Source: Pseudorhodoferax aquiterrae (lineage in GTDB: Bacteria; Pseudomonadota; Gammaproteobacteria; Burkholderiales; Burkholderiaceae_C). Taken from it: DNA of 64,000 nt. The stretch is taken from NCBI RefSeq assembly GCF_014652235.1, contig NZ_BMYK01000003.1:186001-250000 (forward strand), given 5' to 3'. The position numbers were made by a program, and so were the translations under genes. This document shows positions 1 through 64,000 of this stretch, in pieces (position 1 is the first letter of the stretch; every line of letters starts with the position of its first letter). The notes beneath the pieces are model-generated. The model ran no database searches, had not been told where the DNA came from, and saw only the letters and a list, made by a program, of their open reading frames with translations.

Positions 1-133
1 ACCACAGGTAGATCGCGCCGGCCAATGCCAGGCCGACCAGGGCCGCCACGCCCAGCATGACCTGGAACGCCTCCTTGCGGGCCTTGCGCGCCGCCTCGCG
101 GTGCGGCAGCAGGTTGATGCGCACGGTCGTCAT
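1..133 (-). CDS. pilN: Type IV pilus inner-membrane assembly protein PilN (N-terminal part only)
   Basis: Only the first 44 codons lie in the window; the gene runs off the left edge. The start is the ATG at 131-133. The visible part has a short cytoplasmic N-terminus containing the INLLPHRE sequence typical of PilN, a basic stretch, and then the beginning of a hydrophobic membrane helix from about residue 25. In the family PilN binds PilM in the cytoplasm through the conserved INLLP segment and pairs with PilO in the periplasm to form the pilus alignment subcomplex. It lies 73 bases downstream of pilM on the same strand, which fits the usual pilMNOPQ operon; the gap is wider than the short overlap often seen. 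Confidence 0.9.
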   Translation of the reverse strand, partial: MTTVRINLLPHREAARKARKEAFQVMLGVAALVGLALAGAIYLW

Positions 134-206
134 GACTGCACCCTTCGGCCCGCAGCCTGTCCCGCCGAGCGGGAGCGCGCTTGCTTGGGGCGACCCGGCG
201 CTGCGC

Positions 207-1265
207 TCATGGGAACCTGCGCAGCGCCAGGCCGCACGACGTCAGATAGGAAGGCGCCTCGCGCCCCATGCGCGCCGTGCGCACATCCTTGCCCATCTCC
301 ATGCCGTCGAAGGGATTGGCCAAGCTGCACGGGAAGGAGGAGTGCAGCGTGACGGCCTCCGTCAGCCCCGCCAGGGGCGCCGAGCCGCCGGCCAGCATCA
401 CGTGGTCGACCGTGTTGTGCGGGGTGCTCGTGAAGAAGAACTGCAGCGCCCGGGCGATCTCCTGCGACAGGCCTTCGACAAAGGGGGCGAGCACGCTGCT
501 GGCGTAGTCGGGGGGCAGTTCGCCGCTGCGCTTCTTCTGCTCGGCCTCCTCCACCGAGAAGCCGTACTGGCGCACGATCAGCTGGGTCAGCTGCGCGCCG
601 CCGAAGGCCTGGTCGCGGTCGTACAGCACCTCGCCATCGCGCAGCACCTGCATGCTGGTGGTCATCGCGCCGATCTCGAACAGGGCCACGATCTGGCCCG
701 CGCCTTCGTTCGGCAGCTGCGCGACCAGCCGGCCGACGGCCAGCCGCGAGGCGAAGGACTCGATGTCCAGCACCACCGGGTTCAGGCCCGCGGCCTCGGC
801 CAGGCCCTGGCGGTCCTGCACCTTTTCCTTGCGCGAGGCCGCGATCAGCACCTCCACGTCGCCGGTGCCTCCCCTGCTGGGGCCGATGACGCAAAAGTCC
901 AGGCTGACCTCGTCGAGCGAGAACGGGATGTACTGGTTGGCCTCGGACTCGACCTGGAACTCCATCTCCTGCTCGGTCAGGCCGCCGGGCAGTGCGATCT
1001 TCTTGGTGATGACGGCCGAAGGCGGCAGCGCCATGGCCACGTTCCTGGTGCGCGTGCCGCTGCGCTTGACGAGCCGGCGCAACGCCTGCGCCACCTCATC
1101 GAACTTCTCGATGTTGCCGTCGGTGATCCAGCCACTCTCCAGCGGTTCGATGGCGCAACGCGTCAGCACCAGGCGCCCGGCGGGATCATGGTCCAGTTCC
1201 ACCAGCTTGATGCTGGACGAACTGATGTCGATCCCCAGCAGCGGGGCCGGTTTACGGCTGAACAT
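207..1265 (-). CDS. pilM: Type IV pilus assembly ATPase-like protein PilM
   Basis: A 352-residue actin/FtsA-like protein that sits on the cytoplasmic face of the inner membrane and recruits the N-terminus of PilN. An FtsA-type first phosphate motif (GIDISSSSIKLVEL) is visible at about residues 11-24, and length and composition fit PilM throughout. The ATG at 1263-1265 is preferred over an in-frame TTG six codons upstream (1283), because family members begin close to the phosphate motif. It is the first gene of the leftward pil operon and is divergent from the PBP1A gene, the conserved ponA/pilMNOPQ arrangement of beta- and gammaproteobacteria. Confidence 0.93.
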   Translation of the reverse strand: MFSRKPAPLLGIDISSSSIKLVELDHDPAGRLVLTRCAIEPLESGWITDGNIEKFDEVAQALRRLVKRSGTRTRNVAMALPPSAVITKKIALPGGLTEQEMEFQVESEANQYIPFSLDEVSLDFCVIGPSRGGTGDVEVLIAASRKEKVQDRQGLAEAAGLNPVVLDIESFASRLAVGRLVAQLPNEGAGQIVALFEIGAMTTSMQVLRDGEVLYDRDQAFGGAQLTQLIVRQYGFSVEEAEQKKRSGELPPDYASSVLAPFVEGLSQEIARALQFFFTSTPHNTVDHVMLAGGSAPLAGLTEAVTLHSSFPCSLANPFDGMEMGKDVRTARMGREAPSYLTSCGLALRRFP

Positions 1266-1294
1266 CGTCCCCAAAGAGATCAATCAAGGCCCCT

Positions 1295-1355
1295 GAATTG
1301 CTCAGAAATAGCTACAAATACTGACAAGCTTTATGGATGCTATCAGCAACAGTTT
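1295..1355. repeat. AT-rich intergenic element with GATAGC/GCTATC inverted motifs
   Basis: The 281-base gap between pilM and the PBP1A gene contains an unusually AT-rich patch in an otherwise GC-rich region. It carries AAATAGC (1306-1312) and GCTATCAG (1339-1346) as imperfect inverted motifs around CTGACAAGCTTTATGG. The layout resembles short interspersed elements with paired GATAGC motifs that I associate with Comamonadaceae intergenic regions, but no second copy was seen in this window. It could equally be the promoter region of pilM. No promoter could be assigned with confidence. Confidence 0.3.
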
Positions 1356-1546
1356 GGACCGGGAACCGCTTGTGTACGCCGCCGGGCGCGCGACGTTGGT
1401 AAAAGCAGACGCGTCTGGCCGCACCAGCGGTCCGGATTTGTAACGGCGCGTGGACAGGCGCCCTGCGGGAATCCCGCGGCGCGCGGGTGGCAGGGCAAAA
1501 TGACGGCCCGCGCCCGGTCCCGACCGGCGCCATCCCGCGAGTCTTT

Positions 1547-3943
1547 ATGCCTTCCAAGTCTTCCCCCGGCGACACCGCCAATGCCGCCCCCTCCACGCCG
1601 CGCAGCCCGTGGGCCTGGGTCGGCCGCGCGCTGGCCTGGCTGGTGGGCATCGCGGTGGCGGGCGTCGCGGCCCTGGCGCTGATGGTGGCCATCGCCCTGG
1701 CTGTGGCCTACCCGAACCTGCCGGACATCTCCGACCTGGCGGACTACCGCCCCAAGCTGCCCTTGCGCGTGTACTCGGCCGACAACCTGCTGCTCGGCGA
1801 GTTCGGCGAGGAGCGCCGCAACCTCATGCCGATCGCCGAGATCCCCCAGGTCATGAAGGACGCCGTGCTGGCCATCGAGGACGCCCGCTTCTACGAGCAT
1901 GGCGGGGTGGATTACAAGGGCGTGGCCCGTGCGGCACTGGCCAACCTGGGCAACGTGAAGAGCCAGGGCGCCTCCACGATCACCATGCAGGTCGCGCGCA
2001 ACGTCTATCTTTCCTCCGAGAAGACCTACACACGCAAGATCTACGAGATCCTACTGACCTTCAAGCTCGAGCACCTGCTCTCCAAGGACAAGATCCTGGA
2101 GATCTACATGAACCAGATCTTCCTGGGCAACCGTGCCTATGGGTTCGCCGCCGCCTCGGAGATCTACTTCGGCCGCCCGCTCAAGGACATCACGGTGGCC
2201 CAGGCCGCCATGCTGGCCGGCCTGCCCAAGGCCCCCTCCGCCTACAACCCGATCAGCAACCCCAACCGCGCGCGCGTGCGCCAGCTCTACATCATCGACC
2301 GCATGCTGGAGAACGGCTTCATCACGGCCGCCCAGGCCCAGCAGGCCAAAAACGAGGAGCTGCGCATCCGTCCCGGCAACGAGGGTGCGCGCGTGCACGG
2401 CGAGTTCGTCGCCGAAACCGTGCGCCAGCTGATGTACGCGCAGTACGGCGACGCCACCTACACGCGCGGCCTGAACGTCTACACCACGCTCAGTTCCAGC
2501 GAGCAGATCGCGGCCTACAACGCGCTGCGCCGCGGCATCATGGACTTCGAGCGCCGCCAGATCTACCGCGGTCCCGAGAAGTTCGTGACGCTGCCGGCCG
2601 GCGGCGCCGAACTCGAAGACGCCATCGACGACGTGCTGCTGGGCCATCCGGACAACGGCGACGTGCTCTCGGCCGTGGTGCTGGAGGCCACGCCCAAGCG
2701 CATCCTCGCGGTGCGCGGCAACGGCGACGAGGTCGAGATCACGGGCGATGGCCTCAAGCCCGCGCAGTCGGGCCTGGCCGCCGCCGCGCCGCCCAACATC
2801 AAGATCCGCCGCGGTGCCGTGATCCGCACGGTCAAGACGCCCAAGAACACCTGGGAGATCACCCAGCTGCCCGAGGTCGAAGGCGCCTTCGTGGCCATGG
2901 ACCCGCGCAGCGGCGCCGTGCGCGCACTGGTGGGCGGCTTCGACTTCCAGAAGAACAAGTTCAACCACGCCACCCAGGCCTGGCGCCAGCCGGGCTCGAG
3001 CTTCAAGCCCTTCATCTATTCGGCCGCGCTGGAGAAGGGCTTCACGCCCGCCACCGTGGTCAACGACGCGCCGCTGTTCTTCGACGCGGGCTTCACCGGC
3101 GGCCAGCCCTGGGAGCCCAAGAACTACGACGGCAAGTTCGACGGCCCGATGACGCTGCGCACGGGCCTGGCCAAGTCCAAGAACATGATCTCCATCCGCG
3201 TGCTGCAGGCCGTGGGCGCCAAGAACGCGCAGGACTGGATCACGCACTTCGGCTTCGAAGCCGAGCGCCACCCGGCCTACCTGACCATGGCGCTGGGCGC
3301 GGGCTCGGTCACGCCCATGCAGATGGTGGCGGCCTACTCGGTGTTCGCCAACGGCGGCTACCGCGTCAATCCCTGGCTGATCGCCAAGGTGACCGACCAC
3401 AAGGGCCGCGTCCTCGTGGAAACCCAGCCACCGGTGCTCGACGAATCCATGCGCACCATCCCGGCGCGCAACGCCTTCGTGATGAACAGCCTGCTGAACG
3501 AGGTCACGCTGCGCGGCACGGCCGCACGCGCGCAGGCCACGCTCAAGCGCCCCGACGTGTACGGCAAGACCGGCACCACCAACGACGCCATCGACGCCTG
3601 GTTCGCCGGTTACCAGCCGACGCTGGCCGCCGTCACCTGGATCGGCTACGACCAGCCGCGCAACCTGGGTTCGCGCGAGACCGGTGGCGGCCTGTCGCTG
3701 CCGGTGTGGATCAACTTCATGGAGACCGCGCTCAAGGGCGTGCCGGTCGCGGCGCTGACACCACCGCCGGGCGTGGTCAACAGCGGCGGCGAGTGGTTCT
3801 ACGAGGAATACGCCCACAACGCCGGCGTCAACAGCCTGGGCCTGGATGCGCCGGTGCCGGGCAACAACGGCAACGGCAGCACGGTGGCCGCGCCGCCGCC
3901 AGCCGAGGAGCGCAACCGCATCCTCGACCTGTTCAGGAACTAG
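1547..3943 (+). CDS. mrcA: Penicillin-binding protein 1A (bifunctional transglycosylase/transpeptidase)
   Basis: A 798-residue class A PBP that polymerises and cross-links peptidoglycan in the periplasm. A membrane anchor lies at about residues 27-55. The glycosyltransferase-51 domain follows, with the catalytic glutamate in [12 protein letters not shown] (Glu111) and the conserved QGASTITMQ segment. The transpeptidase domain has the SxxK motif in PGSSFKPF (Ser484) and KTG in YGKTGTTND. The start chosen is the ATG at 1547; an in-frame ATG at 1487 would add 20 unlikely residues and no good ribosome binding site is visible for either. It is divergent from pilM. A close paralogue is encoded at 22329-24719. 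Confidence 0.95.
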
Positions 3944-4266
3944 GAGAAGACGAGCGCCTGGCCAGCCTGGGCGCTCGCATCGCGCGAGAGCTGGGCAAAG
4001 AACTCGGCGCCGCCCTTGGTGTCGCGCCACTGGCCATCGGCGAAGCGGTAGTGGTAGCCGCCGGACTGCGCCGCGAGCCAGACCTCGTGCAGCGGCTTTT
4101 GCAGGTTCACGACGATCTGGCTGCCATTGGCAAAGGCCAGCGTGACCATGCCGCCCACGCGCTGGTTGTCCAGGTCGGCATCGCTCTCGTCGTTGATGCG
4201 GTCGCAGCTGGCTTCCACGGCCGCCAGGAGCTGCTCGGCGCGGTCCATGAATTCGGGGTCGGTCAT
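3940..4266 (-). CDS. cyaY: Frataxin-like iron-binding protein CyaY
   Basis: A 108-residue acidic protein with the frataxin fold signature: an acidic N-terminal helix ([14 protein letters not shown]), the [17 protein letters not shown] strand pair and the ending [10 protein letters not shown]. Family members bind iron and modulate iron-sulphur cluster assembly on IscS in the cytoplasm. The gene is convergent with the PBP1A gene, their ends overlapping by 4 bases. It is head to head with lptM with only 10 bases between the two start codons, so each promoter must lie inside the other gene's coding sequence. Confidence 0.93.
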
Positions 4267-4276
4267 AATTTCGCGG

Positions 4277-4507
4277 ATGTCCTCATTGCCAAAGATTCTA
4301 GGTGCGGCCTTGCTGGCACTGCTGGCTGCCGCCTGCGGCCAGAAGGGCGATCTGTATTACTCCAAGGACCCTGCGGCGCGCAACCGCGCCTCGCTGGGCC
4401 AGGCCCTGCGCCCGTCGATGCCGGCCTCCGCCACACCAGCGCCCGAGGCCCAGGTGCTGCCGCCGGTCGCGCCGGCGACCCAGCCGCTGCCGCTGCCGAG
4501 CAACTGA
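4277..4507 (+). CDS. lptM: LPS-assembly lipoprotein LptM (YifL-type small lipoprotein)
   Basis: A 76-residue lipoprotein. The signal peptide ends in the lipobox LAAC with the acylated cysteine at residue 20, followed directly by GQKGDLYY, the hallmark of the LptM/YifL family. The rest is a proline- and alanine-rich tail. In E. coli LptM associates with the LptD/LptE outer-membrane translocon and helps its oxidative maturation. The start ATG at 4277 is set by the signal peptide. It lies between cyaY and lysA, the neighbourhood usual for this gene. Confidence 0.88.
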
Positions 4508-4624
4508 AGGCCGGGCGGCGCCAGCGCCGTTGAATTCAAGCCCAGGCCGACCACAGGCCTTTCTTTGCGCATGGCACAGCGGGCTGGACCTGCATAACAT
4601 CTTCCTCTTTTGGCTGCCTGCCCC

Positions 4625-5914
4625 ATGACCACCACGCCCCTGCCCGGCCATCCCCATGTCCACCAGCGCGACGGCGCGCTGCACACCGAAGGCGTGCGCC
4701 TGGCCGATCTGGCCGCTGCGCACGGCACGCCGCTGTTCGTCTACTCCAAGGCATCGATGCTGGACGCGTTGGCCGCCTACCAGCGCGGCTTCGCGGGCCG
4801 GCGCGCGCAGATCTGCTATGCGATGAAGGCCAACTCCACGCTGGCCGTGCTGCAGCTGTTCGCGCGCGCGGGCTGCGGGTTCGACATCGTCTCGGGCGGC
4901 GAGCTGCAGCGCGTGCTGGCGGCCGGTGGCGACCCGGCCAAGGTGATCTTCTCGGGCGTGGGCAAGACCCGGGCCGAGATGCGCCTCGCGCTGGACCATG
5001 GCATCGCCTGCTTCAACGTGGAGAGCGCGGCCGAGCTCGACGTGCTCGACGAAGTGGCGCGCGCCCATGGCAGCCGCGCGCGCGTGAGCATCCGCGTGAA
5101 CCCCGACGTGGACGCCAAGACCCACCCCTACATCTCCACGGGCCTGAAGGGCAACAAGTTCGGCGTGGCGCACGACGAGGCGCTCGCGCTGTACCGCCAC
5201 GCGGCCAGCCTGGCGGGCCTGCAGGTGGTCGGCATCGACTGCCACATCGGCTCGCAGATCACCGACGCCTCGCCATATGTGGATGCGATGGACCGGGTGC
5301 TGGACCTGGTGGACGCGATCGAGGCGGCCGGCATCCGCATCGAGCACATCGACTTCGGCGGCGGCCTGGGCATCGTCTACGGTGCGCCCGGCGACGACGC
5401 ACCGCCGGCCGCCGACGGCCTGTGGCAGCAGCTGCTGGCCAAGCTCGACGCGCGCGGCTATGGCGACCGGTTGCTCATGATCGAGCCCGGCCGCTCGCTG
5501 GTCGGCAATGCCGGTCTGTGCCTGACCGAGGTGCTGTACTTGAAGCCCGGCGCGCAGAAGAACTTCTGCATCGTCGACGCGGCCATGAACGACCTGCCGC
5601 GCCCGGCGATGTACCAGGCCTTCCACCAGATCGTGCCGCTGGCGCCGCGCACGCAGACGCCCGAGGTCTACGACGTGGTCGGCCCGGTCTGCGAAAGCGG
5701 CGACTGGCTGGGCCGCGACCGCAAGCTCGCCGTGCAGCCCGGTGACCAGCTGGCCGTGCTGTCGGCCGGCGCCTACTGCATGAGCATGTCCAGCAACTAC
5801 AACACGCGTGGCCGGGCGGCCGAGGTGCTGGTCGACGGCAGCGCCGCCCACCTCATCCGCGCGCGCGAGGACGTGCAGGCGCAGATGCGCGGCGAGTCGC
5901 TGCTGCCGGACTGA
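4625..5914 (+). CDS. lysA: Diaminopimelate decarboxylase
   Basis: A 429-residue PLP enzyme of fold type III that makes L-lysine from meso-diaminopimelate. The PLP lysine lies in CYAMKANS near the N-terminus, the phosphate-binding glycines in IDFGGGLGI, and the conserved C-terminal catalytic segment in GPVCESGDWL. The chosen start is the ATG at 4625; an in-frame start five codons upstream is possible. It lies 117 bases after lptM in the same direction and may be cotranscribed. Its 3' end overlaps that of msrQ by 62 bases on the opposite strand. Confidence 0.95.
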   Translation: MTTTPLPGHPHVHQRDGALHTEGVRLADLAAAHGTPLFVYSKASMLDALAAYQRGFAGRRAQICYAMKANSTLAVLQLFARAGCGFDIVSGGELQRVLAAGGDPAKVIFSGVGKTRAEMRLALDHGIACFNVESAAELDVLDEVARAHGSRARVSIRVNPDVDAKTHPYISTGLKGNKFGVAHDEALALYRHAASLAGLQVVGIDCHIGSQITDASPYVDAMDRVLDLVDAIEAAGIRIEHIDFGGGLGIVYGAPGDDAPPAADGLWQQLLAKLDARGYGDRLLMIEPGRSLVGNAGLCLTEVLYLKPGAQKNFCIVDAAMNDLPRPAMYQAFHQIVPLAPRTQTPEVYDVVGPVCESGDWLGRDRKLAVQPGDQLAVLSAGAYCMSMSSNYNTRGRAAEVLVDGSAAHLIRAREDVQAQMRGESLLPD

Positions 5915-6497
5915 AGCGGCGCCACAGCCGCCAGGCCAGCAGCACGCCGAGGATGGCCGCATACAACGCCACCTCGGCAAAGTCGTTCTTGCCCGCGCGC
6001 ATCCAGAAGAAGTGCAGGATGGCCAGGCCGGCCACCGCGTAGACCGCGCGGTGCAGCACCTGCCAGCGCCGGGCGCCCAGGGCCTTGATCGCGCGGTTGA
6101 ACGAGGTGGCGGCCAGCAGCGTGAGCAGCACCAGCCCCAGGAAGCCGACCAGGATGAAGGGCCGCTTGGCGATGTCGGTCGCGATCTCGGGCCATTCGAA
6201 GCCCATGTCGAACCAGGCATAGCAGAGCAGGTGCAGCGCGCCGTAGAACCAGCAGAACAGGCCCAGCATGCGCCGAAAGCGCGCCAGGGCCGGCCAGCCC
6301 GCGAGCTGGCGCAGCGGCGTGACGGCCAGCACGATGCACAGAAAGCGCAGCGTCCAGTCGCCCGTGGCGCGGATCAGGTGCTCGGCCGGGTTGGCTCCCA
6401 GCGTGTTCGCGAACGCACCCCAGGTCAGCCAGACGAACGGCAGCAGGCACAGCGCGAACACCAGCGGCTTGGCCGCAGGGTGCAGCAGGACGCGCAC
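5853..6497 (-). CDS. msrQ: MsrQ, membrane haem subunit of the periplasmic methionine sulfoxide reductase
   Basis: A 214-residue polytopic membrane protein with about six helices and the ferric-reductase-like layout of the MsrQ/YedZ family, including the sequence GALHLLCY and histidines within helices. It passes electrons from the quinone pool or flavin reductase to MsrP. It appears to start with GTG (6495-6497), two bases after the msrP stop codon, so the two are translationally linked. The last 62 bases run antisense to the end of lysA, and the C-terminal tail is arginine- and alanine-rich. Confidence 0.92.
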   Translation of the reverse strand: MRVLLHPAAKPLVFALCLLPFVWLTWGAFANTLGANPAEHLIRATGDWTLRFLCIVLAVTPLRQLAGWPALARFRRMLGLFCWFYGALHLLCYAWFDMGFEWPEIATDIAKRPFILVGFLGLVLLTLLAATSFNRAIKALGARRWQVLHRAVYAVAGLAILHFFWMRAGKNDFAEVALYAAILGVLLAWRLWRRFSPAAATRRASAPARPRARG

Positions 6498-6498
6498 T

Positions 6499-7494
6499 TC
6501 AATAGTTCTTCTTGAGGTCCATGCCGGCGTAGAGCTGCCCGACCTGGGCCTCGTAGCCGTTGAACAGCAGCGTCTTGCGCTTCTTGGCGAACAGGCCGTC
6601 CTCGCCGATGCGGCGCTCCGTGGCCTGGCTCCAGCGCGGGTGGTCCACGTTGGGGTTCACATTGGAATAGAAGCCGTACTCGTTGGCCGCGGCCTTGTTC
6701 CAGGCCGTGGCCGGCTCCTTGTCGACGAAGCGGATCTTGACGATGCTCTTGGCGTTCTTGAAGCCGTACTTCCACGGCACGACTAGGCGCACGGGCGCGC
6801 CGTTCTGCTTGGGCAGCACCTCGCCGTACATGCCGAAGCTCAGCAGCGTGAGCGGGTGCATGGCCTCGTCCATGCGCAGGCCTTCGGCATAGGGCCAGCT
6901 CAGCACGCGCGAGCCCACGAAGGGCATGGTCTTGGGATCGGCCAGCGTCAGGAACTCGACGTACTTGGCACCGGGTTGCGGCTCGACCTTCTGGATCAGC
7001 GCCGACAGCGAATAGCCGACCCAGGGGATCACCATGGACCAGCCCTCCACGCAGCGCATGCGGTAGATGCGCTCTTCCTGGGCCGACAGCTTGAGCAGGT
7101 CTTCCAGCGCGTACTTGCCGGGCTTCTTGACCAGGCCCTCGATCTCCACGCTCCAGGGGTCGGTCTTGAGCGTGTGCGCGTTGCGCGCCGGGTCGGCCTT
7201 GTCGGTGCCGAACTCGTAGAAGTTGTTGTAGCTGGTGGCGTCCTCGTAAGAGGTCAGCTTCTCCATGGTCACCGCGCCGGCCACGGTGGAACGCACGCCC
7301 GGCAGCGCCGCGAGCTTGCCCGGCCGTGCCACCTGCGCCAGCGCCTCACGCTGGGCCCAGCCCGCCAGTGCCACGCCCGCGGCGCCACCGGCCATCCAGC
7401 GCATCAACGCGCGCCGGCTCTGGTAGACGCTTTGCGGCGTGATCTCGCTGGCATGCGGGTGGAGAAATCCGTCGGCATTCGTCTTGATCAGCAT
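6499..7494 (-). CDS. msrP: MsrP, periplasmic molybdopterin protein-methionine-sulfoxide reductase catalytic subunit
   Basis: A 331-residue molybdoenzyme that repairs oxidised methionine in periplasmic proteins. A twin-arginine signal ([15 protein letters not shown], about residues 26-40) directs folded export. The sulfite-oxidase fold follows, with the molybdenum-ligating cysteine in [11 protein letters not shown]. The ATG at 7494 is preceded by AAAGGA at a suitable distance, so it is preferred over the ATG at 7518. It precedes msrQ in an operon and lies directly after the cytochrome c maturation genes on the same strand. Confidence 0.94.
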
Positions 7495-7562
7495 CGTGCA
7501 TCCTTTCCGAGAAGTCATACGCAGAAACCGCCGCGCTGGATGCCGTCAGAGACGAAACAGCG

Positions 7563-8909
7563 TCACAACGTTCCGTAGCTGTGCAGGCCCGACAGGAACA
7601 TGTTGACCCCCAGGAAGGCGAAGGTCGTGATGGCCAGGCCCACCAGCGCCCACCAGGCTGCCACGGTGCCGCGCAGGCCCTTCATGAGCCGCATGTGCAG
7701 CCAGGCCGCGTAGTTGAGCCAGACGATCAGGGCCCAGGTTTCCTTCGGGTCCCAGCTCCAGTAGCCGCCCCAGGCCTCGGCCGCCCACAGCGCGCCCAGC
7801 ACGGTGGCGATCGTGAAGAAGGCGAAGCCGACCGCAATCGCCTTGTACATCACGTCGTCCAGCACCTCCAGCGCGGGCAACCGCCCGGCGATGCGGCGCC
7901 GGCCGAACAGGATGGCCGCCACGATCAACGCCGAGACGCCGAAGTACACCATCCAGTAGCTGCTACCGCCCTCCACGCCGCCCTGGCGGAACACGATGGG
8001 CTCAAAGCACAGCACCACGCCCAGCGCCCACAGCGGCGCCAGGCGCCACCAGCGGGTTTCGCCGGCTTGCTGTTTGATCAGGTAGGCGAAGGCCACCATG
8101 GCCGCCAGCGCGAAGGTGCCGTAGCCGACGAAGTTGGCCGGCACGTGCAGCTTCATCCACCAGCTCTTGAGGGCCGGCACCAGCGGCTGGATCTCGTGCG
8201 CCTCGCGCACCACGGTGTACCAGAGCAGGAAGCCCACGGCCGCGCTGATGACCAGCATCACGAAGGCGCCCAGCGCGCGCGTGCGGTACTGGTCTTCGAA
8301 GTAGAGGTAGAAGGCCGCCGTGAGCCAGCAGAACAGCACGAAGACCTCGTACAGGTTGCTGACCGGGATGTGGCCGATGTCCGGGCCGATCTGGTGGCTC
8401 TCGTACCAGCGCACCATGGTGCCGACCAGGGCCATGGTGACGGCCGCCCAGGCGATGCGCGAGCCGATCAGCTCCAGCGCCGCGGCCGGGTTGCGCGCGA
8501 CCATGCCGCCCCAGTAGAACACCGTGCTGATGAAGAACAGCATGCTCATCCAGAGGATGGCCGACTGGCTGGACAGGAAGTACTTGAGCCAGAACACCTG
8601 GTCGGCGCGGGCCAGGTCGGCGCGGCCATCGACCTGGTAGGAGGCGATGGCCAGCAGCGCCAGCCCCGCCACGACCAGCATCAGCATGCGCAGCGGCCGC
8701 CAGAACCAGCCCAGCCAGATCAGGCTGGGCACGGCGCCGGCCAGGATCCACTTCTCGTAGATGTCCATGGCCGCGTGGTAGCGCGAGAACGCGAACACGC
8801 CGCCGGCCAGCACCAGCACGGCGAACAGCCAGTCGAAGCCGTTGCGGCGGGCCAGGAAGCCCTCGTGGAGCACCAGCGTCTCGCTGGGGCTGCGTGTGAT
8901 GGTGTTCAT
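7563..8909 (-). CDS. ccsB: Cytochrome c biogenesis protein CcsB (CcsA/ResC family)
   Basis: A 448-residue multi-pass membrane protein of the system II cytochrome c synthetase. The tryptophan-rich haem-handling WWD domain is plain in the C-terminal half (AWGGYWSWDPKETWALIVWL), with conserved histidines in flanking loops. With ResB it exports haem and ligates it to CXXCH motifs on the periplasmic side. It starts four bases after the resB stop. Use of system II fits betaproteobacteria, many of which lack the ccm genes. The neighbouring cytochrome c4 is an obvious client. Confidence 0.94.
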   Translation of the reverse strand: MNTITRSPSETLVLHEGFLARRNGFDWLFAVLVLAGGVFAFSRYHAAMDIYEKWILAGAVPSLIWLGWFWRPLRMLMLVVAGLALLAIASYQVDGRADLARADQVFWLKYFLSSQSAILWMSMLFFISTVFYWGGMVARNPAAALELIGSRIAWAAVTMALVGTMVRWYESHQIGPDIGHIPVSNLYEVFVLFCWLTAAFYLYFEDQYRTRALGAFVMLVISAAVGFLLWYTVVREAHEIQPLVPALKSWWMKLHVPANFVGYGTFALAAMVAFAYLIKQQAGETRWWRLAPLWALGVVLCFEPIVFRQGGVEGGSSYWMVYFGVSALIVAAILFGRRRIAGRLPALEVLDDVMYKAIAVGFAFFTIATVLGALWAAEAWGGYWSWDPKETWALIVWLNYAAWLHMRLMKGLRGTVAAWWALVGLAITTFAFLGVNMFLSGLHSYGTL

Positions 8910-8913
8910 CGTC

Positions 8914-11046
8914 TCACTCCTTGGCGCCGGTCCCGGCGCCGATCAGCCGGCTTTTGAGCAGGTCGAATTCGCGGTCCACGTCCAGCGTCTTGCGGTTGGA
9001 CGACAAGGCCATGGTGGCCTGGGTGGCATCGCCCTGGGGTGCCATCCAGACCCACAGGCGGCGTTCGCGAACATACAGCATCGCGAAAATCCCCAGGATC
9101 AGCAGCAGACAGCCCAGGTAGACGATGTTGCGCCCGGGCGCGCGCGCCACCTGGAACACGCTGGCCTGCACCTGTTTGAAGTCGACGAGCTGGAACACCA
9201 TGGGCGCGGGGTACAGCGATGCATCGCTGAGCGAGAGCACGGCCTGCGTCATGAAGCCCTGGGTCTTCTCGTTGCTCGCCAGCGGGGGGGCGCCCACGCG
9301 TTCCTGGCCCATCTGCACGAGCTCGAACAGCACGCCGTTCAGGATGCGCACCAGCACCTCGCCGGCGCGGCCGCGCTCGGCCTCGGGCACGTTGGTTTCC
9401 ATGAAATCGGCGATCGCCTGCAGGCCGCCGCGCGGCTTGGCCGACGGACCGGCAGCCTGGCCTTCGCCAGCGAACAGGGCCAGCGCCTTGGCGGCCGAGG
9501 CGGCCAGCTGCTCGGCCAGCTCGGGCCGCTGCGGATCGACCGCGCGCGTCGCATAGCGGCGCACGGCGGCCGCGCGCTGCGCCGGGTCCATGAGGTCGAC
9601 GCGCAAGCGCAGGAAGGTGTCCATGCTGGCGTTCTCGTCGGCCGGCACCCGCAGGTAGCGGAAGGACTCGGCCGGGGTTTCGCGCACACCCAGCAGGAAG
9701 GCCGCCACGCCGTCGCCGGTGTCCACGGGCAGCATGTAGTTGTGGTACTCGCGGGCCTGGCCGGCCGCATCGCGCAGCCGGTAGGTGATGCTGGGGCCCA
9801 CGTTGCGCAGCTCGCGGTGCGTCACGGTCTTGTTGCCCGCGCCCAGGCGCGCATCGATGGCGCCGCGCAGGTCGACCTTGCGCACGTCCACGGCGTTGCC
9901 GGTCTGGCCGGTCAGGTTCTCGACGTTGATCACGCGCAGAGCCTGGTACTCCAGCGTCATCTTCTCGTCGCCGCGGTTCAGTTCGCTGCTGCCGCCGACC
10001 ACGCCCTCGACCTCGAAGGTCTTGCCGCCCGGCAGCAGCGGCACGGCCTTGAGTCGGACGCTGGAGCCGCCGTCGTCGAAGCTGGACTGGTAGATCTCCA
10101 CGCCCTTGTAGCTGAACGGGTGGTTGACCTCCACGCGCGCGGGCGTCTGGGCGCCGGTCTCGCGGTCGTGCACCACGATCTCGCTGGCGAACAGCTTGGG
10201 CATGCCGGTGGAGTAATACTCGACGATGAATTTCTTGAGCTCGACCGCGAAGGGCAAGTCCTGCAGCAGCACGCCGTCGGACTGCGCCAGGATGGCGGTG
10301 CTGGACTGCGTGCCCTCGGCCACCATGAGGTTGCCGCGGAAGGTCGGGTTGCGCATGGACAGCCGGTGCTCGGGCGCCACGTCGGCGATCATGCCGCCGC
10401 CCTTGTAGACGCTCTTGCCGTTGAACCAGGTCTGGGCGCGCACCACGAGATCGCCGTCCAGCAGGCCACCGATGCAGACCAGCACGATGGCGCTGTGCGC
10501 CGCGATGTAGCCGAACTTGTTGGCCGCGCCGGCCTTGGCGGCCACCATCCAGCCCTCGCCGGTCGGCGTCTCGCGGCGCTGCAGCTTGACCTTCCAGCCG
10601 GCCTTGGCCAGGGCCTGACCCACGCGCGCGGCCGCGGCCTCGGGCTGGCCGGCGACCATGGCGCTGGCCTTGTGGTGGAAGGCATTCAGACTCTGCGCGC
10701 GGATGTTCTCCTTGTAGACCTTGAGGTCCGCGAAGATCTTGGGTGTGCTGCGCGCGATGCAGAGCGTGGTGCTGATGACCAGGAAGGCCAGGATCAGCAG
10801 GAACCACCAGGCGCTGTAGACCGCGTTGAGGCTGAACTTGTCGAACAGCAGCGCCCAGAACGGGCCGAACTGGTTGACATAGTTGTTGGCGGGCTCGTGC
10901 TGCTTGAGCACCGTGCCGATGATGGACGCGATGCAGATGATGGTCAGCAGCGCGATCGCGAAGCGCATCGACGACAGCAGTTCCACCGCGGCCCGCCAGG
11001 CGTGCGAGCCGCTGCGTACGCGCAGGCCGTGGGTGGTGGTGGTCAT
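8914..11046 (-). CDS. resB: Cytochrome c biogenesis protein ResB (Ccs1)
   Basis: A 710-residue partner of CcsB in system II cytochrome c maturation. There are two hydrophobic helices near the N-terminus (about residues 24-45 and 80-100), a third near residue 195, a long periplasmic region, and a last helix near residue 640 (YLGCLLLILGIFAMLYV). The opening SSMRFAIALLTIICIASIIGT is typical of the family. ATG start at 11044-11046. It lies downstream of the cytochrome c4 gene on the same strand but is separated from it by a hairpin terminator, so it probably has its own promoter or depends on read-through. Confidence 0.93.
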   Translation of the reverse strand: MTTTTHGLRVRSGSHAWRAAVELLSSMRFAIALLTIICIASIIGTVLKQHEPANNYVNQFGPFWALLFDKFSLNAVYSAWWFLLILAFLVISTTLCIARSTPKIFADLKVYKENIRAQSLNAFHHKASAMVAGQPEAAAARVGQALAKAGWKVKLQRRETPTGEGWMVAAKAGAANKFGYIAAHSAIVLVCIGGLLDGDLVVRAQTWFNGKSVYKGGGMIADVAPEHRLSMRNPTFRGNLMVAEGTQSSTAILAQSDGVLLQDLPFAVELKKFIVEYYSTGMPKLFASEIVVHDRETGAQTPARVEVNHPFSYKGVEIYQSSFDDGGSSVRLKAVPLLPGGKTFEVEGVVGGSSELNRGDEKMTLEYQALRVINVENLTGQTGNAVDVRKVDLRGAIDARLGAGNKTVTHRELRNVGPSITYRLRDAAGQAREYHNYMLPVDTGDGVAAFLLGVRETPAESFRYLRVPADENASMDTFLRLRVDLMDPAQRAAAVRRYATRAVDPQRPELAEQLAASAAKALALFAGEGQAAGPSAKPRGGLQAIADFMETNVPEAERGRAGEVLVRILNGVLFELVQMGQERVGAPPLASNEKTQGFMTQAVLSLSDASLYPAPMVFQLVDFKQVQASVFQVARAPGRNIVYLGCLLLILGIFAMLYVRERRLWVWMAPQGDATQATMALSSNRKTLDVDREFDLLKSRLIGAGTGAKE

Positions 11047-11062
11047 CGTGCAAGGCCCCGTT

Positions 11063-11099
11063 CAAAAACAAAACGGGCCGCTGTACCAGCCGGCCCGCC
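11063..11099 (-). terminator. Rho-independent terminator after the cytochrome c4 gene
   Basis: Read leftward, the strand forms CGGGCCG/CGGCCCG (11074-11080 with 11091-11097), the loop bases CTG/CAG extend the stem, and the hairpin is followed by a T-rich run (GTTTTGTTTTTG). It sits between the cytochrome c4 stop and the resB start and should end or attenuate transcription from cytochrome c4. Confidence 0.75.
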
Positions 11100-11170
11100 G
11101 TGGCGCCCGTTCCTTGGGGTGGAAAGCGGGCATTTGGTTCCGCCCGCGCGCGGGCGTGTGCACTGCGGGA

Positions 11171-11809
11171 TCAGCGCAGGCCGGCGATGTAGTCGGCCAC
11201 GGCGCGGATCTCGCGGTCGTTCATCTTGGCCGCCACACCCGTCATCTGGGCGTTGTTCTTGCGCTTGCCGTCGCGGAACTCGACCAGCTGCGTGGTGGTG
11301 TAGTCGGCGTGCTGGCCCGACAGGCGCGGATATTGCGAGGGGATGCCGGCACCGTTGGGGCTGTGGCAGCCGGCGCAGGCGGCGACCTGGCGGTCCGGGA
11401 TGCCGCCGCGGAAGATGCGCTCGCCCAACTGCACGAGCTCCTTGTCCTTGGCGAAGCCGGGCTTGGGCTTCTGCGACGTGAGCCAGTACGAGATGTTGCG
11501 CATGTCCTCGTCGCTGAGCGCCGAGGCGAAGCCCTTCATGATGGGGTTGTTGCGCTTGCCGTCCTTGAAGTCGTGCAGTTGCTTGACCAGGTACTCGGGG
11601 TGCTGGTGTGCCAGCTTGGGGTTGGCCGCGATGGCCGAATTGCCGTCTGCACCGTGGCAGGCTGCGCACACCGCCGTGTAGCCCTGCTCGCCCTTGACCA
11701 GATCGGGCTTCGCCGCCGCGGGAGCCGCCGGCGCGGCGTCGGCGGCATGGCTGGAGAACGAAGGCGCTGCGAACACTGCAGCCAGAACCATGGTGGCAAG
11801 CAACTTCAT
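11171..11809 (-). CDS. Dihaem cytochrome c4
   Basis: A 212-residue periplasmic electron carrier with a Sec signal peptide (cleavage near the SSHA/ADAA region, about residue 22) and two homologous haem c domains. The CXXCH motifs are CAACH in the first half and CAGCH in the second; the methionine ligands are probably in the MKGF and MTGV segments. Cytochromes c4 carry electrons from the bc1 complex to terminal oxidases. The start is the ATG at 11809, which opens the signal peptide; the in-frame sequence upstream is not signal-like. It faces engB, 71 bases away. Confidence 0.92.
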   Translation of the reverse strand: MKLLATMVLAAVFAAPSFSSHAADAAPAAPAAAKPDLVKGEQGYTAVCAACHGADGNSAIAANPKLAHQHPEYLVKQLHDFKDGKRNNPIMKGFASALSDEDMRNISYWLTSQKPKPGFAKDKELVQLGERIFRGGIPDRQVAACAGCHSPNGAGIPSQYPRLSGQHADYTTTQLVEFRDGKRKNNAQMTGVAAKMNDREIRAVADYIAGLR

Positions 11810-11847
11810 ATCGAGGGTAGTTTTATGTACGCAAAACCGGGCGATTC

Positions 11848-11853
11848 TACAAT
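11848..11853 (+). promoter_or_regulatory. Possible -10 box for engB
   Basis: TACAAT matches the sigma-70 -10 consensus at five of six positions and lies 27 bases before the engB start codon. No convincing -35 box is seen 16-18 bases upstream, so the assignment is tentative. Confidence 0.35.
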
Positions 11854-11880
11854 GCGCCCCCGCGCCATCCCTGCACATTC

Positions 11881-12555
11881 ATGACAGCTCCCGCTCCCGC
11901 CGCCGCCGCACCGGCCCCCTCTGCCGCTGCCGTCGCCTCGGGCTGGCTGCACACCGCCCGCTTCCTGACCACGGCCCCGCAGCTGCAGTTCCTGCCCGCG
12001 CTGGAGGTGCCCGAGATCGCCTTCGTCGGCCGCTCCAACGCCGGCAAGTCCACCTGCATCAACACGCTCACGCAGCAAAAGCAGCTGGCCTTCGCCTCCA
12101 AGAAGCCGGGCCGCACCCAGCACATCAATTTGTTCGCGCTCGGCAAGCAGGGCGTCACCGACGCCGTGCTGGCCGACCTGCCCGGCTACGGCTATGCCGC
12201 CGTGCCCAAGGCCGACAAGGAGCGCTGGCAGCGCGTGATGGCCAACTACCTCGTCACGCGCGAGAACCTCAAGGGTGTGGTGCTGCTGTGCGACCCGCGC
12301 CTGGGCCTGACCGAGCTCGACGAAGTGCTGCTCGAGGTGATCCGCCCGCGCGTGGAAGAGGGCCTCAAGTTCCTGCTGCTGCTGACCAAGGCCGACAAGC
12401 TCACGCGCATGGAGGCCAGCAAGGCCCTGGCGATCGCCAAGCTCAACGCGGGCGGCGGCGAGGCCATGCTGTTCTCGGCGCTCAAGCGCCACGGCATTGA
12501 CGAGGCCAGCCAGCTGTTGTGGCGCTGGGCCCACCCTGAAGCTGCCGCTCAGTAG
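11881..12555 (+). CDS. engB: Ribosome biogenesis GTPase YihA/EngB
   Basis: A 224-residue TRAFAC-class GTPase needed for 50S subunit assembly. The G1 P-loop GRSNAGKST lies at about residues 50-58, G3 in DLPGYGYA, and G4 in TKADKL. An alanine- and proline-rich N-terminal tail precedes the GTPase domain, as in other Burkholderiales homologues. The gene is divergent from cytochrome c4, and its end overlaps the convergent acyltransferase gene by 7 bases. Confidence 0.95.
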   Translation: MTAPAPAAAAPAPSAAAVASGWLHTARFLTTAPQLQFLPALEVPEIAFVGRSNAGKSTCINTLTQQKQLAFASKKPGRTQHINLFALGKQGVTDAVLADLPGYGYAAVPKADKERWQRVMANYLVTRENLKGVVLLCDPRLGLTELDEVLLEVIRPRVEEGLKFLLLLTKADKLTRMEASKALAIAKLNAGGGEAMLFSALKRHGIDEASQLLWRWAHPEAAAQ

Positions 12556-13412
12556 ACCGGGGGCTCTCCGGGCGGGCGGGTCTTGAAGCGCTTGTGGACC
12601 CAGAAGTACTGCTCGGGCATGGTGTCGATGTAGCCCTGCAGGCGCTCGTTCATGAGCGCCGTGTCGGCCTCGGCATCCGGCCCCGGAAAGCCGTCCCAGC
12701 CCGGCAGGATCTGCACCTCGTAGCCCTCGGGCGTCAGCCGCGTGACCACGGGCACCACGCGCGCGCGGCCCAGCCGTGCGAAGCGGGCCAGCGAGGGCAC
12801 GGTGGCCGCCGGCACGCCGTAGAAGGGCACGAACACCGAGTCGCGCGCGCCGAAGTCCATGTCGGGCAGCAAGTAGATCGGCTCGCCCGCACGCAGGGCC
12901 GCCACCACCGGCTTGACGCCATCGATGCGGTTGTAGAGCTTGGCGTTGCCGAAGCGCTGGCGCCCCTGCGCCACCCAGATGTCCACGGTCTGGTTGGACT
13001 GCGGCGTGAAGATGGTCGCGAACTGCCGCGGGATCTGCTGCGACAGCGCCGTCGCCCCCGCATCCAGGCCGACGAAGTGCGGCGCGAACAGCAGCGTGGG
13101 CGCCGTGCCGGCCAGCTCGTGCAGCGCGCCCGTCATGCGCAGGCGCGCGCGTACCACCTCGGGCCGCGCGTGCCAGAGCCAGGCGCGGTCCAGCCAGGCC
13201 TGCACGAACACCACGAAATGGCGCCGCGCCAGCGCCTCGCGCTCGCGCGGCGTCAGCTGCGGGAAGCACAGCGCCAGGTTGGTCAGCGCGATGCGCCGGC
13301 GGCTGCCGACCAGCGCATAGAGCAAGCGCCCCAGCATGGCGCCCAGCGCCCGCACCCAGGCCAACGGCAGCGGCGCGAGCAAGCGCAACAGCGCAATCGC
13401 GAAACGGGTCAT
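12549..13412 (-). CDS. Lipid A biosynthesis lauroyl/acyl acyltransferase (LpxL/HtrB family)
   Basis: A 287-residue inner-membrane acyltransferase with an N-terminal hydrophobic anchor. The family's HX4D catalytic motif is HFVGLD within APHFVGLDAG, and the C-terminal FWVHKRFKTRP segment is conserved in LpxL/LpxM enzymes. These enzymes add secondary acyl chains to Kdo2-lipid IVA. The ATG at 13412 is chosen; an in-frame start eleven codons upstream (13445) would reach into the metK control region. Whether it acts as LpxL or LpxM cannot be told from sequence reading alone. Confidence 0.9.
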   Translation of the reverse strand: MTRFAIALLRLLAPLPLAWVRALGAMLGRLLYALVGSRRRIALTNLALCFPQLTPREREALARRHFVVFVQAWLDRAWLWHARPEVVRARLRMTGALHELAGTAPTLLFAPHFVGLDAGATALSQQIPRQFATIFTPQSNQTVDIWVAQGRQRFGNAKLYNRIDGVKPVVAALRAGEPIYLLPDMDFGARDSVFVPFYGVPAATVPSLARFARLGRARVVPVVTRLTPEGYEVQILPGWDGFPGPDAEADTALMNERLQGYIDTMPEQYFWVHKRFKTRPPGEPPVY

Positions 13413-13465
13413 CTCGCCAGCCGGCCGGTCAGGAGGCCATCGCACATGAGGTTCATGGGGAACGC

Positions 13466-13471
13466 TAGAAT
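13466..13471 (+). promoter_or_regulatory. -10 box of the metK promoter
   Basis: TAGAAT matches the sigma-70 consensus at five of six positions and would put the start of transcription near 13478, exactly where the proposed riboswitch P1 helix begins. No clear -35 box is seen. Confidence 0.45.
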
Positions 13472-13477
13472 CGCCGC

Positions 13478-13600
13478 GGTCGCTGAGTTATTGAACTACT
13501 TGCAGGGCGACGTTAAACACATCTGCTAAAGCGTTCGCCACGAGCTCCCGCCAGAGGCAACGCGCGACGCAACAGCCTTTTACGAAGCGAAGGAGTTTAT
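13478..13600 (+). promoter_or_regulatory. SAM-II-type riboswitch candidate and expression platform in the metK leader
   Basis: The leader folds a P1 helix GTCGC/GCGAC (13479-13483 with 13507-13511), extended by a T-G pair. The P1 loop begins GAGTTA and ends in TTGCA (13500-13504). P1 is followed by TTAAA (13513-13517) and GCTAAAG (13525-13531). The order CGCTGA...TTGCA...GCG...TAAA...GCTAAAG is what I recall for SAM-II aptamers, found mostly upstream of methionine and SAM genes in alphaproteobacteria. Unlike classic SAM-II, where the ribosome binding site is part of the aptamer, here a second hairpin follows (13531-13539 with 13556-13563). Its loop carries CTCC (13545-13548), complementary to the GGAG (13592-13595) of the metK ribosome binding site. 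SAM feedback on SAM synthetase translation is the likely role. Confidence 0.65.
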
Positions 13601-13604
13601 TCAA

Positions 13605-14786
13605 ATGGCGAACGATTTCCTCTTCACGTCCGAATCCGTCTCCGAAGGCCATCCCGACAAGGTGGCGGACCAGATCTCCGACGCCATCCTGGACGCGATC
13701 TTCGAGCAGGACCCGCGCTCGCGCGTGGCGGCCGAGACGCTGACCAACACCGGCCTCGTGGTGCTGGCCGGCGAGATCACGACCAACGCGCACGTGGACT
13801 ACATCCAGGTCGCGCGCGACACCATCAAGCGCATCGGCTACGACAACACCGACTACGGCATCGACTACAAGGGCTGCGCGGTCATGGTCTGCTACGACAA
13901 GCAGTCCAACGACATCGCCCAGGGCGTGGACCATGCCAGCGACGACCACCTGAACATCGGCGCCGGCGACCAGGGTCTGATGTTCGGCTACGCCTGCGAC
14001 GAAACGCCCGAGCTGATGCCCGCGCCCATCTACTACGCGCACCGCCTCGTGGAGCGCCAGGCCCAGTTGCGCAAGGACGGTCGCCTGCCCTTCCTGCGCC
14101 CCGACGCCAAGAGCCAGGTCACGATGCGCTACGTGGACGGCAAGCCACACTCGATCGACACCGTGGTGCTGTCCACCCAGCACCACCCCGACCAGAGCGA
14201 GACGCCGACCAAGATGAAGGCCAGCTTCACCGAAGCCATCATCGAGGAGATCATCAAGCCCGTGCTGCCCAAGGAGTGGCTGCAGGACACCAAGTACCTG
14301 ATCAATCCCACGGGCCGCTTCGTCATCGGCGGCCCGCAGGGCGATTGCGGCCTGACGGGCCGCAAGATCATCGTCGACACCTACGGCGGCGCCTGCCCGC
14401 ACGGTGGCGGCGCGTTCTCGGGCAAGGACCCGTCCAAGGTCGACCGCTCGGCCGCCTACGCCGCGCGCTACGTGGCCAAGAACATCGTCGCCGCCGGCCT
14501 GGCGCGCCAGTGCCAGATCCAGGTGGCCTACGCCATCGGCGTGGCCCGCCCCATGAACGTGACGGTCTACACCGAAGGCACGGGCGTGATCCCCGACGAC
14601 AAGATCGCCGCGCTGGTGCAGGAGCACTTCGACCTGCGTCCCAAGGGCATCATCCAGATGCTGGACCTGCTGCGCCCGATCTACCAGAAGACCGCCGCCT
14701 ACGGCCACTTCGGCCGCGAAGAGCCCGAGTTCAGCTGGGAGCAGACGGACAAGGCGGCCGTGTTGCGTGCAGCGGCCGGCCTGTAA
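13605..14786 (+). CDS. metK: S-adenosylmethionine synthetase
   Basis: A 393-residue cytoplasmic enzyme that makes SAM from methionine and ATP. Clear family motifs are SVSEGHPDK near the N-terminus, [12 protein letters not shown] (signature 1) and [20 protein letters not shown] (signature 2). The start ATG at 13605 is preceded by AGGAG (13591-13595) with a 9-base spacer. Expression is probably controlled by SAM through the structured leader described at 13478-13600. The next gene starts 12 bases after the stop. Confidence 0.97.
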
Positions 14787-14798
14787 GCGGAGCCATCC

Positions 14799-16031
14799 AT
14801 GCGCGTAGAGGCCACGCCCTCCTGGCGCGGCCCGCGCTGGGCCCTTGCCGTGCTGCTGGCCACGCTCGGCATGCTGGGGCCGTTCGCGATCGACACCTAC
14901 ATCCCGGCCTTCTCCGGCATCGCGCGCTCGCTGGGCGCAACGCCGGTGGAGATGCAGCAGACGCTGTCGGCCTACCTGTTCGGCTTCGCCTTCATGAACC
15001 TGTTCCACGGCGCGCTGTCGGACAGTTTCGGCCGACGGCCCGTGGTGCTGTGGGGCATCGCGGTGTTCACGATCGCCTCGGCCGGCTGCGCGCTGGCGCA
15101 GAACATCGGGCAGCTGGTCTTCTTCCGTGCGCTGCAGGGCTTGTCCACGGGCGCCGGCATCGTGGTCTCGCGCGCGGTGATCCGCGACGTCTATCCGCCC
15201 GCCGAAGCCCAGAAGGTCATGAGCCAGGTGACCATCTACTTCGGCGTGGCCCCGGCCATCGCGCCCATCGTCGGCGGCTGGCTGTTCGTGCACCTGGGCT
15301 GGCACAGCGTGTTCTGGTTCCTGACGGGCGTGGGCGTGCTGCTCTGGATCAGCAACTGGCGGCTGCTGCCCGAGACGCTGCAGCCCGCGCAGCGCCAACC
15401 CTTCCATGTGCCCGACCTGCTGCGCGGCTACCGCCAGCTGCTCTCGGACCCGCGCTTCGTGCTGCTGGCCTTCGCCAGCGGCGTGCCGTTCAACGGCATG
15501 TTCCTGTACGTGCTGTCGGCGCCTGAGTTCCTGGGCACGCTGCTGGGCCTGTCGCCGACCCAGTTCTTCTGGTTCTTCATCCTGACCATCGCCGGCATCA
15601 TGGGCGGCGCCTGGGCCAGCGGCCGGCTGGCAGGGCGCATCCCGCCCAAGCGCCAGATCCGCCATGGCTTCTTGATCATGACCGTGGTGGCCGTGCTGAA
15701 CCTGGCCGCCAACCTGCTCTGGACCGCGCACCCGCTCTGGGCGCTGCCGCCGATCGCGGTGTTCGCCTTCGGCTGGGCCTTGATGGTGCCCGTGGTCACG
15801 CTGCTGGTGCTGGACCTGTACCCCACGCGGCGCGGCATGGCCTCCTCGCTGCAGGCCGTGGTCGGCTCCACCGCCAACGGCGTGGTGGCCGGCGTGATCG
15901 CGCCGCTGGTCATGCACTCCACGGTGCTGCTGGCGCTGGCCTCGTTGCTGATGATGGGGGTCGGCCTGGTGTGCTGGATCGGGCTGCACCACCGCTGGCC
16001 CGAAATCGGCCGGCACGCGAACGTCGCGTAA
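14799..16031 (+). CDS. Bcr/CflA family multidrug efflux MFS transporter
   Basis: A 410-residue major facilitator with twelve predicted helices. The N-terminal GPFAIDTYIPAF segment is characteristic of the Bcr/CflA drug:H+ antiporters, the loop 2-3 motif appears as GALSDSFGRRPV, and motif C as GVAPAIAPIVGGWLF. Substrates cannot be predicted. It starts 12 bases after metK and may be read from the same transcript, although no functional link is known. Confidence 0.88.
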   Translation: MRVEATPSWRGPRWALAVLLATLGMLGPFAIDTYIPAFSGIARSLGATPVEMQQTLSAYLFGFAFMNLFHGALSDSFGRRPVVLWGIAVFTIASAGCALAQNIGQLVFFRALQGLSTGAGIVVSRAVIRDVYPPAEAQKVMSQVTIYFGVAPAIAPIVGGWLFVHLGWHSVFWFLTGVGVLLWISNWRLLPETLQPAQRQPFHVPDLLRGYRQLLSDPRFVLLAFASGVPFNGMFLYVLSAPEFLGTLLGLSPTQFFWFFILTIAGIMGGAWASGRLAGRIPPKRQIRHGFLIMTVVAVLNLAANLLWTAHPLWALPPIAVFAFGWALMVPVVTLLVLDLYPTRRGMASSLQAVVGSTANGVVAGVIAPLVMHSTVLLALASLLMMGVGLVCWIGLHHRWPEIGRHANVA

Positions 16032-16083
16032 AGCCGGCGCGGCGGGGGGAACCCCGGCGCGCCTGCCGGGCTCCCACCCGGCC

Positions 16084-16770
16084 ATGATCGAACTCCAGCA
16101 CCTGGCCCTGCACTATCCCTTGGGCGCGACGCGCGTGGACGTGTTGCGCGACGTCAACCTGCGCATTCCTGCGGGCCAGAGCGTGGCCATCGCCGGTCCC
16201 TCGGGTTCGGGCAAGACCTCGCTGCTGCTGTTGCTGGCAGGGCTGGAACGCCCGCAGGCCGGCCGCGTGCTGCTGGACGGCCAGCCGCTCGACACGCTGG
16301 ACCGCGACGCGCTGGCCGACCTGCGCCGCGAGCGCATCGGCATCGTGTTCCAGTCCTTCCACCTGCTGCCGAGCCTCACGGCGCTGGACAACGTGGCCCT
16401 GCCGCTGCAGCTGGCCGGCCGGCGCGATGCCCATGCGAGGGCGCGCGATTTCCTGCGCCGCGTGGGCCTGGCTGCGCGCCAGCAGCACTACCCCGGCCAG
16501 CTCTCGGGCGGCGAGCAGCAACGCGTGGCCATCGCGCGCGCACTCGTGCACGGCCCACGCCTGCTGCTGGCCGACGAGCCGACCGGCAACCTGGACGACC
16601 AGACCGGCGCGCGCGTGCGCGAGCTGTTGTTCGAACTGAACCAGGAGGCCGGCACCACGCTGGTGCTGGTCACGCACGACATGGACTTCGCCGCCCGGTG
16701 CCAGCGCGTGCTGCGCCTGCACGAGGGCCAGCTGCACGAGGAACGGCACGAGGACGCCCATGCTGCTTAG
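16084..16770 (+). CDS. ybbA: ABC transporter ATP-binding protein (YbbA/LolD/MacB-type)
   Basis: A 228-residue ATPase. Walker A is GPSGSGKTS (about residues 39-47), the Q-loop region [16 protein letters not shown], the signature LSGGEQQR, Walker [12 protein letters not shown], and the switch histidine is in LVTHD. The DEPTGNLD sequence places it in the FtsX-coupled LolD/MacB group. It overlaps the following permease gene by 11 bases, so the pair forms one transporter in the style of YbbA-YbbP. The symbol is given by this arrangement rather than by known function. Confidence 0.85.
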
Positions 16771-19260
16771 CCTGGCCTGGCGCGACCTGCGCGCGAGCGG
16801 TCGCCAGCTCTGGGTGTTCTGCGCCTGCCTGGCGCTGGGCGTGGCCCTGGTCGCGGCGAGCGGCGGTCTGTACCGCCAGGTGGCCGGTGCGCTGCAGGAG
16901 GACGCGCGTGCGCTGTTCGGCGGCGACCTGAGGTGCGCAGCAGCGAACCCCTGCCCCCCGCCGAACGCGACTGGGTGCAGGCGCGCGGCGAGGTCGCGCG
17001 CGCGATCGAGCTGCGCAGCATGCTGCGCGCGCCGGACGGCCGCGCCCAGCTCGTCGTGCTGCAGAGCGCCGATGCGCGCTACCCGCTGTACGGCGAGGTC
17101 ACCCTGGCGCCCGCGCAGCCGCTGGCCGATGCGCTGGCCCAGCGCGATGGACGCTGGGGCCTGGCCGTGGACGGCGGGCTGGCCCGGCGCCTGGGCCTTT
17201 CGCCCGGCAGCGCCGTGCAACTCGGGGATCTCACGTTGCAGTTGCGCGCGGTGATCGCGCGCCAGCCCGACCGCAGCCTGCGTGCCGACTGGAATGGCGC
17301 GCCCGTGCTGCTGGCCGAGGGCGCCCTGCAGGCCACCGGCCTCGTGCAGCCCCAAAGCCGCGTGCAGTACCACTACCGCGTGCGCACCGCCACGCCGCCC
17401 GCGGCCTGGCGCGACAACTTCATCGCGGCCTTCCCCCAATCCAACTCCGAGGTGCGCAGCTTCGAACAGCGCAGCGAGCGCGTGGCCCAGGTGCTGGAAC
17501 AGGTCGGCTCGGCACTGCTGTTGATCGGCCTGTCGGCGCTGTTCATCGGCGGGCTCGGCGTGTTCAACAGCGTGCAGTCCTACCTACAGGGCAAGCTCGC
17601 GACGCTGGCCACGCTGCGCGCGCTGGGCCTGCGCGATGCCCGGCTGGCCGCCCTGGTGCTGCTGCAGGTGCTGATGCTGGCCGTGGCCGCCAGCGCACTC
17701 GGCGTTCTTGCCGGCGGCGCACTGGCGCTGGGTGGCGCGGCTGTGGCCGCGCGCAGTTTGCCAATGGTGCAGCAGCTCGGCCCGCAGCTCGCCGCGATGG
17801 CCGGCCCGGCCGCGCTGGCCATGGGCTTCGGCGTGCTGACCGCGTTGGCCTTCGCGCTGCCGGCCCTGGGCCGGGCATTGACGGTGACGCCCGCCGCCCT
17901 GTTCCGGGGCCTGGACGCCGCCGCGCTGCGCACGCCCGGCCGGGCCTGGGCCGCAAGTGCCCTCTGCGGCCTGGCCATCGCCGCGCTGCTGATCGCCAGC
18001 CTGCCCGATGCGCGCATCGGCGGGGCCTTCCTCGCCGTCGTCGCCGGGCTGCTGGTGCTGCTCGAAGGCGTGCAACGCCTGTTGCGCGTCCTCGCGCGCT
18101 GGTTGCTGGCCTCGCGCTGGCAACCCGGCTTCGCACTGCGCCTGGCGCTGGCCGGCCTGCAGCGGCCCGGCTCGGCGCTGCGCCCGGCCCTGCTCTCGCT
18201 GGGCACGGCGCTGACGCTGCTGGTGGCCTGCACGCTGGTCGTGGCCACGCTGCTGCGCACCATCGCCGACACCGTGCCGCGCGCGGCACCGGGCCTGGTG
18301 CTGCACGACGTGCAGACCGAACAGTTGCCGCTGCTGCGCGAGCAGCTGGGGCACGTGCAGCGCCTGCAGACCGCGCCCCTGGTGCTGGGTCGTCTGGCCG
18401 CCGTCAACGGCGAAGCACTGCGCGACAGCGGGGACGCAGGCCGCCTGCGCGCGGCGCGCAAGGAACACAAGCTCTCCACACGCGCCGGCAACCTGGACGA
18501 CGTGGTGGTCGAGCGCGGCGCGCTGTGGGCGGACGACTACCAGGGCCCGCCGCTTGTGGCCATGGAAGACCGCGAGGCGGACGCGCTGGGCCTGCAGGTC
18601 GGCGACCGCCTGCGCTTCGACATCCAGGGCGAGCCGGTCGAAGCCACCCTGTCGGCGATCTACGGCCAGCGCCGGCTGCAAGCGCGGCTGTGGCTGGAGG
18701 GCATCTTCAGCGACGGCGTGCTCGACCCCTACATCACGCGCCACGTCGGCGCCGCCTGGCTGGACCCGCAGCAGGCGATCGCGGCACAGGACCGGCTCGC
18801 GGCCGCCGCGCCCAACATCGTCAGCGTGCGCACCGACGCCCTGTTGTCCGAAAGCCGCCTGCTGCTAGGCCGGGCCAGCGCCGCACTGGCGGTGGTCGCG
18901 GGCATCTGCCTGGCCGCCAGCCTGCTGGTGCTCACCAGCGTGGTTGCGGCCAGCCGGGCGCGGCAGGTCTATGACGCCAGCGTGCTGCACGTGCTGGGCG
19001 CGCGGCTCGCGAGCCTGCGCGGGGCACTGCGCTGGGAGTACGCGCTGCTGGCCTTCGTCACCAGCGTGTTCGCGACCGTGGCAGGCAGCGCCCTTGCTTC
19101 GGCCTTGCTGGACTGGCGGCTCGATCTGGACGCCACGGGCCTGTACTGGACCGGCGCGCTGGCCGCGACGTGCGTCAGCGGGCTCAGCCTCGCTCTGGGC
19201 GCACAGTGGCTGCTCGCGCAGCTGCGGCTCTCGCCGGCTCGGCTGTTGCGCGGCAGCTGA
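16760..19260 (+). pseudogene. FtsX-family ABC permease (YbbP-like), interrupted by a one-base frameshift
   Basis: The reading frame opens at ATG 16760 with the first helix (LWVFCACLALGVALVAA) and continues to GDL near 16930. The homologous sequence then continues in another frame, from 16933 to 19260. Inserting a single G between 16930 and 16931 restores GDLEVRSSEPLPPAERDW and an intact protein of about 834 residues. The rest is a regular double-FtsX permease with about ten helices, a large periplasmic domain after the first helix and conserved codon use. A true null allele, a ribosomal frameshift or a sequencing error are all possible; the lack of decay elsewhere favours a recent event or an error. 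If the second part were translated alone it would begin at GTG 16933 (775 residues) and lack the first helix. Confidence 0.8.
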
Positions 19261-19263
19261 GCC

Positions 19264-19539
19264 TCAATCGTCCACGCCGGGCCCGCTCTCGAGCACCGGG
19301 TCGGCGCTCTCGTCTTCCGCCACCTCGGCACGCGGGCCGTACTGGGCATCGCCCAGGCCGCGCAGCGTGGCAGCGCCGTCTTCCCAGGCTTCGCTGAAGG
19401 TGTCGTAGGCGTCGTCGGAGGCTTCCACCACGAACCAGGTCTTCATGGCGTCCTCGCTCTCGAGCAGCATCCAGTGGAACAGGCCCGGTTCGGGCTCGTC
19501 GACGGACAGCGCCAAGTGGCGCAACGGTGTCTGTTGCAT
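19264..19539 (-). CDS. Small acidic hypothetical protein
   Basis: A 91-residue protein rich in Asp and Glu, with no signal peptide or membrane segment. The middle (LFHWMLLESEDAMKTWFVVEASDDAYDTFSEAWEDG) looks like a compact folded domain; the C-terminal third is low-complexity and acidic. AGGAG lies a short distance before the ATG at 19539. No family is recognised. It ends 3 bases from the convergent permease gene, which supports its being a real gene in a packed genome. Confidence 0.7.
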   Translation of the reverse strand: MQQTPLRHLALSVDEPEPGLFHWMLLESEDAMKTWFVVEASDDAYDTFSEAWEDGAATLRGLGDAQYGPRAEVAEDESADPVLESGPGVDD

Positions 19540-19619
19540 GGCAGCTCCTTCTAGGTTCCCGCCAGTATGGAAAGCACCCGTGCCGCCGCTGTAGGCCGGC
19601 GGCGCCCGCGGCTGCCGGC

Positions 19620-20396
19620 TCAGAACTTGGTGTAGCCGCCGTCGATGACGAATTGCTCGCCCGTGGTGTAGGCCGCGGCATCGCTGGCCAGGTACACGGC
19701 GATGCCGCCGAAGTCGTCGATGGTGCCCCAGCGCCGGGCCGGTACGCGCGGCAGCACGTTGGCTGCGAACTTCTCGTTGGCGAACGAGCGCTCGGTCATC
19801 TCGGTGGCGATCCAGCCGGGCAGGATGGAGTTGACGCGGATCTTGTGGCGCGCCAACTCCACGGCCAGCGCACGCACCATGGCCGTGACGGCGCCCTTGG
19901 AGGCACCGTAGTGGCTGTTGCGCGCCGCCCCTTCCACAGCCGCCGTGCTAGCCGTGGCCACCAGCGAGCCGCCCTCGCCATGCGCGGCCATGTGGCGGGC
20001 CGCGGCGCGGAAGGTCAGGAACACGCCTTCGACGTTGATGCGCTGGATGCGGCGGAATTCCTCCAGCGACATCTCGGTCAGCACCGTGCCCTTGCTCGAC
20101 ACGCCGGCGTTGGCGAAGCAGGCGTGCAGCGGGCCGAGCGCCGCCACGGTGGCGGCGAAGGTCTGCTCGACGGCCGCCTCGTCGCCCACGTCGCAGACGG
20201 CGCTGTGCACACGCGACGCGTCGCCGCATTCGCGCACCAGCGCATCGCGCGCGCTGGCGGTCTTGTCGGGGTTGGAGCCCCAGATCGACACCTTGGCGCC
20301 GCAGGCGAGCAGCGCGCGCGCCATGCCCAGGCCGATGCCGCCGTTGCCGCCCGTGATGAGCGCGCTGCGCCCGCTGAGATTGAAGGGTTGGTACAT
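19620..20396 (-). CDS. SDR-family oxidoreductase
   Basis: A 258-residue classical short-chain dehydrogenase. The cofactor motif is TGGNGGIG near residue 14, NAG appears in FANAGVS, the catalytic serine is in ATASTA and the Tyr/Lys pair is YGASK. The C-terminal DGGYTKF ending is typical of glucose/ribitol-type SDRs. AGGAGG lies 5 bases before the ATG at 20396, which fixes the start against longer in-frame alternatives. Substrate unknown. It stands alone, divergent from the DUF2889 gene. Confidence 0.88.
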   Translation of the reverse strand: MYQPFNLSGRSALITGGNGGIGLGMARALLACGAKVSIWGSNPDKTASARDALVRECGDASRVHSAVCDVGDEAAVEQTFAATVAALGPLHACFANAGVSSKGTVLTEMSLEEFRRIQRINVEGVFLTFRAAARHMAAHGEGGSLVATASTAAVEGAARNSHYGASKGAVTAMVRALAVELARHKIRVNSILPGWIATEMTERSFANEKFAANVLPRVPARRWGTIDDFGGIAVYLASDAAAYTTGEQFVIDGGYTKF

Positions 20397-20497
20397 GTCT
20401 GCCTCCTGATGGTGGTGGCGTGTATAGCAAGCGCCGGCTGCGCGCGAAGACACCAAGGTGACGCGCCGTCCTCCACCCCCGCGCACAATCGTCGCCC

Positions 20498-21046
20498 ATG
20501 GACCGCGAAGAACTGCACCACCGCCAGATCGACCTGCGCTTCTACCGGCTCGCCAGCGGCCTGTACGAGGTCGTCGGCCGGCTCGTGGACACCAAGCGCC
20601 AGCCCTTCCGGCGCCAGCTGGCCGAGGCCGACACGCCGCCCGGCACGCCCATCCACGACATCGCCGTGCACCTGGTCGTGGACGACGAGATGCAGGTCCA
20701 CGACGCCTTCGCCTCCATGGATGCCACGCCCTTCAGCATCTGCCCGGGGGCAACGGCCACGCTGGCGCCGCTCAAGGGCTTGTCCATGCGCAAGGGCTGG
20801 AACCGCCAGGTGCGCGAGCTGCTGGGCGGCGCGGCGTCGTGCACGCACATCGTGGAACTGCTGGGGCCGATGGCGACCACCGCTTTCCAGGGCCTGGCGC
20901 CCGCGCGGCTGGCGCAGATCAACCTGCCCGGCAGCGAAGCCCAGCGCCAGGCCAAGGTCGACAGCTGCTACGCCTACGCGGCCGAGCGCGAGGTGGTGGC
21001 GCGGTTGTGGCCGCATCTACACCGTAGCCCGGATCGGCCGGACTGA
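20498..21046 (+). CDS. DUF2889 domain-containing protein
   Basis: A 182-residue protein that I place in the DUF2889 family on the basis of its REELHHRQIDLRFYR start, GTPIHDIAVHLVVDDEMQVHDA and the CxH element in SCTHIVELLGPMATTAFQ. No signal peptide or membrane helix. Function is not established for the family; members occur in actinobacterial and betaproteobacterial genomes, sometimes near acyl-CoA or steroid catabolism genes. Transcription may continue into the diguanylate cyclase gene about 105 bases downstream. Confidence 0.72.
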   Translation: MDREELHHRQIDLRFYRLASGLYEVVGRLVDTKRQPFRRQLAEADTPPGTPIHDIAVHLVVDDEMQVHDAFASMDATPFSICPGATATLAPLKGLSMRKGWNRQVRELLGGAASCTHIVELLGPMATTAFQGLAPARLAQINLPGSEAQRQAKVDSCYAYAAEREVVARLWPHLHRSPDRPD

Positions 21047-21151
21047 CCCCGGGCGGTGGCGCCGCAACCGCGCCAACACAGAAATACTGCACATTTCAGC
21101 CGCTGGCCGTGCGGCGGGAATGTGCCACCATCGCGCCCACCCATGGGAAGC

Positions 21152-22339
21152 ATGTCCACTTACGCGCTGGATCCACGCACGACCGTCCTGATCGGCAGCA
21201 TCACGAGCGGCTTGATGGCCATGGTGCTGACGCTGCTGGCCCGCGCGACCCCGCTGCCCGTGCCGGGCCTGCGCACCTGGGTGGCGGGCGCCTGGCTGGT
21301 GTTCGCGGGCATGTTGCTGCTCGGCCTGCGCGACTGGATCTCGCATCTGGCGACGGTCACGCTGGGCAATGCCGCCTTCGTGCTGGCCTACATCGTCTGG
21401 CTGGCCGGCACGCGCCGGCATTTCGGCGAACGCCTGCGCTGGGGGCCATGGCTGCTGGCATGGCTGGCCATGGTGGCCGCGGTGACCTGGTTCGCCTATG
21501 GCCAGCCCAGCTACCGCATGCGGCTGGTCGTCGTGGCGGGGCTGTGCTGCTTCATCAGCGTGCACCATGCGCTGTTGCTGCTGCGCTACCCCCAGGCCGA
21601 GCGCTTCGGCCGCGCGCTGGGCATCACGCTGACCACCTCGTGGCTGGCCGTCCTTACCACCGTCTACGCCGCCAGGGGCGTGCACGCAGCGCTGTTCCCG
21701 CAGGGCGACAGCGGCCTGCTCACGCAGGACGCGATCCAGATCGTCTACACGGGCAGCTTCACGGTCTGCAATCTGCTGCTCGTGATCGGCTTCGCCACCA
21801 TGGCCTCGGACCATGTGCGTGCCCGCATCGAGGAGCAGGCCATCCGCGACCCCTTGACCGGCACACTGAACCGCCAGGCCTTGCTCGAATGCCTGGGGCG
21901 CGAGCGCGCCAACCACGGCCGCACGGGCCAGCCCTTTTGCGTCGCCATGCTGGACGTGGACCATTTCAAGAAGATCAACGACAGCCATGGCCATCCCGTG
22001 GGCGACCGCGTGCTCGTGCACCTGTGCCGGCGCATGGCGGCGCTGGTGCGGCCGCACGACGTGGTGGCACGCTACGGCGGCGAGGAGTTCGTCGTCGTGA
22101 TGCCGCACACGCGCCTGCCCGAGGCCGCGCTGGTGGCCGAGCGCATCCTGGTCGAGGCCGTGCAGGCCGACGGCCTGGCCCTGCCGGCCTTCACGGTCAG
22201 CATCGGCCTGGCCGAATGGTCGACCGGCGATGCCACGGAGCAGGACGTGATCGCACGTGCCGATGCCGCGCTCTACCAGGCCAAGGCGCGAGGCCGCAAC
22301 CGGCTCGAGCGCGCGGCCCTGCGCCTGGTCAACGCTTGA
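21152..22339 (+). CDS. Membrane-anchored diguanylate cyclase (GGDEF domain)
   Basis: A 395-residue protein. The first 215 residues form about six or seven hydrophobic helices, a membrane sensor of unknown ligand. The GGDEF domain follows: DPLTGTLNRQAL, LDVDHFKKINDSHGH with the metal-binding Asp, and the active-site GGEEF in RYGGEEFVVV. No EAL domain is present, so it should make cyclic di-GMP. An RxxD inhibitory site is not evident before GGEEF. The ATG at 21152 is preferred because GGAAG precedes it; ATG 21143 is also possible. It overlaps the convergent PBP1A paralogue by 11 bases. Confidence 0.9.
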   Translation: MSTYALDPRTTVLIGSITSGLMAMVLTLLARATPLPVPGLRTWVAGAWLVFAGMLLLGLRDWISHLATVTLGNAAFVLAYIVWLAGTRRHFGERLRWGPWLLAWLAMVAAVTWFAYGQPSYRMRLVVVAGLCCFISVHHALLLLRYPQAERFGRALGITLTTSWLAVLTTVYAARGVHAALFPQGDSGLLTQDAIQIVYTGSFTVCNLLLVIGFATMASDHVRARIEEQAIRDPLTGTLNRQALLECLGRERANHGRTGQPFCVAMLDVDHFKKINDSHGHPVGDRVLVHLCRRMAALVRPHDVVARYGGEEFVVVMPHTRLPEAALVAERILVEAVQADGLALPAFTVSIGLAEWSTGDATEQDVIARADAALYQAKARGRNRLERAALRLVNA

Positions 22340-24719
22340 ACAGGTCGAGGATGCTGCGGCGCTCCTCGGTGCGCTCCTGCGTGGCTTCGCCCATCGGGCC
22401 GGACATCGGTTGGGCCGTGGGCACCGCTTCGGTGGCCGCCATCCCGGGCTCGGCCGTGCTGGCGAACTCGGTGTAGGACCAGTCGCCCTCGTTGCGCACC
22501 ACGCCCTCGGGTGCGGCGGGCGGCGCCACCGGCACGCCCTTGAGCGCCTGGCGCATGAAGTCGATCCAGACCGGCATGGCCAGCGCACCACCACTCGCAT
22601 GCGTGCCCAGGTTCTGCGGCTGGTCATAACCGATCCAGGCGATGGCCGTCAGCGTGGGCTGGTAGCCCGCGAACCAGGCGTCGACGGCGTCGTTGGTGGT
22701 GCCGGTCTTGCCGTACAGGTCGGCACGCTGCAGCGTGGCACGCGTGCGCGCGGCCGTGCCGCGCGTGGCCACTTCGCCCAGCAACTGCGTCATCAGGAAG
22801 GCGTTGCGCGCGGGCACGGCGCGGGCCGACTCGTCGAGCATGGGCGCCGTTTCCTGTTGCAGCACCTGGCCGCGCTGGTCGGTCACCTTGTCGATGAGCC
22901 GCGGCTGCACGCGGTAGCCGCCGTTGGCGAACACCGAATAGGCCGAGGCCATCTGCAGCGGCGTGACCGCGCCGGCCCCCAGTGCCATGGTCAGCGAGGC
23001 CGGCTGGCGCTCGGTGTCGAAGCCGAAGCGCGTGACCCATTGCTGCGCGGCCGGCACGCCCACGGTCTGCAACACGCGGATGGCGACCACGTTCTTGGAC
23101 TTGGCCAGTGCCGTGTCCAGGCGGATCGGGCCGTCGAAGGCGCCGTTGTCGTTCTTGGGCTCCCACGGCTTGCTGCCGGTGACGCTGGCGTCGAAGTACA
23201 GCGGGCCGTCGTCCACGATGGTGGCCGGCATCAACCCCTTCTCGAGCGCGGCCGAATAGATGAAGGGCTTGAAGGTGGAGCCCGGCTGGCGCCAGGCCTG
23301 CGTCACGTGGTTGAACTGGTTCCTGCCGAAGTCGAAGCCGCCGACCAGCGCGCGCACGGCGCCGTCGCGCGGGTCCATGGCGACGAAGGCGCCTTCGACC
23401 TCGGGCAGCTGCGTGATCTCCCAGCTGCCTTTGTCGGTGCGCAGTACGCGGATCACCGAGCCGGGCCGGATCTTCACGGCCGCGGCCGCATTGGCCGCCA
23501 GCCCCGACTGCGCAGGCTGCAGGCCCTCGCCCGTGATCTCCAGCCGTTCGCCGTCGCCGCGCACGGCCTTCACGCGCCGGCTGTCGGCCTCCAGCACCAC
23601 GGCCGAGACCAGTTCGCCGTTGTCGGGGTGGGCATCCAGCGCTTCCTCGATGGCGTCGTCCTGGGCCTCGCCGGCGGTCGGGAGGGCGATCTGGGCCTCG
23701 GGCCCGCGGTAGACCTGGCGCCGCTCATAGGCCAGGATGCCGCGCCGCAGCGCGCCGTAGGCCGCGGCCTGGTCCTTGGCATCGAGCGTGGTGTAGACAT
23801 TGATGCCGCGCGTGTAGGTGGCGTCGCCGTACTGCGCGAACATCTGCTGGCGCACGCTCTCGGCCACGTACTCGCCGTGCACGGCCACCGTGTCGCCGGC
23901 GCTGCGCACAGCCAGCGGCTCCTCCTTCGCCGCCTGCGCCTGGGCTGCGGTGATGAAGCCGTTTTCCTGCATGCGGTCGATGATGTAGAGCTGGCGCACG
24001 CGCGCGCGGCGCGGGTTGCTGATCGGGTTGTTGGCCGAGGGCGCCTTGGGCAGGCCGGCCAGCATGGCGGCCTGGGCCACCGTGATGTCCTTGAGCTGGC
24101 GGCCGAAATAGACCTCCGAGGCGGCCGCGAAGCCATAGGCCCGGTGGCCCAGGAAGATCTGGTTCATGTAGATCTCCAGGATCTGGTCCTTGGAGAGCGC
24201 GCGCTCCAGCTTGAAGGTCAGCAGCACCTCGCGCAGCTTGCGCGCATAGGTCTTCTCCGAGGACAGGAACATGTTGCGCGCCACCTGCATGGTGATGGTC
24301 GAGGCGCCCTGACTGCGCGAGCGGCCCAGGTTGGCCACGGCCGCGCGCAGCATGCCCGTGTAGTCCACGCCGTCGTGCGTGTAGAAGCGCTGGTCCTCGA
24401 TGGCCAAAACCGCATCCTTCATGACCTGCGGGATCTCGGCGATGGGCGTGAGGTTGCGCCGCTCCTCGCCGAACTCGCCCAGTAGCACGCCGTCGCGCGT
24501 GTACACGCGCAGCGGCAGCTTGGGCTGGTAGTCGGCCGCCGCCGACACGTCGGGCAGCTGCGCGTAGGCCTGCCAGGCGGCCACGCCCAGCCCGACGGTG
24601 GCGAGCGCCGCCGTGGCCAGGACGGCGCCCGCGGCCCACAGCAGCGTGCGACGGCGTGCGGCGGCCCGCGGCGAAGCAGAAGATTCTTTCGGGGTGGGCG
24701 GGCGAGGAGAGGAAACCAT
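22329..24719 (-). CDS. Second penicillin-binding protein 1A
   Basis: A 796-residue bifunctional transglycosylase/transpeptidase, closely similar along its whole length to the protein encoded at 1547-3943. A membrane helix lies at about residues 26-50; the glycosyltransferase glutamate is in AIEDQRFYTHDG (Glu108); transpeptidase motifs are PGSTFKPF and YGKTGTTND. The central transglycosylase core is nearly identical to that of the paralogue, while the N-terminus and the C-terminal tail differ. Both proteins end in a RSILDLF- or RILDLF-type motif. It is not linked to pil genes. Confidence 0.94.
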   Translation of the reverse strand: MVSSPRPPTPKESSASPRAAARRRTLLWAAGAVLATAALATVGLGVAAWQAYAQLPDVSAAADYQPKLPLRVYTRDGVLLGEFGEERRNLTPIAEIPQVMKDAVLAIEDQRFYTHDGVDYTGMLRAAVANLGRSRSQGASTITMQVARNMFLSSEKTYARKLREVLLTFKLERALSKDQILEIYMNQIFLGHRAYGFAAASEVYFGRQLKDITVAQAAMLAGLPKAPSANNPISNPRRARVRQLYIIDRMQENGFITAAQAQAAKEEPLAVRSAGDTVAVHGEYVAESVRQQMFAQYGDATYTRGINVYTTLDAKDQAAAYGALRRGILAYERRQVYRGPEAQIALPTAGEAQDDAIEEALDAHPDNGELVSAVVLEADSRRVKAVRGDGERLEITGEGLQPAQSGLAANAAAAVKIRPGSVIRVLRTDKGSWEITQLPEVEGAFVAMDPRDGAVRALVGGFDFGRNQFNHVTQAWRQPGSTFKPFIYSAALEKGLMPATIVDDGPLYFDASVTGSKPWEPKNDNGAFDGPIRLDTALAKSKNVVAIRVLQTVGVPAAQQWVTRFGFDTERQPASLTMALGAGAVTPLQMASAYSVFANGGYRVQPRLIDKVTDQRGQVLQQETAPMLDESARAVPARNAFLMTQLLGEVATRGTAARTRATLQRADLYGKTGTTNDAVDAWFAGYQPTLTAIAWIGYDQPQNLGTHASGGALAMPVWIDFMRQALKGVPVAPPAAPEGVVRNEGDWSYTEFASTAEPGMAATEAVPTAQPMSGPMGEATQERTEERRSILDLFKR

Positions 24720-24945
24720 GCAGTGGCGCGGAAAAGGCGTGGGGCGATGCCCACCTGGCAGAGTCGCCCACCTGCGAAATGGTTCAGCAGGGCAACGGCG
24801 CTCTCACGTAAGCCCTTGATTTTCCTCTATTGCCGATGTACCGGCCGCCTCGCCGATCGGGCGGCGCGTGTTCGACCACTGGTTGGGCGCGCTCGGGGGG
24901 CAAGCGTCCGCACGGCATGCCCCGGGGGCTTGCCCGACAGCGCCG

Positions 24946-25206
24946 CTACTGCAAGGCCTCACGGCTCCGCCCGAAGGTGGGCGGCGCGATGTACGGCGAC
25001 TCCACCACACGCTCCGCAGTGCACAGCAGCCCGGCCCCGAGCATCGACTCGTACTGGTCGCGCGTGACGGGCATGCGGAACAGCGCTGCCGCGCCTTCCA
25101 CATGGTCGGCGCGCAGCCACTCGAGGCAGCCCTTTCCAAGCCGGTAGCGGTGCGCCCCCTCGGGCACATAGATGCTCAGTTCGTGCAGCTTGTCTCGAAC
25201 GTTCAT
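24946..25206 (-). CDS. Small hypothetical protein
   Basis: An 86-residue soluble protein starting MNVRDKLHELSIYVPEG, with GGGAG six bases before the ATG at 25206. It has no signal peptide, membrane segment or cysteine motif and no family is recognised. It lies 226 bases upstream of the PBP1A paralogue on the same strand; that gap shows no recognisable promoter or terminator. Regular codon use and a ribosome binding site support it as a gene. Confidence 0.6.
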   Translation of the reverse strand: MNVRDKLHELSIYVPEGAHRYRLGKGCLEWLRADHVEGAAALFRMPVTRDQYESMLGAGLLCTAERVVESPYIAPPTFGRSREALQ

Positions 25207-25437
25207 GGCGGTCTCCCGGCGGGGTGGGTGAAGTCTGAACCGGCGTGCGTGCCGCCCATGTCGGACAGCAGCCTGTCTCGCTGCCACACGTCGGGGCGGG
25301 GACGAGGCGCGCGGGTTGCTTCAGGCCCGCGCCTCTGGCCAGCATAGGGGCCTGCTGTGACAAGTTTTCCAAGCCCCCGGCAGCCGCGGGTGGTTTTCCG
25401 TCGCGCGGCAGGTGTGCAGCTTTTTTCCTGCTCCCAC

Positions 25438-25465
25438 TTGATCCTTCACATTTCGCCTTTATGAT
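25438..25465 (+). promoter_or_regulatory. groESL promoter
   Basis: TTGATC (25438-25443) and TATGAT (25460-25465) are separated by 16 bases and make a good sigma-70 promoter whose -10 box ends on the first base of the CIRCE operator. A sigma-32 promoter is not obvious. The remaining gap back to the hypothetical gene (25207-25437) shows nothing recognisable. Confidence 0.75.
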
Positions 25466-25491
25466 TAGCACTCGCTGGGGACGAGTGCTAA
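25465..25491 (+). promoter_or_regulatory. CIRCE operator for the heat-shock repressor HrcA
   Basis: A perfect match to the CIRCE consensus: TTAGCACTC, nine bases, then GAGTGCTAA. It covers the transcription start of the groESL promoter, so HrcA binding should block transcription until heat shock. HrcA itself is not encoded in this window. Confidence 0.95.
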
Positions 25492-25572
25492 CGATGCCTT
25501 CGTTCCCACGTTTTCCGGGCTTGCAGCCTCTGGCTGCCCCACAACGCAACGCAACCTTCTCAGGAGATGCAA

Positions 25573-25863
25573 TTGAAACTTCGTCCTTTGGCCGATCGCG
25601 TGATCGTCAAGCGCATTGAAAGCGAAACCAAGACCGCCTCGGGCATCGTGATCCCCGACAACGCCGCCGAGAAGCCCGACCAGGGTGAAGTGCTGGCGGT
25701 GGGCCCGGGCAAGCTGGACGACAACGGCAAGCGCATCGAACTGTCGATCCGCGTGGGCGACCGCGTGCTGTTCGGCAAGTACTCGGGCCAGACCGTCAAG
25801 GTCGACGGCGACGAACTGCTGGTGATGAAGGAAGACGACCTGTTCGCGGTCGTCGAGAAGTAA
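25573..25863 (+). CDS. groES: Co-chaperonin GroES (cpn10)
   Basis: A 96-residue heptameric lid of the GroEL chamber, with the standard [13 protein letters not shown] start and the mobile loop [17 protein letters not shown] (25562-25566) directly abuts an in-frame ATG (25567), leaving no spacer, while TTG at 25573 has the proper spacing and gives the usual 96-residue family length. TTG is therefore the preferred start; ATG 25567 would add two residues. First gene of the CIRCE-controlled groESL operon. Confidence 0.95.
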
Positions 25864-25899
25864 GCACTTCGCTTCCCCTCCATCCCCTTCCTGTATTGA

Positions 25900-27555
<1,656 letters not shown>

Positions 27556-27591
27556 TGTGCCGGGTGCGGCCACCGGCCGCACCGCCCTCAG

Positions 27592-27630
27592 AAAAAAGCC
27601 CCGCGGCGCAAGCCGCGGGGCTTTTTCTTT
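27592..27630 (+). terminator. groESL operon terminator
   Basis: AAAGCCCCGCGGC (27595-27607) and its complement GCCGCGGGGCTTT (27612-27624) enclose a GCAA tetraloop and are followed by a T-run. The A-run on the other side could let it also end leftward transcription, but the gene there reads away from it. Confidence 0.92.
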
Positions 27631-27648
27631 GTCTGCGTTGCCTTTGCG

Positions 27649-28359
27649 TCAACCGGCGGAGCTGTCGCGCTGCTCCACGCGCGCCTGCGCCTGGCTCACA
27701 CGGGCCAGGGCCTCCTCGAAGCTCGTGAACCAGGCCTGTTGCACGGCTGGCGAGCAGTGCGGGATCCAGGTGCGCAGCGTGTCCTCGATGGCGCTGCGCA
27801 TGAACTGGCCGGCCTGCTCCGCCGTGACGGTGGCCGGCAGCGGCGCCGAGGCGCAACCCATGCCCTGCAGCAACTCGCCCACCGTGCCCTGCGCCGGCCC
27901 GGGCCGCGGCGGCATGCCCAGGCCCGAGGTGACGAAGCCGGCCGCGGAATCGTCGAACGGGGCCAGGTCCGGCCAGGGCGGCACGCGCCGCGCCAGCGGC
28001 TCGCCGGTCATGTCGTCGAACAGCGCCTCTTCCGCGTCGTCGAGCGGCAGCTCGTGCTCGCCCGCATCGGACACCAGCAGCGAGAAGCGGCCGATGCGCA
28101 GCACGTCGCCGGCCGCCAGCTCGGCCTCTTCGGCCGTGGCCAGCAAGCCACCGTTGTGGATGATGGTGTTCAGGCCCATGTTGACGAGCACGAAGCCGCT
28201 CGGGCGCCAGTCGACCCGCGCGTGCAGGCGCGACACCGAACGCTCGGCGTCGCTGAGCACCAGGGTGTTCTGGCTGGCCCGGCCCAGCGTACCGCCCTGG
28301 GGGCCGAACACCGCGCCGGAGTCGGCCGAGCCTTCGATGCTGATGCGCAATGCCGGCAT
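27649..28359 (-). CDS. FHA-domain protein
   Basis: A 236-residue cytoplasmic protein. An FHA phosphothreonine-binding domain occupies about residues 5-95, with GRASQNTLVL, SRLHARVDW and NMGLNT carrying the conserved Gly-Arg, Ser, His and Asn. After an acidic linker, the C-terminal part (GELLQGMGC..., about residues 160-236) recalls the start of the C-terminal domain in type VI secretion FHA proteins, but it stops early, and no type VI genes are nearby. It starts 7 bases after the pgi stop and may be the last gene of a tal-pgi transcript. Role unknown. Confidence 0.78.
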   Translation of the reverse strand: MPALRISIEGSADSGAVFGPQGGTLGRASQNTLVLSDAERSVSRLHARVDWRPSGFVLVNMGLNTIIHNGGLLATAEEAELAAGDVLRIGRFSLLVSDAGEHELPLDDAEEALFDDMTGEPLARRVPPWPDLAPFDDSAAGFVTSGLGMPPRPGPAQGTVGELLQGMGCASAPLPATVTAEQAGQFMRSAIEDTLRTWIPHCSPAVQQAWFTSFEEALARVSQAQARVEQRDSSAG

Positions 28360-28366
28360 GGGTGCC

Positions 28367-29929
28367 TCAGCCGCGCAGGCGCTGCAGCAGATTGGCGGTC
28401 GATGCGTCCAAGCCGCTCGCGTCGCCGCTGGCCAAACGCGGCTCGATGTCCTTGGCCAGGACCTTGCCGAGTTCCACGCCCCATTGGTCGAAGCTGTTGA
28501 TGCCCCAGACCGAGCCGCTCGTGAACACCCGGTGCTCCTGCAGCGCGACCAGCGCGCCCAGGCTGCGCGGCGTCAGACGCTGCAGCAGCAGGAAGGTGCT
28601 GGGCCGGTTGCCCGGGAAGTCGCGGTGGCCGCCGGCATCGGCCTTGCCCTGCATCAGGGCCTGGGCCTGGGCCAGCGCGTTGGCCAGCAGCGCGGCCTGG
28701 TGGCCCGGCAGGCGGTGGGCGGCCTCGCGCACGGCGACGAACTCCACCGGCACCACATCCGTGCCCTGGTGCAGCATCTGGAAGTAGGCGTGCTGGCCAT
28801 TGGTGCCGGGCTCGCCCCACAGCACGGGCGAGGTGCCGTAGGGCAAGGGCCCGCCGTGGCGGTCCACGCGCTTGCCGTTGCTTTCCATCTCCAGCTGCTG
28901 CAGATAGGCCGGCAGCCGCGCGAGCGCGCTGTGGTAAGGCGCGATGCTGCGGCTCGTGAACTGCAGGAAGTTGCGGTACCAGACATCGAGCAGGCCCAGC
29001 CGCATGGGCAGGTTGCTGCGCAGCGGCGCCTCGCGGAAATGGGTGTCCATGGCGTGGGCACCGGCCAGCAGCTCGCGGAAGCGTTCGGCGCCGATGGCGA
29101 TCGCAATCGGCAGGCCGATGGCCGACCACAGCGAGTAACGCCCGCCCACCCAGTCCCAGAAGCCGAAGATGTTGGCGATGCCGAAGGCACGCGCACCGTC
29201 CACGTTGCTCGACAGCGCGGCGAAGTGGCGTGCCACGTCGGTGCCGCCCTCGCGCTGGAACCAGGACAGCGCGGAGCGCGCGTTGGCCATGGTCTCGGCC
29301 GTGGTGAAGGTCTTGGAGGCGACGAGGAACAGGCTGCTTTCGGGCTTGAGGCGGCGCAGCACGGCATCGAGCTCGTGGCCGTCCACATTGCTGACGAAGT
29401 GCAGGCGCCGCCCCGGCGCGGCATAGGCGTCCAGCGCGCGCACCGCCATCTGCGGCCCGAGGTCGGAGCCGCCGATGCCGATGTTGACGATGTCGGTGAT
29501 GCGCGCATCGGCGCGCACCTGCTCGGCATAGGCCAGCATGGCGTCCAGCGTCTGGTGCACCTCGGCCAGCGCCTCAGCGAGGGCGGGCGTGGCCTGCGGC
29601 GCACCCGCTGGCGCGCGCAACAGGGTGTGCAGCACGGCGCGCTGCTCGGTGTTGTTGATACGCTCGCCAGCGAACATGGCATCCCGGTGCGCGGCCAGAC
29701 CTGCCTGCTCGGCCAGGTCGAACAGCGTGTCCTCGATGCTGGCGTCGATCCAGTTCTTGGACAGGTCGGCGAACAACTCCGGCGCGTCCTGGCTGAAGCG
29801 CGCCACGCGGCCGGCATCGCCCGCCAGCGCGGCCCGCACGTCGTAGCCGGTCGTGAGCGCCTGGCTCAACGCGCGCAGCTGGCCCCAGGCGGGCAGCTGG
29901 TCACAGCGGGGTCGGTCGGCCCACCCCAT
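28367..29929 (-). CDS. pgi: Glucose-6-phosphate isomerase
   Basis: A 520-residue cytoplasmic isomerase interconverting glucose-6-phosphate and fructose-6-phosphate. Both family signatures are visible: VGGRYSLWSAIGL and VLWGEPGTNGQHAYFQMLHQG. The ATG at 29929 lies one base after the stop of tal, so the two are translationally coupled. With tal and the divergent zwf it forms a small carbohydrate module that feeds the pentose phosphate or Entner-Doudoroff routes. Confidence 0.95.
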   Translation of the reverse strand: MGWADRPRCDQLPAWGQLRALSQALTTGYDVRAALAGDAGRVARFSQDAPELFADLSKNWIDASIEDTLFDLAEQAGLAAHRDAMFAGERINNTEQRAVLHTLLRAPAGAPQATPALAEALAEVHQTLDAMLAYAEQVRADARITDIVNIGIGGSDLGPQMAVRALDAYAAPGRRLHFVSNVDGHELDAVLRRLKPESSLFLVASKTFTTAETMANARSALSWFQREGGTDVARHFAALSSNVDGARAFGIANIFGFWDWVGGRYSLWSAIGLPIAIAIGAERFRELLAGAHAMDTHFREAPLRSNLPMRLGLLDVWYRNFLQFTSRSIAPYHSALARLPAYLQQLEMESNGKRVDRHGGPLPYGTSPVLWGEPGTNGQHAYFQMLHQGTDVVPVEFVAVREAAHRLPGHQAALLANALAQAQALMQGKADAGGHRDFPGNRPSTFLLLQRLTPRSLGALVALQEHRVFTSGSVWGINSFDQWGVELGKVLAKDIEPRLASGDASGLDASTANLLQRLRG

Positions 29930-29930
29930 C

Positions 29931-30878
29931 TCAGGCCGCCTGCATGAGCTTTTCGAGCTTGACGGCGTCCACCGCGAACGCGCGGATGCCCTCGGCCAGT
30001 TTCTCGGTGGCCATGGCGTCCTCGTTCAGCGCGTAGCGGAAGCCGGCCTCGTCGTACTGCACGGGCGCGAGGTCCAGCTTGCGTGCAGCGTCGGCGTCGA
30101 GTGCGCGCGTGAGCGTCGCGTCGCTGGCCGCCAGCTTGGCCAGCAGGTCCGGGCTGATGGTCAGCAGGTCGCAGCCGGCCAGCGCCGTGATCTGGCCCGT
30201 GTTGCGAAAGCTCGCGCCCATGACCTCGGTGGCGATGCCGAAGCGCTTGTAGTACTCGTAGATCTGGCGCACCGAGCGCACACCCGGGTCGTTGGCGCCG
30301 CTGTTGGCCGCCTCGTCCCAGGCGCTGCCCGCGGACTTCTTGTACCAGTCGTAGATGCGGCCCACGAAGGGCGAGATCAGCTGCACCTTGGCCGCACCGC
30401 AGGCCACGGCCTGGCAGAACGAGAACAGCAGCGTGAGATTGGTGCGGATGCCCTTCTGCTCGAGCTCGGCCGCCGCCTGGATGCCTTCCCAGGTGGATGC
30501 CACCTTGATCAGCACGCGTTCCCTGGCAATGCCCTCGGCCTGGTACAGCGCGATCAGGCGCTCGCCGCGGGCCACGGTGGCGGCGGCGTCGAAGCTCAGG
30601 CGTGCATCGACCTCGGTGGAAACGCGGCCCGGGATGATGGCCAGGATCTCGCTGCCGAAGCGCACCAGCAACCGGTCCATGACCTCGTCCAGCGGCTTGC
30701 CGCGAAAGCGGCCCACGGTGTCCTTGAGCAGCGGCGCGTAGTCGGGCAGCTGCACGGCCTTGAGGATCAGCGAGGGATTGGTCGTCGCGTCGGTGGGCTT
30801 GTAGGCATCGAGCTGCTTGAAGTCACCGGTGTCGGCAACAACGGTCGTCAGTGCCTTCAGGGCATCGAGTTGGTTCAT
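29931..30878 (-). CDS. tal: Transaldolase
   Basis: A 315-residue class I aldolase of the non-oxidative pentose phosphate pathway. The Schiff-base lysine is in [13 protein letters not shown]; the [13 protein letters not shown] start and NLTLLFS segment are typical of the TalA/TalB subfamily. The start ATG at 30878 fits the family; a longer in-frame opening upstream is not supported. It is divergent from zwf; a HexR-type operator lies in the 158-base gap. Confidence 0.95.
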
Positions 30879-30993
30879 GGCGGGTGGCAAGGCTATTGCG
30901 AGGGTGGCAAGGTGGGCGCAAGGATACGGCAAGCACAAGCGGGGCCAGGTCAGCCGGCACCGCATTGCGCAGCGCCCGCAGTATGCCCGAGCA

Positions 30994-31008
30994 TGAAACT
31001 AAGTTACA
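30994..31008. promoter_or_regulatory. HexR-type operator between tal and zwf
   Basis: TGAAAC-TAA-GTTACA is a near-perfect inverted repeat (one mismatch between the half-sites) that resembles the published proteobacterial HexR box, two TGTAA-like half-sites around a short AT centre. An extra half-site TGTAAC lies at 31027-31032, five bases before the zwf start. The RpiR/HexR-type regulator gene downstream of zwf is the natural candidate to bind here. Confidence 0.6.
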
Positions 31009-31036
31009 GTCCCACCCACCTTTTCATGTAACAACC

Positions 31037-32500
31037 ATGAGCTTCGACCTTGTATTGTTCGGCGGCACCGGCGATCTGGCCTGGCGCAAGCTGATGCCCG
31101 CGCTGTTCCAGTCGTTCCGCCACGGCACCCTGCCGGCCCAAGGCCGCATCATCGGCGTGGCCCGCGACGACCTCAGCGACGACGACTACCGCGCGCTGAT
31201 CCGCTCGCGCTTCGACGCCGTGGAAGGCGACAAGCGCCCCAACGACGAGGAATTCAAGCGCTTCGCTGAGCTGCTGCACTACCAGCGCGTGGACCTGTCC
31301 AAGCCGCAGGACTTCGCGGCGCTGGCCGACCGGCTGAAGACGCGCGATGCGGATTCGCTCGTGATGTACGTGGCCACGGCACCGGCCCTCTTCACGCAGG
31401 TGGTCGAGCAGATCGCCGCGGCTGGGCTCAACGGTCCCAAGACGCGGGTGGTGCTGGAAAAGCCGCTGGGCCACGACCTGGCGTCCAACCGCGCCATCAA
31501 CCAGGCCGTGGGCCAAGTGCTCAAGGAGAACCAGGTCTTCCGCATCGACCACTACCTGGGCAAGCCCTCGGTGCAGAACCTGTTCGCGATGCGCTTCGGC
31601 AATGCGCTGTTCGAACCGATCTGGCGCCGCGAGTACATCGCCAACATCCAGATCACGATCGCCGAGGATCTGGGCGTGGAAAAGCGCGGCGCCTTCTACG
31701 ACCAGACCGGCGCGCTGCGCGACATGGTGCAGAACCATGCGCTGCAGCTGGTCTGTGCGATCGCCATGGAGCCGCCCATCAACGCCCACGCCGACGCGAT
31801 CCGTGACGAGAAGCTCAAGGTGCTGCGCTCGCTCAAGCGCTGGAACCCCGAGACGTTGGGCCTGCACACCGTGCGCGGCCAATACACCGCGGGCACGGCC
31901 TACGGCGCGCGCGTGCCGGGCTACCTGGAGGAACCGGGCGTGGACCCGGAAAGCCGCACCGAGACCTTCGTCGCGCTGCGCACCGAGATCGAGAACTGGC
32001 GCTGGGCCGGCGTGCCCTTCTACATCCGCACGGGCAAGCGCCTGTCTTCGCGCGATGCGCGCATCGAGGTGAACTTCAAGCCCACGCCGCATGCCATCTA
32101 CGACACGCCGCAGGGCAGCTTCAACCGCCTGGTCATCAACCTGCAGCCCAGGGACGGCCTGGAGCTGCACCTGATGGCCCAAGGCCAGGGCAGCCGCAAG
32201 CGCAGCGGCAGCGCCGAGCAACTCGCGCCCGTGCAGGCCGATCTGGACTTCGACAAGCGCTTCGGCACCGAACGCGTGGGCGCCTACGAGCGGCTGCTGC
32301 TGGACGTGCTGGACGGCCGGCTCAACCTGTTCGTGCGCAGCGACGAGCAGGAAGCCGCCTGGCGCTGGGTCGAGCCCATCCTGGAGTACTGGAAGAACGA
32401 CAGCCGCCCGCCCCGCAGCTACGCGGCCGGAACCTGGGGGCCGAGCGCCTCCAGCGCCATGATCGCGCGCGACGGCTTCTACTGGAGCGAGGAAGCCTGA
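31037..32500 (+). CDS. zwf: Glucose-6-phosphate 1-dehydrogenase
   Basis: A 487-residue cytoplasmic enzyme that oxidises glucose-6-phosphate to 6-phosphogluconolactone with NAD(P)+. The dinucleotide motif is FGGTGDLAWRKL at the N-terminus, and the active-site motif is RIDHYLGK with the catalytic histidine. ATG 31037 gives the usual family length; no clear ribosome binding site precedes it. It is followed after 5 bases by an RpiR-family regulator and is divergent from tal-pgi. Confidence 0.96.
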   Translation: MSFDLVLFGGTGDLAWRKLMPALFQSFRHGTLPAQGRIIGVARDDLSDDDYRALIRSRFDAVEGDKRPNDEEFKRFAELLHYQRVDLSKPQDFAALADRLKTRDADSLVMYVATAPALFTQVVEQIAAAGLNGPKTRVVLEKPLGHDLASNRAINQAVGQVLKENQVFRIDHYLGKPSVQNLFAMRFGNALFEPIWRREYIANIQITIAEDLGVEKRGAFYDQTGALRDMVQNHALQLVCAIAMEPPINAHADAIRDEKLKVLRSLKRWNPETLGLHTVRGQYTAGTAYGARVPGYLEEPGVDPESRTETFVALRTEIENWRWAGVPFYIRTGKRLSSRDARIEVNFKPTPHAIYDTPQGSFNRLVINLQPRDGLELHLMAQGQGSRKRSGSAEQLAPVQADLDFDKRFGTERVGAYERLLLDVLDGRLNLFVRSDEQEAAWRWVEPILEYWKNDSRPPRSYAAGTWGPSASSAMIARDGFYWSEEA

Positions 32501-32505
32501 ACGCC

Positions 32506-33354
32506 ATGCTCGAGCGCATCCGCGCCTGCCTGCCTTCGCTGGCGCCTGCCGAGCAGCGGGTCGCCAGGCTGGTGCTCAACGACCCGCGCGCCTTCGCCTC
32601 GCTGCCGGTCGGCGAGCTGGCCGAGATGGCCCATGTGAGCAAGCCCACCGTGGTGCGCTTTTGCCGCAGCGTGGGCTACGACGGCCTGGTCGACTTCAAG
32701 CTCAAGCTGGCCGGCAGCGTGAGCGAGGGCGTGCCCTTCATCCACCGTTCGGTGGACATGGACGACAAGACCGGCGACGTGCTGGTCAAGGTCATCGACA
32801 ACACCGTGGCGGCCTTCCTCAAGTACCGCAACGACGCCGGCGTCGGCGCCGTCGAGAAGGCCGCGGCCGCGCTGGCCGCCACGCACGCCACCGGGCGGCG
32901 TGTGGAGTTCTACGGCGTGGGCAATTCGGGCATCGTGGCCCAGGACGCGCAGCACAAGTTCTTCCGGCTGGGCGTCAACGCGATCAGCTACAGCGACGGC
33001 CACATGCAGGTCATGGCGGCCTCGATGCTGCGCCCGGGCGATTGCGTGGTGGTGATCTCCAATTCGGGGCGCACGCGCGACCTCATGGACGCCTGCGACA
33101 TCGCACGGCGCAAGGGTGCCACCACGATCGTGCTGACGGCGAGCGGTTCGCCGCTGGCCGCCGCCGGCCAGATCCATCTGGCGGCCGACCATCCCGAGGG
33201 CTACGACCGCTACAGCCCCATGGTGTCGCGCTTGCTGCACCTGATGGTGGTGGACATCCTGGCCACCTGCGTGGCGCTGCGCATCGGCGGCGCACGCCTG
33301 CAGCCCATGCTGCAGGACATCAAGGACAACCTGCGCAGCAAGCGATACACGTAG
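32506..33354 (+). CDS. RpiR/HexR-family transcriptional regulator
   Basis: A 282-residue regulator with an N-terminal RpiR-type helix-turn-helix (about residues 1-77; LAEMAHVSKPTVVRFCRSVGYDG) and a C-terminal SIS sugar-phosphate domain (about 115-250; GVGNSGIVAQDAQHKF, SNSGRTRDLMD). HexR proteins sense 2-keto-3-deoxy-6-phosphogluconate and repress zwf, edd and related genes. The gene is in an operon with zwf, with a matching operator upstream, so it likely regulates its own operon and tal-pgi. HexR is the best fit but is not proven. Confidence 0.85.
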   Translation: MLERIRACLPSLAPAEQRVARLVLNDPRAFASLPVGELAEMAHVSKPTVVRFCRSVGYDGLVDFKLKLAGSVSEGVPFIHRSVDMDDKTGDVLVKVIDNTVAAFLKYRNDAGVGAVEKAAAALAATHATGRRVEFYGVGNSGIVAQDAQHKFFRLGVNAISYSDGHMQVMAASMLRPGDCVVVISNSGRTRDLMDACDIARRKGATTIVLTASGSPLAAAGQIHLAADHPEGYDRYSPMVSRLLHLMVVDILATCVALRIGGARLQPMLQDIKDNLRSKRYT

Positions 33355-33357
33355 CGT

Positions 33358-34364
<1,007 letters not shown>

Positions 34365-34368
<4 letters not shown>

Positions 34369-35333
34369 CGGGCACCTCCCGCGTGCAGCCAGCAGGCGGC
34401 GCGGCTGGCGCCGGCATCCATGAGTTCGGGCCGCTCCACCTTGCAGCGGTCGAACACCCTGGGGCAGCGCGGGTTGAAGGCGCACCCCTTCGGAATGGCG
34501 TTGAGACGCGGCATCGCGCCATCGATCTGGTTCAGCATCTCGCGGTCGACCGTGATGTCGGGGATGGCGGCCATGAGGCCGTCGGAATAGGGATGGGCCG
34601 GATGGTTGATGACCTCGTGCACGGGACCGATCTCGGCGATGCGGCCGGCGTACATCACGGCCACGCGGTCGCAGGTCTCGGCGATCACGCCCATGTCGTG
34701 CGTGATCAGCATCACGGCCGCCCCATGCTGCTGGCACACGCGCTTGAGCAACGTGATGATCTGCGCCTGGATCGACACGTCCAGCGCCGTGGTGGGTTCG
34801 TCGGCCACGATCAGCTTGGGCTCGGCCGCCAGCGCCAGCGCGATCACCACGCGCTGGCGCATGCCGCCCGAGAACTGGTGCGGGTAGTGGTCGATGCGCT
34901 GCTCGGCCGCCGGGATGCCGGTGTCCTGCAGCAGGCCGATGGCGCGCTGGCGCGCCTCGGCCGCGGTGACGGGCAGGTGCGCTTGGATGGTCTCGATGAG
35001 CTGGCGGCCGACCGAGTACAGCGGGTTCAGCGAGGTCAGCGGGTCCTGGAAGATGGCGCCGATGCGCCGGCCACGGATGCGGCGCATGGCCTCGGCGCCG
35101 AGGTTGTCGATGCGTTGGCCCTCCAGCAGGATCTGCCCGCTGGCAACGCGGCCAGGCGGCTCGAGCAGGCCGATGATGGACGCGCCGGTCAGCGACTTGC
35201 CGGCACCGGATTCACCCACCACGCCCAGGATCTCGCCGGGCGCAATGGAAAAGGAGATGTCGTCCAGCGCGCGCAGCGTGCCGCGCCGGCCGGGAAACTC
35301 GACGACAAGGTTCTTGACTTCTAGCAGGGACAT
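34365..35333 (-). CDS. dppD: Dipeptide/oligopeptide ABC transporter ATP-binding protein (DppD/OppD type)
   Basis: A 322-residue ATPase partner of DppF. Walker A is GESGAGKSL, the signature FSGGMRQRVVIALAL, Walker B LIVADEPTTALDVS, the switch histidine is in LITHDMG, and the C-terminal motif is CAFNPRCPRVFDRCK. The two ATPases form a heterodimer beneath the DppB/DppC permease. It starts 33 bases after dppC. Confidence 0.93.
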
Positions 35334-35366
35334 GCGGCTGGCTCGTGGCTGGCGTTGTGCGCAGGG

Positions 35367-36299
35367 TCAGCGCAGGCGGGGATTGAGCGCGTCGCGCAGC
35401 CAATCGCCGAGCAGGTTCACGCTGAGCGCGATGACGATCAGCATCAGCCCCGGGAACACGGTGATCCACCATTCGCCCGAGAACAGGTAGTCGTTGCCGA
35501 CGCGGATCAGCGTGCCCAGCGAGGGCGAGGTCGGCGGCGCGCCCACGCCCAGGAAGGACAGCGTGGCCTCGGTGATGATGGCCGTGGCCACCTGGATCGT
35601 GGCCAGCACCATGACCGGGCCCGTCACGTTGGGCAGCACATGCCGGCGCATGATGCGCATGGGCGAGACGCCGGTCACGCGCGCGGCCTGCACGTATTCC
35701 TTGTTGCGTTCCACCAGCGTGGAACCGCGGACCGTGCGCGCGTACTGCACCCAGCCGGTCAGCGAGATCGAGATGATCAGCACGCCGAAGGCCAGGCCTT
35801 CGTGCGCATTGGGAAACAGTGCGCGGCCGACGCCGGCGATCAGCAGCGCCACGAGGATCGCGGGGAAGGACAGCATCACATCGCACAGGCGCATCAGCGC
35901 GGCATCGACCCAGCCGCCCTTGAAGCCGGCCAAGAGGCCCAGGCTCACGCCGACCAGCAAGGACAGCAGCACCGAGGCCAGGCCCACGACCAGCGAGATG
36001 CGCGCGCCGTACATGAGGGCCGACAGGATGTCGCGGCCCTGGTCGTCCGTGCCCAGCAGGTACTTGGCCGTGCCCTCGGCCTGCCAGGCCGGCGGCAGCC
36101 GTGCGTCGCCGAGCTCCAGCGTGGCGAGATCGAACGGGTTGTGCGGCGCGACCCAGGGCGCGAAGAAGGCGCAGAAGATGCACACCAGCGCCACCACACC
36201 TGCCACGATCGCCGTGGGCGAGGTGCGGAAGCTGTGGCCGACGTCGCTGTCCCAGGCGCGCTGGAACCAGTTGCCCTGCGTGCTGACTGCCTGCATCAC
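35367..36299 (-). CDS. dppC: Dipeptide-type ABC transporter permease (DppC)
   Basis: A 310-residue permease with an N-terminal OppC-type segment and one helix near residue 35, then the BPD_transp_1 domain with five helices. The DDQGRDILSALMYGARISL element before the core and the EAA loop (EYVQAARVTGVSPMRIMRRHVLPN) are typical. Its ATG overlaps the end of the upstream binding-protein gene by 4 bases. Confidence 0.92.
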   Translation of the reverse strand: MMQAVSTQGNWFQRAWDSDVGHSFRTSPTAIVAGVVALVCIFCAFFAPWVAPHNPFDLATLELGDARLPPAWQAEGTAKYLLGTDDQGRDILSALMYGARISLVVGLASVLLSLLVGVSLGLLAGFKGGWVDAALMRLCDVMLSFPAILVALLIAGVGRALFPNAHEGLAFGVLIISISLTGWVQYARTVRGSTLVERNKEYVQAARVTGVSPMRIMRRHVLPNVTGPVMVLATIQVATAIITEATLSFLGVGAPPTSPSLGTLIRVGNDYLFSGEWWITVFPGLMLIVIALSVNLLGDWLRDALNPRLR

Positions 36300-37876
36300 T
36301 TGCCGACCTGGATGAACTTCCAGGGCATGAAGTTGTCCGGCAACTGCACCACCGTGACGCCCTTGCGCACGGCCCAGTTCAGGGTCTGCTGGTGCAGCGG
36401 GATGTGGCCGATGTCGTCCTGGTGCAGCTTCATGGCCTCGTGGATCATGGCCATGCGCTTGCCGTCGTCGACCTCAGAGGCGATCTTGTCGGTCAGCTCG
36501 TCGAGCTTGGGATTGCTGTAGGCGCCCAGGTTGAACTGACCACGGCCGCCCTCGCCCGGCGTGCCCATGACGGGGAACAGCACGTTGTGCACGTCCACCG
36601 TGCTGGCGACCCAGCCTAGCATGTAGAAGCTGGTGTCGCGCCGCAGGATCTTGGGGAAGTAGCTGGCCTTGGTCTCGGCCTCCAGGTTGATCTTGACGCC
36701 GATGCGCGCCAGGTTGGCCGCCACCGCCTGGCAGATGTCGCTGTCGTTCACGTAGCGGTCGTTCGGGCAGTTCATCTTGACCTCGAAGCCGTTGGGGTAG
36801 CCGGCCTCGGCCAGCAGCTTCTTGGCCGCTTCGGTGTCGTAGGGCAGGCGCTTGTCCAGGTCCTTGGCGTAGCCGCGCACCTGCGGCGGGATCATGAGCG
36901 CCACGGGGATGGCCGAGTTGCGCATCACGCGCGTGCGGATCGCCTCGATGTCGATGGCCTGGTAGAAGGCCTGGCGCACGCGCTTGTCCTTGAACGGGTT
37001 CTTGCCCTTGATGTTGGAGAACTGCAGCTCGTCGCGCTTCTGGTCCATGCCGAGGAAGACCACGCGCAGCTCGGGCCCCTGCAGCACGTTGGCCTTGCCG
37101 TCGCGCTTGATGCGCTCCACGTCCTGCACGGGCACGGGCTCCATCACGTCGACTTCGCCCGACAGCAGCGCCGCCACGCGCGTGGCGTCGTTGCCGACCA
37201 CGTTGAAGACCACTTCGTCGACGTTGCTGTCGATCTTGCCCCAGTAGTTGGGACTGCGCGTGAACACCGAGCGCACGTTGGGCTGGCGCTCGCGTGCACG
37301 GAACGGGCCCGTGCCATTGGTGCGGAACGAGGCCGCGTTCTCGATGCCCTTGCGCCGGTCCACCGGGCGCGTGGCCTGGTTGGCCTCGCACCACTTCTTG
37401 CTCATGATGTACCAGTTGGTGATGAGGTCGGGCAGGATCGGGAACGGCTGGGAGGTGACGATGTCGATGGTGTGGTCGTCGATCTTGTTGATCTGCTTGA
37501 TCTGGCCCACGTAGCTCTTGACGTCCGAGCCTTCGCCGCGTGCGCGGTCGTAGCTGAAGATCACGTCGTCGGCCGTGAACGGCGTGCCGTCGTGGAACTG
37601 CACGTTCTTGCGCAGGTTGAAACGCCAGACCGTGGGCGAAGTTTGCTTCCAGTCGGTGGCCAGCGCGGCGGTCAGCTTGAAGTCGGCGCCGCGCGTGACG
37701 AGCGGCTCGTAGACGTTGCCGGTCACGGTGAGCTGCAACGATTCCTGCAGCGAGTGCGGATCCAGCGAGGTGGCGTCGCCCTGGTTGGCGATGCGCAGCG
37801 TGACGGCCTGGGCCGAGAGGCATGCGGCCAGCAGCAGGGACGCAGTCAAGGCGGCGAGGCGGGGCTTGGTGTGCAT
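36296..37876 (-). CDS. Peptide ABC transporter substrate-binding protein (first of two)
   Basis: A 526-residue SBP_bac_5 (cluster C) periplasmic binding protein. The N-terminus contains both an LAAC lipobox (Cys19) and a possible signal peptidase cut after AQA (residue 24), so lipoprotein or soluble forms are both possible. Mature-domain motifs include DPHSLQESLQLTV, WRFNLRKNVQFHDGTPF and VRQAFYQAID. It follows the M20 hydrolase gene after 22 bases and overlaps dppC by 4. A second, related binding protein is encoded at 40157-41734. Confidence 0.9.
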   Translation of the reverse strand: MHTKPRLAALTASLLLAACLSAQAVTLRIANQGDATSLDPHSLQESLQLTVTGNVYEPLVTRGADFKLTAALATDWKQTSPTVWRFNLRKNVQFHDGTPFTADDVIFSYDRARGEGSDVKSYVGQIKQINKIDDHTIDIVTSQPFPILPDLITNWYIMSKKWCEANQATRPVDRRKGIENAASFRTNGTGPFRARERQPNVRSVFTRSPNYWGKIDSNVDEVVFNVVGNDATRVAALLSGEVDVMEPVPVQDVERIKRDGKANVLQGPELRVVFLGMDQKRDELQFSNIKGKNPFKDKRVRQAFYQAIDIEAIRTRVMRNSAIPVALMIPPQVRGYAKDLDKRLPYDTEAAKKLLAEAGYPNGFEVKMNCPNDRYVNDSDICQAVAANLARIGVKINLEAETKASYFPKILRRDTSFYMLGWVASTVDVHNVLFPVMGTPGEGGRGQFNLGAYSNPKLDELTDKIASEVDDGKRMAMIHEAMKLHQDDIGHIPLHQQTLNWAVRKGVTVVQLPDNFMPWKFIQVGK

Positions 37877-37898
37877 GGCGTTGGCTCCGGTGAAGGGT

Positions 37899-39122
37899 TC
37901 ACGTGGGGTGGGATGTGGCGAGCGGCATGCCCTGCTCGATGAGGCCGGCATGCAGCGCCGCGCCCAGGGGCAGGATGTCGTCGTTGAAGTCGTAGCGGCT
38001 GTTGTGCAGGTGGCAGCCATCGGGCGCGCCCTGGCCGATGCGCAGGTACGCGCCGGGCCTGGCCTGCAGCATGAAGGAGAAATCCTCGGCGCCCATGCTG
38101 GGCTCCATGTCGCGCACCAGCAGCTCAGCGCCGACCAGGCGCTCGGCCACGTCGCCGGCGAACAGGGCCTGGTCGCGGTGGTTGATGGTGGCGGGGTAGA
38201 TGCGCTCGAAACGCACCTCGGCCCGGGCGCCGAAGCCCTGGGCCACCGCGGTGCACAGCTCGGCCAGCCGCCGCTCCACGAGCGCCTGCACCTTGGCGTC
38301 GAAGGTGCGCACGGTGCCGACCAGCGTGGCCTCGCCGGGCACCACGCTCATGGCGCCGAGGTCGCCCGCCTGCATCGCGCACAGGCTCAGCACCGCTGCG
38401 TCGATGGGGCGCGTGTTGCGCGAGACGATGCTCTGCGCGGCCGTGATGATGTGCGCGGCCACCAGCACCGGGTCCACGGTCTGGTAAGGGTGGGCGCCGT
38501 GGCCGCCCTTGCCGACCACGCGGATGGTCACCCGGTCGGCGGCGGCCATCATGGCGCCGCTGTTCAGCCCGATGGTGCCGGGCGCCATGGCCGGCCAGTT
38601 GTGCATGGCGAACACGGCCTGCACGGGGAAACGGTCGAACAGGCCGTCCTCGACCATCGCCCGCGCGCCGGCGAAGCCTTCCTCGCCGGGCTGGAAGATC
38701 AGCACCGCGGTGCCGTCGAAGTGGCGTGTCTCGGCCAGGTAGCGCGCGGCGCCGACCAGCATGGCGGTATGCCCGTCGTGGCCGCAGCCGTGCATGAGGC
38801 CGCTGCGCGCGGAGCGCCAGTCGCGCTCGCCCTGCTCGGCCATGGGCAGCGCGTCCATGTCGGCACGCAGGCCCAGCATGCGGCCGCTGGCCGTGCTGCG
38901 CCCGCGGATCACGCCGACCACGCCGGTCTTGGCGATGCCGGTGTGGACTTCGTCCGCGCCGCACAGCCGCAGCGCGTCGGCCACCCGGGCCGCCGTGTAG
39001 TACTCCTCGAAGCCCAGTTCCGGGTGGGCGTGCAGGTCGCGCCGCAGCGCCGTGAGCTCGGGATGGAACTGCGCGATGTGGGCGAATGCGCGCCCGCCTG
39101 CGCGTAGCAAGGGAGCCAGCAT
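37899..39122 (-). CDS. M20-family amidohydrolase (hippurate hydrolase-like)
   Basis: A 407-residue metallohydrolase of the M20D/hippuricase group. Metal and catalytic residues are visible in GLRADMDALPM and MHGCGHDGHTAMLVG; the lid domain inserts after about residue 190. No signal peptide is present, so it acts in the cytoplasm. Such enzymes cleave N-acyl or N-aryl amino acids and some dipeptides. The start ATG overlaps the dppB stop by one base. Its place inside the transport operon suggests it processes the imported substrate. Confidence 0.9.
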   Translation of the reverse strand: MLAPLLRAGGRAFAHIAQFHPELTALRRDLHAHPELGFEEYYTAARVADALRLCGADEVHTGIAKTGVVGVIRGRSTASGRMLGLRADMDALPMAEQGERDWRSARSGLMHGCGHDGHTAMLVGAARYLAETRHFDGTAVLIFQPGEEGFAGARAMVEDGLFDRFPVQAVFAMHNWPAMAPGTIGLNSGAMMAAADRVTIRVVGKGGHGAHPYQTVDPVLVAAHIITAAQSIVSRNTRPIDAAVLSLCAMQAGDLGAMSVVPGEATLVGTVRTFDAKVQALVERRLAELCTAVAQGFGARAEVRFERIYPATINHRDQALFAGDVAERLVGAELLVRDMEPSMGAEDFSFMLQARPGAYLRIGQGAPDGCHLHNSRYDFNDDILPLGAALHAGLIEQGMPLATSHPT

Positions 39123-40102
39123 CAATGTCCTCCCGACTTGCCGAGGCGCAGCCGCGGATCGACCGCGAAGTACAGCAGGTCCACGATCAGGTTGATGGTC
39201 ACGAAGATCAGCGCGATCAGGCACAGGTAGGCGGCCATGACCGGGATGTCCGCGAAGGTCACGGCCTGGATGAACAGCAGTCCCATGCCGGGCCACTGGA
39301 ACACCGTCTCGGTGATGATGGAGAACGCGATCAGCGTGCCCAGCTGCAGCCCGGTGATGGTGATCACGGGCACCAGCGTGTTCTTGAGCGCATGGCCGAA
39401 GTGGATGGCACGGTCCGACAGGCCGCGTGCCCGCGCGAACTTGATGTAGTCGGTGCGCAGCACCTCCAGCATCTCGGCACGCACCAGCCGCATGATCAGC
39501 GTGAGCTGGAAGATCGCCAGCGTGATGGCGGGCAGCATGATGTGGTGCCAGCCCTTGGGCGTGAGCAGACCCGTCGTCCACCAGCCCAGCTGCACTGTCT
39601 CGCCGCGCCCGAAGCTCGGGAACCAGCCCAGCCAGACCGCGAACACCAGGATCAGCAGAATGCCGATCAGGAAGGTCGGCAGCGACACGCCCAGCAGCGA
39701 CAGCGTCATCAGCACCTGGCTCATGAAGCTGCCGCGGCGCAGCGCGGCGTAGACACCGGCCGGCACGCCGACCAGCAGCGCGATCAGCGCAGCGACGAGC
39801 GCCAGCTCCAGCGTGGCCGGGAAGCGCTCGGCGATGAGCCGCGACACCTTGGCCCCCTGGCGCAGCGACAGGCCGAACTCGCCCTGCGCCGCGTTGTAGA
39901 GGAAGTGCCAGAACTGCACGATGAAGGGACGGTCCAGGCCCAGCGCTTCGCGCAACTCGCGGATCTGCTCGGGCGTGGCGTCCTGCCCGAGCAGGAACAC
40001 GACGGGATCGCCGACGTACTGGAACAGCAGGAAGGCGATGAAGGCCACGGCCACCATCACCACCACGGCCTGCAACAGCCGGCGCAGGATGAATGCAAAC
40101 AT
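39122..40102 (-). CDS. dppB: Dipeptide-type ABC transporter permease (DppB)
   Basis: A 326-residue permease opening with MFAFILRRLLQAVVVM, the N-terminal helix typical of DppB/OppB/GsiC. A periplasmic loop follows, then the five-helix core with the EAA loop (DYIKFARARGLSDRAIHFGHALKN). It is separated from the upstream binding-protein gene by 54 bases and is coupled to the hydrolase gene. Confidence 0.92.
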   Translation of the reverse strand: MFAFILRRLLQAVVVMVAVAFIAFLLFQYVGDPVVFLLGQDATPEQIRELREALGLDRPFIVQFWHFLYNAAQGEFGLSLRQGAKVSRLIAERFPATLELALVAALIALLVGVPAGVYAALRRGSFMSQVLMTLSLLGVSLPTFLIGILLILVFAVWLGWFPSFGRGETVQLGWWTTGLLTPKGWHHIMLPAITLAIFQLTLIMRLVRAEMLEVLRTDYIKFARARGLSDRAIHFGHALKNTLVPVITITGLQLGTLIAFSIITETVFQWPGMGLLFIQAVTFADIPVMAAYLCLIALIFVTINLIVDLLYFAVDPRLRLGKSGGH

Positions 40103-40156
40103 CGGTTGAGGCTCCTGGGGCCTGCGGCGCGCGTCGCGCGCCGTCGGCCCGCGGGA

Positions 40157-41734
40157 TCAGTTGACCTTGATCAGGCGCCAGTCGAGACGGTTGTCGGCGC
40201 GGTGCACGACTTCGATGTTCTTGCGCATGGCCCAGGGGATGACCTGGTTGTACAGCGGCAGGTGCGAGACGTCCTCGTGCGAGAGGATCAGCGCCTTCTC
40301 GATGAGTTCATTGCGGTTCTTGAGGTCGGTCTCGACCTTGATGCGCTCCACCAGCGCGTCCATCTGCGGGTTGGAGTAACGGCCCACGTTGTAGTTGCCA
40401 TCGCCGCCCGCGCCGACCGAGCGCACCAGCGACTGCAGGCTGTACAGCGCGTCGAAGGTGGGCACGCCCCAGCCCAGCATGTAAATGCTGGCCTCGTAGC
40501 GCTGGATCATCGGGAAGTAGGTGACCAGCGGCAGCGTGCGCAGCTTGGCCTTCACGCCCACGCGCGCCCACATGGCCGTGATGGCCTGGCAGACCGCTTC
40601 GTCGTTGATGTAGCGGTTGTTGGGGCAGGCGAAGTCGACCTCGAAGCCCTGCGGGTAGCCGGCATCGGCCAGCAGCTTCTGCGCGGCCTTGGCATCGTAG
40701 GGCCAGCGCACGTCGGCCTTCTTGGTCCAGCCATTGACCTGTGGCGAGACCAGCGTGCCGGTGCTCTCGCCCAGGCCGCGCAGCGTCACGCGCTGGATCG
40801 CGTTGATGTCGATGGCCTGGTACAGCGCCTTGCGCACGCGCACGTCCTTGAGCGGGTTCTTGCCCTTGACGCTGGAGCCCACCAGTTCGTCGCGGAACTG
40901 GTCCATCCCGAGGAACAGGGTGCGGTTCTCCACGCCGTCCATGACCTTCATGTCGGGGTTGCTGCGCAGCCGGCCCAGGTCCTGCGGGCTCGGGTCGAGC
41001 ACGAAATCGGTCTCGCCCGACAGCAGTGCCGCGAGCCGCGTGGCCTGGGCCTTGATCGGCGTGTAGACGATCTCGGTCACGTTGCTGGTGTTCTTGCCCC
41101 AGTAATGCGGGTTGGCCACGAGCACCATGCGCTGGTCGGGCTGCCACTCCTTGAGCATGTAAGGGCCCGTGCCCATGGCGTTGCGGTGCGCGAAGGTCTC
41201 GTCCTGGGTCTTGATGTCCTTGGGCTCGACCGATTTGTTCTTCTCGGCCCAGGCCTTGCTCATGATGCGCAACTCGGTCAGCTGGTTGACCAGCGTGGGC
41301 GTGGGCGCCTTGAGCATCACGTCGACCGTGTTGTCGTCGACCTTGACCACCTTGTCGATGCCCTGGGCGTAGACCGCGTAGTTCGAGGTCTTGGCCATGG
41401 CACGCGTGAGCGAGAACACCACGTCGTCGGCGGAGAAGGGCGAGCCGTCGCTGAATTTCACACCCTTGCGCAGCGAGAAGCGCATCTGCGTGGGGCTGAT
41501 CTGCTTCCATTCCGTGGCCAGCTGCGGCTCGGGCTTGAAGGTCTTGCTGTTGTAATAGACCAGCGAGTCGTACATGGAGGCATGCACGCCATTGCCGAGC
41601 GCGTTGTTCTGCGAATGGATGTCCATCGTGGGGATGTCGCTGGCACTGGACCATTTGAAGGTCTTGGCGTGCGCAGCACTTCCGAGGGTCAACGCGACGA
41701 ATGCACCGGTACAGAACAAAGCAATCTTTTGCAT
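40157..41734 (-). CDS. Peptide ABC transporter substrate-binding protein (second of two)
   Basis: A 525-residue SBP_bac_5 protein with a signal peptide cleaved after AHA near residue 23. Family motifs include MRFSLRKGVKFSDGSPF, FLGMDQFRDELVGSSVKGKNPL and VRKALYQAID. It is related to the protein encoded at 36296-37876 but clearly diverged in the ligand-facing parts. First gene of the operon; the leader has a CTCT/AGAG hairpin around a T-run just before the start (41742-41757), of unknown effect. Confidence 0.9.
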   Translation of the reverse strand: MQKIALFCTGAFVALTLGSAAHAKTFKWSSASDIPTMDIHSQNNALGNGVHASMYDSLVYYNSKTFKPEPQLATEWKQISPTQMRFSLRKGVKFSDGSPFSADDVVFSLTRAMAKTSNYAVYAQGIDKVVKVDDNTVDVMLKAPTPTLVNQLTELRIMSKAWAEKNKSVEPKDIKTQDETFAHRNAMGTGPYMLKEWQPDQRMVLVANPHYWGKNTSNVTEIVYTPIKAQATRLAALLSGETDFVLDPSPQDLGRLRSNPDMKVMDGVENRTLFLGMDQFRDELVGSSVKGKNPLKDVRVRKALYQAIDINAIQRVTLRGLGESTGTLVSPQVNGWTKKADVRWPYDAKAAQKLLADAGYPQGFEVDFACPNNRYINDEAVCQAITAMWARVGVKAKLRTLPLVTYFPMIQRYEASIYMLGWGVPTFDALYSLQSLVRSVGAGGDGNYNVGRYSNPQMDALVERIKVETDLKNRNELIEKALILSHEDVSHLPLYNQVIPWAMRKNIEVVHRADNRLDWRLIKVN

Positions 41735-41810
41735 GGGCAGACTCTCAAAAAAAGAGATTCCACTATGCAACAAGCGGGCCAGCGCAGGCAGCCGGAGTTT
41801 CCCGATGCGT

Positions 41811-42572
41811 TCAGCGCGCGGCCTGCGTCCTCGTGCGCAGATCCAACGGTCCGTACCAGGCCTGGACGCGGCTGCCGGTGTTGTCGGAGTCCGTCATGAT
41901 GCCGACCGCCAGCAGCGCACCCGGCTCCTCGCCGAAGGCGCGCACGAAATCGGCACGCACGTCGCGTTCGTAGTCGCGCCACTGGCCCAGGCCCGCCGCA
42001 CCCGACTCGACCACGATCTTGCGGATGCGGTCGGTGCGCGGGTTGAAGATCACCGTGCCCGGCGCGCGGCTGTTGCACCACACGTACATCAGCGTGGCGT
42101 AGGGCATCTCCTCGCCCGTCAGCGCACGCGCCAGTTCGGACAGCATCGCGTTCTTGGCCGAGAAGCGGCTGCGGTCGCCCTCGAAAGCCAGCACGAGGCG
42201 GACCGGGGCATCGTCGGCGTCGCGCGCAGCCATGTCGGCACCGGCGATGAGGGCCGGCACCTTCCAGGAGAACGACAGCGGACCCAGGGCGTCCGCCGGC
42301 ACATGGACCTGCTTGCGCAGCATGCTGGCCGAGGCATCGGCGGTCACGGCCATCGCCGCCCGTCCATTCGCCTGCACCGGGTCGAACTGCGTCGCGCGCT
42401 TGCCCGGCAGCGGCAGATGCTGCCATGGCGTGCCCTCCACCTGCGGCAGCGACGCCCTGGCCCATGGGGTCTGGGCGACAGGCCCTGCGGCCGCCGGCGC
42501 GTCCTTGTCCGCGCGCCAGGATGCGCATCCCAGCAGCTGCGAGGCCACCAAAGCCACCCATACGAAGCGCAT
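41811..42572 (-). CDS. DUF3047 family lipoprotein
   Basis: A 253-residue protein with a lipoprotein signal ending SQLLGC (Cys16) and then a DUF3047-like domain: FSWKVPALIAGADMAARDADDAPVRLVLAFEGD, a YVWCNSRAPGTVI strand, and the ending VGIMTDSDNTGSRVQAWYG. Members are predicted periplasmic or outer-membrane proteins of unknown role. The start ATG at 42572 is set by the signal peptide. It ends 76 bases before the dipeptide operon on the same strand. Confidence 0.78.
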   Translation of the reverse strand: MRFVWVALVASQLLGCASWRADKDAPAAAGPVAQTPWARASLPQVEGTPWQHLPLPGKRATQFDPVQANGRAAMAVTADASASMLRKQVHVPADALGPLSFSWKVPALIAGADMAARDADDAPVRLVLAFEGDRSRFSAKNAMLSELARALTGEEMPYATLMYVWCNSRAPGTVIFNPRTDRIRKIVVESGAAGLGQWRDYERDVRADFVRAFGEEPGALLAVGIMTDSDNTGSRVQAWYGPLDLRTRTQAAR

Positions 42573-42603
42573 CAATCCAGATCCCTTCCAAAGCAGCACG
42601 CAC

Positions 42604-42640
42604 GAAAAAAGCCGCCGGTCTTGCGACGCGGCGGCTTTAT
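42604..42640 (-). terminator. Rho-independent terminator of the porin gene
   Basis: Read leftward, AAAGCCGCC (complement of 42630-42638) pairs with GGCGGCTTT (complement of 42608-42616) and is followed by six T residues. It lies 40 bases after the porin stop and separates the porin from the DUF3047 lipoprotein gene. Confidence 0.85.
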
Positions 42641-42679
42641 ACATTGCAATCGTCAAGCTGCGCTCAGGCAGCTCTTGGA

Positions 42680-43744
42680 TCAGAACGTGTGGACAACGCC
42701 CAGGCCGACGGCGTACGGCTCGGAGGGACGGGCAGGCGTGGCGGCGGTCGCAGCAACACCGTTCTGGTCGTAGGTCTTCACGAAGTCGACGTAGAAACGG
42801 GTGCGCTTGGACAGTGCGTAGTTCGCGAACACTTCCACGGCGCTGATGTCGGCACCGGTGTTGCGAGCGTACTGAACGCCGATGTTTGCGGGACCGAACG
42901 GAGCGACAGCAGCGAGCGTCCAGCCCTTGCCACCAGCCAGGCGACCGCTGTTGGCGGCAATGGTGTTGTAACCATCGATGCCTTCGGTCTCGCGGCGGTT
43001 GTAAGTGGCGGCCAGCTTCACAACCTTCAGGTCGTAGCTAACGCCAACTGCGTAAGCAGTGCGCATGCCTTCCTGAGCCTTGGACTCGCCCATTGCGCTC
43101 ACGGACAGCGGGCCGTTGGCAAACGTGGCGCCCAAGCTGTATTGAGCCTTAGCTTCGCCGTACGGCGCCGGCAGCAAGCCCACGCTGGGGGTGCTGGTGG
43201 TCTGGTCGCCCTTGGCGGTGTAACCAGCGCGCAGGGTGAAGCCGCCGAAGTTCGGGGTCACGTACTGCACTTGGCTGCTGCGGCGCGACGAACCGTACCA
43301 GGTCACAGCGCTGATGCCGGCGCGGTCGTAAGCGGAGGAGTAGGACGTGCCGTTGAAGTCATAGGCACCCATCACCTTGGCAGCGACCGACGAAGAGCGA
43401 CCGAGCTGGATTGCACCCCAGCCAGCGCCTTCCAGGCCCACCCAGGCTTCACGGCCGAAGTTCAGGCCGGTGCCGGAGCTCGACAGGTCCAGACCGCTGG
43501 TTTGCAGGTTGAAGTTGGCCTTCAAGCCGCCACCCAGGTCCTCCGTGCCGCGAAAGCCGATCACGGAAGTGCTGTTGAAGCCGTCGCCACCGCCAGAGTA
43601 GCCCTCACCGTTGTTCATGCCCCACTTTTCGCCCTTGACCTTACCGAAGCCAATGTCCAGCACGCCGTAGAGGGTGACGGACGACTGAGCCATGGCGGCG
43701 CCGGAAGCAGCCAGCACGGCCAAAGCGATCAGACTCTTTTTCAT
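42680..43744 (-). CDS. Outer-membrane general porin (Burkholderiales OmpC-like family)
   Basis: A 354-residue trimeric beta-barrel porin. The signal peptide ends in GAAMAQ, and the mature protein begins [16 protein letters not shown], the typical first strand of Burkholderiales porins; the last strand ends in phenylalanine (VVHTF). The constriction-loop region contains [26 protein letters not shown] lies a suitable distance before the ATG at 43744. Codon use is biased towards a high-expression pattern. The 5' leader can form nested hairpins (see 43773-43859). Confidence 0.92.
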
Positions 43745-43772
43745 TGCGAGATTCTCCAAGGTTAAACAGAGG

Positions 43773-43859
43773 GCTCCGGTTCGAAGAGACCGCGTCGTGC
43801 TTCAGCACTTTTGTTCGATCTCGCCGGAGTCCCGGGCCAACCTCCTTTTGGGAAGTTGG
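43773..43859 (-). promoter_or_regulatory. Structured leader region upstream of the porin gene
   Basis: CTCCGG (43774-43779) can pair with CCGGAG (43824-43829) and encloses TTCGA/TCGAT and an inner GTGC-TTCA-GCAC hairpin (43797-43808). A second hairpin CCAACCTCC/GGAAGTTGG (43837-43845 with 43851-43859) follows upstream. Read leftward, these precede the porin start by 30-115 bases. They may stabilise the mRNA or be an sRNA target; no known family is recognised. Confidence 0.35.
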
Positions 43860-43991
43860 GCGTATTGCACCAGAACAGGTGACCTTGGGCAAAAGAAAAG
43901 GCCGAATATGGCTCTTTTTCGTCGCTTGATTACAACAGACAGCAAACGGGCGCCGGGCGCCGCCCGCGCGCACTGCCGCGCGGGCGATCCC

Positions 43992-43997
43992 TATACT
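43992..43997 (+). promoter_or_regulatory. Possible -10 box for coq7
   Basis: TATACT matches the sigma-70 -10 consensus at five of six positions and lies 21 bases before the coq7 start codon. The -35 region is poor, so it may need an activator. Confidence 0.4.
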
Positions 43998-44018
43998 GGG
44001 GTTTTCCCAAACACGACC

Positions 44019-44636
44019 ATGGACACCTTGCTCAGCACCGTCGACGCCGCCCTTCGAACGGTCTTCGTGCCGGCGCGCGCCAGCCGGCCCTGCCCGACCT
44101 TGCCCGCGCAGGCCACGGCGCTGGAGGCCAAGGAGAAGCAGTTGTCGGGCGCGCTGATGCGCGTGAACCACGTCGGCGAGGTCTGCGCCCAGGCGCTCTA
44201 CACAGGCCAGGCCCTGGCCACGCGCGATCCGGCGCTGCGCGCCCATTTCGAGGAAGCCAGCCGGGAGGAAACCGACCACCTGGCCTGGACGGCCGAGCGG
44301 CTGCAGGAACTAGGTGCGCGGCCCTCGCTGCTCAACCCCGTCTGGTACGCCGGCGCTTTCGCGCTCGGCTTCGTGGCCGGCAAGATCGGCGACAAGCTGA
44401 GCCTGGGCTTCGTGGTCGAAACCGAGAAGCAGGTGGCCGAGCACCTGGGTTCGCACCTGGACCGCCTGCCGGAGAACGACCACGCCTCGCGCGCCATCGT
44501 GGCCCAGATGCGCGACGACGAGCTGCGCCACGCGCACGATGCGGCCATGGCTGGCGCACTGCCCCTGCCGCGGGTCGCCAAAGGCCTGATGCGTGCGGCG
44601 GCGAAGGTCATGACGACCACCGCGCACCGCATCTGA
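44019..44636 (+). CDS. coq7: Demethoxyubiquinol hydroxylase Coq7 (di-iron)
   Basis: A 205-residue carboxylate-bridged di-iron hydroxylase for the last ring hydroxylation in ubiquinone synthesis. Iron ligands are visible in the ferritin-like repeats [23 protein letters not shown] and [10 protein letters not shown]. It is membrane-associated through a hydrophobic patch near residues 105-125. ATG 44019 gives the usual family length. It is divergent from the porin and convergent with the OsmC gene (7 bases apart). Confidence 0.94.
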
Positions 44637-44643
44637 GGGTCCC

Positions 44644-45093
44644 TCAGCCTTCTTTCAGCTCGAAGCTGGTCACGATCTCGGCGGTCTTGCCGAGCATGAT
44701 GGTGGCCGAACAGTACTTGTCGTGGCTCATGGCGATGGCGCGTTCCACCGCCGCAGCCGGCAGATCCTTGCCCGTGACCGTGAAGTGCATCTGGATGCGC
44801 GTGAAGACCTTGGGATCGGTTTCGGCGCGCTCGGCGCTGAGCTTGACCGAGCAGCCGCGCACGTCGTGCCGGCCGCGCTTGAGGATCAGCACCACGTCGT
44901 AGGCCGTGCAACCGCCCGCGCCGGCCAGCACGGTCTCCATGGGGCGCGGCGCAAGATTGCGCCCCCCGTTCTCGGGCCGCACCGCGTCGGGCGCGCCATC
45001 CATCGCCAGCACATGGCCACTGCCGGTTTCGGCCACGAACCCCATGCCGGACTGCGTGCCGGCGGCGCCGGTCCAGCTCACTGTGCATTCCAT
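44644..45093 (-). CDS. OsmC/YhfA-family peroxiredoxin-like protein
   Basis: A 149-residue protein with the two family cysteines, in GAGGCTAYD and HDKYCSATI. OsmC/Ohr proteins reduce organic hydroperoxides, whereas the YhfA branch, which this resembles by its GRNLAPRPMETVLAG segment, has no settled substrate. The ATG at 45093 follows GGGAG. A 10-base palindrome lies 75 bases upstream (45168-45177) in the 302-base gap shared with the small RNA. Confidence 0.88.
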   Translation of the reverse strand: MECTVSWTGAAGTQSGMGFVAETGSGHVLAMDGAPDAVRPENGGRNLAPRPMETVLAGAGGCTAYDVVLILKRGRHDVRGCSVKLSAERAETDPKVFTRIQMHFTVTGKDLPAAAVERAIAMSHDKYCSATIMLGKTAEIVTSFELKEG

Positions 45094-45167
45094 CTCTCGG
45101 TACTCCCTGTGTTGTTCAAGCCGAACAGCGTTGCGAAATTGCCGAATTCTTCACGAAAATTCACCGC

Positions 45168-45177
45168 TGACATGTCA
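45168..45177. promoter_or_regulatory. Perfect palindrome TGACATGTCA
   Basis: A 10-base perfect inverted repeat in the gap between the OsmC gene and the small RNA, 30 bases before the TATACT box. The position would suit an operator acting on either direction. No regulator can be named. Confidence 0.35.
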
Positions 45178-45207
45178 CGCAATGCTGCGTCGCACAAAAA
45201 TTCTCGC

Positions 45208-45306
45208 TATACTGCACCCATCGCGTCGCAAGTCGGCGCACCGATTGTCTCCTCCACCCTCCGAAAAGGTGGATTGGCCCCGAACCGCAAGGTTCGGGGC
45301 TTTTTT
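45208..45306 (+). ncRNA. Candidate small RNA with an exposed anti-Shine-Dalgarno tract
   Basis: A -10 box TATACT (45208-45213) predicts a start near 45220, and a strong terminator ends the transcript near 45306, giving about 87 bases. The RNA folds as three hairpins: GTCGG/CCGAT with a CGCA loop (45232-45245); TCCACC/GGTGGA with the loop CTCCGAAAA (45253-45273); and the terminator. The sequence UCUCCUCC (45248-45255) is a perfect complement of a strong ribosome binding site, and the loop of hairpin 2 repeats CUCC. It has no start codon for a leader peptide. This design is that of a trans-acting sRNA that blocks translation. I recall conserved Burkholderiales sRNAs of this kind (for example NcS27), but identity was not tested. 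Confidence 0.7.
45277..45306 (+). terminator. Terminator of the candidate small RNA
   Basis: GCCCCGAACC (45277-45286) pairs with GGTTCGGGGC (45291-45300) around a GCAA tetraloop and is followed by six T residues. No protein gene on this strand ends upstream of it after coq7, which implies a short transcript of its own. Confidence 0.92.
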
Positions 45307-45395
45307 CTTTGTGGCGTCGGTGGCGCACGCAGGACCGGGCTCCCGCGGTTCTCTATGATCCGCGCTCCCCGCATCTGCCGGCCCCGCTCCATCCC

Positions 45396-46958
45396 ATGCC
45401 TTCGACCAAGCGCCTGTCCCCCGCCGACTACCTCAAGAAAATCCTGACCGCCCGGGTCTACGACGTGGCCACGGAATCGGCGCTGGAGCCGGCACGCGCG
45501 CTGAGCCAGCGCCTGCACAACACCGTGCTGCTCAAGCGCGAGGACCAGCAAGCGGTGTTCAGCTTCAAGCTGCGCGGTGCCTACAACAAGATGGCGCACC
45601 TGACGCCCGCGCAACTGAAGAAGGGCGTGATCTGTGCCTCGGCCGGCAACCATGCCCAGGGCGTGGCCATGAGCGCGCGCAAGCTCGGCACCCGGGCCGT
45701 CGTCGTGATGCCGACGACCACGCCACAGCTCAAGATCGACGCCGTGCGTGGCTTCGGCGGCGAGGTCGTGCTGCACGGCGAGAGCTACAGCGACGCCTAC
45801 CAGCACGCCGCCAAGCTTGAGAAGAAGGAAGGCCTGACCTTCGTCCACCCGTTCGACGATCCGGACGTGATCGCCGGCCAGGGCACCATCGCCATGGAGA
45901 TCCTGCGCCAGCTGCAGGGCCTGGGCACCCAGCACCTGGACGCCGTGTTCGTCGCCATCGGCGGCGGCGGCCTGATCTCGGGCGTGGCCAACTACATCAA
46001 GGCCGTGCGGCCGGAGACCAAGGTCATCGGCGTGCAGATGACCGATTCCGACGCCATGGCCCGCTCCGTCGCGGCGGGCAAGCGCGTGGCGCTGGACGAC
46101 GTGGGCCTGTTCTCCGACGGCACGGCCGTCAAGCTGGTCGGCGAGGAGACCTTCCGCGTCGCGCGCGGCCTGGTCGACGACTTCGTGCTGGTCGACACCG
46201 ACGCCGTCTGCGCCGCCATCAAAGACGTTTTCGTCGACACCCGCAGCATCGTCGAACCGGCTGGCGCCCTGGCCGTGGCCGCGATCAAGCAGTACGTGGC
46301 CACCCACAAGACGCGCGGCGAAACCTACGCCGCCATCTTGTGCGGCGCCAACATGAACTTCGACCGGCTGCGCTTCGTGGCCGAGCGGGCCGAGGTCGGC
46401 GAGGAGCGCGAAGCCTTGTTCGCGGTGACCATCCCCGAGGAACGCGGCAGCTTCCGCCGCTTCTGCGAGGTGGTTGGCCAGCTGCCCGGCGGCCCGCGCA
46501 ACGTGACGGAGTTCAACTACCGCATCAGCGATGCGGCCCAGGCCCATGTCTTCGTGGGCCTGACCACCCACGGCAAGGGCGAGTCCGCCAAACTGGCCAC
46601 GCGCTTCGTGCGCAGCGGTTTCGAGGCCATCGACCTCACGCACGACGAGCTGGCCAAGGAGCATGTGCGCCACATGGTGGGCGGCCGCTCGGCGCTGGCC
46701 CGCGACGAGCGCCTGCTGCGCTTCACGTTCCCGGAGCGCCCGGGCGCATTGCTCAAGTTCCTGAGCCTCATGAAGCCGAACTGGAACATCAGCCTGTTCC
46801 ACTACCGCAACCAGGGCGCCGACTACGGCCGCATCCTGGTCGGTATGCAGGTGCCCGCCGCCGAGGCCAAGGCCTTCGGCAAGTTCCTGGACCAGCTCGA
46901 CTACCCCTGGGTCGAAGAGACCGCCAACCCGGTCTACCGCCTGTTCCTGCAGGCCTGA
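45396..46958 (+). CDS. ilvA: Threonine ammonia-lyase, biosynthetic
   Basis: A 520-residue PLP enzyme that makes 2-oxobutanoate for isoleucine synthesis. The PLP lysine is in VFSFKLRGAYNK, the phosphate-binding glycines in IGGGGLISG. Two C-terminal ACT-like domains (about residues 345-420 and 440-515; both contain ERxG(A/S) motifs) indicate the allosteric, isoleucine-inhibited form. The small RNA terminator lies 90 bases before the start, so ilvA needs a promoter within or after it, or read-through. cobS starts 16 bases downstream. Confidence 0.95.
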   Translation: MPSTKRLSPADYLKKILTARVYDVATESALEPARALSQRLHNTVLLKREDQQAVFSFKLRGAYNKMAHLTPAQLKKGVICASAGNHAQGVAMSARKLGTRAVVVMPTTTPQLKIDAVRGFGGEVVLHGESYSDAYQHAAKLEKKEGLTFVHPFDDPDVIAGQGTIAMEILRQLQGLGTQHLDAVFVAIGGGGLISGVANYIKAVRPETKVIGVQMTDSDAMARSVAAGKRVALDDVGLFSDGTAVKLVGEETFRVARGLVDDFVLVDTDAVCAAIKDVFVDTRSIVEPAGALAVAAIKQYVATHKTRGETYAAILCGANMNFDRLRFVAERAEVGEEREALFAVTIPEERGSFRRFCEVVGQLPGGPRNVTEFNYRISDAAQAHVFVGLTTHGKGESAKLATRFVRSGFEAIDLTHDELAKEHVRHMVGGRSALARDERLLRFTFPERPGALLKFLSLMKPNWNISLFHYRNQGADYGRILVGMQVPAAEAKAFGKFLDQLDYPWVEETANPVYRLFLQA

Positions 46959-46974
46959 GAAGCTGAGCGCGCGC

Positions 46975-47781
46975 GTGCAGCAGGCCGTCCGCCACTACCT
47001 GGTCGCGCTGCAGTTCTTCACGCGCGTGCCGGTGACGGGCCGGCTGGCGGCCTGGGTCGGCTTCGACCAGCGCATGTTGCGGGCGGCCGCGGCGCACTTC
47101 CCGGGCGTCGGCTGGCTGGTCGCGCTGTGCGCCTGCTGTGTCAGTGCCGTGCTCTGGTGGCTGCTGCCGGCCCAGGGCTTCACGCCGCTGGCGGTGGCCG
47201 CACTGGGCACCGTGGCCACCGTGCTGGTGACCGGCGGCTTCCACGAGGACGGACTGGCCGACGTGGCCGACGGCCTGGGCGGCAGCCTGGACCGCGAGCG
47301 CGCGCTGGACATCATGAAGGACTCGCGCATCGGCGCCTTCGGTGCCATGGCCCTGGTGCTGGGCCTGGTCTCCAAGATCGCGCTATTGGCCGTGCTGGGC
47401 AGCGCCGGCCTGGCGCCGTTGCTGTGGGCGCTGCTGGGCGGGCATGTGCTGTCGCGCCTGCTGCCGCTGGCCCTGCCCATGCTGCTGCCGCACGTGGGCG
47501 ACACGGCCCGCTCCAAGGCCAAGCCGCTGGCCGACCAGATCGACGTGCGCACGCTGCGCCTGGGCGCGCTCTGGTGCCTGCCCGCGCTGCTCGGCGTCGC
47601 CTTCGGGCAGGGCCTGGCCTTCGCGCTGTACGGCTGCACCGGCGCGGTGCTGGCGGCGGCCTGGATGTTCCGCTGGTTCCGCCAGCGGCTGCAGGGCTTC
47701 ACGGGCGACGCGCTGGGTGCCACGCAGCAGGTCTGCGAGATCGCCTTCTACTTGGGCGCGGCCTGCGCGCTCGGCCGCTGA
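46975..47781 (+). CDS. cobS: Adenosylcobinamide-GDP ribazoletransferase (cobalamin synthase)
   Basis: A 268-residue integral membrane protein that joins adenosylcobinamide-GDP and alpha-ribazole in the last steps of cobalamin assembly. The family core GGFHEDGLADVADGLGGS with metal-binding acids lies at about residues 82-100, followed by KDSRIGAFG and several hydrophobic helices. It starts with GTG at 46975. Its stop overlaps the next start by one base, so it is coupled to cobC. No cobalamin riboswitch was recognised upstream. Confidence 0.93.
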   Translation: MQQAVRHYLVALQFFTRVPVTGRLAAWVGFDQRMLRAAAAHFPGVGWLVALCACCVSAVLWWLLPAQGFTPLAVAALGTVATVLVTGGFHEDGLADVADGLGGSLDRERALDIMKDSRIGAFGAMALVLGLVSKIALLAVLGSAGLAPLLWALLGGHVLSRLLPLALPMLLPHVGDTARSKAKPLADQIDVRTLRLGALWCLPALLGVAFGQGLAFALYGCTGAVLAAAWMFRWFRQRLQGFTGDALGATQQVCEIAFYLGAACALGR

Positions 47782-48344
47782 TGCGGCTGTGGCTGGTGCG
47801 CCATCCCCAGGTGCTGCTGGCGCCCGGCATCTGCTATGGCGCCAGCGACGTGCCGGCGGATCCGGCCCACACGGCCCAGTGCGCCACGCGGCTGGCCCGG
47901 CAGTTGCCCCACGGTCTCGCCGGTGCGTGCTCGCCGCTCCTGCGCTGCCGCGGCCTGGCCGATGCACTGGCGGCGCTGCGGCCCGACCTGCATTGCACGC
48001 CCGATGCACGCCTGGCCGAGATGGATTTCGGCCGCTGGGAAGGCCTGCACTGGGACGGCATCGGTCGCGCCGCCATGAATGCATGGACCGAAGATTTCGT
48101 CCAACACCGCCCGGGCGACGGCGAATCGGTGGGCGGCTTCGTCGCGCGCGTGGCGTCGGCCCTGCAGACCGTGACGGCGACGGCTGGCCCGCAGGCCCTG
48201 TGGATCACGCATGCCGGCGTGATCAAGGCCGTCCGCTGGTTGCTGGCGAACGAGGGACCGCTCGAGCGTGCGGACCAGTGGCCGACCGACAGCGTCGCCT
48301 GCGGCGACTGGTGCGTGCTGGAGCTGCCTGCGCCTAGCGCGTGA
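47781..48344 (+). CDS. cobC: Alpha-ribazole phosphatase / histidine phosphatase family protein
   Basis: A 187-residue histidine phosphatase. The nucleophile histidine is in LVRHPQV (RHP in place of the common RHG), the acid/base is in EMDFGRWEG and the second histidine in WITHAGV. Next to cobS it is best read as the phosphatase that makes alpha-ribazole for the nucleotide loop of B12. Its end overlaps the convergent gspC by 11 bases. Confidence 0.88.
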   Translation: MRLWLVRHPQVLLAPGICYGASDVPADPAHTAQCATRLARQLPHGLAGACSPLLRCRGLADALAALRPDLHCTPDARLAEMDFGRWEGLHWDGIGRAAMNAWTEDFVQHRPGDGESVGGFVARVASALQTVTATAGPQALWITHAGVIKAVRWLLANEGPLERADQWPTDSVACGDWCVLELPAPSA

Positions 48345-48807
48345 TCGGCGGCAATTCCAGCGTGGCGAGCGGATCGGCATCGGGCGACGCCGCCAGCACC
48401 GCCTTGCGCGCACCGACCGAGGTCAACCGCACGCCCGGCTCGATCTCGGCACCGACGCGAAAGGGCTTGGGCGGCTGGCCGGCGATGGCGATCAGCGCTG
48501 CACCACCCTGGCGCCGGTCGGCCACGACACCGGTCAGCACATAGCGGTTGCTGGTCACGGCAGGAGCGGCCGCGACCACCTGGACCGTGGCCCCCAGCGC
48601 GCGGCCCACCGCGGTGGCGTCGGCCTGCGCCAATGCGGCCTTGGCCACGGGCGCCGTCGCCCCCTCGTCGCCGGGCCCTGCCAGACGCAGCGCCCAGAAC
48701 GCCACGCTGAGGGCGGCCAGCACCCACACCAGCACGGTCACGAGCCGCACGGGCCAGGGATTCGCCGCGCGCGCGGACGCAAAGGAAGCTGGAGCGGTTC
48801 GCAACAT
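48334..48807 (-). CDS. gspC: Type II secretion system protein GspC
   Basis: A 157-residue bitopic inner-membrane protein: a short cytoplasmic N-terminus, one helix at about residues 18-38 and a periplasmic homology-region domain (YVLTGVVADRRQGGAALIAI, VGAEIEPGVRLTSV) that in the family contacts the secretin GspD. It has no C-terminal PDZ or coiled-coil domain, which shorter GspC/PilP-like versions also lack. It is encoded alone and divergent from the gspG operon, 49 bases away, so the two probably share a control region. Confidence 0.85.
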   Translation of the reverse strand: MLRTAPASFASARAANPWPVRLVTVLVWVLAALSVAFWALRLAGPGDEGATAPVAKAALAQADATAVGRALGATVQVVAAAPAVTSNRYVLTGVVADRRQGGAALIAIAGQPPKPFRVGAEIEPGVRLTSVGARKAVLAASPDADPLATLELPPITR

Positions 48808-48856
48808 GCGCGGATTATCATGGAACGCTTCGCCCCCGCAGCGCTCCACATCTCCC

Positions 48857-49294
48857 ATGAATCTGCTGTCCCGCTCCCGCCGCCGCATCCAGGCCGGTTT
48901 CACCCTGATCGAACTGATGGTCGTGCTGGTCATCATCGGCGTGCTGGCCGCGCTGATCGTGCCCAACGTGCTCGACCGCGCCGACGACGCCCGCGCCACG
49001 GCAGCCAAGACCGACGTGACCAACCTCATGCAGGCGCTGCGCATGTACCGGCTGGACAACCAGCGCTACCCCACGGGCGAGCAAGGCCTGCAGGCGCTGC
49101 TGGTCAAGCCCACCACCAATCCCGTTCCCCTCAACTGGAAGCCCTACCTGGAAAAGCTACCCAACGACCCCTGGGGCCGCCCCTACCAGTACCTGAACCC
49201 GGGCGTGAAGGGCGAGATCGACGTCATGTCCTTCGGCGCCGACGGCCAGCCCGGCGGCGAGGGCAAAGATGCGGACATCGGCAGCTGGCAATAA
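48857..49294 (+). CDS. gspG: Type II secretion system major pseudopilin GspG
   Basis: A 145-residue prepilin-like protein. The processing site is QAG/FTLIEL, with the conserved Glu5 of the mature protein, followed by a hydrophobic helix. The C-terminal WKPYLEKLPNDPWGRPYQY and GADGQPGGEGKDADI are the calcium-binding features of GspG. It forms the pseudopilus shaft. It leads the rightward gsp operon and overlaps gspH by 26 bases. Confidence 0.96.
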   Translation: MNLLSRSRRRIQAGFTLIELMVVLVIIGVLAALIVPNVLDRADDARATAAKTDVTNLMQALRMYRLDNQRYPTGEQGLQALLVKPTTNPVPLNWKPYLEKLPNDPWGRPYQYLNPGVKGEIDVMSFGADGQPGGEGKDADIGSWQ

Positions 49295-49733
49295 GCCGAC
49301 GACCAGCCGCACGCGCCAGCGCGGCTTCACGCTGCTCGAACTGCTGGTCGTCGTGGCCATCGTGGCCCTGGCCAGCGCCGGTGTCGGCTTCGCCTTCCGC
49401 GACAGCGCCGACAGCCAGCTCGAACGCGAGGCGCAGCGCCTGGCGGCGCTGTTCGACGCGGCCCGGGCCCAGTCGCGCGCCAACGGCGTGCCCGTGCGCT
49501 GGCGCGCGCTGGAGGGCGGCTTCCGCTTCGAAGGCGCCTTGCCGGGCACCCTGCCCGAACACTGGCTGAGCCGCGACACCATCGTCGCCGCGCAGGCCAG
49601 CGTGCTGCTGGGGCCCGAGCCCGTGATCGGCGCACAGTGGCTGGAGCTGCGCTCGGTGGCCAACCCACAGCTGGCGCTGCGTGTCGCGACCGACGGCGTG
49701 CGCCCGTTCGCGGTGCAGAACGTGCAACCGTGA
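49269..49733 (+). CDS. gspH: Type II secretion system minor pseudopilin GspH
   Basis: A 154-residue minor pseudopilin with the cleavage motif QRG/FTLLEL and a single N-terminal helix; the C-terminal part is beta-rich as in GspH. Start ATG at 49269, inside the end of gspG. Its stop overlaps the gspI start by one base. Confidence 0.9.
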   Translation: MRTSAAGNKPTTSRTRQRGFTLLELLVVVAIVALASAGVGFAFRDSADSQLEREAQRLAALFDAARAQSRANGVPVRWRALEGGFRFEGALPGTLPEHWLSRDTIVAAQASVLLGPEPVIGAQWLELRSVANPQLALRVATDGVRPFAVQNVQP

Positions 49734-50089
49734 TGCGCCCGAGCCGGGGCTTCACGCTGGTCGAGGTGCTGGTCGCGCTCGGCATCGTCGCCATCGCGCT
49801 GCTGGCCGGCGGCCAGGCCACCAGCGCGCTGACGCGCAACGCCACGCGCCAGGGCGACGTGTTGCTGGCGCAGATCTGCGCCGAGAACGCATTGATCGCG
49901 CTGCGCCTGGCGCGCCAGCTGCCCGGCGTGGGCGACACCGACCAGCCCTGCGAGCAGGCCGGCCGCATGTTCCGCGTGCAGCTGGGCGTGCGGCCCACGC
50001 CCAACCCGAGCTTTCGCCGCATCGACGCCCAGGTGCTGGAAGACAGCGTGCCGGTGCTGCGCATCACCACCATCCAGGGGCGCTTCTAG
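49733..50089 (+). CDS. gspI: Type II secretion system minor pseudopilin GspI
   Basis: A 118-residue minor pseudopilin with a short leader cut at SRG/FTLVEV. The conserved CAENALIALRLARQLP segment after the helix is typical of GspI, which nucleates the pseudopilus tip with GspJ and GspK. It abuts gspJ with no gap. Confidence 0.93.
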   Translation: MRPSRGFTLVEVLVALGIVAIALLAGGQATSALTRNATRQGDVLLAQICAENALIALRLARQLPGVGDTDQPCEQAGRMFRVQLGVRPTPNPSFRRIDAQVLEDSVPVLRITTIQGRF

Positions 50090-50752
50090 ATGCGCAGCCC
50101 CCACCGCGGCTTCACGCTGGTCGAGCTGCTGATCGCGCTGGCCATCATGGCCATCGTCGCCGTGCTGAGCTGGCGCGGCCTGGACGGCATGACCCGCACG
50201 CAGGCCGCCACGCGCGCCCACACCGACGCCGTGCTGACACTGCAGGCCGGCCTGGCCCAATGGACGGCCGACCTGGACGCCATGCTGGACGTGACCGAAC
50301 GCCCGCCGCTGGACTGGGACGGCCGCGTCATGCGCATCGTGCGGGCCAGCACCACGCCCGGCGAGACCGGCCCGCTGGTCGTGGCCTGGACGCGTCGCGG
50401 CGTCGCCGATGGCGGCCAGTGGCTGCGCTGGCAGTCCCCCGTGCTGCGCAGCCGGGCCCAGCTGCTGCAGGCCTGGGAGCGCGCGGGCAACTGGGCCCAG
50501 ACGCCCAGCAGCGACGAGCGCCAGCGCGAGGTGGCCATCGCCCCGTTGCTGGATTGGCGTCTCTTCTACTACCGGCTCAACACCTGGACCAACCCGCTGT
50601 CCAGCGCCGACACGCCCCAGACAGGTGGCAGCGGCAACACCGATGTGCCCGATGGCGTGCGCCTGGTGCTCGAACTGCCGCCGGGCGGCGCAGTGTCGGG
50701 CACCATCACACGCGACTGGGTGCGGCCCACGGTGGGAGGCAGCGACTCATGA
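50090..50752 (+). CDS. gspJ: Type II secretion system minor pseudopilin GspJ
   Basis: A 220-residue minor pseudopilin, cut at HRG/FTLVEL, with the large C-terminal domain usual for GspJ. The sequence WTADLDAM after the helix and the LLDWRLFYYRL strand fit the family. Its stop overlaps the gspK start by 4 bases. Confidence 0.92.
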   Translation: MRSPHRGFTLVELLIALAIMAIVAVLSWRGLDGMTRTQAATRAHTDAVLTLQAGLAQWTADLDAMLDVTERPPLDWDGRVMRIVRASTTPGETGPLVVAWTRRGVADGGQWLRWQSPVLRSRAQLLQAWERAGNWAQTPSSDERQREVAIAPLLDWRLFYYRLNTWTNPLSSADTPQTGGSGNTDVPDGVRLVLELPPGGAVSGTITRDWVRPTVGGSDS

Positions 50753-51705
50753 AGCGCGCCCAGGCCCAACGCGGCGCCGCCCTGCTGCTGGCCATGCTGA
50801 CCGTGACGCTGGTGGCGACCTTCGCCGCCACCGCGCTGTGGCAGCAGTGGCGCGCGGTCGAGGTCGAGCAGTCCGAGCGCGCGCGCAGCCAGTCGACCTG
50901 GGTGCTGGTCGGTGCGCTCGACTGGGCCCGACTGATCCTGCGCGAGGACGGTCGCGCCAGCGGCAGCATCGACCATCTGGCCGAACCCTGGGCCGTGCCG
51001 CTGCAGGAGTCGCGCATGTCCACCTTTCTGGCGGCCGAAAACGGCGTGAGCCAGGGCGGCGACGAAGGCCTGCCCGAGGTCTTCCTGTCCGGCAGCATCG
51101 TCGACCTGCAGTCGCGCATGAACGTCGCCAACCTCGTGGACGCCGACGGCAAGCTCATCGAAAAGCCTTTGGAGGCGTTCAAGCGCCTGTTCGAGCTGCT
51201 GGGCCTGCCCCACGCCGAACTCATGGCCATGGCCGAGAACCTGCGCCGCGCCAGCCAGAAGCAGACCGACGACGGCGCCGACGTGCCACTGCGCCCCGAA
51301 CGCTTCGAGCAGCTGGTCTGGCTGGGCGTCTCTCAGGCCACGCTGCGCGTACTGGAACCCCATGTCACGCTGCTGCCGCAGAACGACACCAAGATCAATC
51401 TGAACACCGCCAGCGCCCAGGTCATCGCGGCCTCCTCCGAGGACCTGGACCTGGCCGACGCACAGCGGCTGGTGCAGGCACGCACCAACAGCCCGCTGCG
51501 CGACCTGCCGTCAGCCGCCAAGATCCTGAACCCGGACGGCCCGCTCGCCACGACCAACTACAGCGTGACCTCCAGCTTCTTCGAGGTCAACGGCCGCCTG
51601 CGCATGGAGGGCACCGTGGTCAGCGAGCGTTCGTTGGTCCAGCGCAAGAACAACGCCGTCACCACCGTCTGGCGCCAGCGCGTCGCCGGAGAGCGCCAGC
51701 CGTGA
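50749..51705 (+). CDS. gspK: Type II secretion system minor pseudopilin GspK
   Basis: A 318-residue tip pseudopilin. The leader cleaves at QRG/AALLLA, lacking the glutamate at +5, as is normal for GspK. The large helical domain contains SRMNVANLVDADG and the helix-hairpin-helix-like DTKINLNTASAQVIAA. It caps the pseudopilus with GspI and GspJ. A 76-base gap follows before gspL, in which TACAAT (51723-51728) may be an internal -10 box. Confidence 0.94.
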   Translation: MKRAQAQRGAALLLAMLTVTLVATFAATALWQQWRAVEVEQSERARSQSTWVLVGALDWARLILREDGRASGSIDHLAEPWAVPLQESRMSTFLAAENGVSQGGDEGLPEVFLSGSIVDLQSRMNVANLVDADGKLIEKPLEAFKRLFELLGLPHAELMAMAENLRRASQKQTDDGADVPLRPERFEQLVWLGVSQATLRVLEPHVTLLPQNDTKINLNTASAQVIAASSEDLDLADAQRLVQARTNSPLRDLPSAAKILNPDGPLATTNYSVTSSFFEVNGRLRMEGTVVSERSLVQRKNNAVTTVWRQRVAGERQP

Positions 51706-51781
51706 CCGTCATGGACGCTCTCTACAATCGCGCGCCGCAAGCGCGGCCTGTCCGCGTCCCGCCGCCCCGGAGAGAGAAGTC

Positions 51782-53008
51782 TTGAGCACCCTGATCGTCG
51801 TCCTGCCCCTGGACACCCCCGGTGCAGCCACACCGCTGGAATACGTGCTGAGCGCCGACGGTCGCACCGTCGCCGCCCACGCGCAGGCCGTCGCGGCGCT
51901 GCTGCCCGCCGCACGCGAGACCGTGGCGCTCGTGCCGGCGCAGGCGCTGTCCTGGCACCGCGTGGAGCTACCCAAGGGCGCGCTGGCGCGCGGTGCCACC
52001 GGCACGCCGCGCCTGCGCGCGCTGCTCGAAGGCCTGCTCGAGGACCGCCTGCTCGACGACCCGGCCGCCGTGCATTTCGCGCTGGAGGCCGGTGCCCGCG
52101 CCCAGGCCCCGGCCTGGGTCGCCACCTGCGACCGCGCCTGGTTGCGCGCCGGCCTGGACCTGCTGGAGGCGGCACGCCGCCCGGCCGCCCGCGTCGTGCC
52201 CGAACTGGCACCCGGCAGCGAACAGATCGAGATCCTCGGCACGCCCAAATCCGCCTGGCTGGGCTACAGCGGCGCGCAGGGGGTCAGCGTGCTGCCGCTG
52301 GCCGCGCCCGCGCTGGACTGGGCCCTGGCCCAGGCCGGCAGCGCCGAAGAGGTGCCCGTGTTCGCCGATCCGGCCCTGGCCCAGCTGGCCGAGCAGAGCG
52401 GCGCGCGCCAGTTGCAGCTGCGCCCTGCCACCGAGCGCTGGCTGCAGGCCGGCGCCGGCGGCTGGGACCTGGCCCAGTTCGACCTGGCCAGCTCCGACCG
52501 CCGCCGCGCCGTGCAGGGCACGCTGCGCCGCGTGGCCGCCATCGCCCGTGGCCCGCAGTGGCGCCCCGCGCGCTGGGGCCTCGCCCTGCTCGTCGCGGCC
52601 CACCTGGTCGGCGTCAACGCCTGGGCCTGGAAGGAATCCACCGCCCTGGCCGACAAGCGCGCCGCCGTGCGCGGTGTGCTCTCCAGCAGCTTCCCGTCGG
52701 TGCGCGTGGTCGTCGATGCGCCCGTGCAGATGGCACGCGAGGTCGAGCTGCTGCGCCAGGCCTCCGGCGCCTACGGCCCGCGCGACCTCGAAGCCATGCT
52801 GGGCGCGCTGGGCACCACGCTGCCACCCGGCCAGGTGCCGCAGGCGATCGACTTCGGCAACGGCGAAGCCCGGCTGCGCGGCCTGGCCAACACCCCCGAA
52901 GCCCTGGCCGCATTGAACGGCCGCCTGCGCGCCCATGGCCTGGCGGCGCAGTCCGAAGGCGAGCGCCTGCTGCTGCGCCCCCTGCCCGACGCCGGAGCCA
53001 CGCCATGA
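51782..53008 (+). CDS. gspL: Type II secretion system protein GspL
   Basis: A 408-residue bitopic protein: an actin-like cytoplasmic domain (about residues 1-250) that binds the ATPase GspE, a helix near 265-285 and a periplasmic ferredoxin-like domain. The start is TTG at 51782, preceded by GGAGAG with good spacing; no ATG fits. It overlaps gspM by 4 bases. Confidence 0.9.
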   Translation: MSTLIVVLPLDTPGAATPLEYVLSADGRTVAAHAQAVAALLPAARETVALVPAQALSWHRVELPKGALARGATGTPRLRALLEGLLEDRLLDDPAAVHFALEAGARAQAPAWVATCDRAWLRAGLDLLEAARRPAARVVPELAPGSEQIEILGTPKSAWLGYSGAQGVSVLPLAAPALDWALAQAGSAEEVPVFADPALAQLAEQSGARQLQLRPATERWLQAGAGGWDLAQFDLASSDRRRAVQGTLRRVAAIARGPQWRPARWGLALLVAAHLVGVNAWAWKESTALADKRAAVRGVLSSSFPSVRVVVDAPVQMAREVELLRQASGAYGPRDLEAMLGALGTTLPPGQVPQAIDFGNGEARLRGLANTPEALAALNGRLRAHGLAAQSEGERLLLRPLPDAGATP

Positions 53009-53511
53009 AGTTCGACGCCCTGCAGCAACAGCTGCGCACCCGCTGGGACCTGCTCGCACCGCGCGAGCGCGGCGCCGTCATGCTCGCCGGCGCCATCGTG
53101 CTGGTGGCCCTGGTCTGGTGGGTGTTGCTGGGTCCGGCCCTGTCCACACTGCGCCACGCCGAGTCCCAGCACCAGGAACTGGACCGGCAGCTGCAGACCA
53201 TGCGCAGCCTGCAGGCCGACGCCATGGCGCTGCAGAACCAGCCGCGACTGGCCTATGACGACGCCTTGCGCGCGCTCGAGGCCTCGGTGCGCCAGCGCCT
53301 GGGCAACACGGCCCAGCTCAGCGTGGCCGGGGAACGCGCCACCCTCACGCTCAAGGCCGCCGAGGCCGACGCGCTGGCGCGCTGGCTCACGCAGGCCCGC
53401 GTCAACGCGCGTGCGCTGCCCGCCGAAGCGCGCCTGACCCGCGCGGCCGGCCCGGCCAATGCACCGGCCCGCTGGGACGGCGCACTGGTCCTCACGCTGC
53501 CGGCCCGCTGA
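53005..53511 (+). CDS. gspM: Type II secretion system protein GspM
   Basis: A 168-residue bitopic inner-membrane protein with a helix at about residues 26-46 and a periplasmic ferredoxin-like domain, partner of GspL. The LQQQLRTRWDLLAPRERG start is typical. Confidence 0.9.
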   Translation: MKFDALQQQLRTRWDLLAPRERGAVMLAGAIVLVALVWWVLLGPALSTLRHAESQHQELDRQLQTMRSLQADAMALQNQPRLAYDDALRALEASVRQRLGNTAQLSVAGERATLTLKAAEADALARWLTQARVNARALPAEARLTRAAGPANAPARWDGALVLTLPAR

Positions 53512-53513
53512 CC

Positions 53514-54320
53514 GTGGCCCGCGCCCCCCGCACCACCGTGACCGCGCGCGCCCCTTGGGGCTGGGCGGTGCTGGGTGGCGCCGTGGGCCTGCTGGCCGGC
53601 GTGCTGGTGTTCGCGCCGGCGCGCTGGCTGGCCTGGGCCGTGGAACAAGGCAGCGAGCAGCATGTGCTGCTGCGCGCGCCGCGCGGCAGCCTGTGGAACG
53701 GCTCGGCCCAGCTGGTGCTGGCCGGCGGCGTGGACAGCCGCGACGCCACCGCCCTGCCTGGCCGCTTCGAATGGCAGCTGCGCCCCGCGCTGACGGGCCT
53801 GCGGCTGGCGCTGCGCGCGCGCTGCTGCATGCAGCAGCCCTGGCAGGTGCACGCCCAGCCGCGCTGGACGGGCGCCCGCGTGCAGATCGGCGATGGCCAG
53901 TCGCACTGGCCAGCCACGGTGCTGGCCGGCCTGGGCACGCCCTGGAACACGGTCCAGCCCGAAGGCACGCTGGCACTGGCCGCACAGGATCTCTCGCTCG
54001 AATGGGTCTCCGGCCGCATGCTGGTGAACGGCCGGCTGCAGCTGGAGGCCAGCGACCTGTCCTCGCGCCTGTCCACGCTCAAGCCCATGGGCAGCTACCG
54101 GCTCACGCTGGCCGGCGGTGGCGACGGTGCGCCGGCCAGCCTGCGGCTGGAAACGCTCTCGGGCAGCCTCACGCTGAGCGGCAGCGGACAATGGGTGGGT
54201 TCGCGCCTGCGCTTTTCCGGTGAAGCCAGCGCCGACCCCGCGCGGGTCGACGCGCTTTCCAATCTCCTGAACATCATTGGCCGACGCAATGGCCTGCGTT
54301 CCATCATCCAAGTGGGCTAG
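53514..54320 (+). CDS. gspN: Type II secretion system protein GspN
   Basis: A 268-residue protein with one N-terminal helix (about residues 16-36) and a beta-rich periplasmic region. It begins with GTG at 53514, two bases after the gspM stop. GspN is present in only some type II systems and its role is not settled; members recall the N-terminal part of AsmA-like proteins. Confidence 0.87.
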   Translation: MARAPRTTVTARAPWGWAVLGGAVGLLAGVLVFAPARWLAWAVEQGSEQHVLLRAPRGSLWNGSAQLVLAGGVDSRDATALPGRFEWQLRPALTGLRLALRARCCMQQPWQVHAQPRWTGARVQIGDGQSHWPATVLAGLGTPWNTVQPEGTLALAAQDLSLEWVSGRMLVNGRLQLEASDLSSRLSTLKPMGSYRLTLAGGGDGAPASLRLETLSGSLTLSGSGQWVGSRLRFSGEASADPARVDALSNLLNIIGRRNGLRSIIQVG

Positions 54321-54324
54321 CCCG

Positions 54325-56715
54325 ATGCACTCCTTCCCGAACCGCCGCCCCGCCCCGCCGACCCGCCGCGCCTGCGCCCTCGCCGCCGCGCTGCTGTGCC
54401 AGGCCCTGCCGGCCCTGGCCCAGATCCCGCCGGCACCGCTGGTGCCGCAGACCGGGATGCCGGCCGGCGCCGCGCAGGCCCCGGGCGGCCCCAGCACCGT
54501 GAGCCTGGTGCCCAGCGGCCCGCGCCGCGGCGACCCGGTCACGCTGAATTTCATGAACGCCGACATCGAGGCCGTGGCGCGCACCATGGCCACCATCACC
54601 GGCCGCAACGTGGTGGTGGACCCACGCGTGAAGGGCACGATGAACCTGTCGACGGACCAGCCCGTGCCGCCCTCCGTGGCCTACAGCCAGTTCATCGCTG
54701 CGCTGCGCATGCAGGGCTTCACCGTGGTGGATGCCGCCGGCCTGGACAAGGTCGTGCCCGAGGCCGACGCCAAGCTGCAGAGCAGCCCGGTCAGCGTGAG
54801 CGAAGGCGGCGACGGCGGCCTGCCCAGTGGCAGCCAAATCGTCACGCAGATCTTCCGGCTCAACCACGAGAACGCCAACAACCTGGTGCCGGTGCTGCGC
54901 CCGCTGATCAGCCCGAACAACACCATCAACGCCAACCCCGGCACCAACTCGCTGGTCATCACCGACTACGCCGACAACCTGCGCCGGCTGGCCCGCGTGA
55001 TCGCGGCCATGGACGTGTCCAACGCCACCGACGTGGAGGTGATCCCGCTGCGCCATGCCATCGCCAGCGACCTCGCGCCGCTGGTCTCGCGGCTCGTCGA
55101 GCCCGGCAGCAGCACGGGCGGCGCGGCCGCGCCGGCCGCGGGCCAGGCGGCCGACACCTCGTACCGCACCACGTTGATGGCCGAGCCGCGCAGCAATGCG
55201 CTGGTCGTGCGCGCCAGCAATGCGGCGCGCATGAACCTGATCCGCTCGCTGGTGGCGCGGCTGGACCAGCCGCCGGCGCCAGGCTCCAGCGCCGCCACGG
55301 GCAACATCCACGTCGTCTACCTCAAGAACGCCGACGCCGTGAAGCTGGCGGCCACGCTGCGCGCTGCCATCGCCGCGGGCAACGTGGGCGGTACCGGCAC
55401 GCAGGGCGGCGGCAGCCAGCCCAGCAGCGGATCGCCGAGCCTGGGCGCGCTGCAGACCTCGTTCGGTTCCAGTTCCAGCAGCAGCGGAACGAGCGGCAGC
55501 GGCAGCAGCAGCATCTCGGGCTTCGGCAGCAGCGGCACGGGCGGCGGCAGCCTGAACCAGGGCAACAGCAACCAGCCCTCGACCGGTGGCCAGATCCAGG
55601 CCGACCCCTCGACCAACTCGCTGATCATCTCGGCGCCGGAACCACAATACCGGCAGCTGCGCGCCGTGATCGACCGGCTCGACGGCCGGCGTGCGCAGGT
55701 GCTAGTGGAAAGCCTGATCGTGGAAGTCAACGCCGAGAAGGCGGCCGAGTTCGGCATCCAGTGGTCGGCCCTGCTGGGCGGCAAGAACCTGGCAGCCATC
55801 GGCACCAACTTCAGCGTGGGCGGCCGCAACATCTTCAGCATCGCGCCCGGCCTCATCAACGGCTCGGGCACCACGACGACGGGGCAGACCGCCCTGCCCT
55901 CCACGGGCGGCAACCTGGGCTACATCTACCAGAAGAACGGCAACAACGTGCTGGGCTTCCTGGCGCGCTTCCTGGAGACCAACACCGACGGCAACATCCT
56001 GTCCACGCCGAACCTGCTGACGCTGGACAACGAGGAAGCCCGCATCATCATCGGCGAGAACGTGCCCTTCGTGACCGGCTCCTACACCAACGCCACGAGC
56101 ACCGGCTCGGGCACCGTCAACCCGTTCCAGACCTACGAGCGCCAGGACGTGGGCCTCACGCTGCGCGTGCGCCCGCAGATCAACGAGAACGGCACGGTCA
56201 AGATGGTGATCTACCAGGAGAGCTCGGCCGTGAAGTCGGGCACCGAGTCGGCCGCCAGCGGCCCCACCACGACCAAGCGCGCCATCGAGTCCACGGTGCT
56301 GGTGGACGACGGCTCCATCGTGGTGCTCGGCGGCCTGCTGCAGGACCAGTACGGCGGCAACCAGGAGAAGGTGCCCGGCGTCGGCGACATCCCGTTCTTC
56401 GGCAACCTGTTCAAGAGCGAAGCGCGCTCGCGCCGCAAGACCAACCTCATGGTGTTCCTGCGCCCGGTGGTGGTGCGCGACAACCAGTCGGCCGAAACCC
56501 TGTCCATGGACCGCTACGACCTCATGCGCGTAGGCCAGCAGCAGGCCCAGCCGCAGGAAAGCTCGCTGGTGCGCGTGAACGAGGCGCCCGTGCTGCCCGA
56601 GCAGCCGCTGCGCCGCCCGGCCGCGCCGGTGCCCGCCCCGCTGATGCAGCCCTCCACCAACCTACAGACCCAGACGCCGGGCGCGCCCTCGCAACCCGTG
56701 GCCTCGCCGCAGTGA
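54325..56715 (+). CDS. gspD: Type II secretion system secretin GspD
   Basis: A 796-residue outer-membrane secretin. A signal peptide (about residues 1-33, ending ALPALAQ) is followed by the N0 domain ([24 protein letters not shown]), N1-N3 ring domains, a long Gly/Ser-rich linker within N3 (about residues 345-420) and the secretin domain with the VPFVTG motif. A proline-rich C-terminal tail stands where an S-domain for a pilotin may lie. The start ATG at 54325 is 4 bases after gspN; its stop overlaps gspE by one base. Confidence 0.95.
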
Positions 56716-58103
56716 TGCGCCATCCGCTGCCTTACGCCTTCGCCCGCAGCCAGCAGCTGCTGCTGGAAGACAACCTCGGCGAACTCACGCTGTGGCTGCA
56801 CCCGGCCACGCCACCGACCGCCGTGGCCGAGGTCATGCGCAAGCACCCGGTGCGCCATGTGCAGTCGCTGGCCCAGGCCGCACTGGCCCAGCGCATCAGC
56901 GCGGCCTACGCCCAGGGCGAGTCCAACGCCGCGGCCGTGGTCAGCGAGGTCGAGAGCGACGCCGACCTCTCGCGCATGATGCAGGAGCTGCCGGCGGTGG
57001 AAGACCTGCTGGAGACCTCGGACGATGCGCCCATCATCCGCATGCTCAACGCGCTGCTCACGCAGGCCGCGCGCGACGGCGCCAGCGACATCCACATCGA
57101 GCCCTACGAGCGCCATTCCAGCGTGCGCTTCCGCGTGGACGGCACGCTGCGCGAGGTGGTGCAGCCCAACCGCGCGCTGCATGCCGCGCTGATCTCGCGC
57201 CTGAAAATCATGGCCGAGCTCGACATCTCGGAGAAGCGTTTGCCGCAGGACGGGCGCATCAGCCTGCGCATCGGCACGCGCGCGGTCGACGTGCGCGTCT
57301 CCACGCTGCCCAGCGCGCACGGCGAACGCGCCGTGCTGCGCCTCCTGGACAAGTCCAGCGAGCGCATCAGCCTGGCCTCCGTCGGCATGCAGGGCGCCGT
57401 GCTGCACCAGCTGCAGGAACTGATCGCCCAGCCGCACGGCATCATCCTCGTGACCGGCCCCACGGGCTCGGGCAAGACCACCACGCTGTACGCCGCGCTG
57501 TCCGAACTCGACGCCAGCCGCAGCAACATCATGACGGTGGAAGACCCGATCGAGTACGAGCTGCCCGGCATCGGCCAGACCCAGGTCAACGCCAAGATCG
57601 ACCTGACCTTCGCCAAGGCCCTGCGCGCCATCCTGCGCCAGGACCCGGACGTGATCATGATCGGCGAGATCCGCGACTTCGAGACCGCGCAGATCGCCAT
57701 CCAGGCCTCGCTGACGGGCCACCTGGTGCTGGCCACGCTGCACACCAACGACGCCGCCAGCGCCGTCACGCGCCTGATCGACATGGGCGTGGAGCCCTTC
57801 CTGCTGAGCTCCTCGCTCTTGGGCGTGCAGGCCCAGCGCCTGGTGCGCAAGCTGTGCCCGGCCTGCCGCGGCCCGGGCTGCGAGGCCTGCGGCCACACCG
57901 GCTACCAGGGCCGCACGGGCGTGTTCGAGCTGCTGGTGGCCGACGACGCGATCCGCGCCCAGGTGCACAACCGCGCCTCGGAGGCCGACATCCGCGCCGC
58001 CGCGCAGCGCAACGGCATGCTGCTCATGCGCGAGGACGGCGAGCGCCTGGTGGCCGCCGGCATCACCTCGCGCGAGGAACTGCTGCGCGTGACGCGAGAC
58101 TGA
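56715..58103 (+). CDS. gspE: Type II secretion system ATPase GspE
   Basis: A 462-residue hexameric ATPase that drives pseudopilus assembly in the cytoplasm. An N1E domain is followed by the ATPase core: Walker [13 protein letters not shown], Asp box [10 protein letters not shown], Walker B IMIGEIRD, His box TLHTNDA, and the zinc-binding tetracysteine [12 protein letters not shown]. Confidence 0.96.
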
Positions 58104-58104
58104 C

Positions 58105-58188
58105 ATGAAGCCCCCACGCTCATCGCTGCGCGTATCGCTGCCCCCCAGGGGGGCGCGTCAGAGCCTTCGGGCGGCCGGGCGGCACTGA
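58105..58188. repeat. REP-like palindromic intergenic element between gspE and gspF
   Basis: The only sizeable gap in the second half of the gsp operon (88 bases) contains a GC-rich palindromic segment: CCCCCC-AG-GGGGGG (58141-58152) and CGGGCGGCCGGGCGGC. It recalls the repeated CCCCCACGCTCATCGCTGCG-type element that I associate with Comamonadaceae genomes. No second copy was noticed in the window. It does not code for anything and might attenuate transcription between gspE and gspF. Confidence 0.5.
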
Positions 58189-58191
58189 CAC

Positions 58192-59421
58192 ATGCCAGCC
58201 TACGCATTCGAAGCCGTCGACGCCGAAGGCGCGACCCGCAAGGGCGTGCTGGAGGCCGACACCGCGCGCTCGGCGCGCACCATGCTGCGCGCCCAGGCGC
58301 TGGTGCCGCTGGCCGTCGAGCCGGTCGGCGCCGGCCAGGGCGCGGGCGAGGAAGCGCCGCGTTCGCGCGGGTTGTTCGCCGGCCGCATCTTCCGCGGCAC
58401 GGCGCTGGCGGTCTGGACGCGCCAGCTCTCCGGCCTGGTCTCGGCCGGCCTGCCACTCGAGCGCGCGCTGACCGCGCTGACCGAGGAGGCCGAGGACGAA
58501 CGCCAGCGCCACCTGCTGGCCGGCCTGCGCTCGGAGGTCAATGCCGGCTCGTCCTTCGCCAAGGCGCTGGCCCGGCACCCGCGCGAGTTCACGCCGATCT
58601 ACACCGCCGTGATCGGCGCGGGCGAACAGAGTGGCCACCTGGGCCTGGTGCTGGACCGGCTGGCCGAGGACCTGGAGACGCAGCAGGAACTCAAGTCGCG
58701 CCTGATCGGCGCCGCGCTGTACCCGGCCATCGTGAGCTTGGTGGCCATCGTGATCGTGATGTTCCTGGTCGGCTACGTGGTGCCGCAGGTGGCCAACGTG
58801 TTCGCGGGCACCAAGCGCGCGCTGCCCATCCTCACGGTGGTCATGCTGGCCATCAGCGACGTGGTGCGCCACCACGGCTGGTGGATCGCGCTGCTGCTGC
58901 TGGCCGGCGGCGTGGGCCTGAAGCTCTCGCTGCGCGCCGAGGCCATGCGCCTGCGCTTCGACGCCATGGTGCTGCGCCTGCCGCTGATCGGCCGGCTTGC
59001 CGCGGGCTACAACGCGGCCCGTTTCACGAGCACGCTGGCCATGCTGGCCGCGGCCGGCGTGCCCATCCTGCGCGCCCTGCAGGCCGCGGCCGAGACGCTC
59101 AACAACCGCGCCATGCGCGCCGACGCGCTGGATGCGCTGGTGGCCGTGCGCGAGGGCGCGCCGCTGGCCTCGGCGATCGCGCAGAAGAAGCGCTTTCCCG
59201 GCCTGGTGTCCATGTTCGCGCGCCTGGGCGAGCAGACCGGCGAGCTGCCCACCATGCTGCAGCGCGCCGCGCGCCAGATCGGCAGCGAGGTACAGCGCCG
59301 CGCCATGGCGCTGGCCACCATCCTGGAGCCGCTCTTGATCGTGGCCATGGGCCTGATCGTCATGCTGATCGTGCTGGCCGTGCTCATGCCCATCATCCAG
59401 CTCAACCAATTCGCGAGGTAG
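58192..59421 (+). CDS. gspF: Type II secretion system inner-membrane platform protein GspF
   Basis: A 409-residue polytopic protein with two repeated cytoplasmic four-helix domains and three membrane helices (about residues 175-195, 225-245 and 378-400). The family segments WTRQLSGLVSAGLPLERAL and FTSTLAMLAAAGVPILRAL mark the two repeats. It ends the gsp operon; prepilin peptidase (gspO) is not encoded here and may be shared with the pilus system elsewhere. Confidence 0.95.
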   Translation: MPAYAFEAVDAEGATRKGVLEADTARSARTMLRAQALVPLAVEPVGAGQGAGEEAPRSRGLFAGRIFRGTALAVWTRQLSGLVSAGLPLERALTALTEEAEDERQRHLLAGLRSEVNAGSSFAKALARHPREFTPIYTAVIGAGEQSGHLGLVLDRLAEDLETQQELKSRLIGAALYPAIVSLVAIVIVMFLVGYVVPQVANVFAGTKRALPILTVVMLAISDVVRHHGWWIALLLLAGGVGLKLSLRAEAMRLRFDAMVLRLPLIGRLAAGYNAARFTSTLAMLAAAGVPILRALQAAAETLNNRAMRADALDALVAVREGAPLASAIAQKKRFPGLVSMFARLGEQTGELPTMLQRAARQIGSEVQRRAMALATILEPLLIVAMGLIVMLIVLAVLMPIIQLNQFAR

Positions 59422-59425
59422 ACCC

Positions 59426-60337
59426 ATGCCCGCCACCCTGGAAGACAAGCTCGTCGTCGCGATCTCCTCGCGAGCGCTGTTCGACCTGGAGGAGGAAAAC
59501 CGGCTGTTCGAGGCCGGCGACGCGCGCGCCTACATGCAGCTGCAGCTCTCGCGGCTGGAAGTGCCGGCGCGGCCCGGCGTGGCCTTCTCGCTGGTGCGCA
59601 AGCTGCTGGCCTTCAACGACCCCGCGCAGCAGCGCGTGGAGGTGGTGGTGCTCTCGCGCAACGACCCGGTCAGCGGCATGCGCATCTTCCGCTCGGTGCG
59701 CGAGGCCGGCATCAAGCTCGAGCGCGGCGTGTTCACGCAGGGCCGCGACCCCTTCGGCTATCTGCGCCCGCTGCGCGCCCACTTGTTCCTGTCGGCCAAC
59801 GAGGCCGACGTGCGCGAGGCGCTGGCCCAGGGCTTCCCGGCCGCGCGCGTGCTGACCGAATCGGCCCAGGCCGGCATCAACCACCCGGACGAGGTGCGCA
59901 TCGCCTTCGACGGCGACGCCGTGCTGTTCTCCGACGAGGCCGAGCAGGTGTTCCAGGCCCAGGGCCTGGATGCGTTCCAACTGCACGAGACCGACAAGGC
60001 CGCGCTGCCGCTACCCGACGGCCCGTTCAAGCCACTGCTGGCCGCGCTGCACCGGCTGCAGCAGGCCTCCCAGGCCGGCATGCGCATCCGCACCGCGCTG
60101 GTCACGGCGCGCAGCGCGCCCGCGCACGAGCGCGCCATCCGCACGCTCATGAACTGGAACATCGAGGTCGACGAGGCCATGTTCCTGGGCGGCCTGCCCA
60201 AGGGCGAGTTCCTGCGCGAGTTCGAGCCCGACTTCTTCTTCGACGACCAGACCACGCATGTGCGCTCGGCCGCGCGCCACGTGCCGGCCGGCCATGTGAG
60301 CCACGGCGTGGCCAACCACCCGCCTCCCGTGCGCTGA
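59426..60337 (+). CDS. 5'-nucleotidase (NT5C1-type)
   Basis: A 303-residue soluble protein of the bacterial 5'-nucleotidase family related to cytosolic NT5C1. HAD-like features are RALFDLEEENRLFE near the start, LSRNDPVSGMRIF, FDGDAVLFSDE and, near the C-terminus, FFFDDQTTH, whose acidic residues may bind magnesium. It should dephosphorylate nucleoside monophosphates. It starts 4 bases after gspF, probably by chance of packing rather than function. A CCGCAGGC/GCCTGCGG hairpin follows its stop. Confidence 0.83.
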   Translation: MPATLEDKLVVAISSRALFDLEEENRLFEAGDARAYMQLQLSRLEVPARPGVAFSLVRKLLAFNDPAQQRVEVVVLSRNDPVSGMRIFRSVREAGIKLERGVFTQGRDPFGYLRPLRAHLFLSANEADVREALAQGFPAARVLTESAQAGINHPDEVRIAFDGDAVLFSDEAEQVFQAQGLDAFQLHETDKAALPLPDGPFKPLLAALHRLQQASQAGMRIRTALVTARSAPAHERAIRTLMNWNIEVDEAMFLGGLPKGEFLREFEPDFFFDDQTTHVRSAARHVPAGHVSHGVANHPPPVR

Positions 60338-60424
60338 AGACGGCCGCAGGCCGCGCAGCCTGCGGAACACCCGGATGCGGCGGCGCGCGGCGGCCGCTAG
60401 CATGCGCCGCGGAGGAGACTGCCC

Positions 60425-61228
60425 GTGACGTTCGACAACGCCGTGCTGACCGGTGCCTGCGGCGGCCTGGGCCAGGCGCTGGCCCGTGCGCTGATCGCCG
60501 GCGGTGCGCGGGTCGCGCTGGTCGGCCTGCAGCGCAAGGCCCTGGCCCCGCTGGCGGCGCTGGCACCCGGCCGCTGCGCCATCTACACCCCGGACGTGAG
60601 CGACGGCCCGGCCATGGCCGCCATGGCGGCGGACTGGACCGCGCGCTTCGGCCCGCCCGACCTCGTGATCGCCAACGCCGGCGTGGCCGGCGGCTTCGAC
60701 ACGGCGCGGCCCGAGGATCTGGCCGTGCTGCGCCGCATGCTGGAGATCAACCTCGTGGGCGTGGCGGCCACCTTCGCGCCCTTCCTGCCGGCGATGCAGG
60801 CCGCGGGCCGTCCGGGCGCCCTGGTCGGCGTGGCCAGTGTGGCGGGCTGGCGCGGCCTGCCCGGCAACGGGGCCTACTGCGCCAGCAAGGCGGGCCTGAT
60901 CGCCTACCTGCAAAGCCTGCGCGCCGAACTGCGCCCCACGGCGCTGCGCGTGCACACCGTGAGCCCGGGCTACCTGCGCACCGCGCTCACGGCCGGCAAC
61001 CGCTTCGCCATGCCGGGCCTGCTGGAGCCCGAGGATGCGGCCCAGCGCCTGCTGGCCGGTGTGGCCGCGGGCCGCGCGCACATCGTGCTGCCGCGCCGCA
61101 CCGGCTGGCTGGCACGCGCACTGGCCCTGCTGCCCGCGCCGCTGCACGACCGCATCCTGCTCGCGCAACCGCGCAAGCCCCGGCCCGGCGAAGCCGGCGC
61201 CACCGAGATTCCCGGCCTGGAACGATGA
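60425..61228 (+). CDS. SDR-family NAD(P)-dependent oxidoreductase
   Basis: A 267-residue classical short-chain dehydrogenase: cofactor motif TGACGGLGQA, NAG in IANAGVAGG, catalytic YCASK. The C-terminal region (WLARALALLPAPLHDRILL) is longer and hydrophobic, like those of SDRs that act on lipid or steroid-like substrates near membranes. GTG start at 60425, preceded by GGAGGAG. Its end overlaps the monooxygenase gene by 4 bases. First gene of a four-gene operon. Confidence 0.87.
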   Translation: MTFDNAVLTGACGGLGQALARALIAGGARVALVGLQRKALAPLAALAPGRCAIYTPDVSDGPAMAAMAADWTARFGPPDLVIANAGVAGGFDTARPEDLAVLRRMLEINLVGVAATFAPFLPAMQAAGRPGALVGVASVAGWRGLPGNGAYCASKAGLIAYLQSLRAELRPTALRVHTVSPGYLRTALTAGNRFAMPGLLEPEDAAQRLLAGVAAGRAHIVLPRRTGWLARALALLPAPLHDRILLAQPRKPRPGEAGATEIPGLER

Positions 61229-62547
61229 GCACTCCGACACACGCACAGATCGCCCTCGTCGGCGCCGGCCCCTCGGGCCTGGCCGGGGCCCGCAACCTGC
61301 AGAAGCTGGGCATCGCCTTCCAGGGCTTCGAGGCCCATGGCGATGTCGGCGGTCTGTGGAACATCGAGAACCCGCGCTCCACGGTCTATGCCTCGGCACA
61401 CCTGATCTCCAGCAAGCGCATGACGGAGTTCAGCGAGTTCCCGATGGCCGACACCGTGGCCGACTACCCGAGCCACCGCGAGCTGCTGGACTACTTCCGC
61501 GCCTTCGCACGCCGTTTCGACCTGCACCGCGACTACCGCTTCCATACCCGGGTGCTCAAGGCCGAACCCGTCTCGGACGCCCCCGGCACACGCTGGCGCC
61601 TGACCACGCAGACCGGCGACGCGGCGCCCGAGGTGGCCGAGTACAAGGGCCTGGTGGTGGCCAACGGCACGCTGGCCGAGCCCAACATGCCAACCTTCCC
61701 AGGCCAGTTCGCGGGCGCGCTCTGGCACACCTCGGCCTACAAGCAGGCCACCCAGTTCGCCGGCCAGCGCGTGCTGATCGTGGGCGCGGGCAACTCGGGC
61801 TGCGACATCGCGGTCGACGCAGTCCACCACGCCAGGAGCATCGACATCTCGGTGCGGCGCGGCTACTACTTCGTGCCCAAGTACGTGTTCGGCAAGCCGG
61901 CCGATTCGATCGGCGGCAAGCTGACGTTGCCGCCCTGGCTCAAGCAGCGCATCGACAGCACCATCTTGCAATGGTTCACGGGCGACCCGGTGCGCTTCGG
62001 CTTTCCGCGGCCCGATTACCGCATGTACGAGTCGCACCCGGTCGTGAACTCGCTGATCCTGTACCACATCGGCCACGGCGACGTGGGCGTGCGCCCCGAC
62101 ATCGCGCGCCTCGAGGGCCACACCGTGCACTTCAAGGACGGCAGCGCACGCGACTACGACCTGGTCCTGGCCGCCACCGGCTACAAGCTGCACTACCCCT
62201 TCCTGGACCACGCGCTGCTGAACTGGCAGGGCATGGCGCCGCGCCTGTACCTGAACATCTTCGCGCCGCGCTTCGACCGGCTGGCCGTGCTGGGCATGGT
62301 GGAGGCCAGCGGCCTGGGCTGGCAGGGCCGCTACGAGCAGGCCGAGCTGGTGGCGCGCTATTTCAAGGCACTGGACGACGGCAGCCCGCAAGCCGGCGCG
62401 CTGCGGTCGGCCAAGGATGCGGATCCGGCCGCCTGGCCCGACCTGTCGGGCGGCTACCGCTACCTGAAGCTCGAACGCATGGCGTACTACGTGCACAAGG
62501 ACACCTACCGCAAGGCGGTGCGCGCGGCCGCCGCGGCCTTCCACTGA
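61225..62547 (+). CDS. Flavin-containing monooxygenase
   Basis: A 440-residue FAD/NADPH enzyme. The FAD motif GAGPSGLAGA is near residue 13, the NADPH motif is GAGNSGCDIA, and the FMO/Baeyer-Villiger fingerprint FxGxxxHxxxY is exact in FAGALWHTSAY. A second Rossmann-type segment ATGYKLHYPF is present. Such enzymes oxygenate nitrogen, sulphur or ketone centres; the plain F at the start of the fingerprint suits FMO or type II BVMO rather than type I. Substrate unknown; coupled to the SDR gene by a 4-base overlap. Confidence 0.88.
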   Translation: MSTPTHAQIALVGAGPSGLAGARNLQKLGIAFQGFEAHGDVGGLWNIENPRSTVYASAHLISSKRMTEFSEFPMADTVADYPSHRELLDYFRAFARRFDLHRDYRFHTRVLKAEPVSDAPGTRWRLTTQTGDAAPEVAEYKGLVVANGTLAEPNMPTFPGQFAGALWHTSAYKQATQFAGQRVLIVGAGNSGCDIAVDAVHHARSIDISVRRGYYFVPKYVFGKPADSIGGKLTLPPWLKQRIDSTILQWFTGDPVRFGFPRPDYRMYESHPVVNSLILYHIGHGDVGVRPDIARLEGHTVHFKDGSARDYDLVLAATGYKLHYPFLDHALLNWQGMAPRLYLNIFAPRFDRLAVLGMVEASGLGWQGRYEQAELVARYFKALDDGSPQAGALRSAKDADPAAWPDLSGGYRYLKLERMAYYVHKDTYRKAVRAAAAAFH

Positions 62548-62555
62548 GAGCCCCC

Positions 62556-63482
62556 ATGCTGCCCGTCGACGACATCCGCCTGAACTTCAACCCGGCCTCG
62601 CTGGCCGTGCTCAACGCGGTGCTGGCCTTCCTGATGTTCGGCATCGCGCTGGACACGCGCATTGAAGATTTCAGGCGCGTGGCGCGCATGCCGCTGGCCT
62701 TCGCGGTCGGCGTGGGCGCGCAGTTCATCGCCCTGCCGGCCATCACCTACGTGCTCACGCGCGTGCTGGGCGTGGGGCCCAGCATCGCGCTGGGCATGAT
62801 CCTGGTGGCCTGCTGCCCGCCCGGCAACGTGAGCAATGTCCTCACGCACCGGGCCGGCGGCAACGTGGCGCTCAGCGTGTCCATGACGGCGGTGTCCAAT
62901 GCCATCGCCATCGTGGCCATGCCGCTGAACTTCGCGTTCTGGGGCGGCCTGCATCCCACGGCATCCGCGCTGCTGCGCAGCATCTCCATCGACCCGCTGG
63001 AAATGGGCGGGCACATCCTGCTCATCATCGGTCTGCCCTTCGTGCTGGGCATCTGGTGCGCCGAGCGCTTTCCGCGCTGGACGGCGCGCTTCAAGAAGCC
63101 CATGCGCATCCTGAGCTTCGTGACGCTGATCGCCTTCATCCTCGGCGCCATCGCGGGCAACTGGCGCTACTTCCTCGACTACATCGGCCTGGTCATCGTG
63201 GCGGTGGCGCTGCACGACGCGCTGGCCTTCGCCACCGGCTGGCTCTGCGCGCGCGCCTTCGGCCTGGCCGACTACGACCGCCGCGCGCTGACCATCGAGG
63301 TGGGCATCCGCAACGCCGGCCTGGGGCTGGTGCTGATCTTCGGGTTCTTCGGCGGCCTGGGCGGCATGGCCGTGGTGGCGGGCGTCTGGGGCTTTTGGGA
63401 CATCATCGCCGGCCTGGTGCTGGCCGGCTGGTGGGGCAAGCGGCCGGTGCAGGGCGGCGCTGCAGCCCCCGAAACGCCATGA
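62556..63482 (+). CDS. Bile acid:sodium symporter (BASS) family transporter
   Basis: A 308-residue transporter with about nine or ten helices. NPASLAVLNAVLAFLMFGIALD at the N-terminus and the unwound-helix motifs (CCPPGNVSNVLTHRAGGNVALSVSMT and EVGIRNAGLGLVL) match the BASS fold, which carries organic anions with sodium. It begins 9 bases after the monooxygenase and overlaps the next gene by 4 bases. Confidence 0.9.
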   Translation: MLPVDDIRLNFNPASLAVLNAVLAFLMFGIALDTRIEDFRRVARMPLAFAVGVGAQFIALPAITYVLTRVLGVGPSIALGMILVACCPPGNVSNVLTHRAGGNVALSVSMTAVSNAIAIVAMPLNFAFWGGLHPTASALLRSISIDPLEMGGHILLIIGLPFVLGIWCAERFPRWTARFKKPMRILSFVTLIAFILGAIAGNWRYFLDYIGLVIVAVALHDALAFATGWLCARAFGLADYDRRALTIEVGIRNAGLGLVLIFGFFGGLGGMAVVAGVWGFWDIIAGLVLAGWWGKRPVQGGAAAPETP

Positions 63483-64000
63483 GGGCCGAGCGCATCCTGG
63501 TCACGGGCGCAGACGGCTTTCTCGGCCGTGGCCTGCTCCATGCGCTGGCGACGCGGCCGGAACCGACCACGGTGGTGGCGGCCGATGTGCGCGAGGTGCC
63601 GGCCACACGCCGCCTGCTTGGCATCGCCTACCTGCGTTGGGACGTGCGCGACGAAGGGCTGGCGCAGGTGCTGGCCCGGCACGGCATCGACACCGTGGTG
63701 CACCTGGCCTCCATCGTCACGCCGCCCAAGGGCTCCACGCGCGCGCTGGAACATGCGGTGGACGTGGGCGGCACGCGCAAGGTGCTGGACGCCTGCCTGG
63801 CGCAGGGCGTGCGCCACCTGCTCGTCTCCTCCAGCGGCGCGGCCTATGGCTACCACGCCGACAACCCCGCCTGGCTGACCGAGGCGCATCCGCTGCGCGG
63901 CAACGAGAGCTTCGCCTATGCCCACCACAAGCGGCTGGTGGAGGAGATGCTGGCCGAGGCCCGTGTCCGGCATCCGCAGCTGGCGCAGACGGTGCTGCGC
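63479..64000 (+). CDS. NAD-dependent epimerase/dehydratase-type SDR (partial)
   Basis: The gene runs off the right edge after 174 codons. The extended-SDR cofactor motif VTGADGFLG lies at about residues 8-16, the SSSGAAYG serine region near 120 and the Tyr/Lys pair YAHHK near 152. Sugar-nucleotide epimerases and 3-beta-hydroxysteroid-type dehydrogenases share this fold. ATG 63479 overlaps the transporter stop by 4 bases, which ties it to the same operon. Confidence 0.85.
   Translation, partial: MRAERILVTGADGFLGRGLLHALATRPEPTTVVAADVREVPATRRLLGIAYLRWDVRDEGLAQVLARHGIDTVVHLASIVTPPKGSTRALEHAVDVGGTRKVLDACLAQGVRHLLVSSSGAAYGYHADNPAWLTEAHPLRGNESFAYAHHKRLVEEMLAEARVRHPQLAQTVLR

Follow-up and report, generated by a model that had tools for sequence, protein, structure and literature searches.

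A SAM-II-like pseudoknot in betaproteobacterial metK leaders, a very probable SAM-II riboswitch variant

Introduction

How is metK, the gene for S-adenosylmethionine synthetase, controlled in betaproteobacteria? Leyn et al. (2014, PMC4239095) sought a regulation of metK in this group and, in the part of their paper that was available, found none; the same part describes a metXZ RNA element in betaproteobacteria and places SAM_alpha only in Rhizobiales and Rhodobacterales. Passages of PMC2258182 and PMC2704228 do mention SAM-II in betaproteobacteria. (Papers given here by PMC number are cited from partial text.) The question is raised again by a stretch of 64,000 nucleotides from Pseudorhodoferax aquiterrae (contig NZ_BMYK01000003.1, positions 186,001 to 250,000), which we call the window in its full length. 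A preliminary description had placed a SAM-II-type aptamer at 13466-13533 of the window, upstream of metK, and had called the host less expected. Comparison of leaders now supports a SAM-II-type aptamer at this betaproteobacterial metK, as a subtype that stays below the gathering score of RF00521. We regard the leader RNA as a very probable SAM-II variant; as a SAM-II-like subtype at metK it is real, structurally supported and widespread in related bacteria.

Results

The locus and its standing in Rfam

The proposed target gene is confirmed: the open reading frame at 13605-14786 of the forward strand encodes an S-adenosylmethionine synthetase of 393 amino acids with the Pfam domains PF00438, PF02772 and PF02773. 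A lipid A acyltransferase gene (12549-13445; PF03279) lies divergent from the metK leader. At gathering thresholds, Rfam gives no match at this leader; the only such match in the window is a Betaproteobacteria toxic small RNA (RF02278, 45246-45307, forward strand, 62 bits). In a permissive search of 351 bases, the whole of the SAM-II model RF00521 (SAM_alpha) aligns to 13469-13550, scoring 14.7 bits (E value 0.61) where gathering requires 36. The covariance-model check that had been proposed for SAM-II thus yields a complete alignment and an insufficient score; taken by itself such a match makes a weak call, and because of it the element is easily missed by annotation. The models for SAM-V (RF01826) and SAM/SAH (RF01727), named in the same proposal, produced no match at E values up to 10 in 13350-13700. 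A match near the leader to IRES_Bip, an animal family, lies on the other strand and was taken as chance. The best weak RF00521 matches among those listed for the genome itself (G000:C2:308232 and C31:50353) were set aside, their sequences having no SAM-II core.

The picture is similar in related genomes. RF00521 exceeds its cut-off in 6 of 60 relatives, and weak matches fall on the metK leader in at least 13 of the 60, with E values of about 0.005 to 1.4. When SAM_alpha was run at E values up to 1 over 19 loci, the seven that matched were all tandem arrays, and none of the 12 metK-type loci of other families was among them. Annotation by SAM_alpha therefore misses the metK type, which is far below threshold here and goes unreported at those 12 loci.

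A pseudoknot with the topology of SAM-II

All pieces named in the preliminary description can be read from the window: the TAGAAT box, P1, CTGA (13483-13486), UUGCA (13500-13504), UUAAA (13513-13517) and GCUAAAG (13525-13531). P1, originally given as 13479-13483 with 13507-13511, is extended by the pair U13484-G13506, giving a 5' strand GTCGCT (13479-13484), whose pairs 1 and 6 change on both sides within the family, and a 3' strand GGCGAC (13506-13511) that is likewise assigned from covariation counts. The pseudoknot helix P2 was absent from that description. It pairs 13493-13496 with 13533-13536 (P2b, GAAC with GTTC) and 13502-13505 with 13523-13526 (P2a). The segment 13500-13505 holds two U, predicted to take part in U-A.U triples, and then the 5' strand of P2a, GCAG, which includes the pairs 13504-13524 and 13505-13523; the segment 13523-13531 holds the 3' strand CTGC and GCTAAAG, by the leader alignment A1 and the covariance-model alignment the predicted ligand-contact strand. 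The loop L3 (13512-13522) connects P1 to P2. The third strand, GAGTTA (13485-13490), carries a G at 13487 where the SAM_alpha consensus, in the covariance-model alignment, has U. The arrangement of P1 and P2 has the topology of SAM-II.

Conservation and covariation in metK leaders

Among 150 genomes of the window's GTDB family, metK was located in 146. We took 106 leaders (30 loci and 76 stretches), which represent 105 of these genomes, and left out the other 41 with metK; four leaders of the same genus (L041-L044) were added, which had been located via their RF00521 match, L025 was omitted (only 39 bases upstream), and L083 was placed again by hand. The core is present in 108 of 109 family leaders, or 104 of 105 excluding L041-L044, and the sole miss, L097, belongs to the second metK copy of genome G087. 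The loop from P1 to GCUAAAG is short in 66 of the 108 leaders and longer in 42; the loop inserts tend to fold (z below -1.5 in 34 of 40, mean z -2.6, against mononucleotide shuffles). UUGC and GCUAAAG are invariant in the 66 short-loop leaders of alignment A1. Loss of P1, UUGCA and GCUAAAG in relatives had been named as an outcome that would speak against the element; the core is retained.

The two helices covary. Over the 64 distinct rows of A1, P1 and P2 together consist of standard pairs to 99.8% and contain 29 cells with two-sided changes, compared with 6.2 in shuffled alignments and at most 17 with the partners slid. The number of pairs with a two-sided change is 4 against 2.7 in shuffles (15 of 500 shuffles reach 4), and the number of pair types, 9, shows no excess over shuffles (8.7; reached by 334 of 500). 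For a wider set that includes other families, a parser placed 256 of 258 leaders, 126 of them distinct, failing on L097 and on L178, which stands before metK and has GAAUUU. Pairs were counted from these parsed sequences because A2, a covariance-model alignment of 97 matches from 100 sources, puts insert-bearing elements in the wrong place. Pairs 2-6 of P1 are kept in 125 or 126 of the 126 distinct elements and the outermost pair 1 in only 96, counts that lean towards pairing because the register with the best P1 is chosen; those for P2 are unaffected. Pair 2 occurs as TA, CG, GC and AT, and pairs 3-5 are each compensated in one distinct element. In P2a, 13504-13524 is paired in 114 of 114 elements (GC 51, AT 50, GT 13) and 13505-13523 likewise in 114 of 114 (GC 108, AT 6), leaving out 12 elements that have one base fewer there. 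P2b has at least three pairs in 123 of 126, and its variants GAAC/GUUC, GAC/GUC and AGAC/GUCU replace one another, so that both partners of a pair appear or disappear at the same time. The third strand reads GAGTTA in 116 of the 126, and five carry U at the position equivalent to 13487.

A conserved -10 box in front of P1

The box TAGAAT (13466-13471) is separated by 7 nt from P1, and the predicted transcript start is at or near the base of P1, as had been suggested. Of the 108 family leaders, 107 have a TANNNT box no more than 20 nt from P1 (in 77 the distance is 6 nt), whereas none has one at a control position 120 nt farther upstream. A sigma-70 consensus scan of 13400-13650 returned no full -35/-10 promoter and no -35 consensus has been found in the window, so that the promoter call relies on the conserved -10 box. 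A promoter directly before P1 is a described feature of SAM-II (PMC1273637, available text).

Distribution and the relation to canonical SAM-II

How far does the element extend beyond the family? Genomes with a match to R1, a covariance model made from metK leaders only, number 116 (of 200) in the order, 47 (of 185) in the class and 14 (of 200) in the phylum at E values up to 0.01; canonical elements at metZ and elsewhere are among the matches. From a sample of 60 order genomes, six were left out (G041, at a contig end, and G043, G193, G194, G204 and G207). The element stands at metK in 18 of the 54 genomes examined and in 13 of the 47 families examined (50 sampled); four of the 18 come from 40 new leaders, 13 from earlier stretches, and G203 is counted solely because R1 matches it in part, 128 nt ahead of metK. 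In the remaining 36, the core was not found when some 330 bases upstream of metK were searched by pattern, a search that a strongly diverged form could escape. The exact pattern occurs in at least 120 stretches of named genomes. Among 80 listed, 77 are just upstream of metK, including records of Cupriavidus, Bordetella, Ramlibacter, Polaromonas, Thauera and Dechloromonas; of the other three, one is a tandem array (L266) and two, L209 and L222, are stretches that contain no metK. Within the 80, Ramlibacter records are the closest to the window, with 74% in the best long piece of DNA.

Canonical SAM-II elements occur in the same order, which makes the host less odd than it had seemed. In ten stretches inspected, elements precede metX-like open reading frames (L005, over the RF00521 cut-off, and L007 and L008, just under it) and metZ-like ones (L001, over it, and L010, just under), and all five have the third strand GAUUUG. 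Here and below, metX, metZ, metF, metH and MATE are names assigned on inspection or from local tblastn searches in which such reading frames served as queries. R1 in turn recognises SAM-II elements of other families that stand in front of metZ, at best with 40.2 bits and an E value of 1.6e-7. Six genomes of the window's family (G010, G012, G016, G029, G031 and G035) combine a canonical SAM_alpha match of at least 34 bits with the metK type.

Tandem arrangements were also encountered. A pattern search gave 14 arrays (L004, L144-L146, L148, L149, L152, L157, L161, L168, L266, L305, L326 and L350) composed of a canonical SAM-II, a T-rich stretch behind it in 13 of the 14, and then a core like that of the metK type; L162, L165, L167, L171 and L181 were added by eye. 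The 14 pairs fit the 44 tandem SAM-II pairs of PMC9481103, some of which, according to its available text, place a terminator first and ribosome-site control second. In L145, L148 and L162 (about 1600-3000), tandem SAM-II stands before a protein of 95-111 amino acids starting MYDC or MFDC, followed by a reading frame that by eye resembles a MATE-type transporter; in L181, two consecutive SAM-II-like elements, again by eye, from 1571 precede metF-like and then metH-like reading frames. The Burkholderia sRNA Bp2_287 (RF02424) matches below threshold and antisense over the canonical SAM-II in seven of seven cases (L144, L146, L148, L162, L167, L168 and L171), which may mean that a SAM-II leader was misread as this sRNA family. 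In L143, L147 and L150, the element-bearing metK has a SAH riboswitch downstream of it on the same strand (RF01057, 48-62 bits, above the gathering score).

Conserved strands between the aptamer and the start codon

The span first assigned, 13466-13533, contains the pieces described, and the region of interest continues past 13533 to the metK start codon. It begins with a regulatory strand R, GCGTTCGCC (13531-13539), whose GTTC at 13533-13536 is the 3' strand of P2b. R follows GCUAAA directly, as GCGUUCGC, in 107 of 108 family leaders; GCGTTCGC is present in 107 and GCGTTCGCC in 104 of the 108. The alternative partners of R are P2, the downstream strand P4' (forming the helix P4) and the start codon. 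P4', GGCAACGC (13556-13563), comprises eight bases that pair with R with one bulged C. It is conserved, being exact in 81 of 108 leaders and within one mismatch in 103, compared with 0.1 and 3.7 in shuffled tails. Between R and P4' lies an anti-Shine-Dalgarno (anti-SD) motif, AGCTCC (13543-13548; CTCC at this place in 76 of 108), and the Shine-Dalgarno (SD) sequence GGAGTT is at 13592-13597 (107 of 108 leaders have GGAG no more than 30 nt from the start). Finally, GGCGAACG (13607-13614), annotated as spanning the start codon, is complementary to 13532-13539 of R. The UCGC in the 5' strand of P1 (13480-13484) occurs again in R (13535-13539), which gives the 3' strand of P1 two possible partners.

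The complementarity of anti-SD and SD follows lineage. With 32 dissimilar leaders chosen out of 253 and zones that overlap slightly, a leader's own duplex averages -12.4 kcal/mol and swapped duplexes -9.3 (own stronger in 25 of 32, p=0.0002; no better than swapped in 7 of 32). For the R/P4 zone the values are -10.9 and -10.0 (own better in 25 of 32, p=0.008). In L343, anti-SD and SD form 14 consecutive pairs. Codon 2 of metK behaves as if the pairing of R with the start codon had been selected: GCG accounts for 87 of 98 Ala codons there and for 380 of 1215 elsewhere in the metK genes of 29 loci; at Ala second codons of other genes the count is 7 of 17 (133 crudely called genes of the same genome).

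Nearest-neighbour folding without pseudoknots gave no direction of switching from its energies. In the free ensemble, R is paired with the start codon with a probability of 0.884 and within P4 with 0.028; P4 lies 8 kcal/mol above the minimum free energy, and forcing it leaves an SD accessibility of 0.335. Over 107 leaders, this pseudoknot-free folding predicts the same SD accessibility whether the aptamer is free (0.087) or blocked (0.084), with 16 leaders lower, 24 higher and p=0.07. In transcripts ending before the SD, P4 reaches a mean probability of 0.54 and exceeds 0.5 in 56 of 105. A scan of 13400-13650 found no terminator-like site. Runs of at least five T between R and the start occur in 14 of 108 family leaders, and a terminator is therefore possible in a few relatives.

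Discussion

How might such a leader control metK? We envision that when SAM is scarce, R (13531-13539) would pair with P4' (13556-13563), and that the resulting P4 helix would keep the anti-SD (13543-13548) in its loop, leaving the SD free for the production of MetK. When SAM is plentiful, it would stabilise P2, which occupies the GTTC of R and would thereby block P4, so that the anti-SD could pair with the SD (13592-13597) and stop translation. The logic of this scheme lies in the order of the strands, which is R, anti-SD, P4', SD: P4 and the anti-SD/SD helix cross and should be mutually exclusive, and P2 takes part of R and thus excludes P4, which together would make an OFF switch. Translational OFF control by SAM-II has been described for metA of S. 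meliloti (PMC9373788, available text). We put at roughly 0.7 the probability that 13479-13536 forms a SAM-II-like H-type pseudoknot aptamer serving a SAM-responsive translational OFF switch on metK. Within this reading, we infer SAM as the ligand, an exchange of P2 and P4 that would take place in the cell, and an OFF effect on translation. Several results weigh against it: the RF00521 score, the counts of pair types and of two-sided pairs relative to shuffles, the folding figures for SD accessibility and for P4, the GCG bias at codon 2, the seven representatives whose anti-SD/SD duplex is no stronger than swapped ones, and the 36 order genomes in which the core was not found at metK.

The sign of the response could conceivably be the opposite. 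R paired with GGCGAACG and the anti-SD paired with the SD would then form one long hairpin that is OFF without ligand, because R can meet the start codon only when P2 is absent, and ligand would raise translation by drawing R into P2. We consider this unlikely, yet keep some weight on it because the pairing of R with the start prevails in the predicted free ensemble (0.884) and is favoured by the bias at codon 2 (87 of 98, against 31% elsewhere in metK). It would however place a SAM synthetase under a SAM-activated switch, which amounts to positive feedback, and it would leave P4' without a role; moreover, the anti-SD/SD helix can still form when P2 is present, and the start codons of other families, judged by eye, mostly lack a match to R. 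A leader bound by a protein such as MetK or a ribosomal factor, with no small-molecule ligand, is a far less probable way of reaching autoregulation. The strong conservation of one gene's leader cannot separate protein from ligand, but the conserved core coincides with the ligand-contact strands of SAM-II, and similar cores occupy the second place of tandem arrays in front of other genes. That the resemblance to SAM-II is mere chance, as the Rfam score below threshold might suggest, is scarcely credible given conservation and covariation across leaders.

Whether the ligand itself has changed is a related issue. A SAM-II-derived aptamer might, through G13487 and other core changes, have come to bind SAH, spermidine or methionine, for example, and the difference between GAGUUA in the metK type (116 of 126 distinct elements) and GAUUUG in the metX/metZ elements inspected points this way. 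There is a precedent in the SAM-I variants, one of them from a metK gene, that bind spermidine (PMC10853860, available text). Mapping the SAM-V contacts of PMC6061858, as far as its text goes, onto our alignment assigns to G13487 the place of the third-strand U that would touch the adenine-pairing U. The same inferred mapping argues against a change of ligand, in that the U-A.U triple residues, which discriminate SAM in SAM-V, and the A contacting the aminoacyl group appear to be kept. Furthermore, G and U seem exchangeable at this position because five metK-type elements (L086, L156, L324, L348 and L370) have U. A changed ligand is a doubtful proposition, about as probable as the opposite sign and more so than binding by a protein. 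The boldest form of this idea, which we hold with as little confidence, is that the metK type is a separate SAM-II-derived class, fixed at metK across much of Betaproteobacteria, with a pocket (G for U beside the adenine-contacting U) that might read a signal other than SAM by itself (SAH or a polyamine, for instance) and with R shared by the aptamer, the antisequestor and the start codon. The natural G/U variants at one third-strand position offer a direct test of the role of that residue in ligand choice.

If a SAM-responsive OFF switch is the right reading, the gap left for metK in the available text of PMC4239095 would be filled for nearly the whole family of the window and for several others. 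Searches of the full-text literature, in which subscription papers are thinly covered, found no description of the metK element.

How does the element compare with known systems? The metXZ RNA element of PMC4239095 is likewise a pseudoknot leader of betaproteobacteria, but by the available text it serves other genes and has a potential terminator; it is probably the canonical SAM-II seen here before metX and metZ. SAM/SAH (RF01727) is also a small pseudoknot with metK as target and a translational mode of action, yet no Rfam match exists here and the accessible part of PMC2864571 confines it to Rhodobacterales. SAM-V (RF01826) has, by published structures, a pocket close to that of SAM-II, acts on translation and, as reported in the text available from PMC9481103, lies downstream of SAM-II in tandems, as do the elements with a like core described above. 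It differs in that the metK element has the P2b stem and gives no Rfam match, and in that the SAM-V SD lies within a short helix beside P2, whereas the SD of the metK element is 56 nt farther downstream. With SAM-II (RF00521) the element has in common the H-type pseudoknot of P1 and P2, the two third-strand U, UUGC, GCUAAAG, the -10 box immediately before P1 and a gene of SAM or methionine metabolism as target. It departs from SAM-II in GAGUUA for the canonical third strand GAUUUG, in AC for GC before UUGC, in the inserts that many members carry in L3, the loop between P1 and P2, and in its metK target with an expression platform of its own, for which no terminator was found in the window. In its probable mode of working it resembles SAM-II; we file it as a variant because, under the present definition of RF00521, the score and one consensus stretch, GAUUUG, fail.
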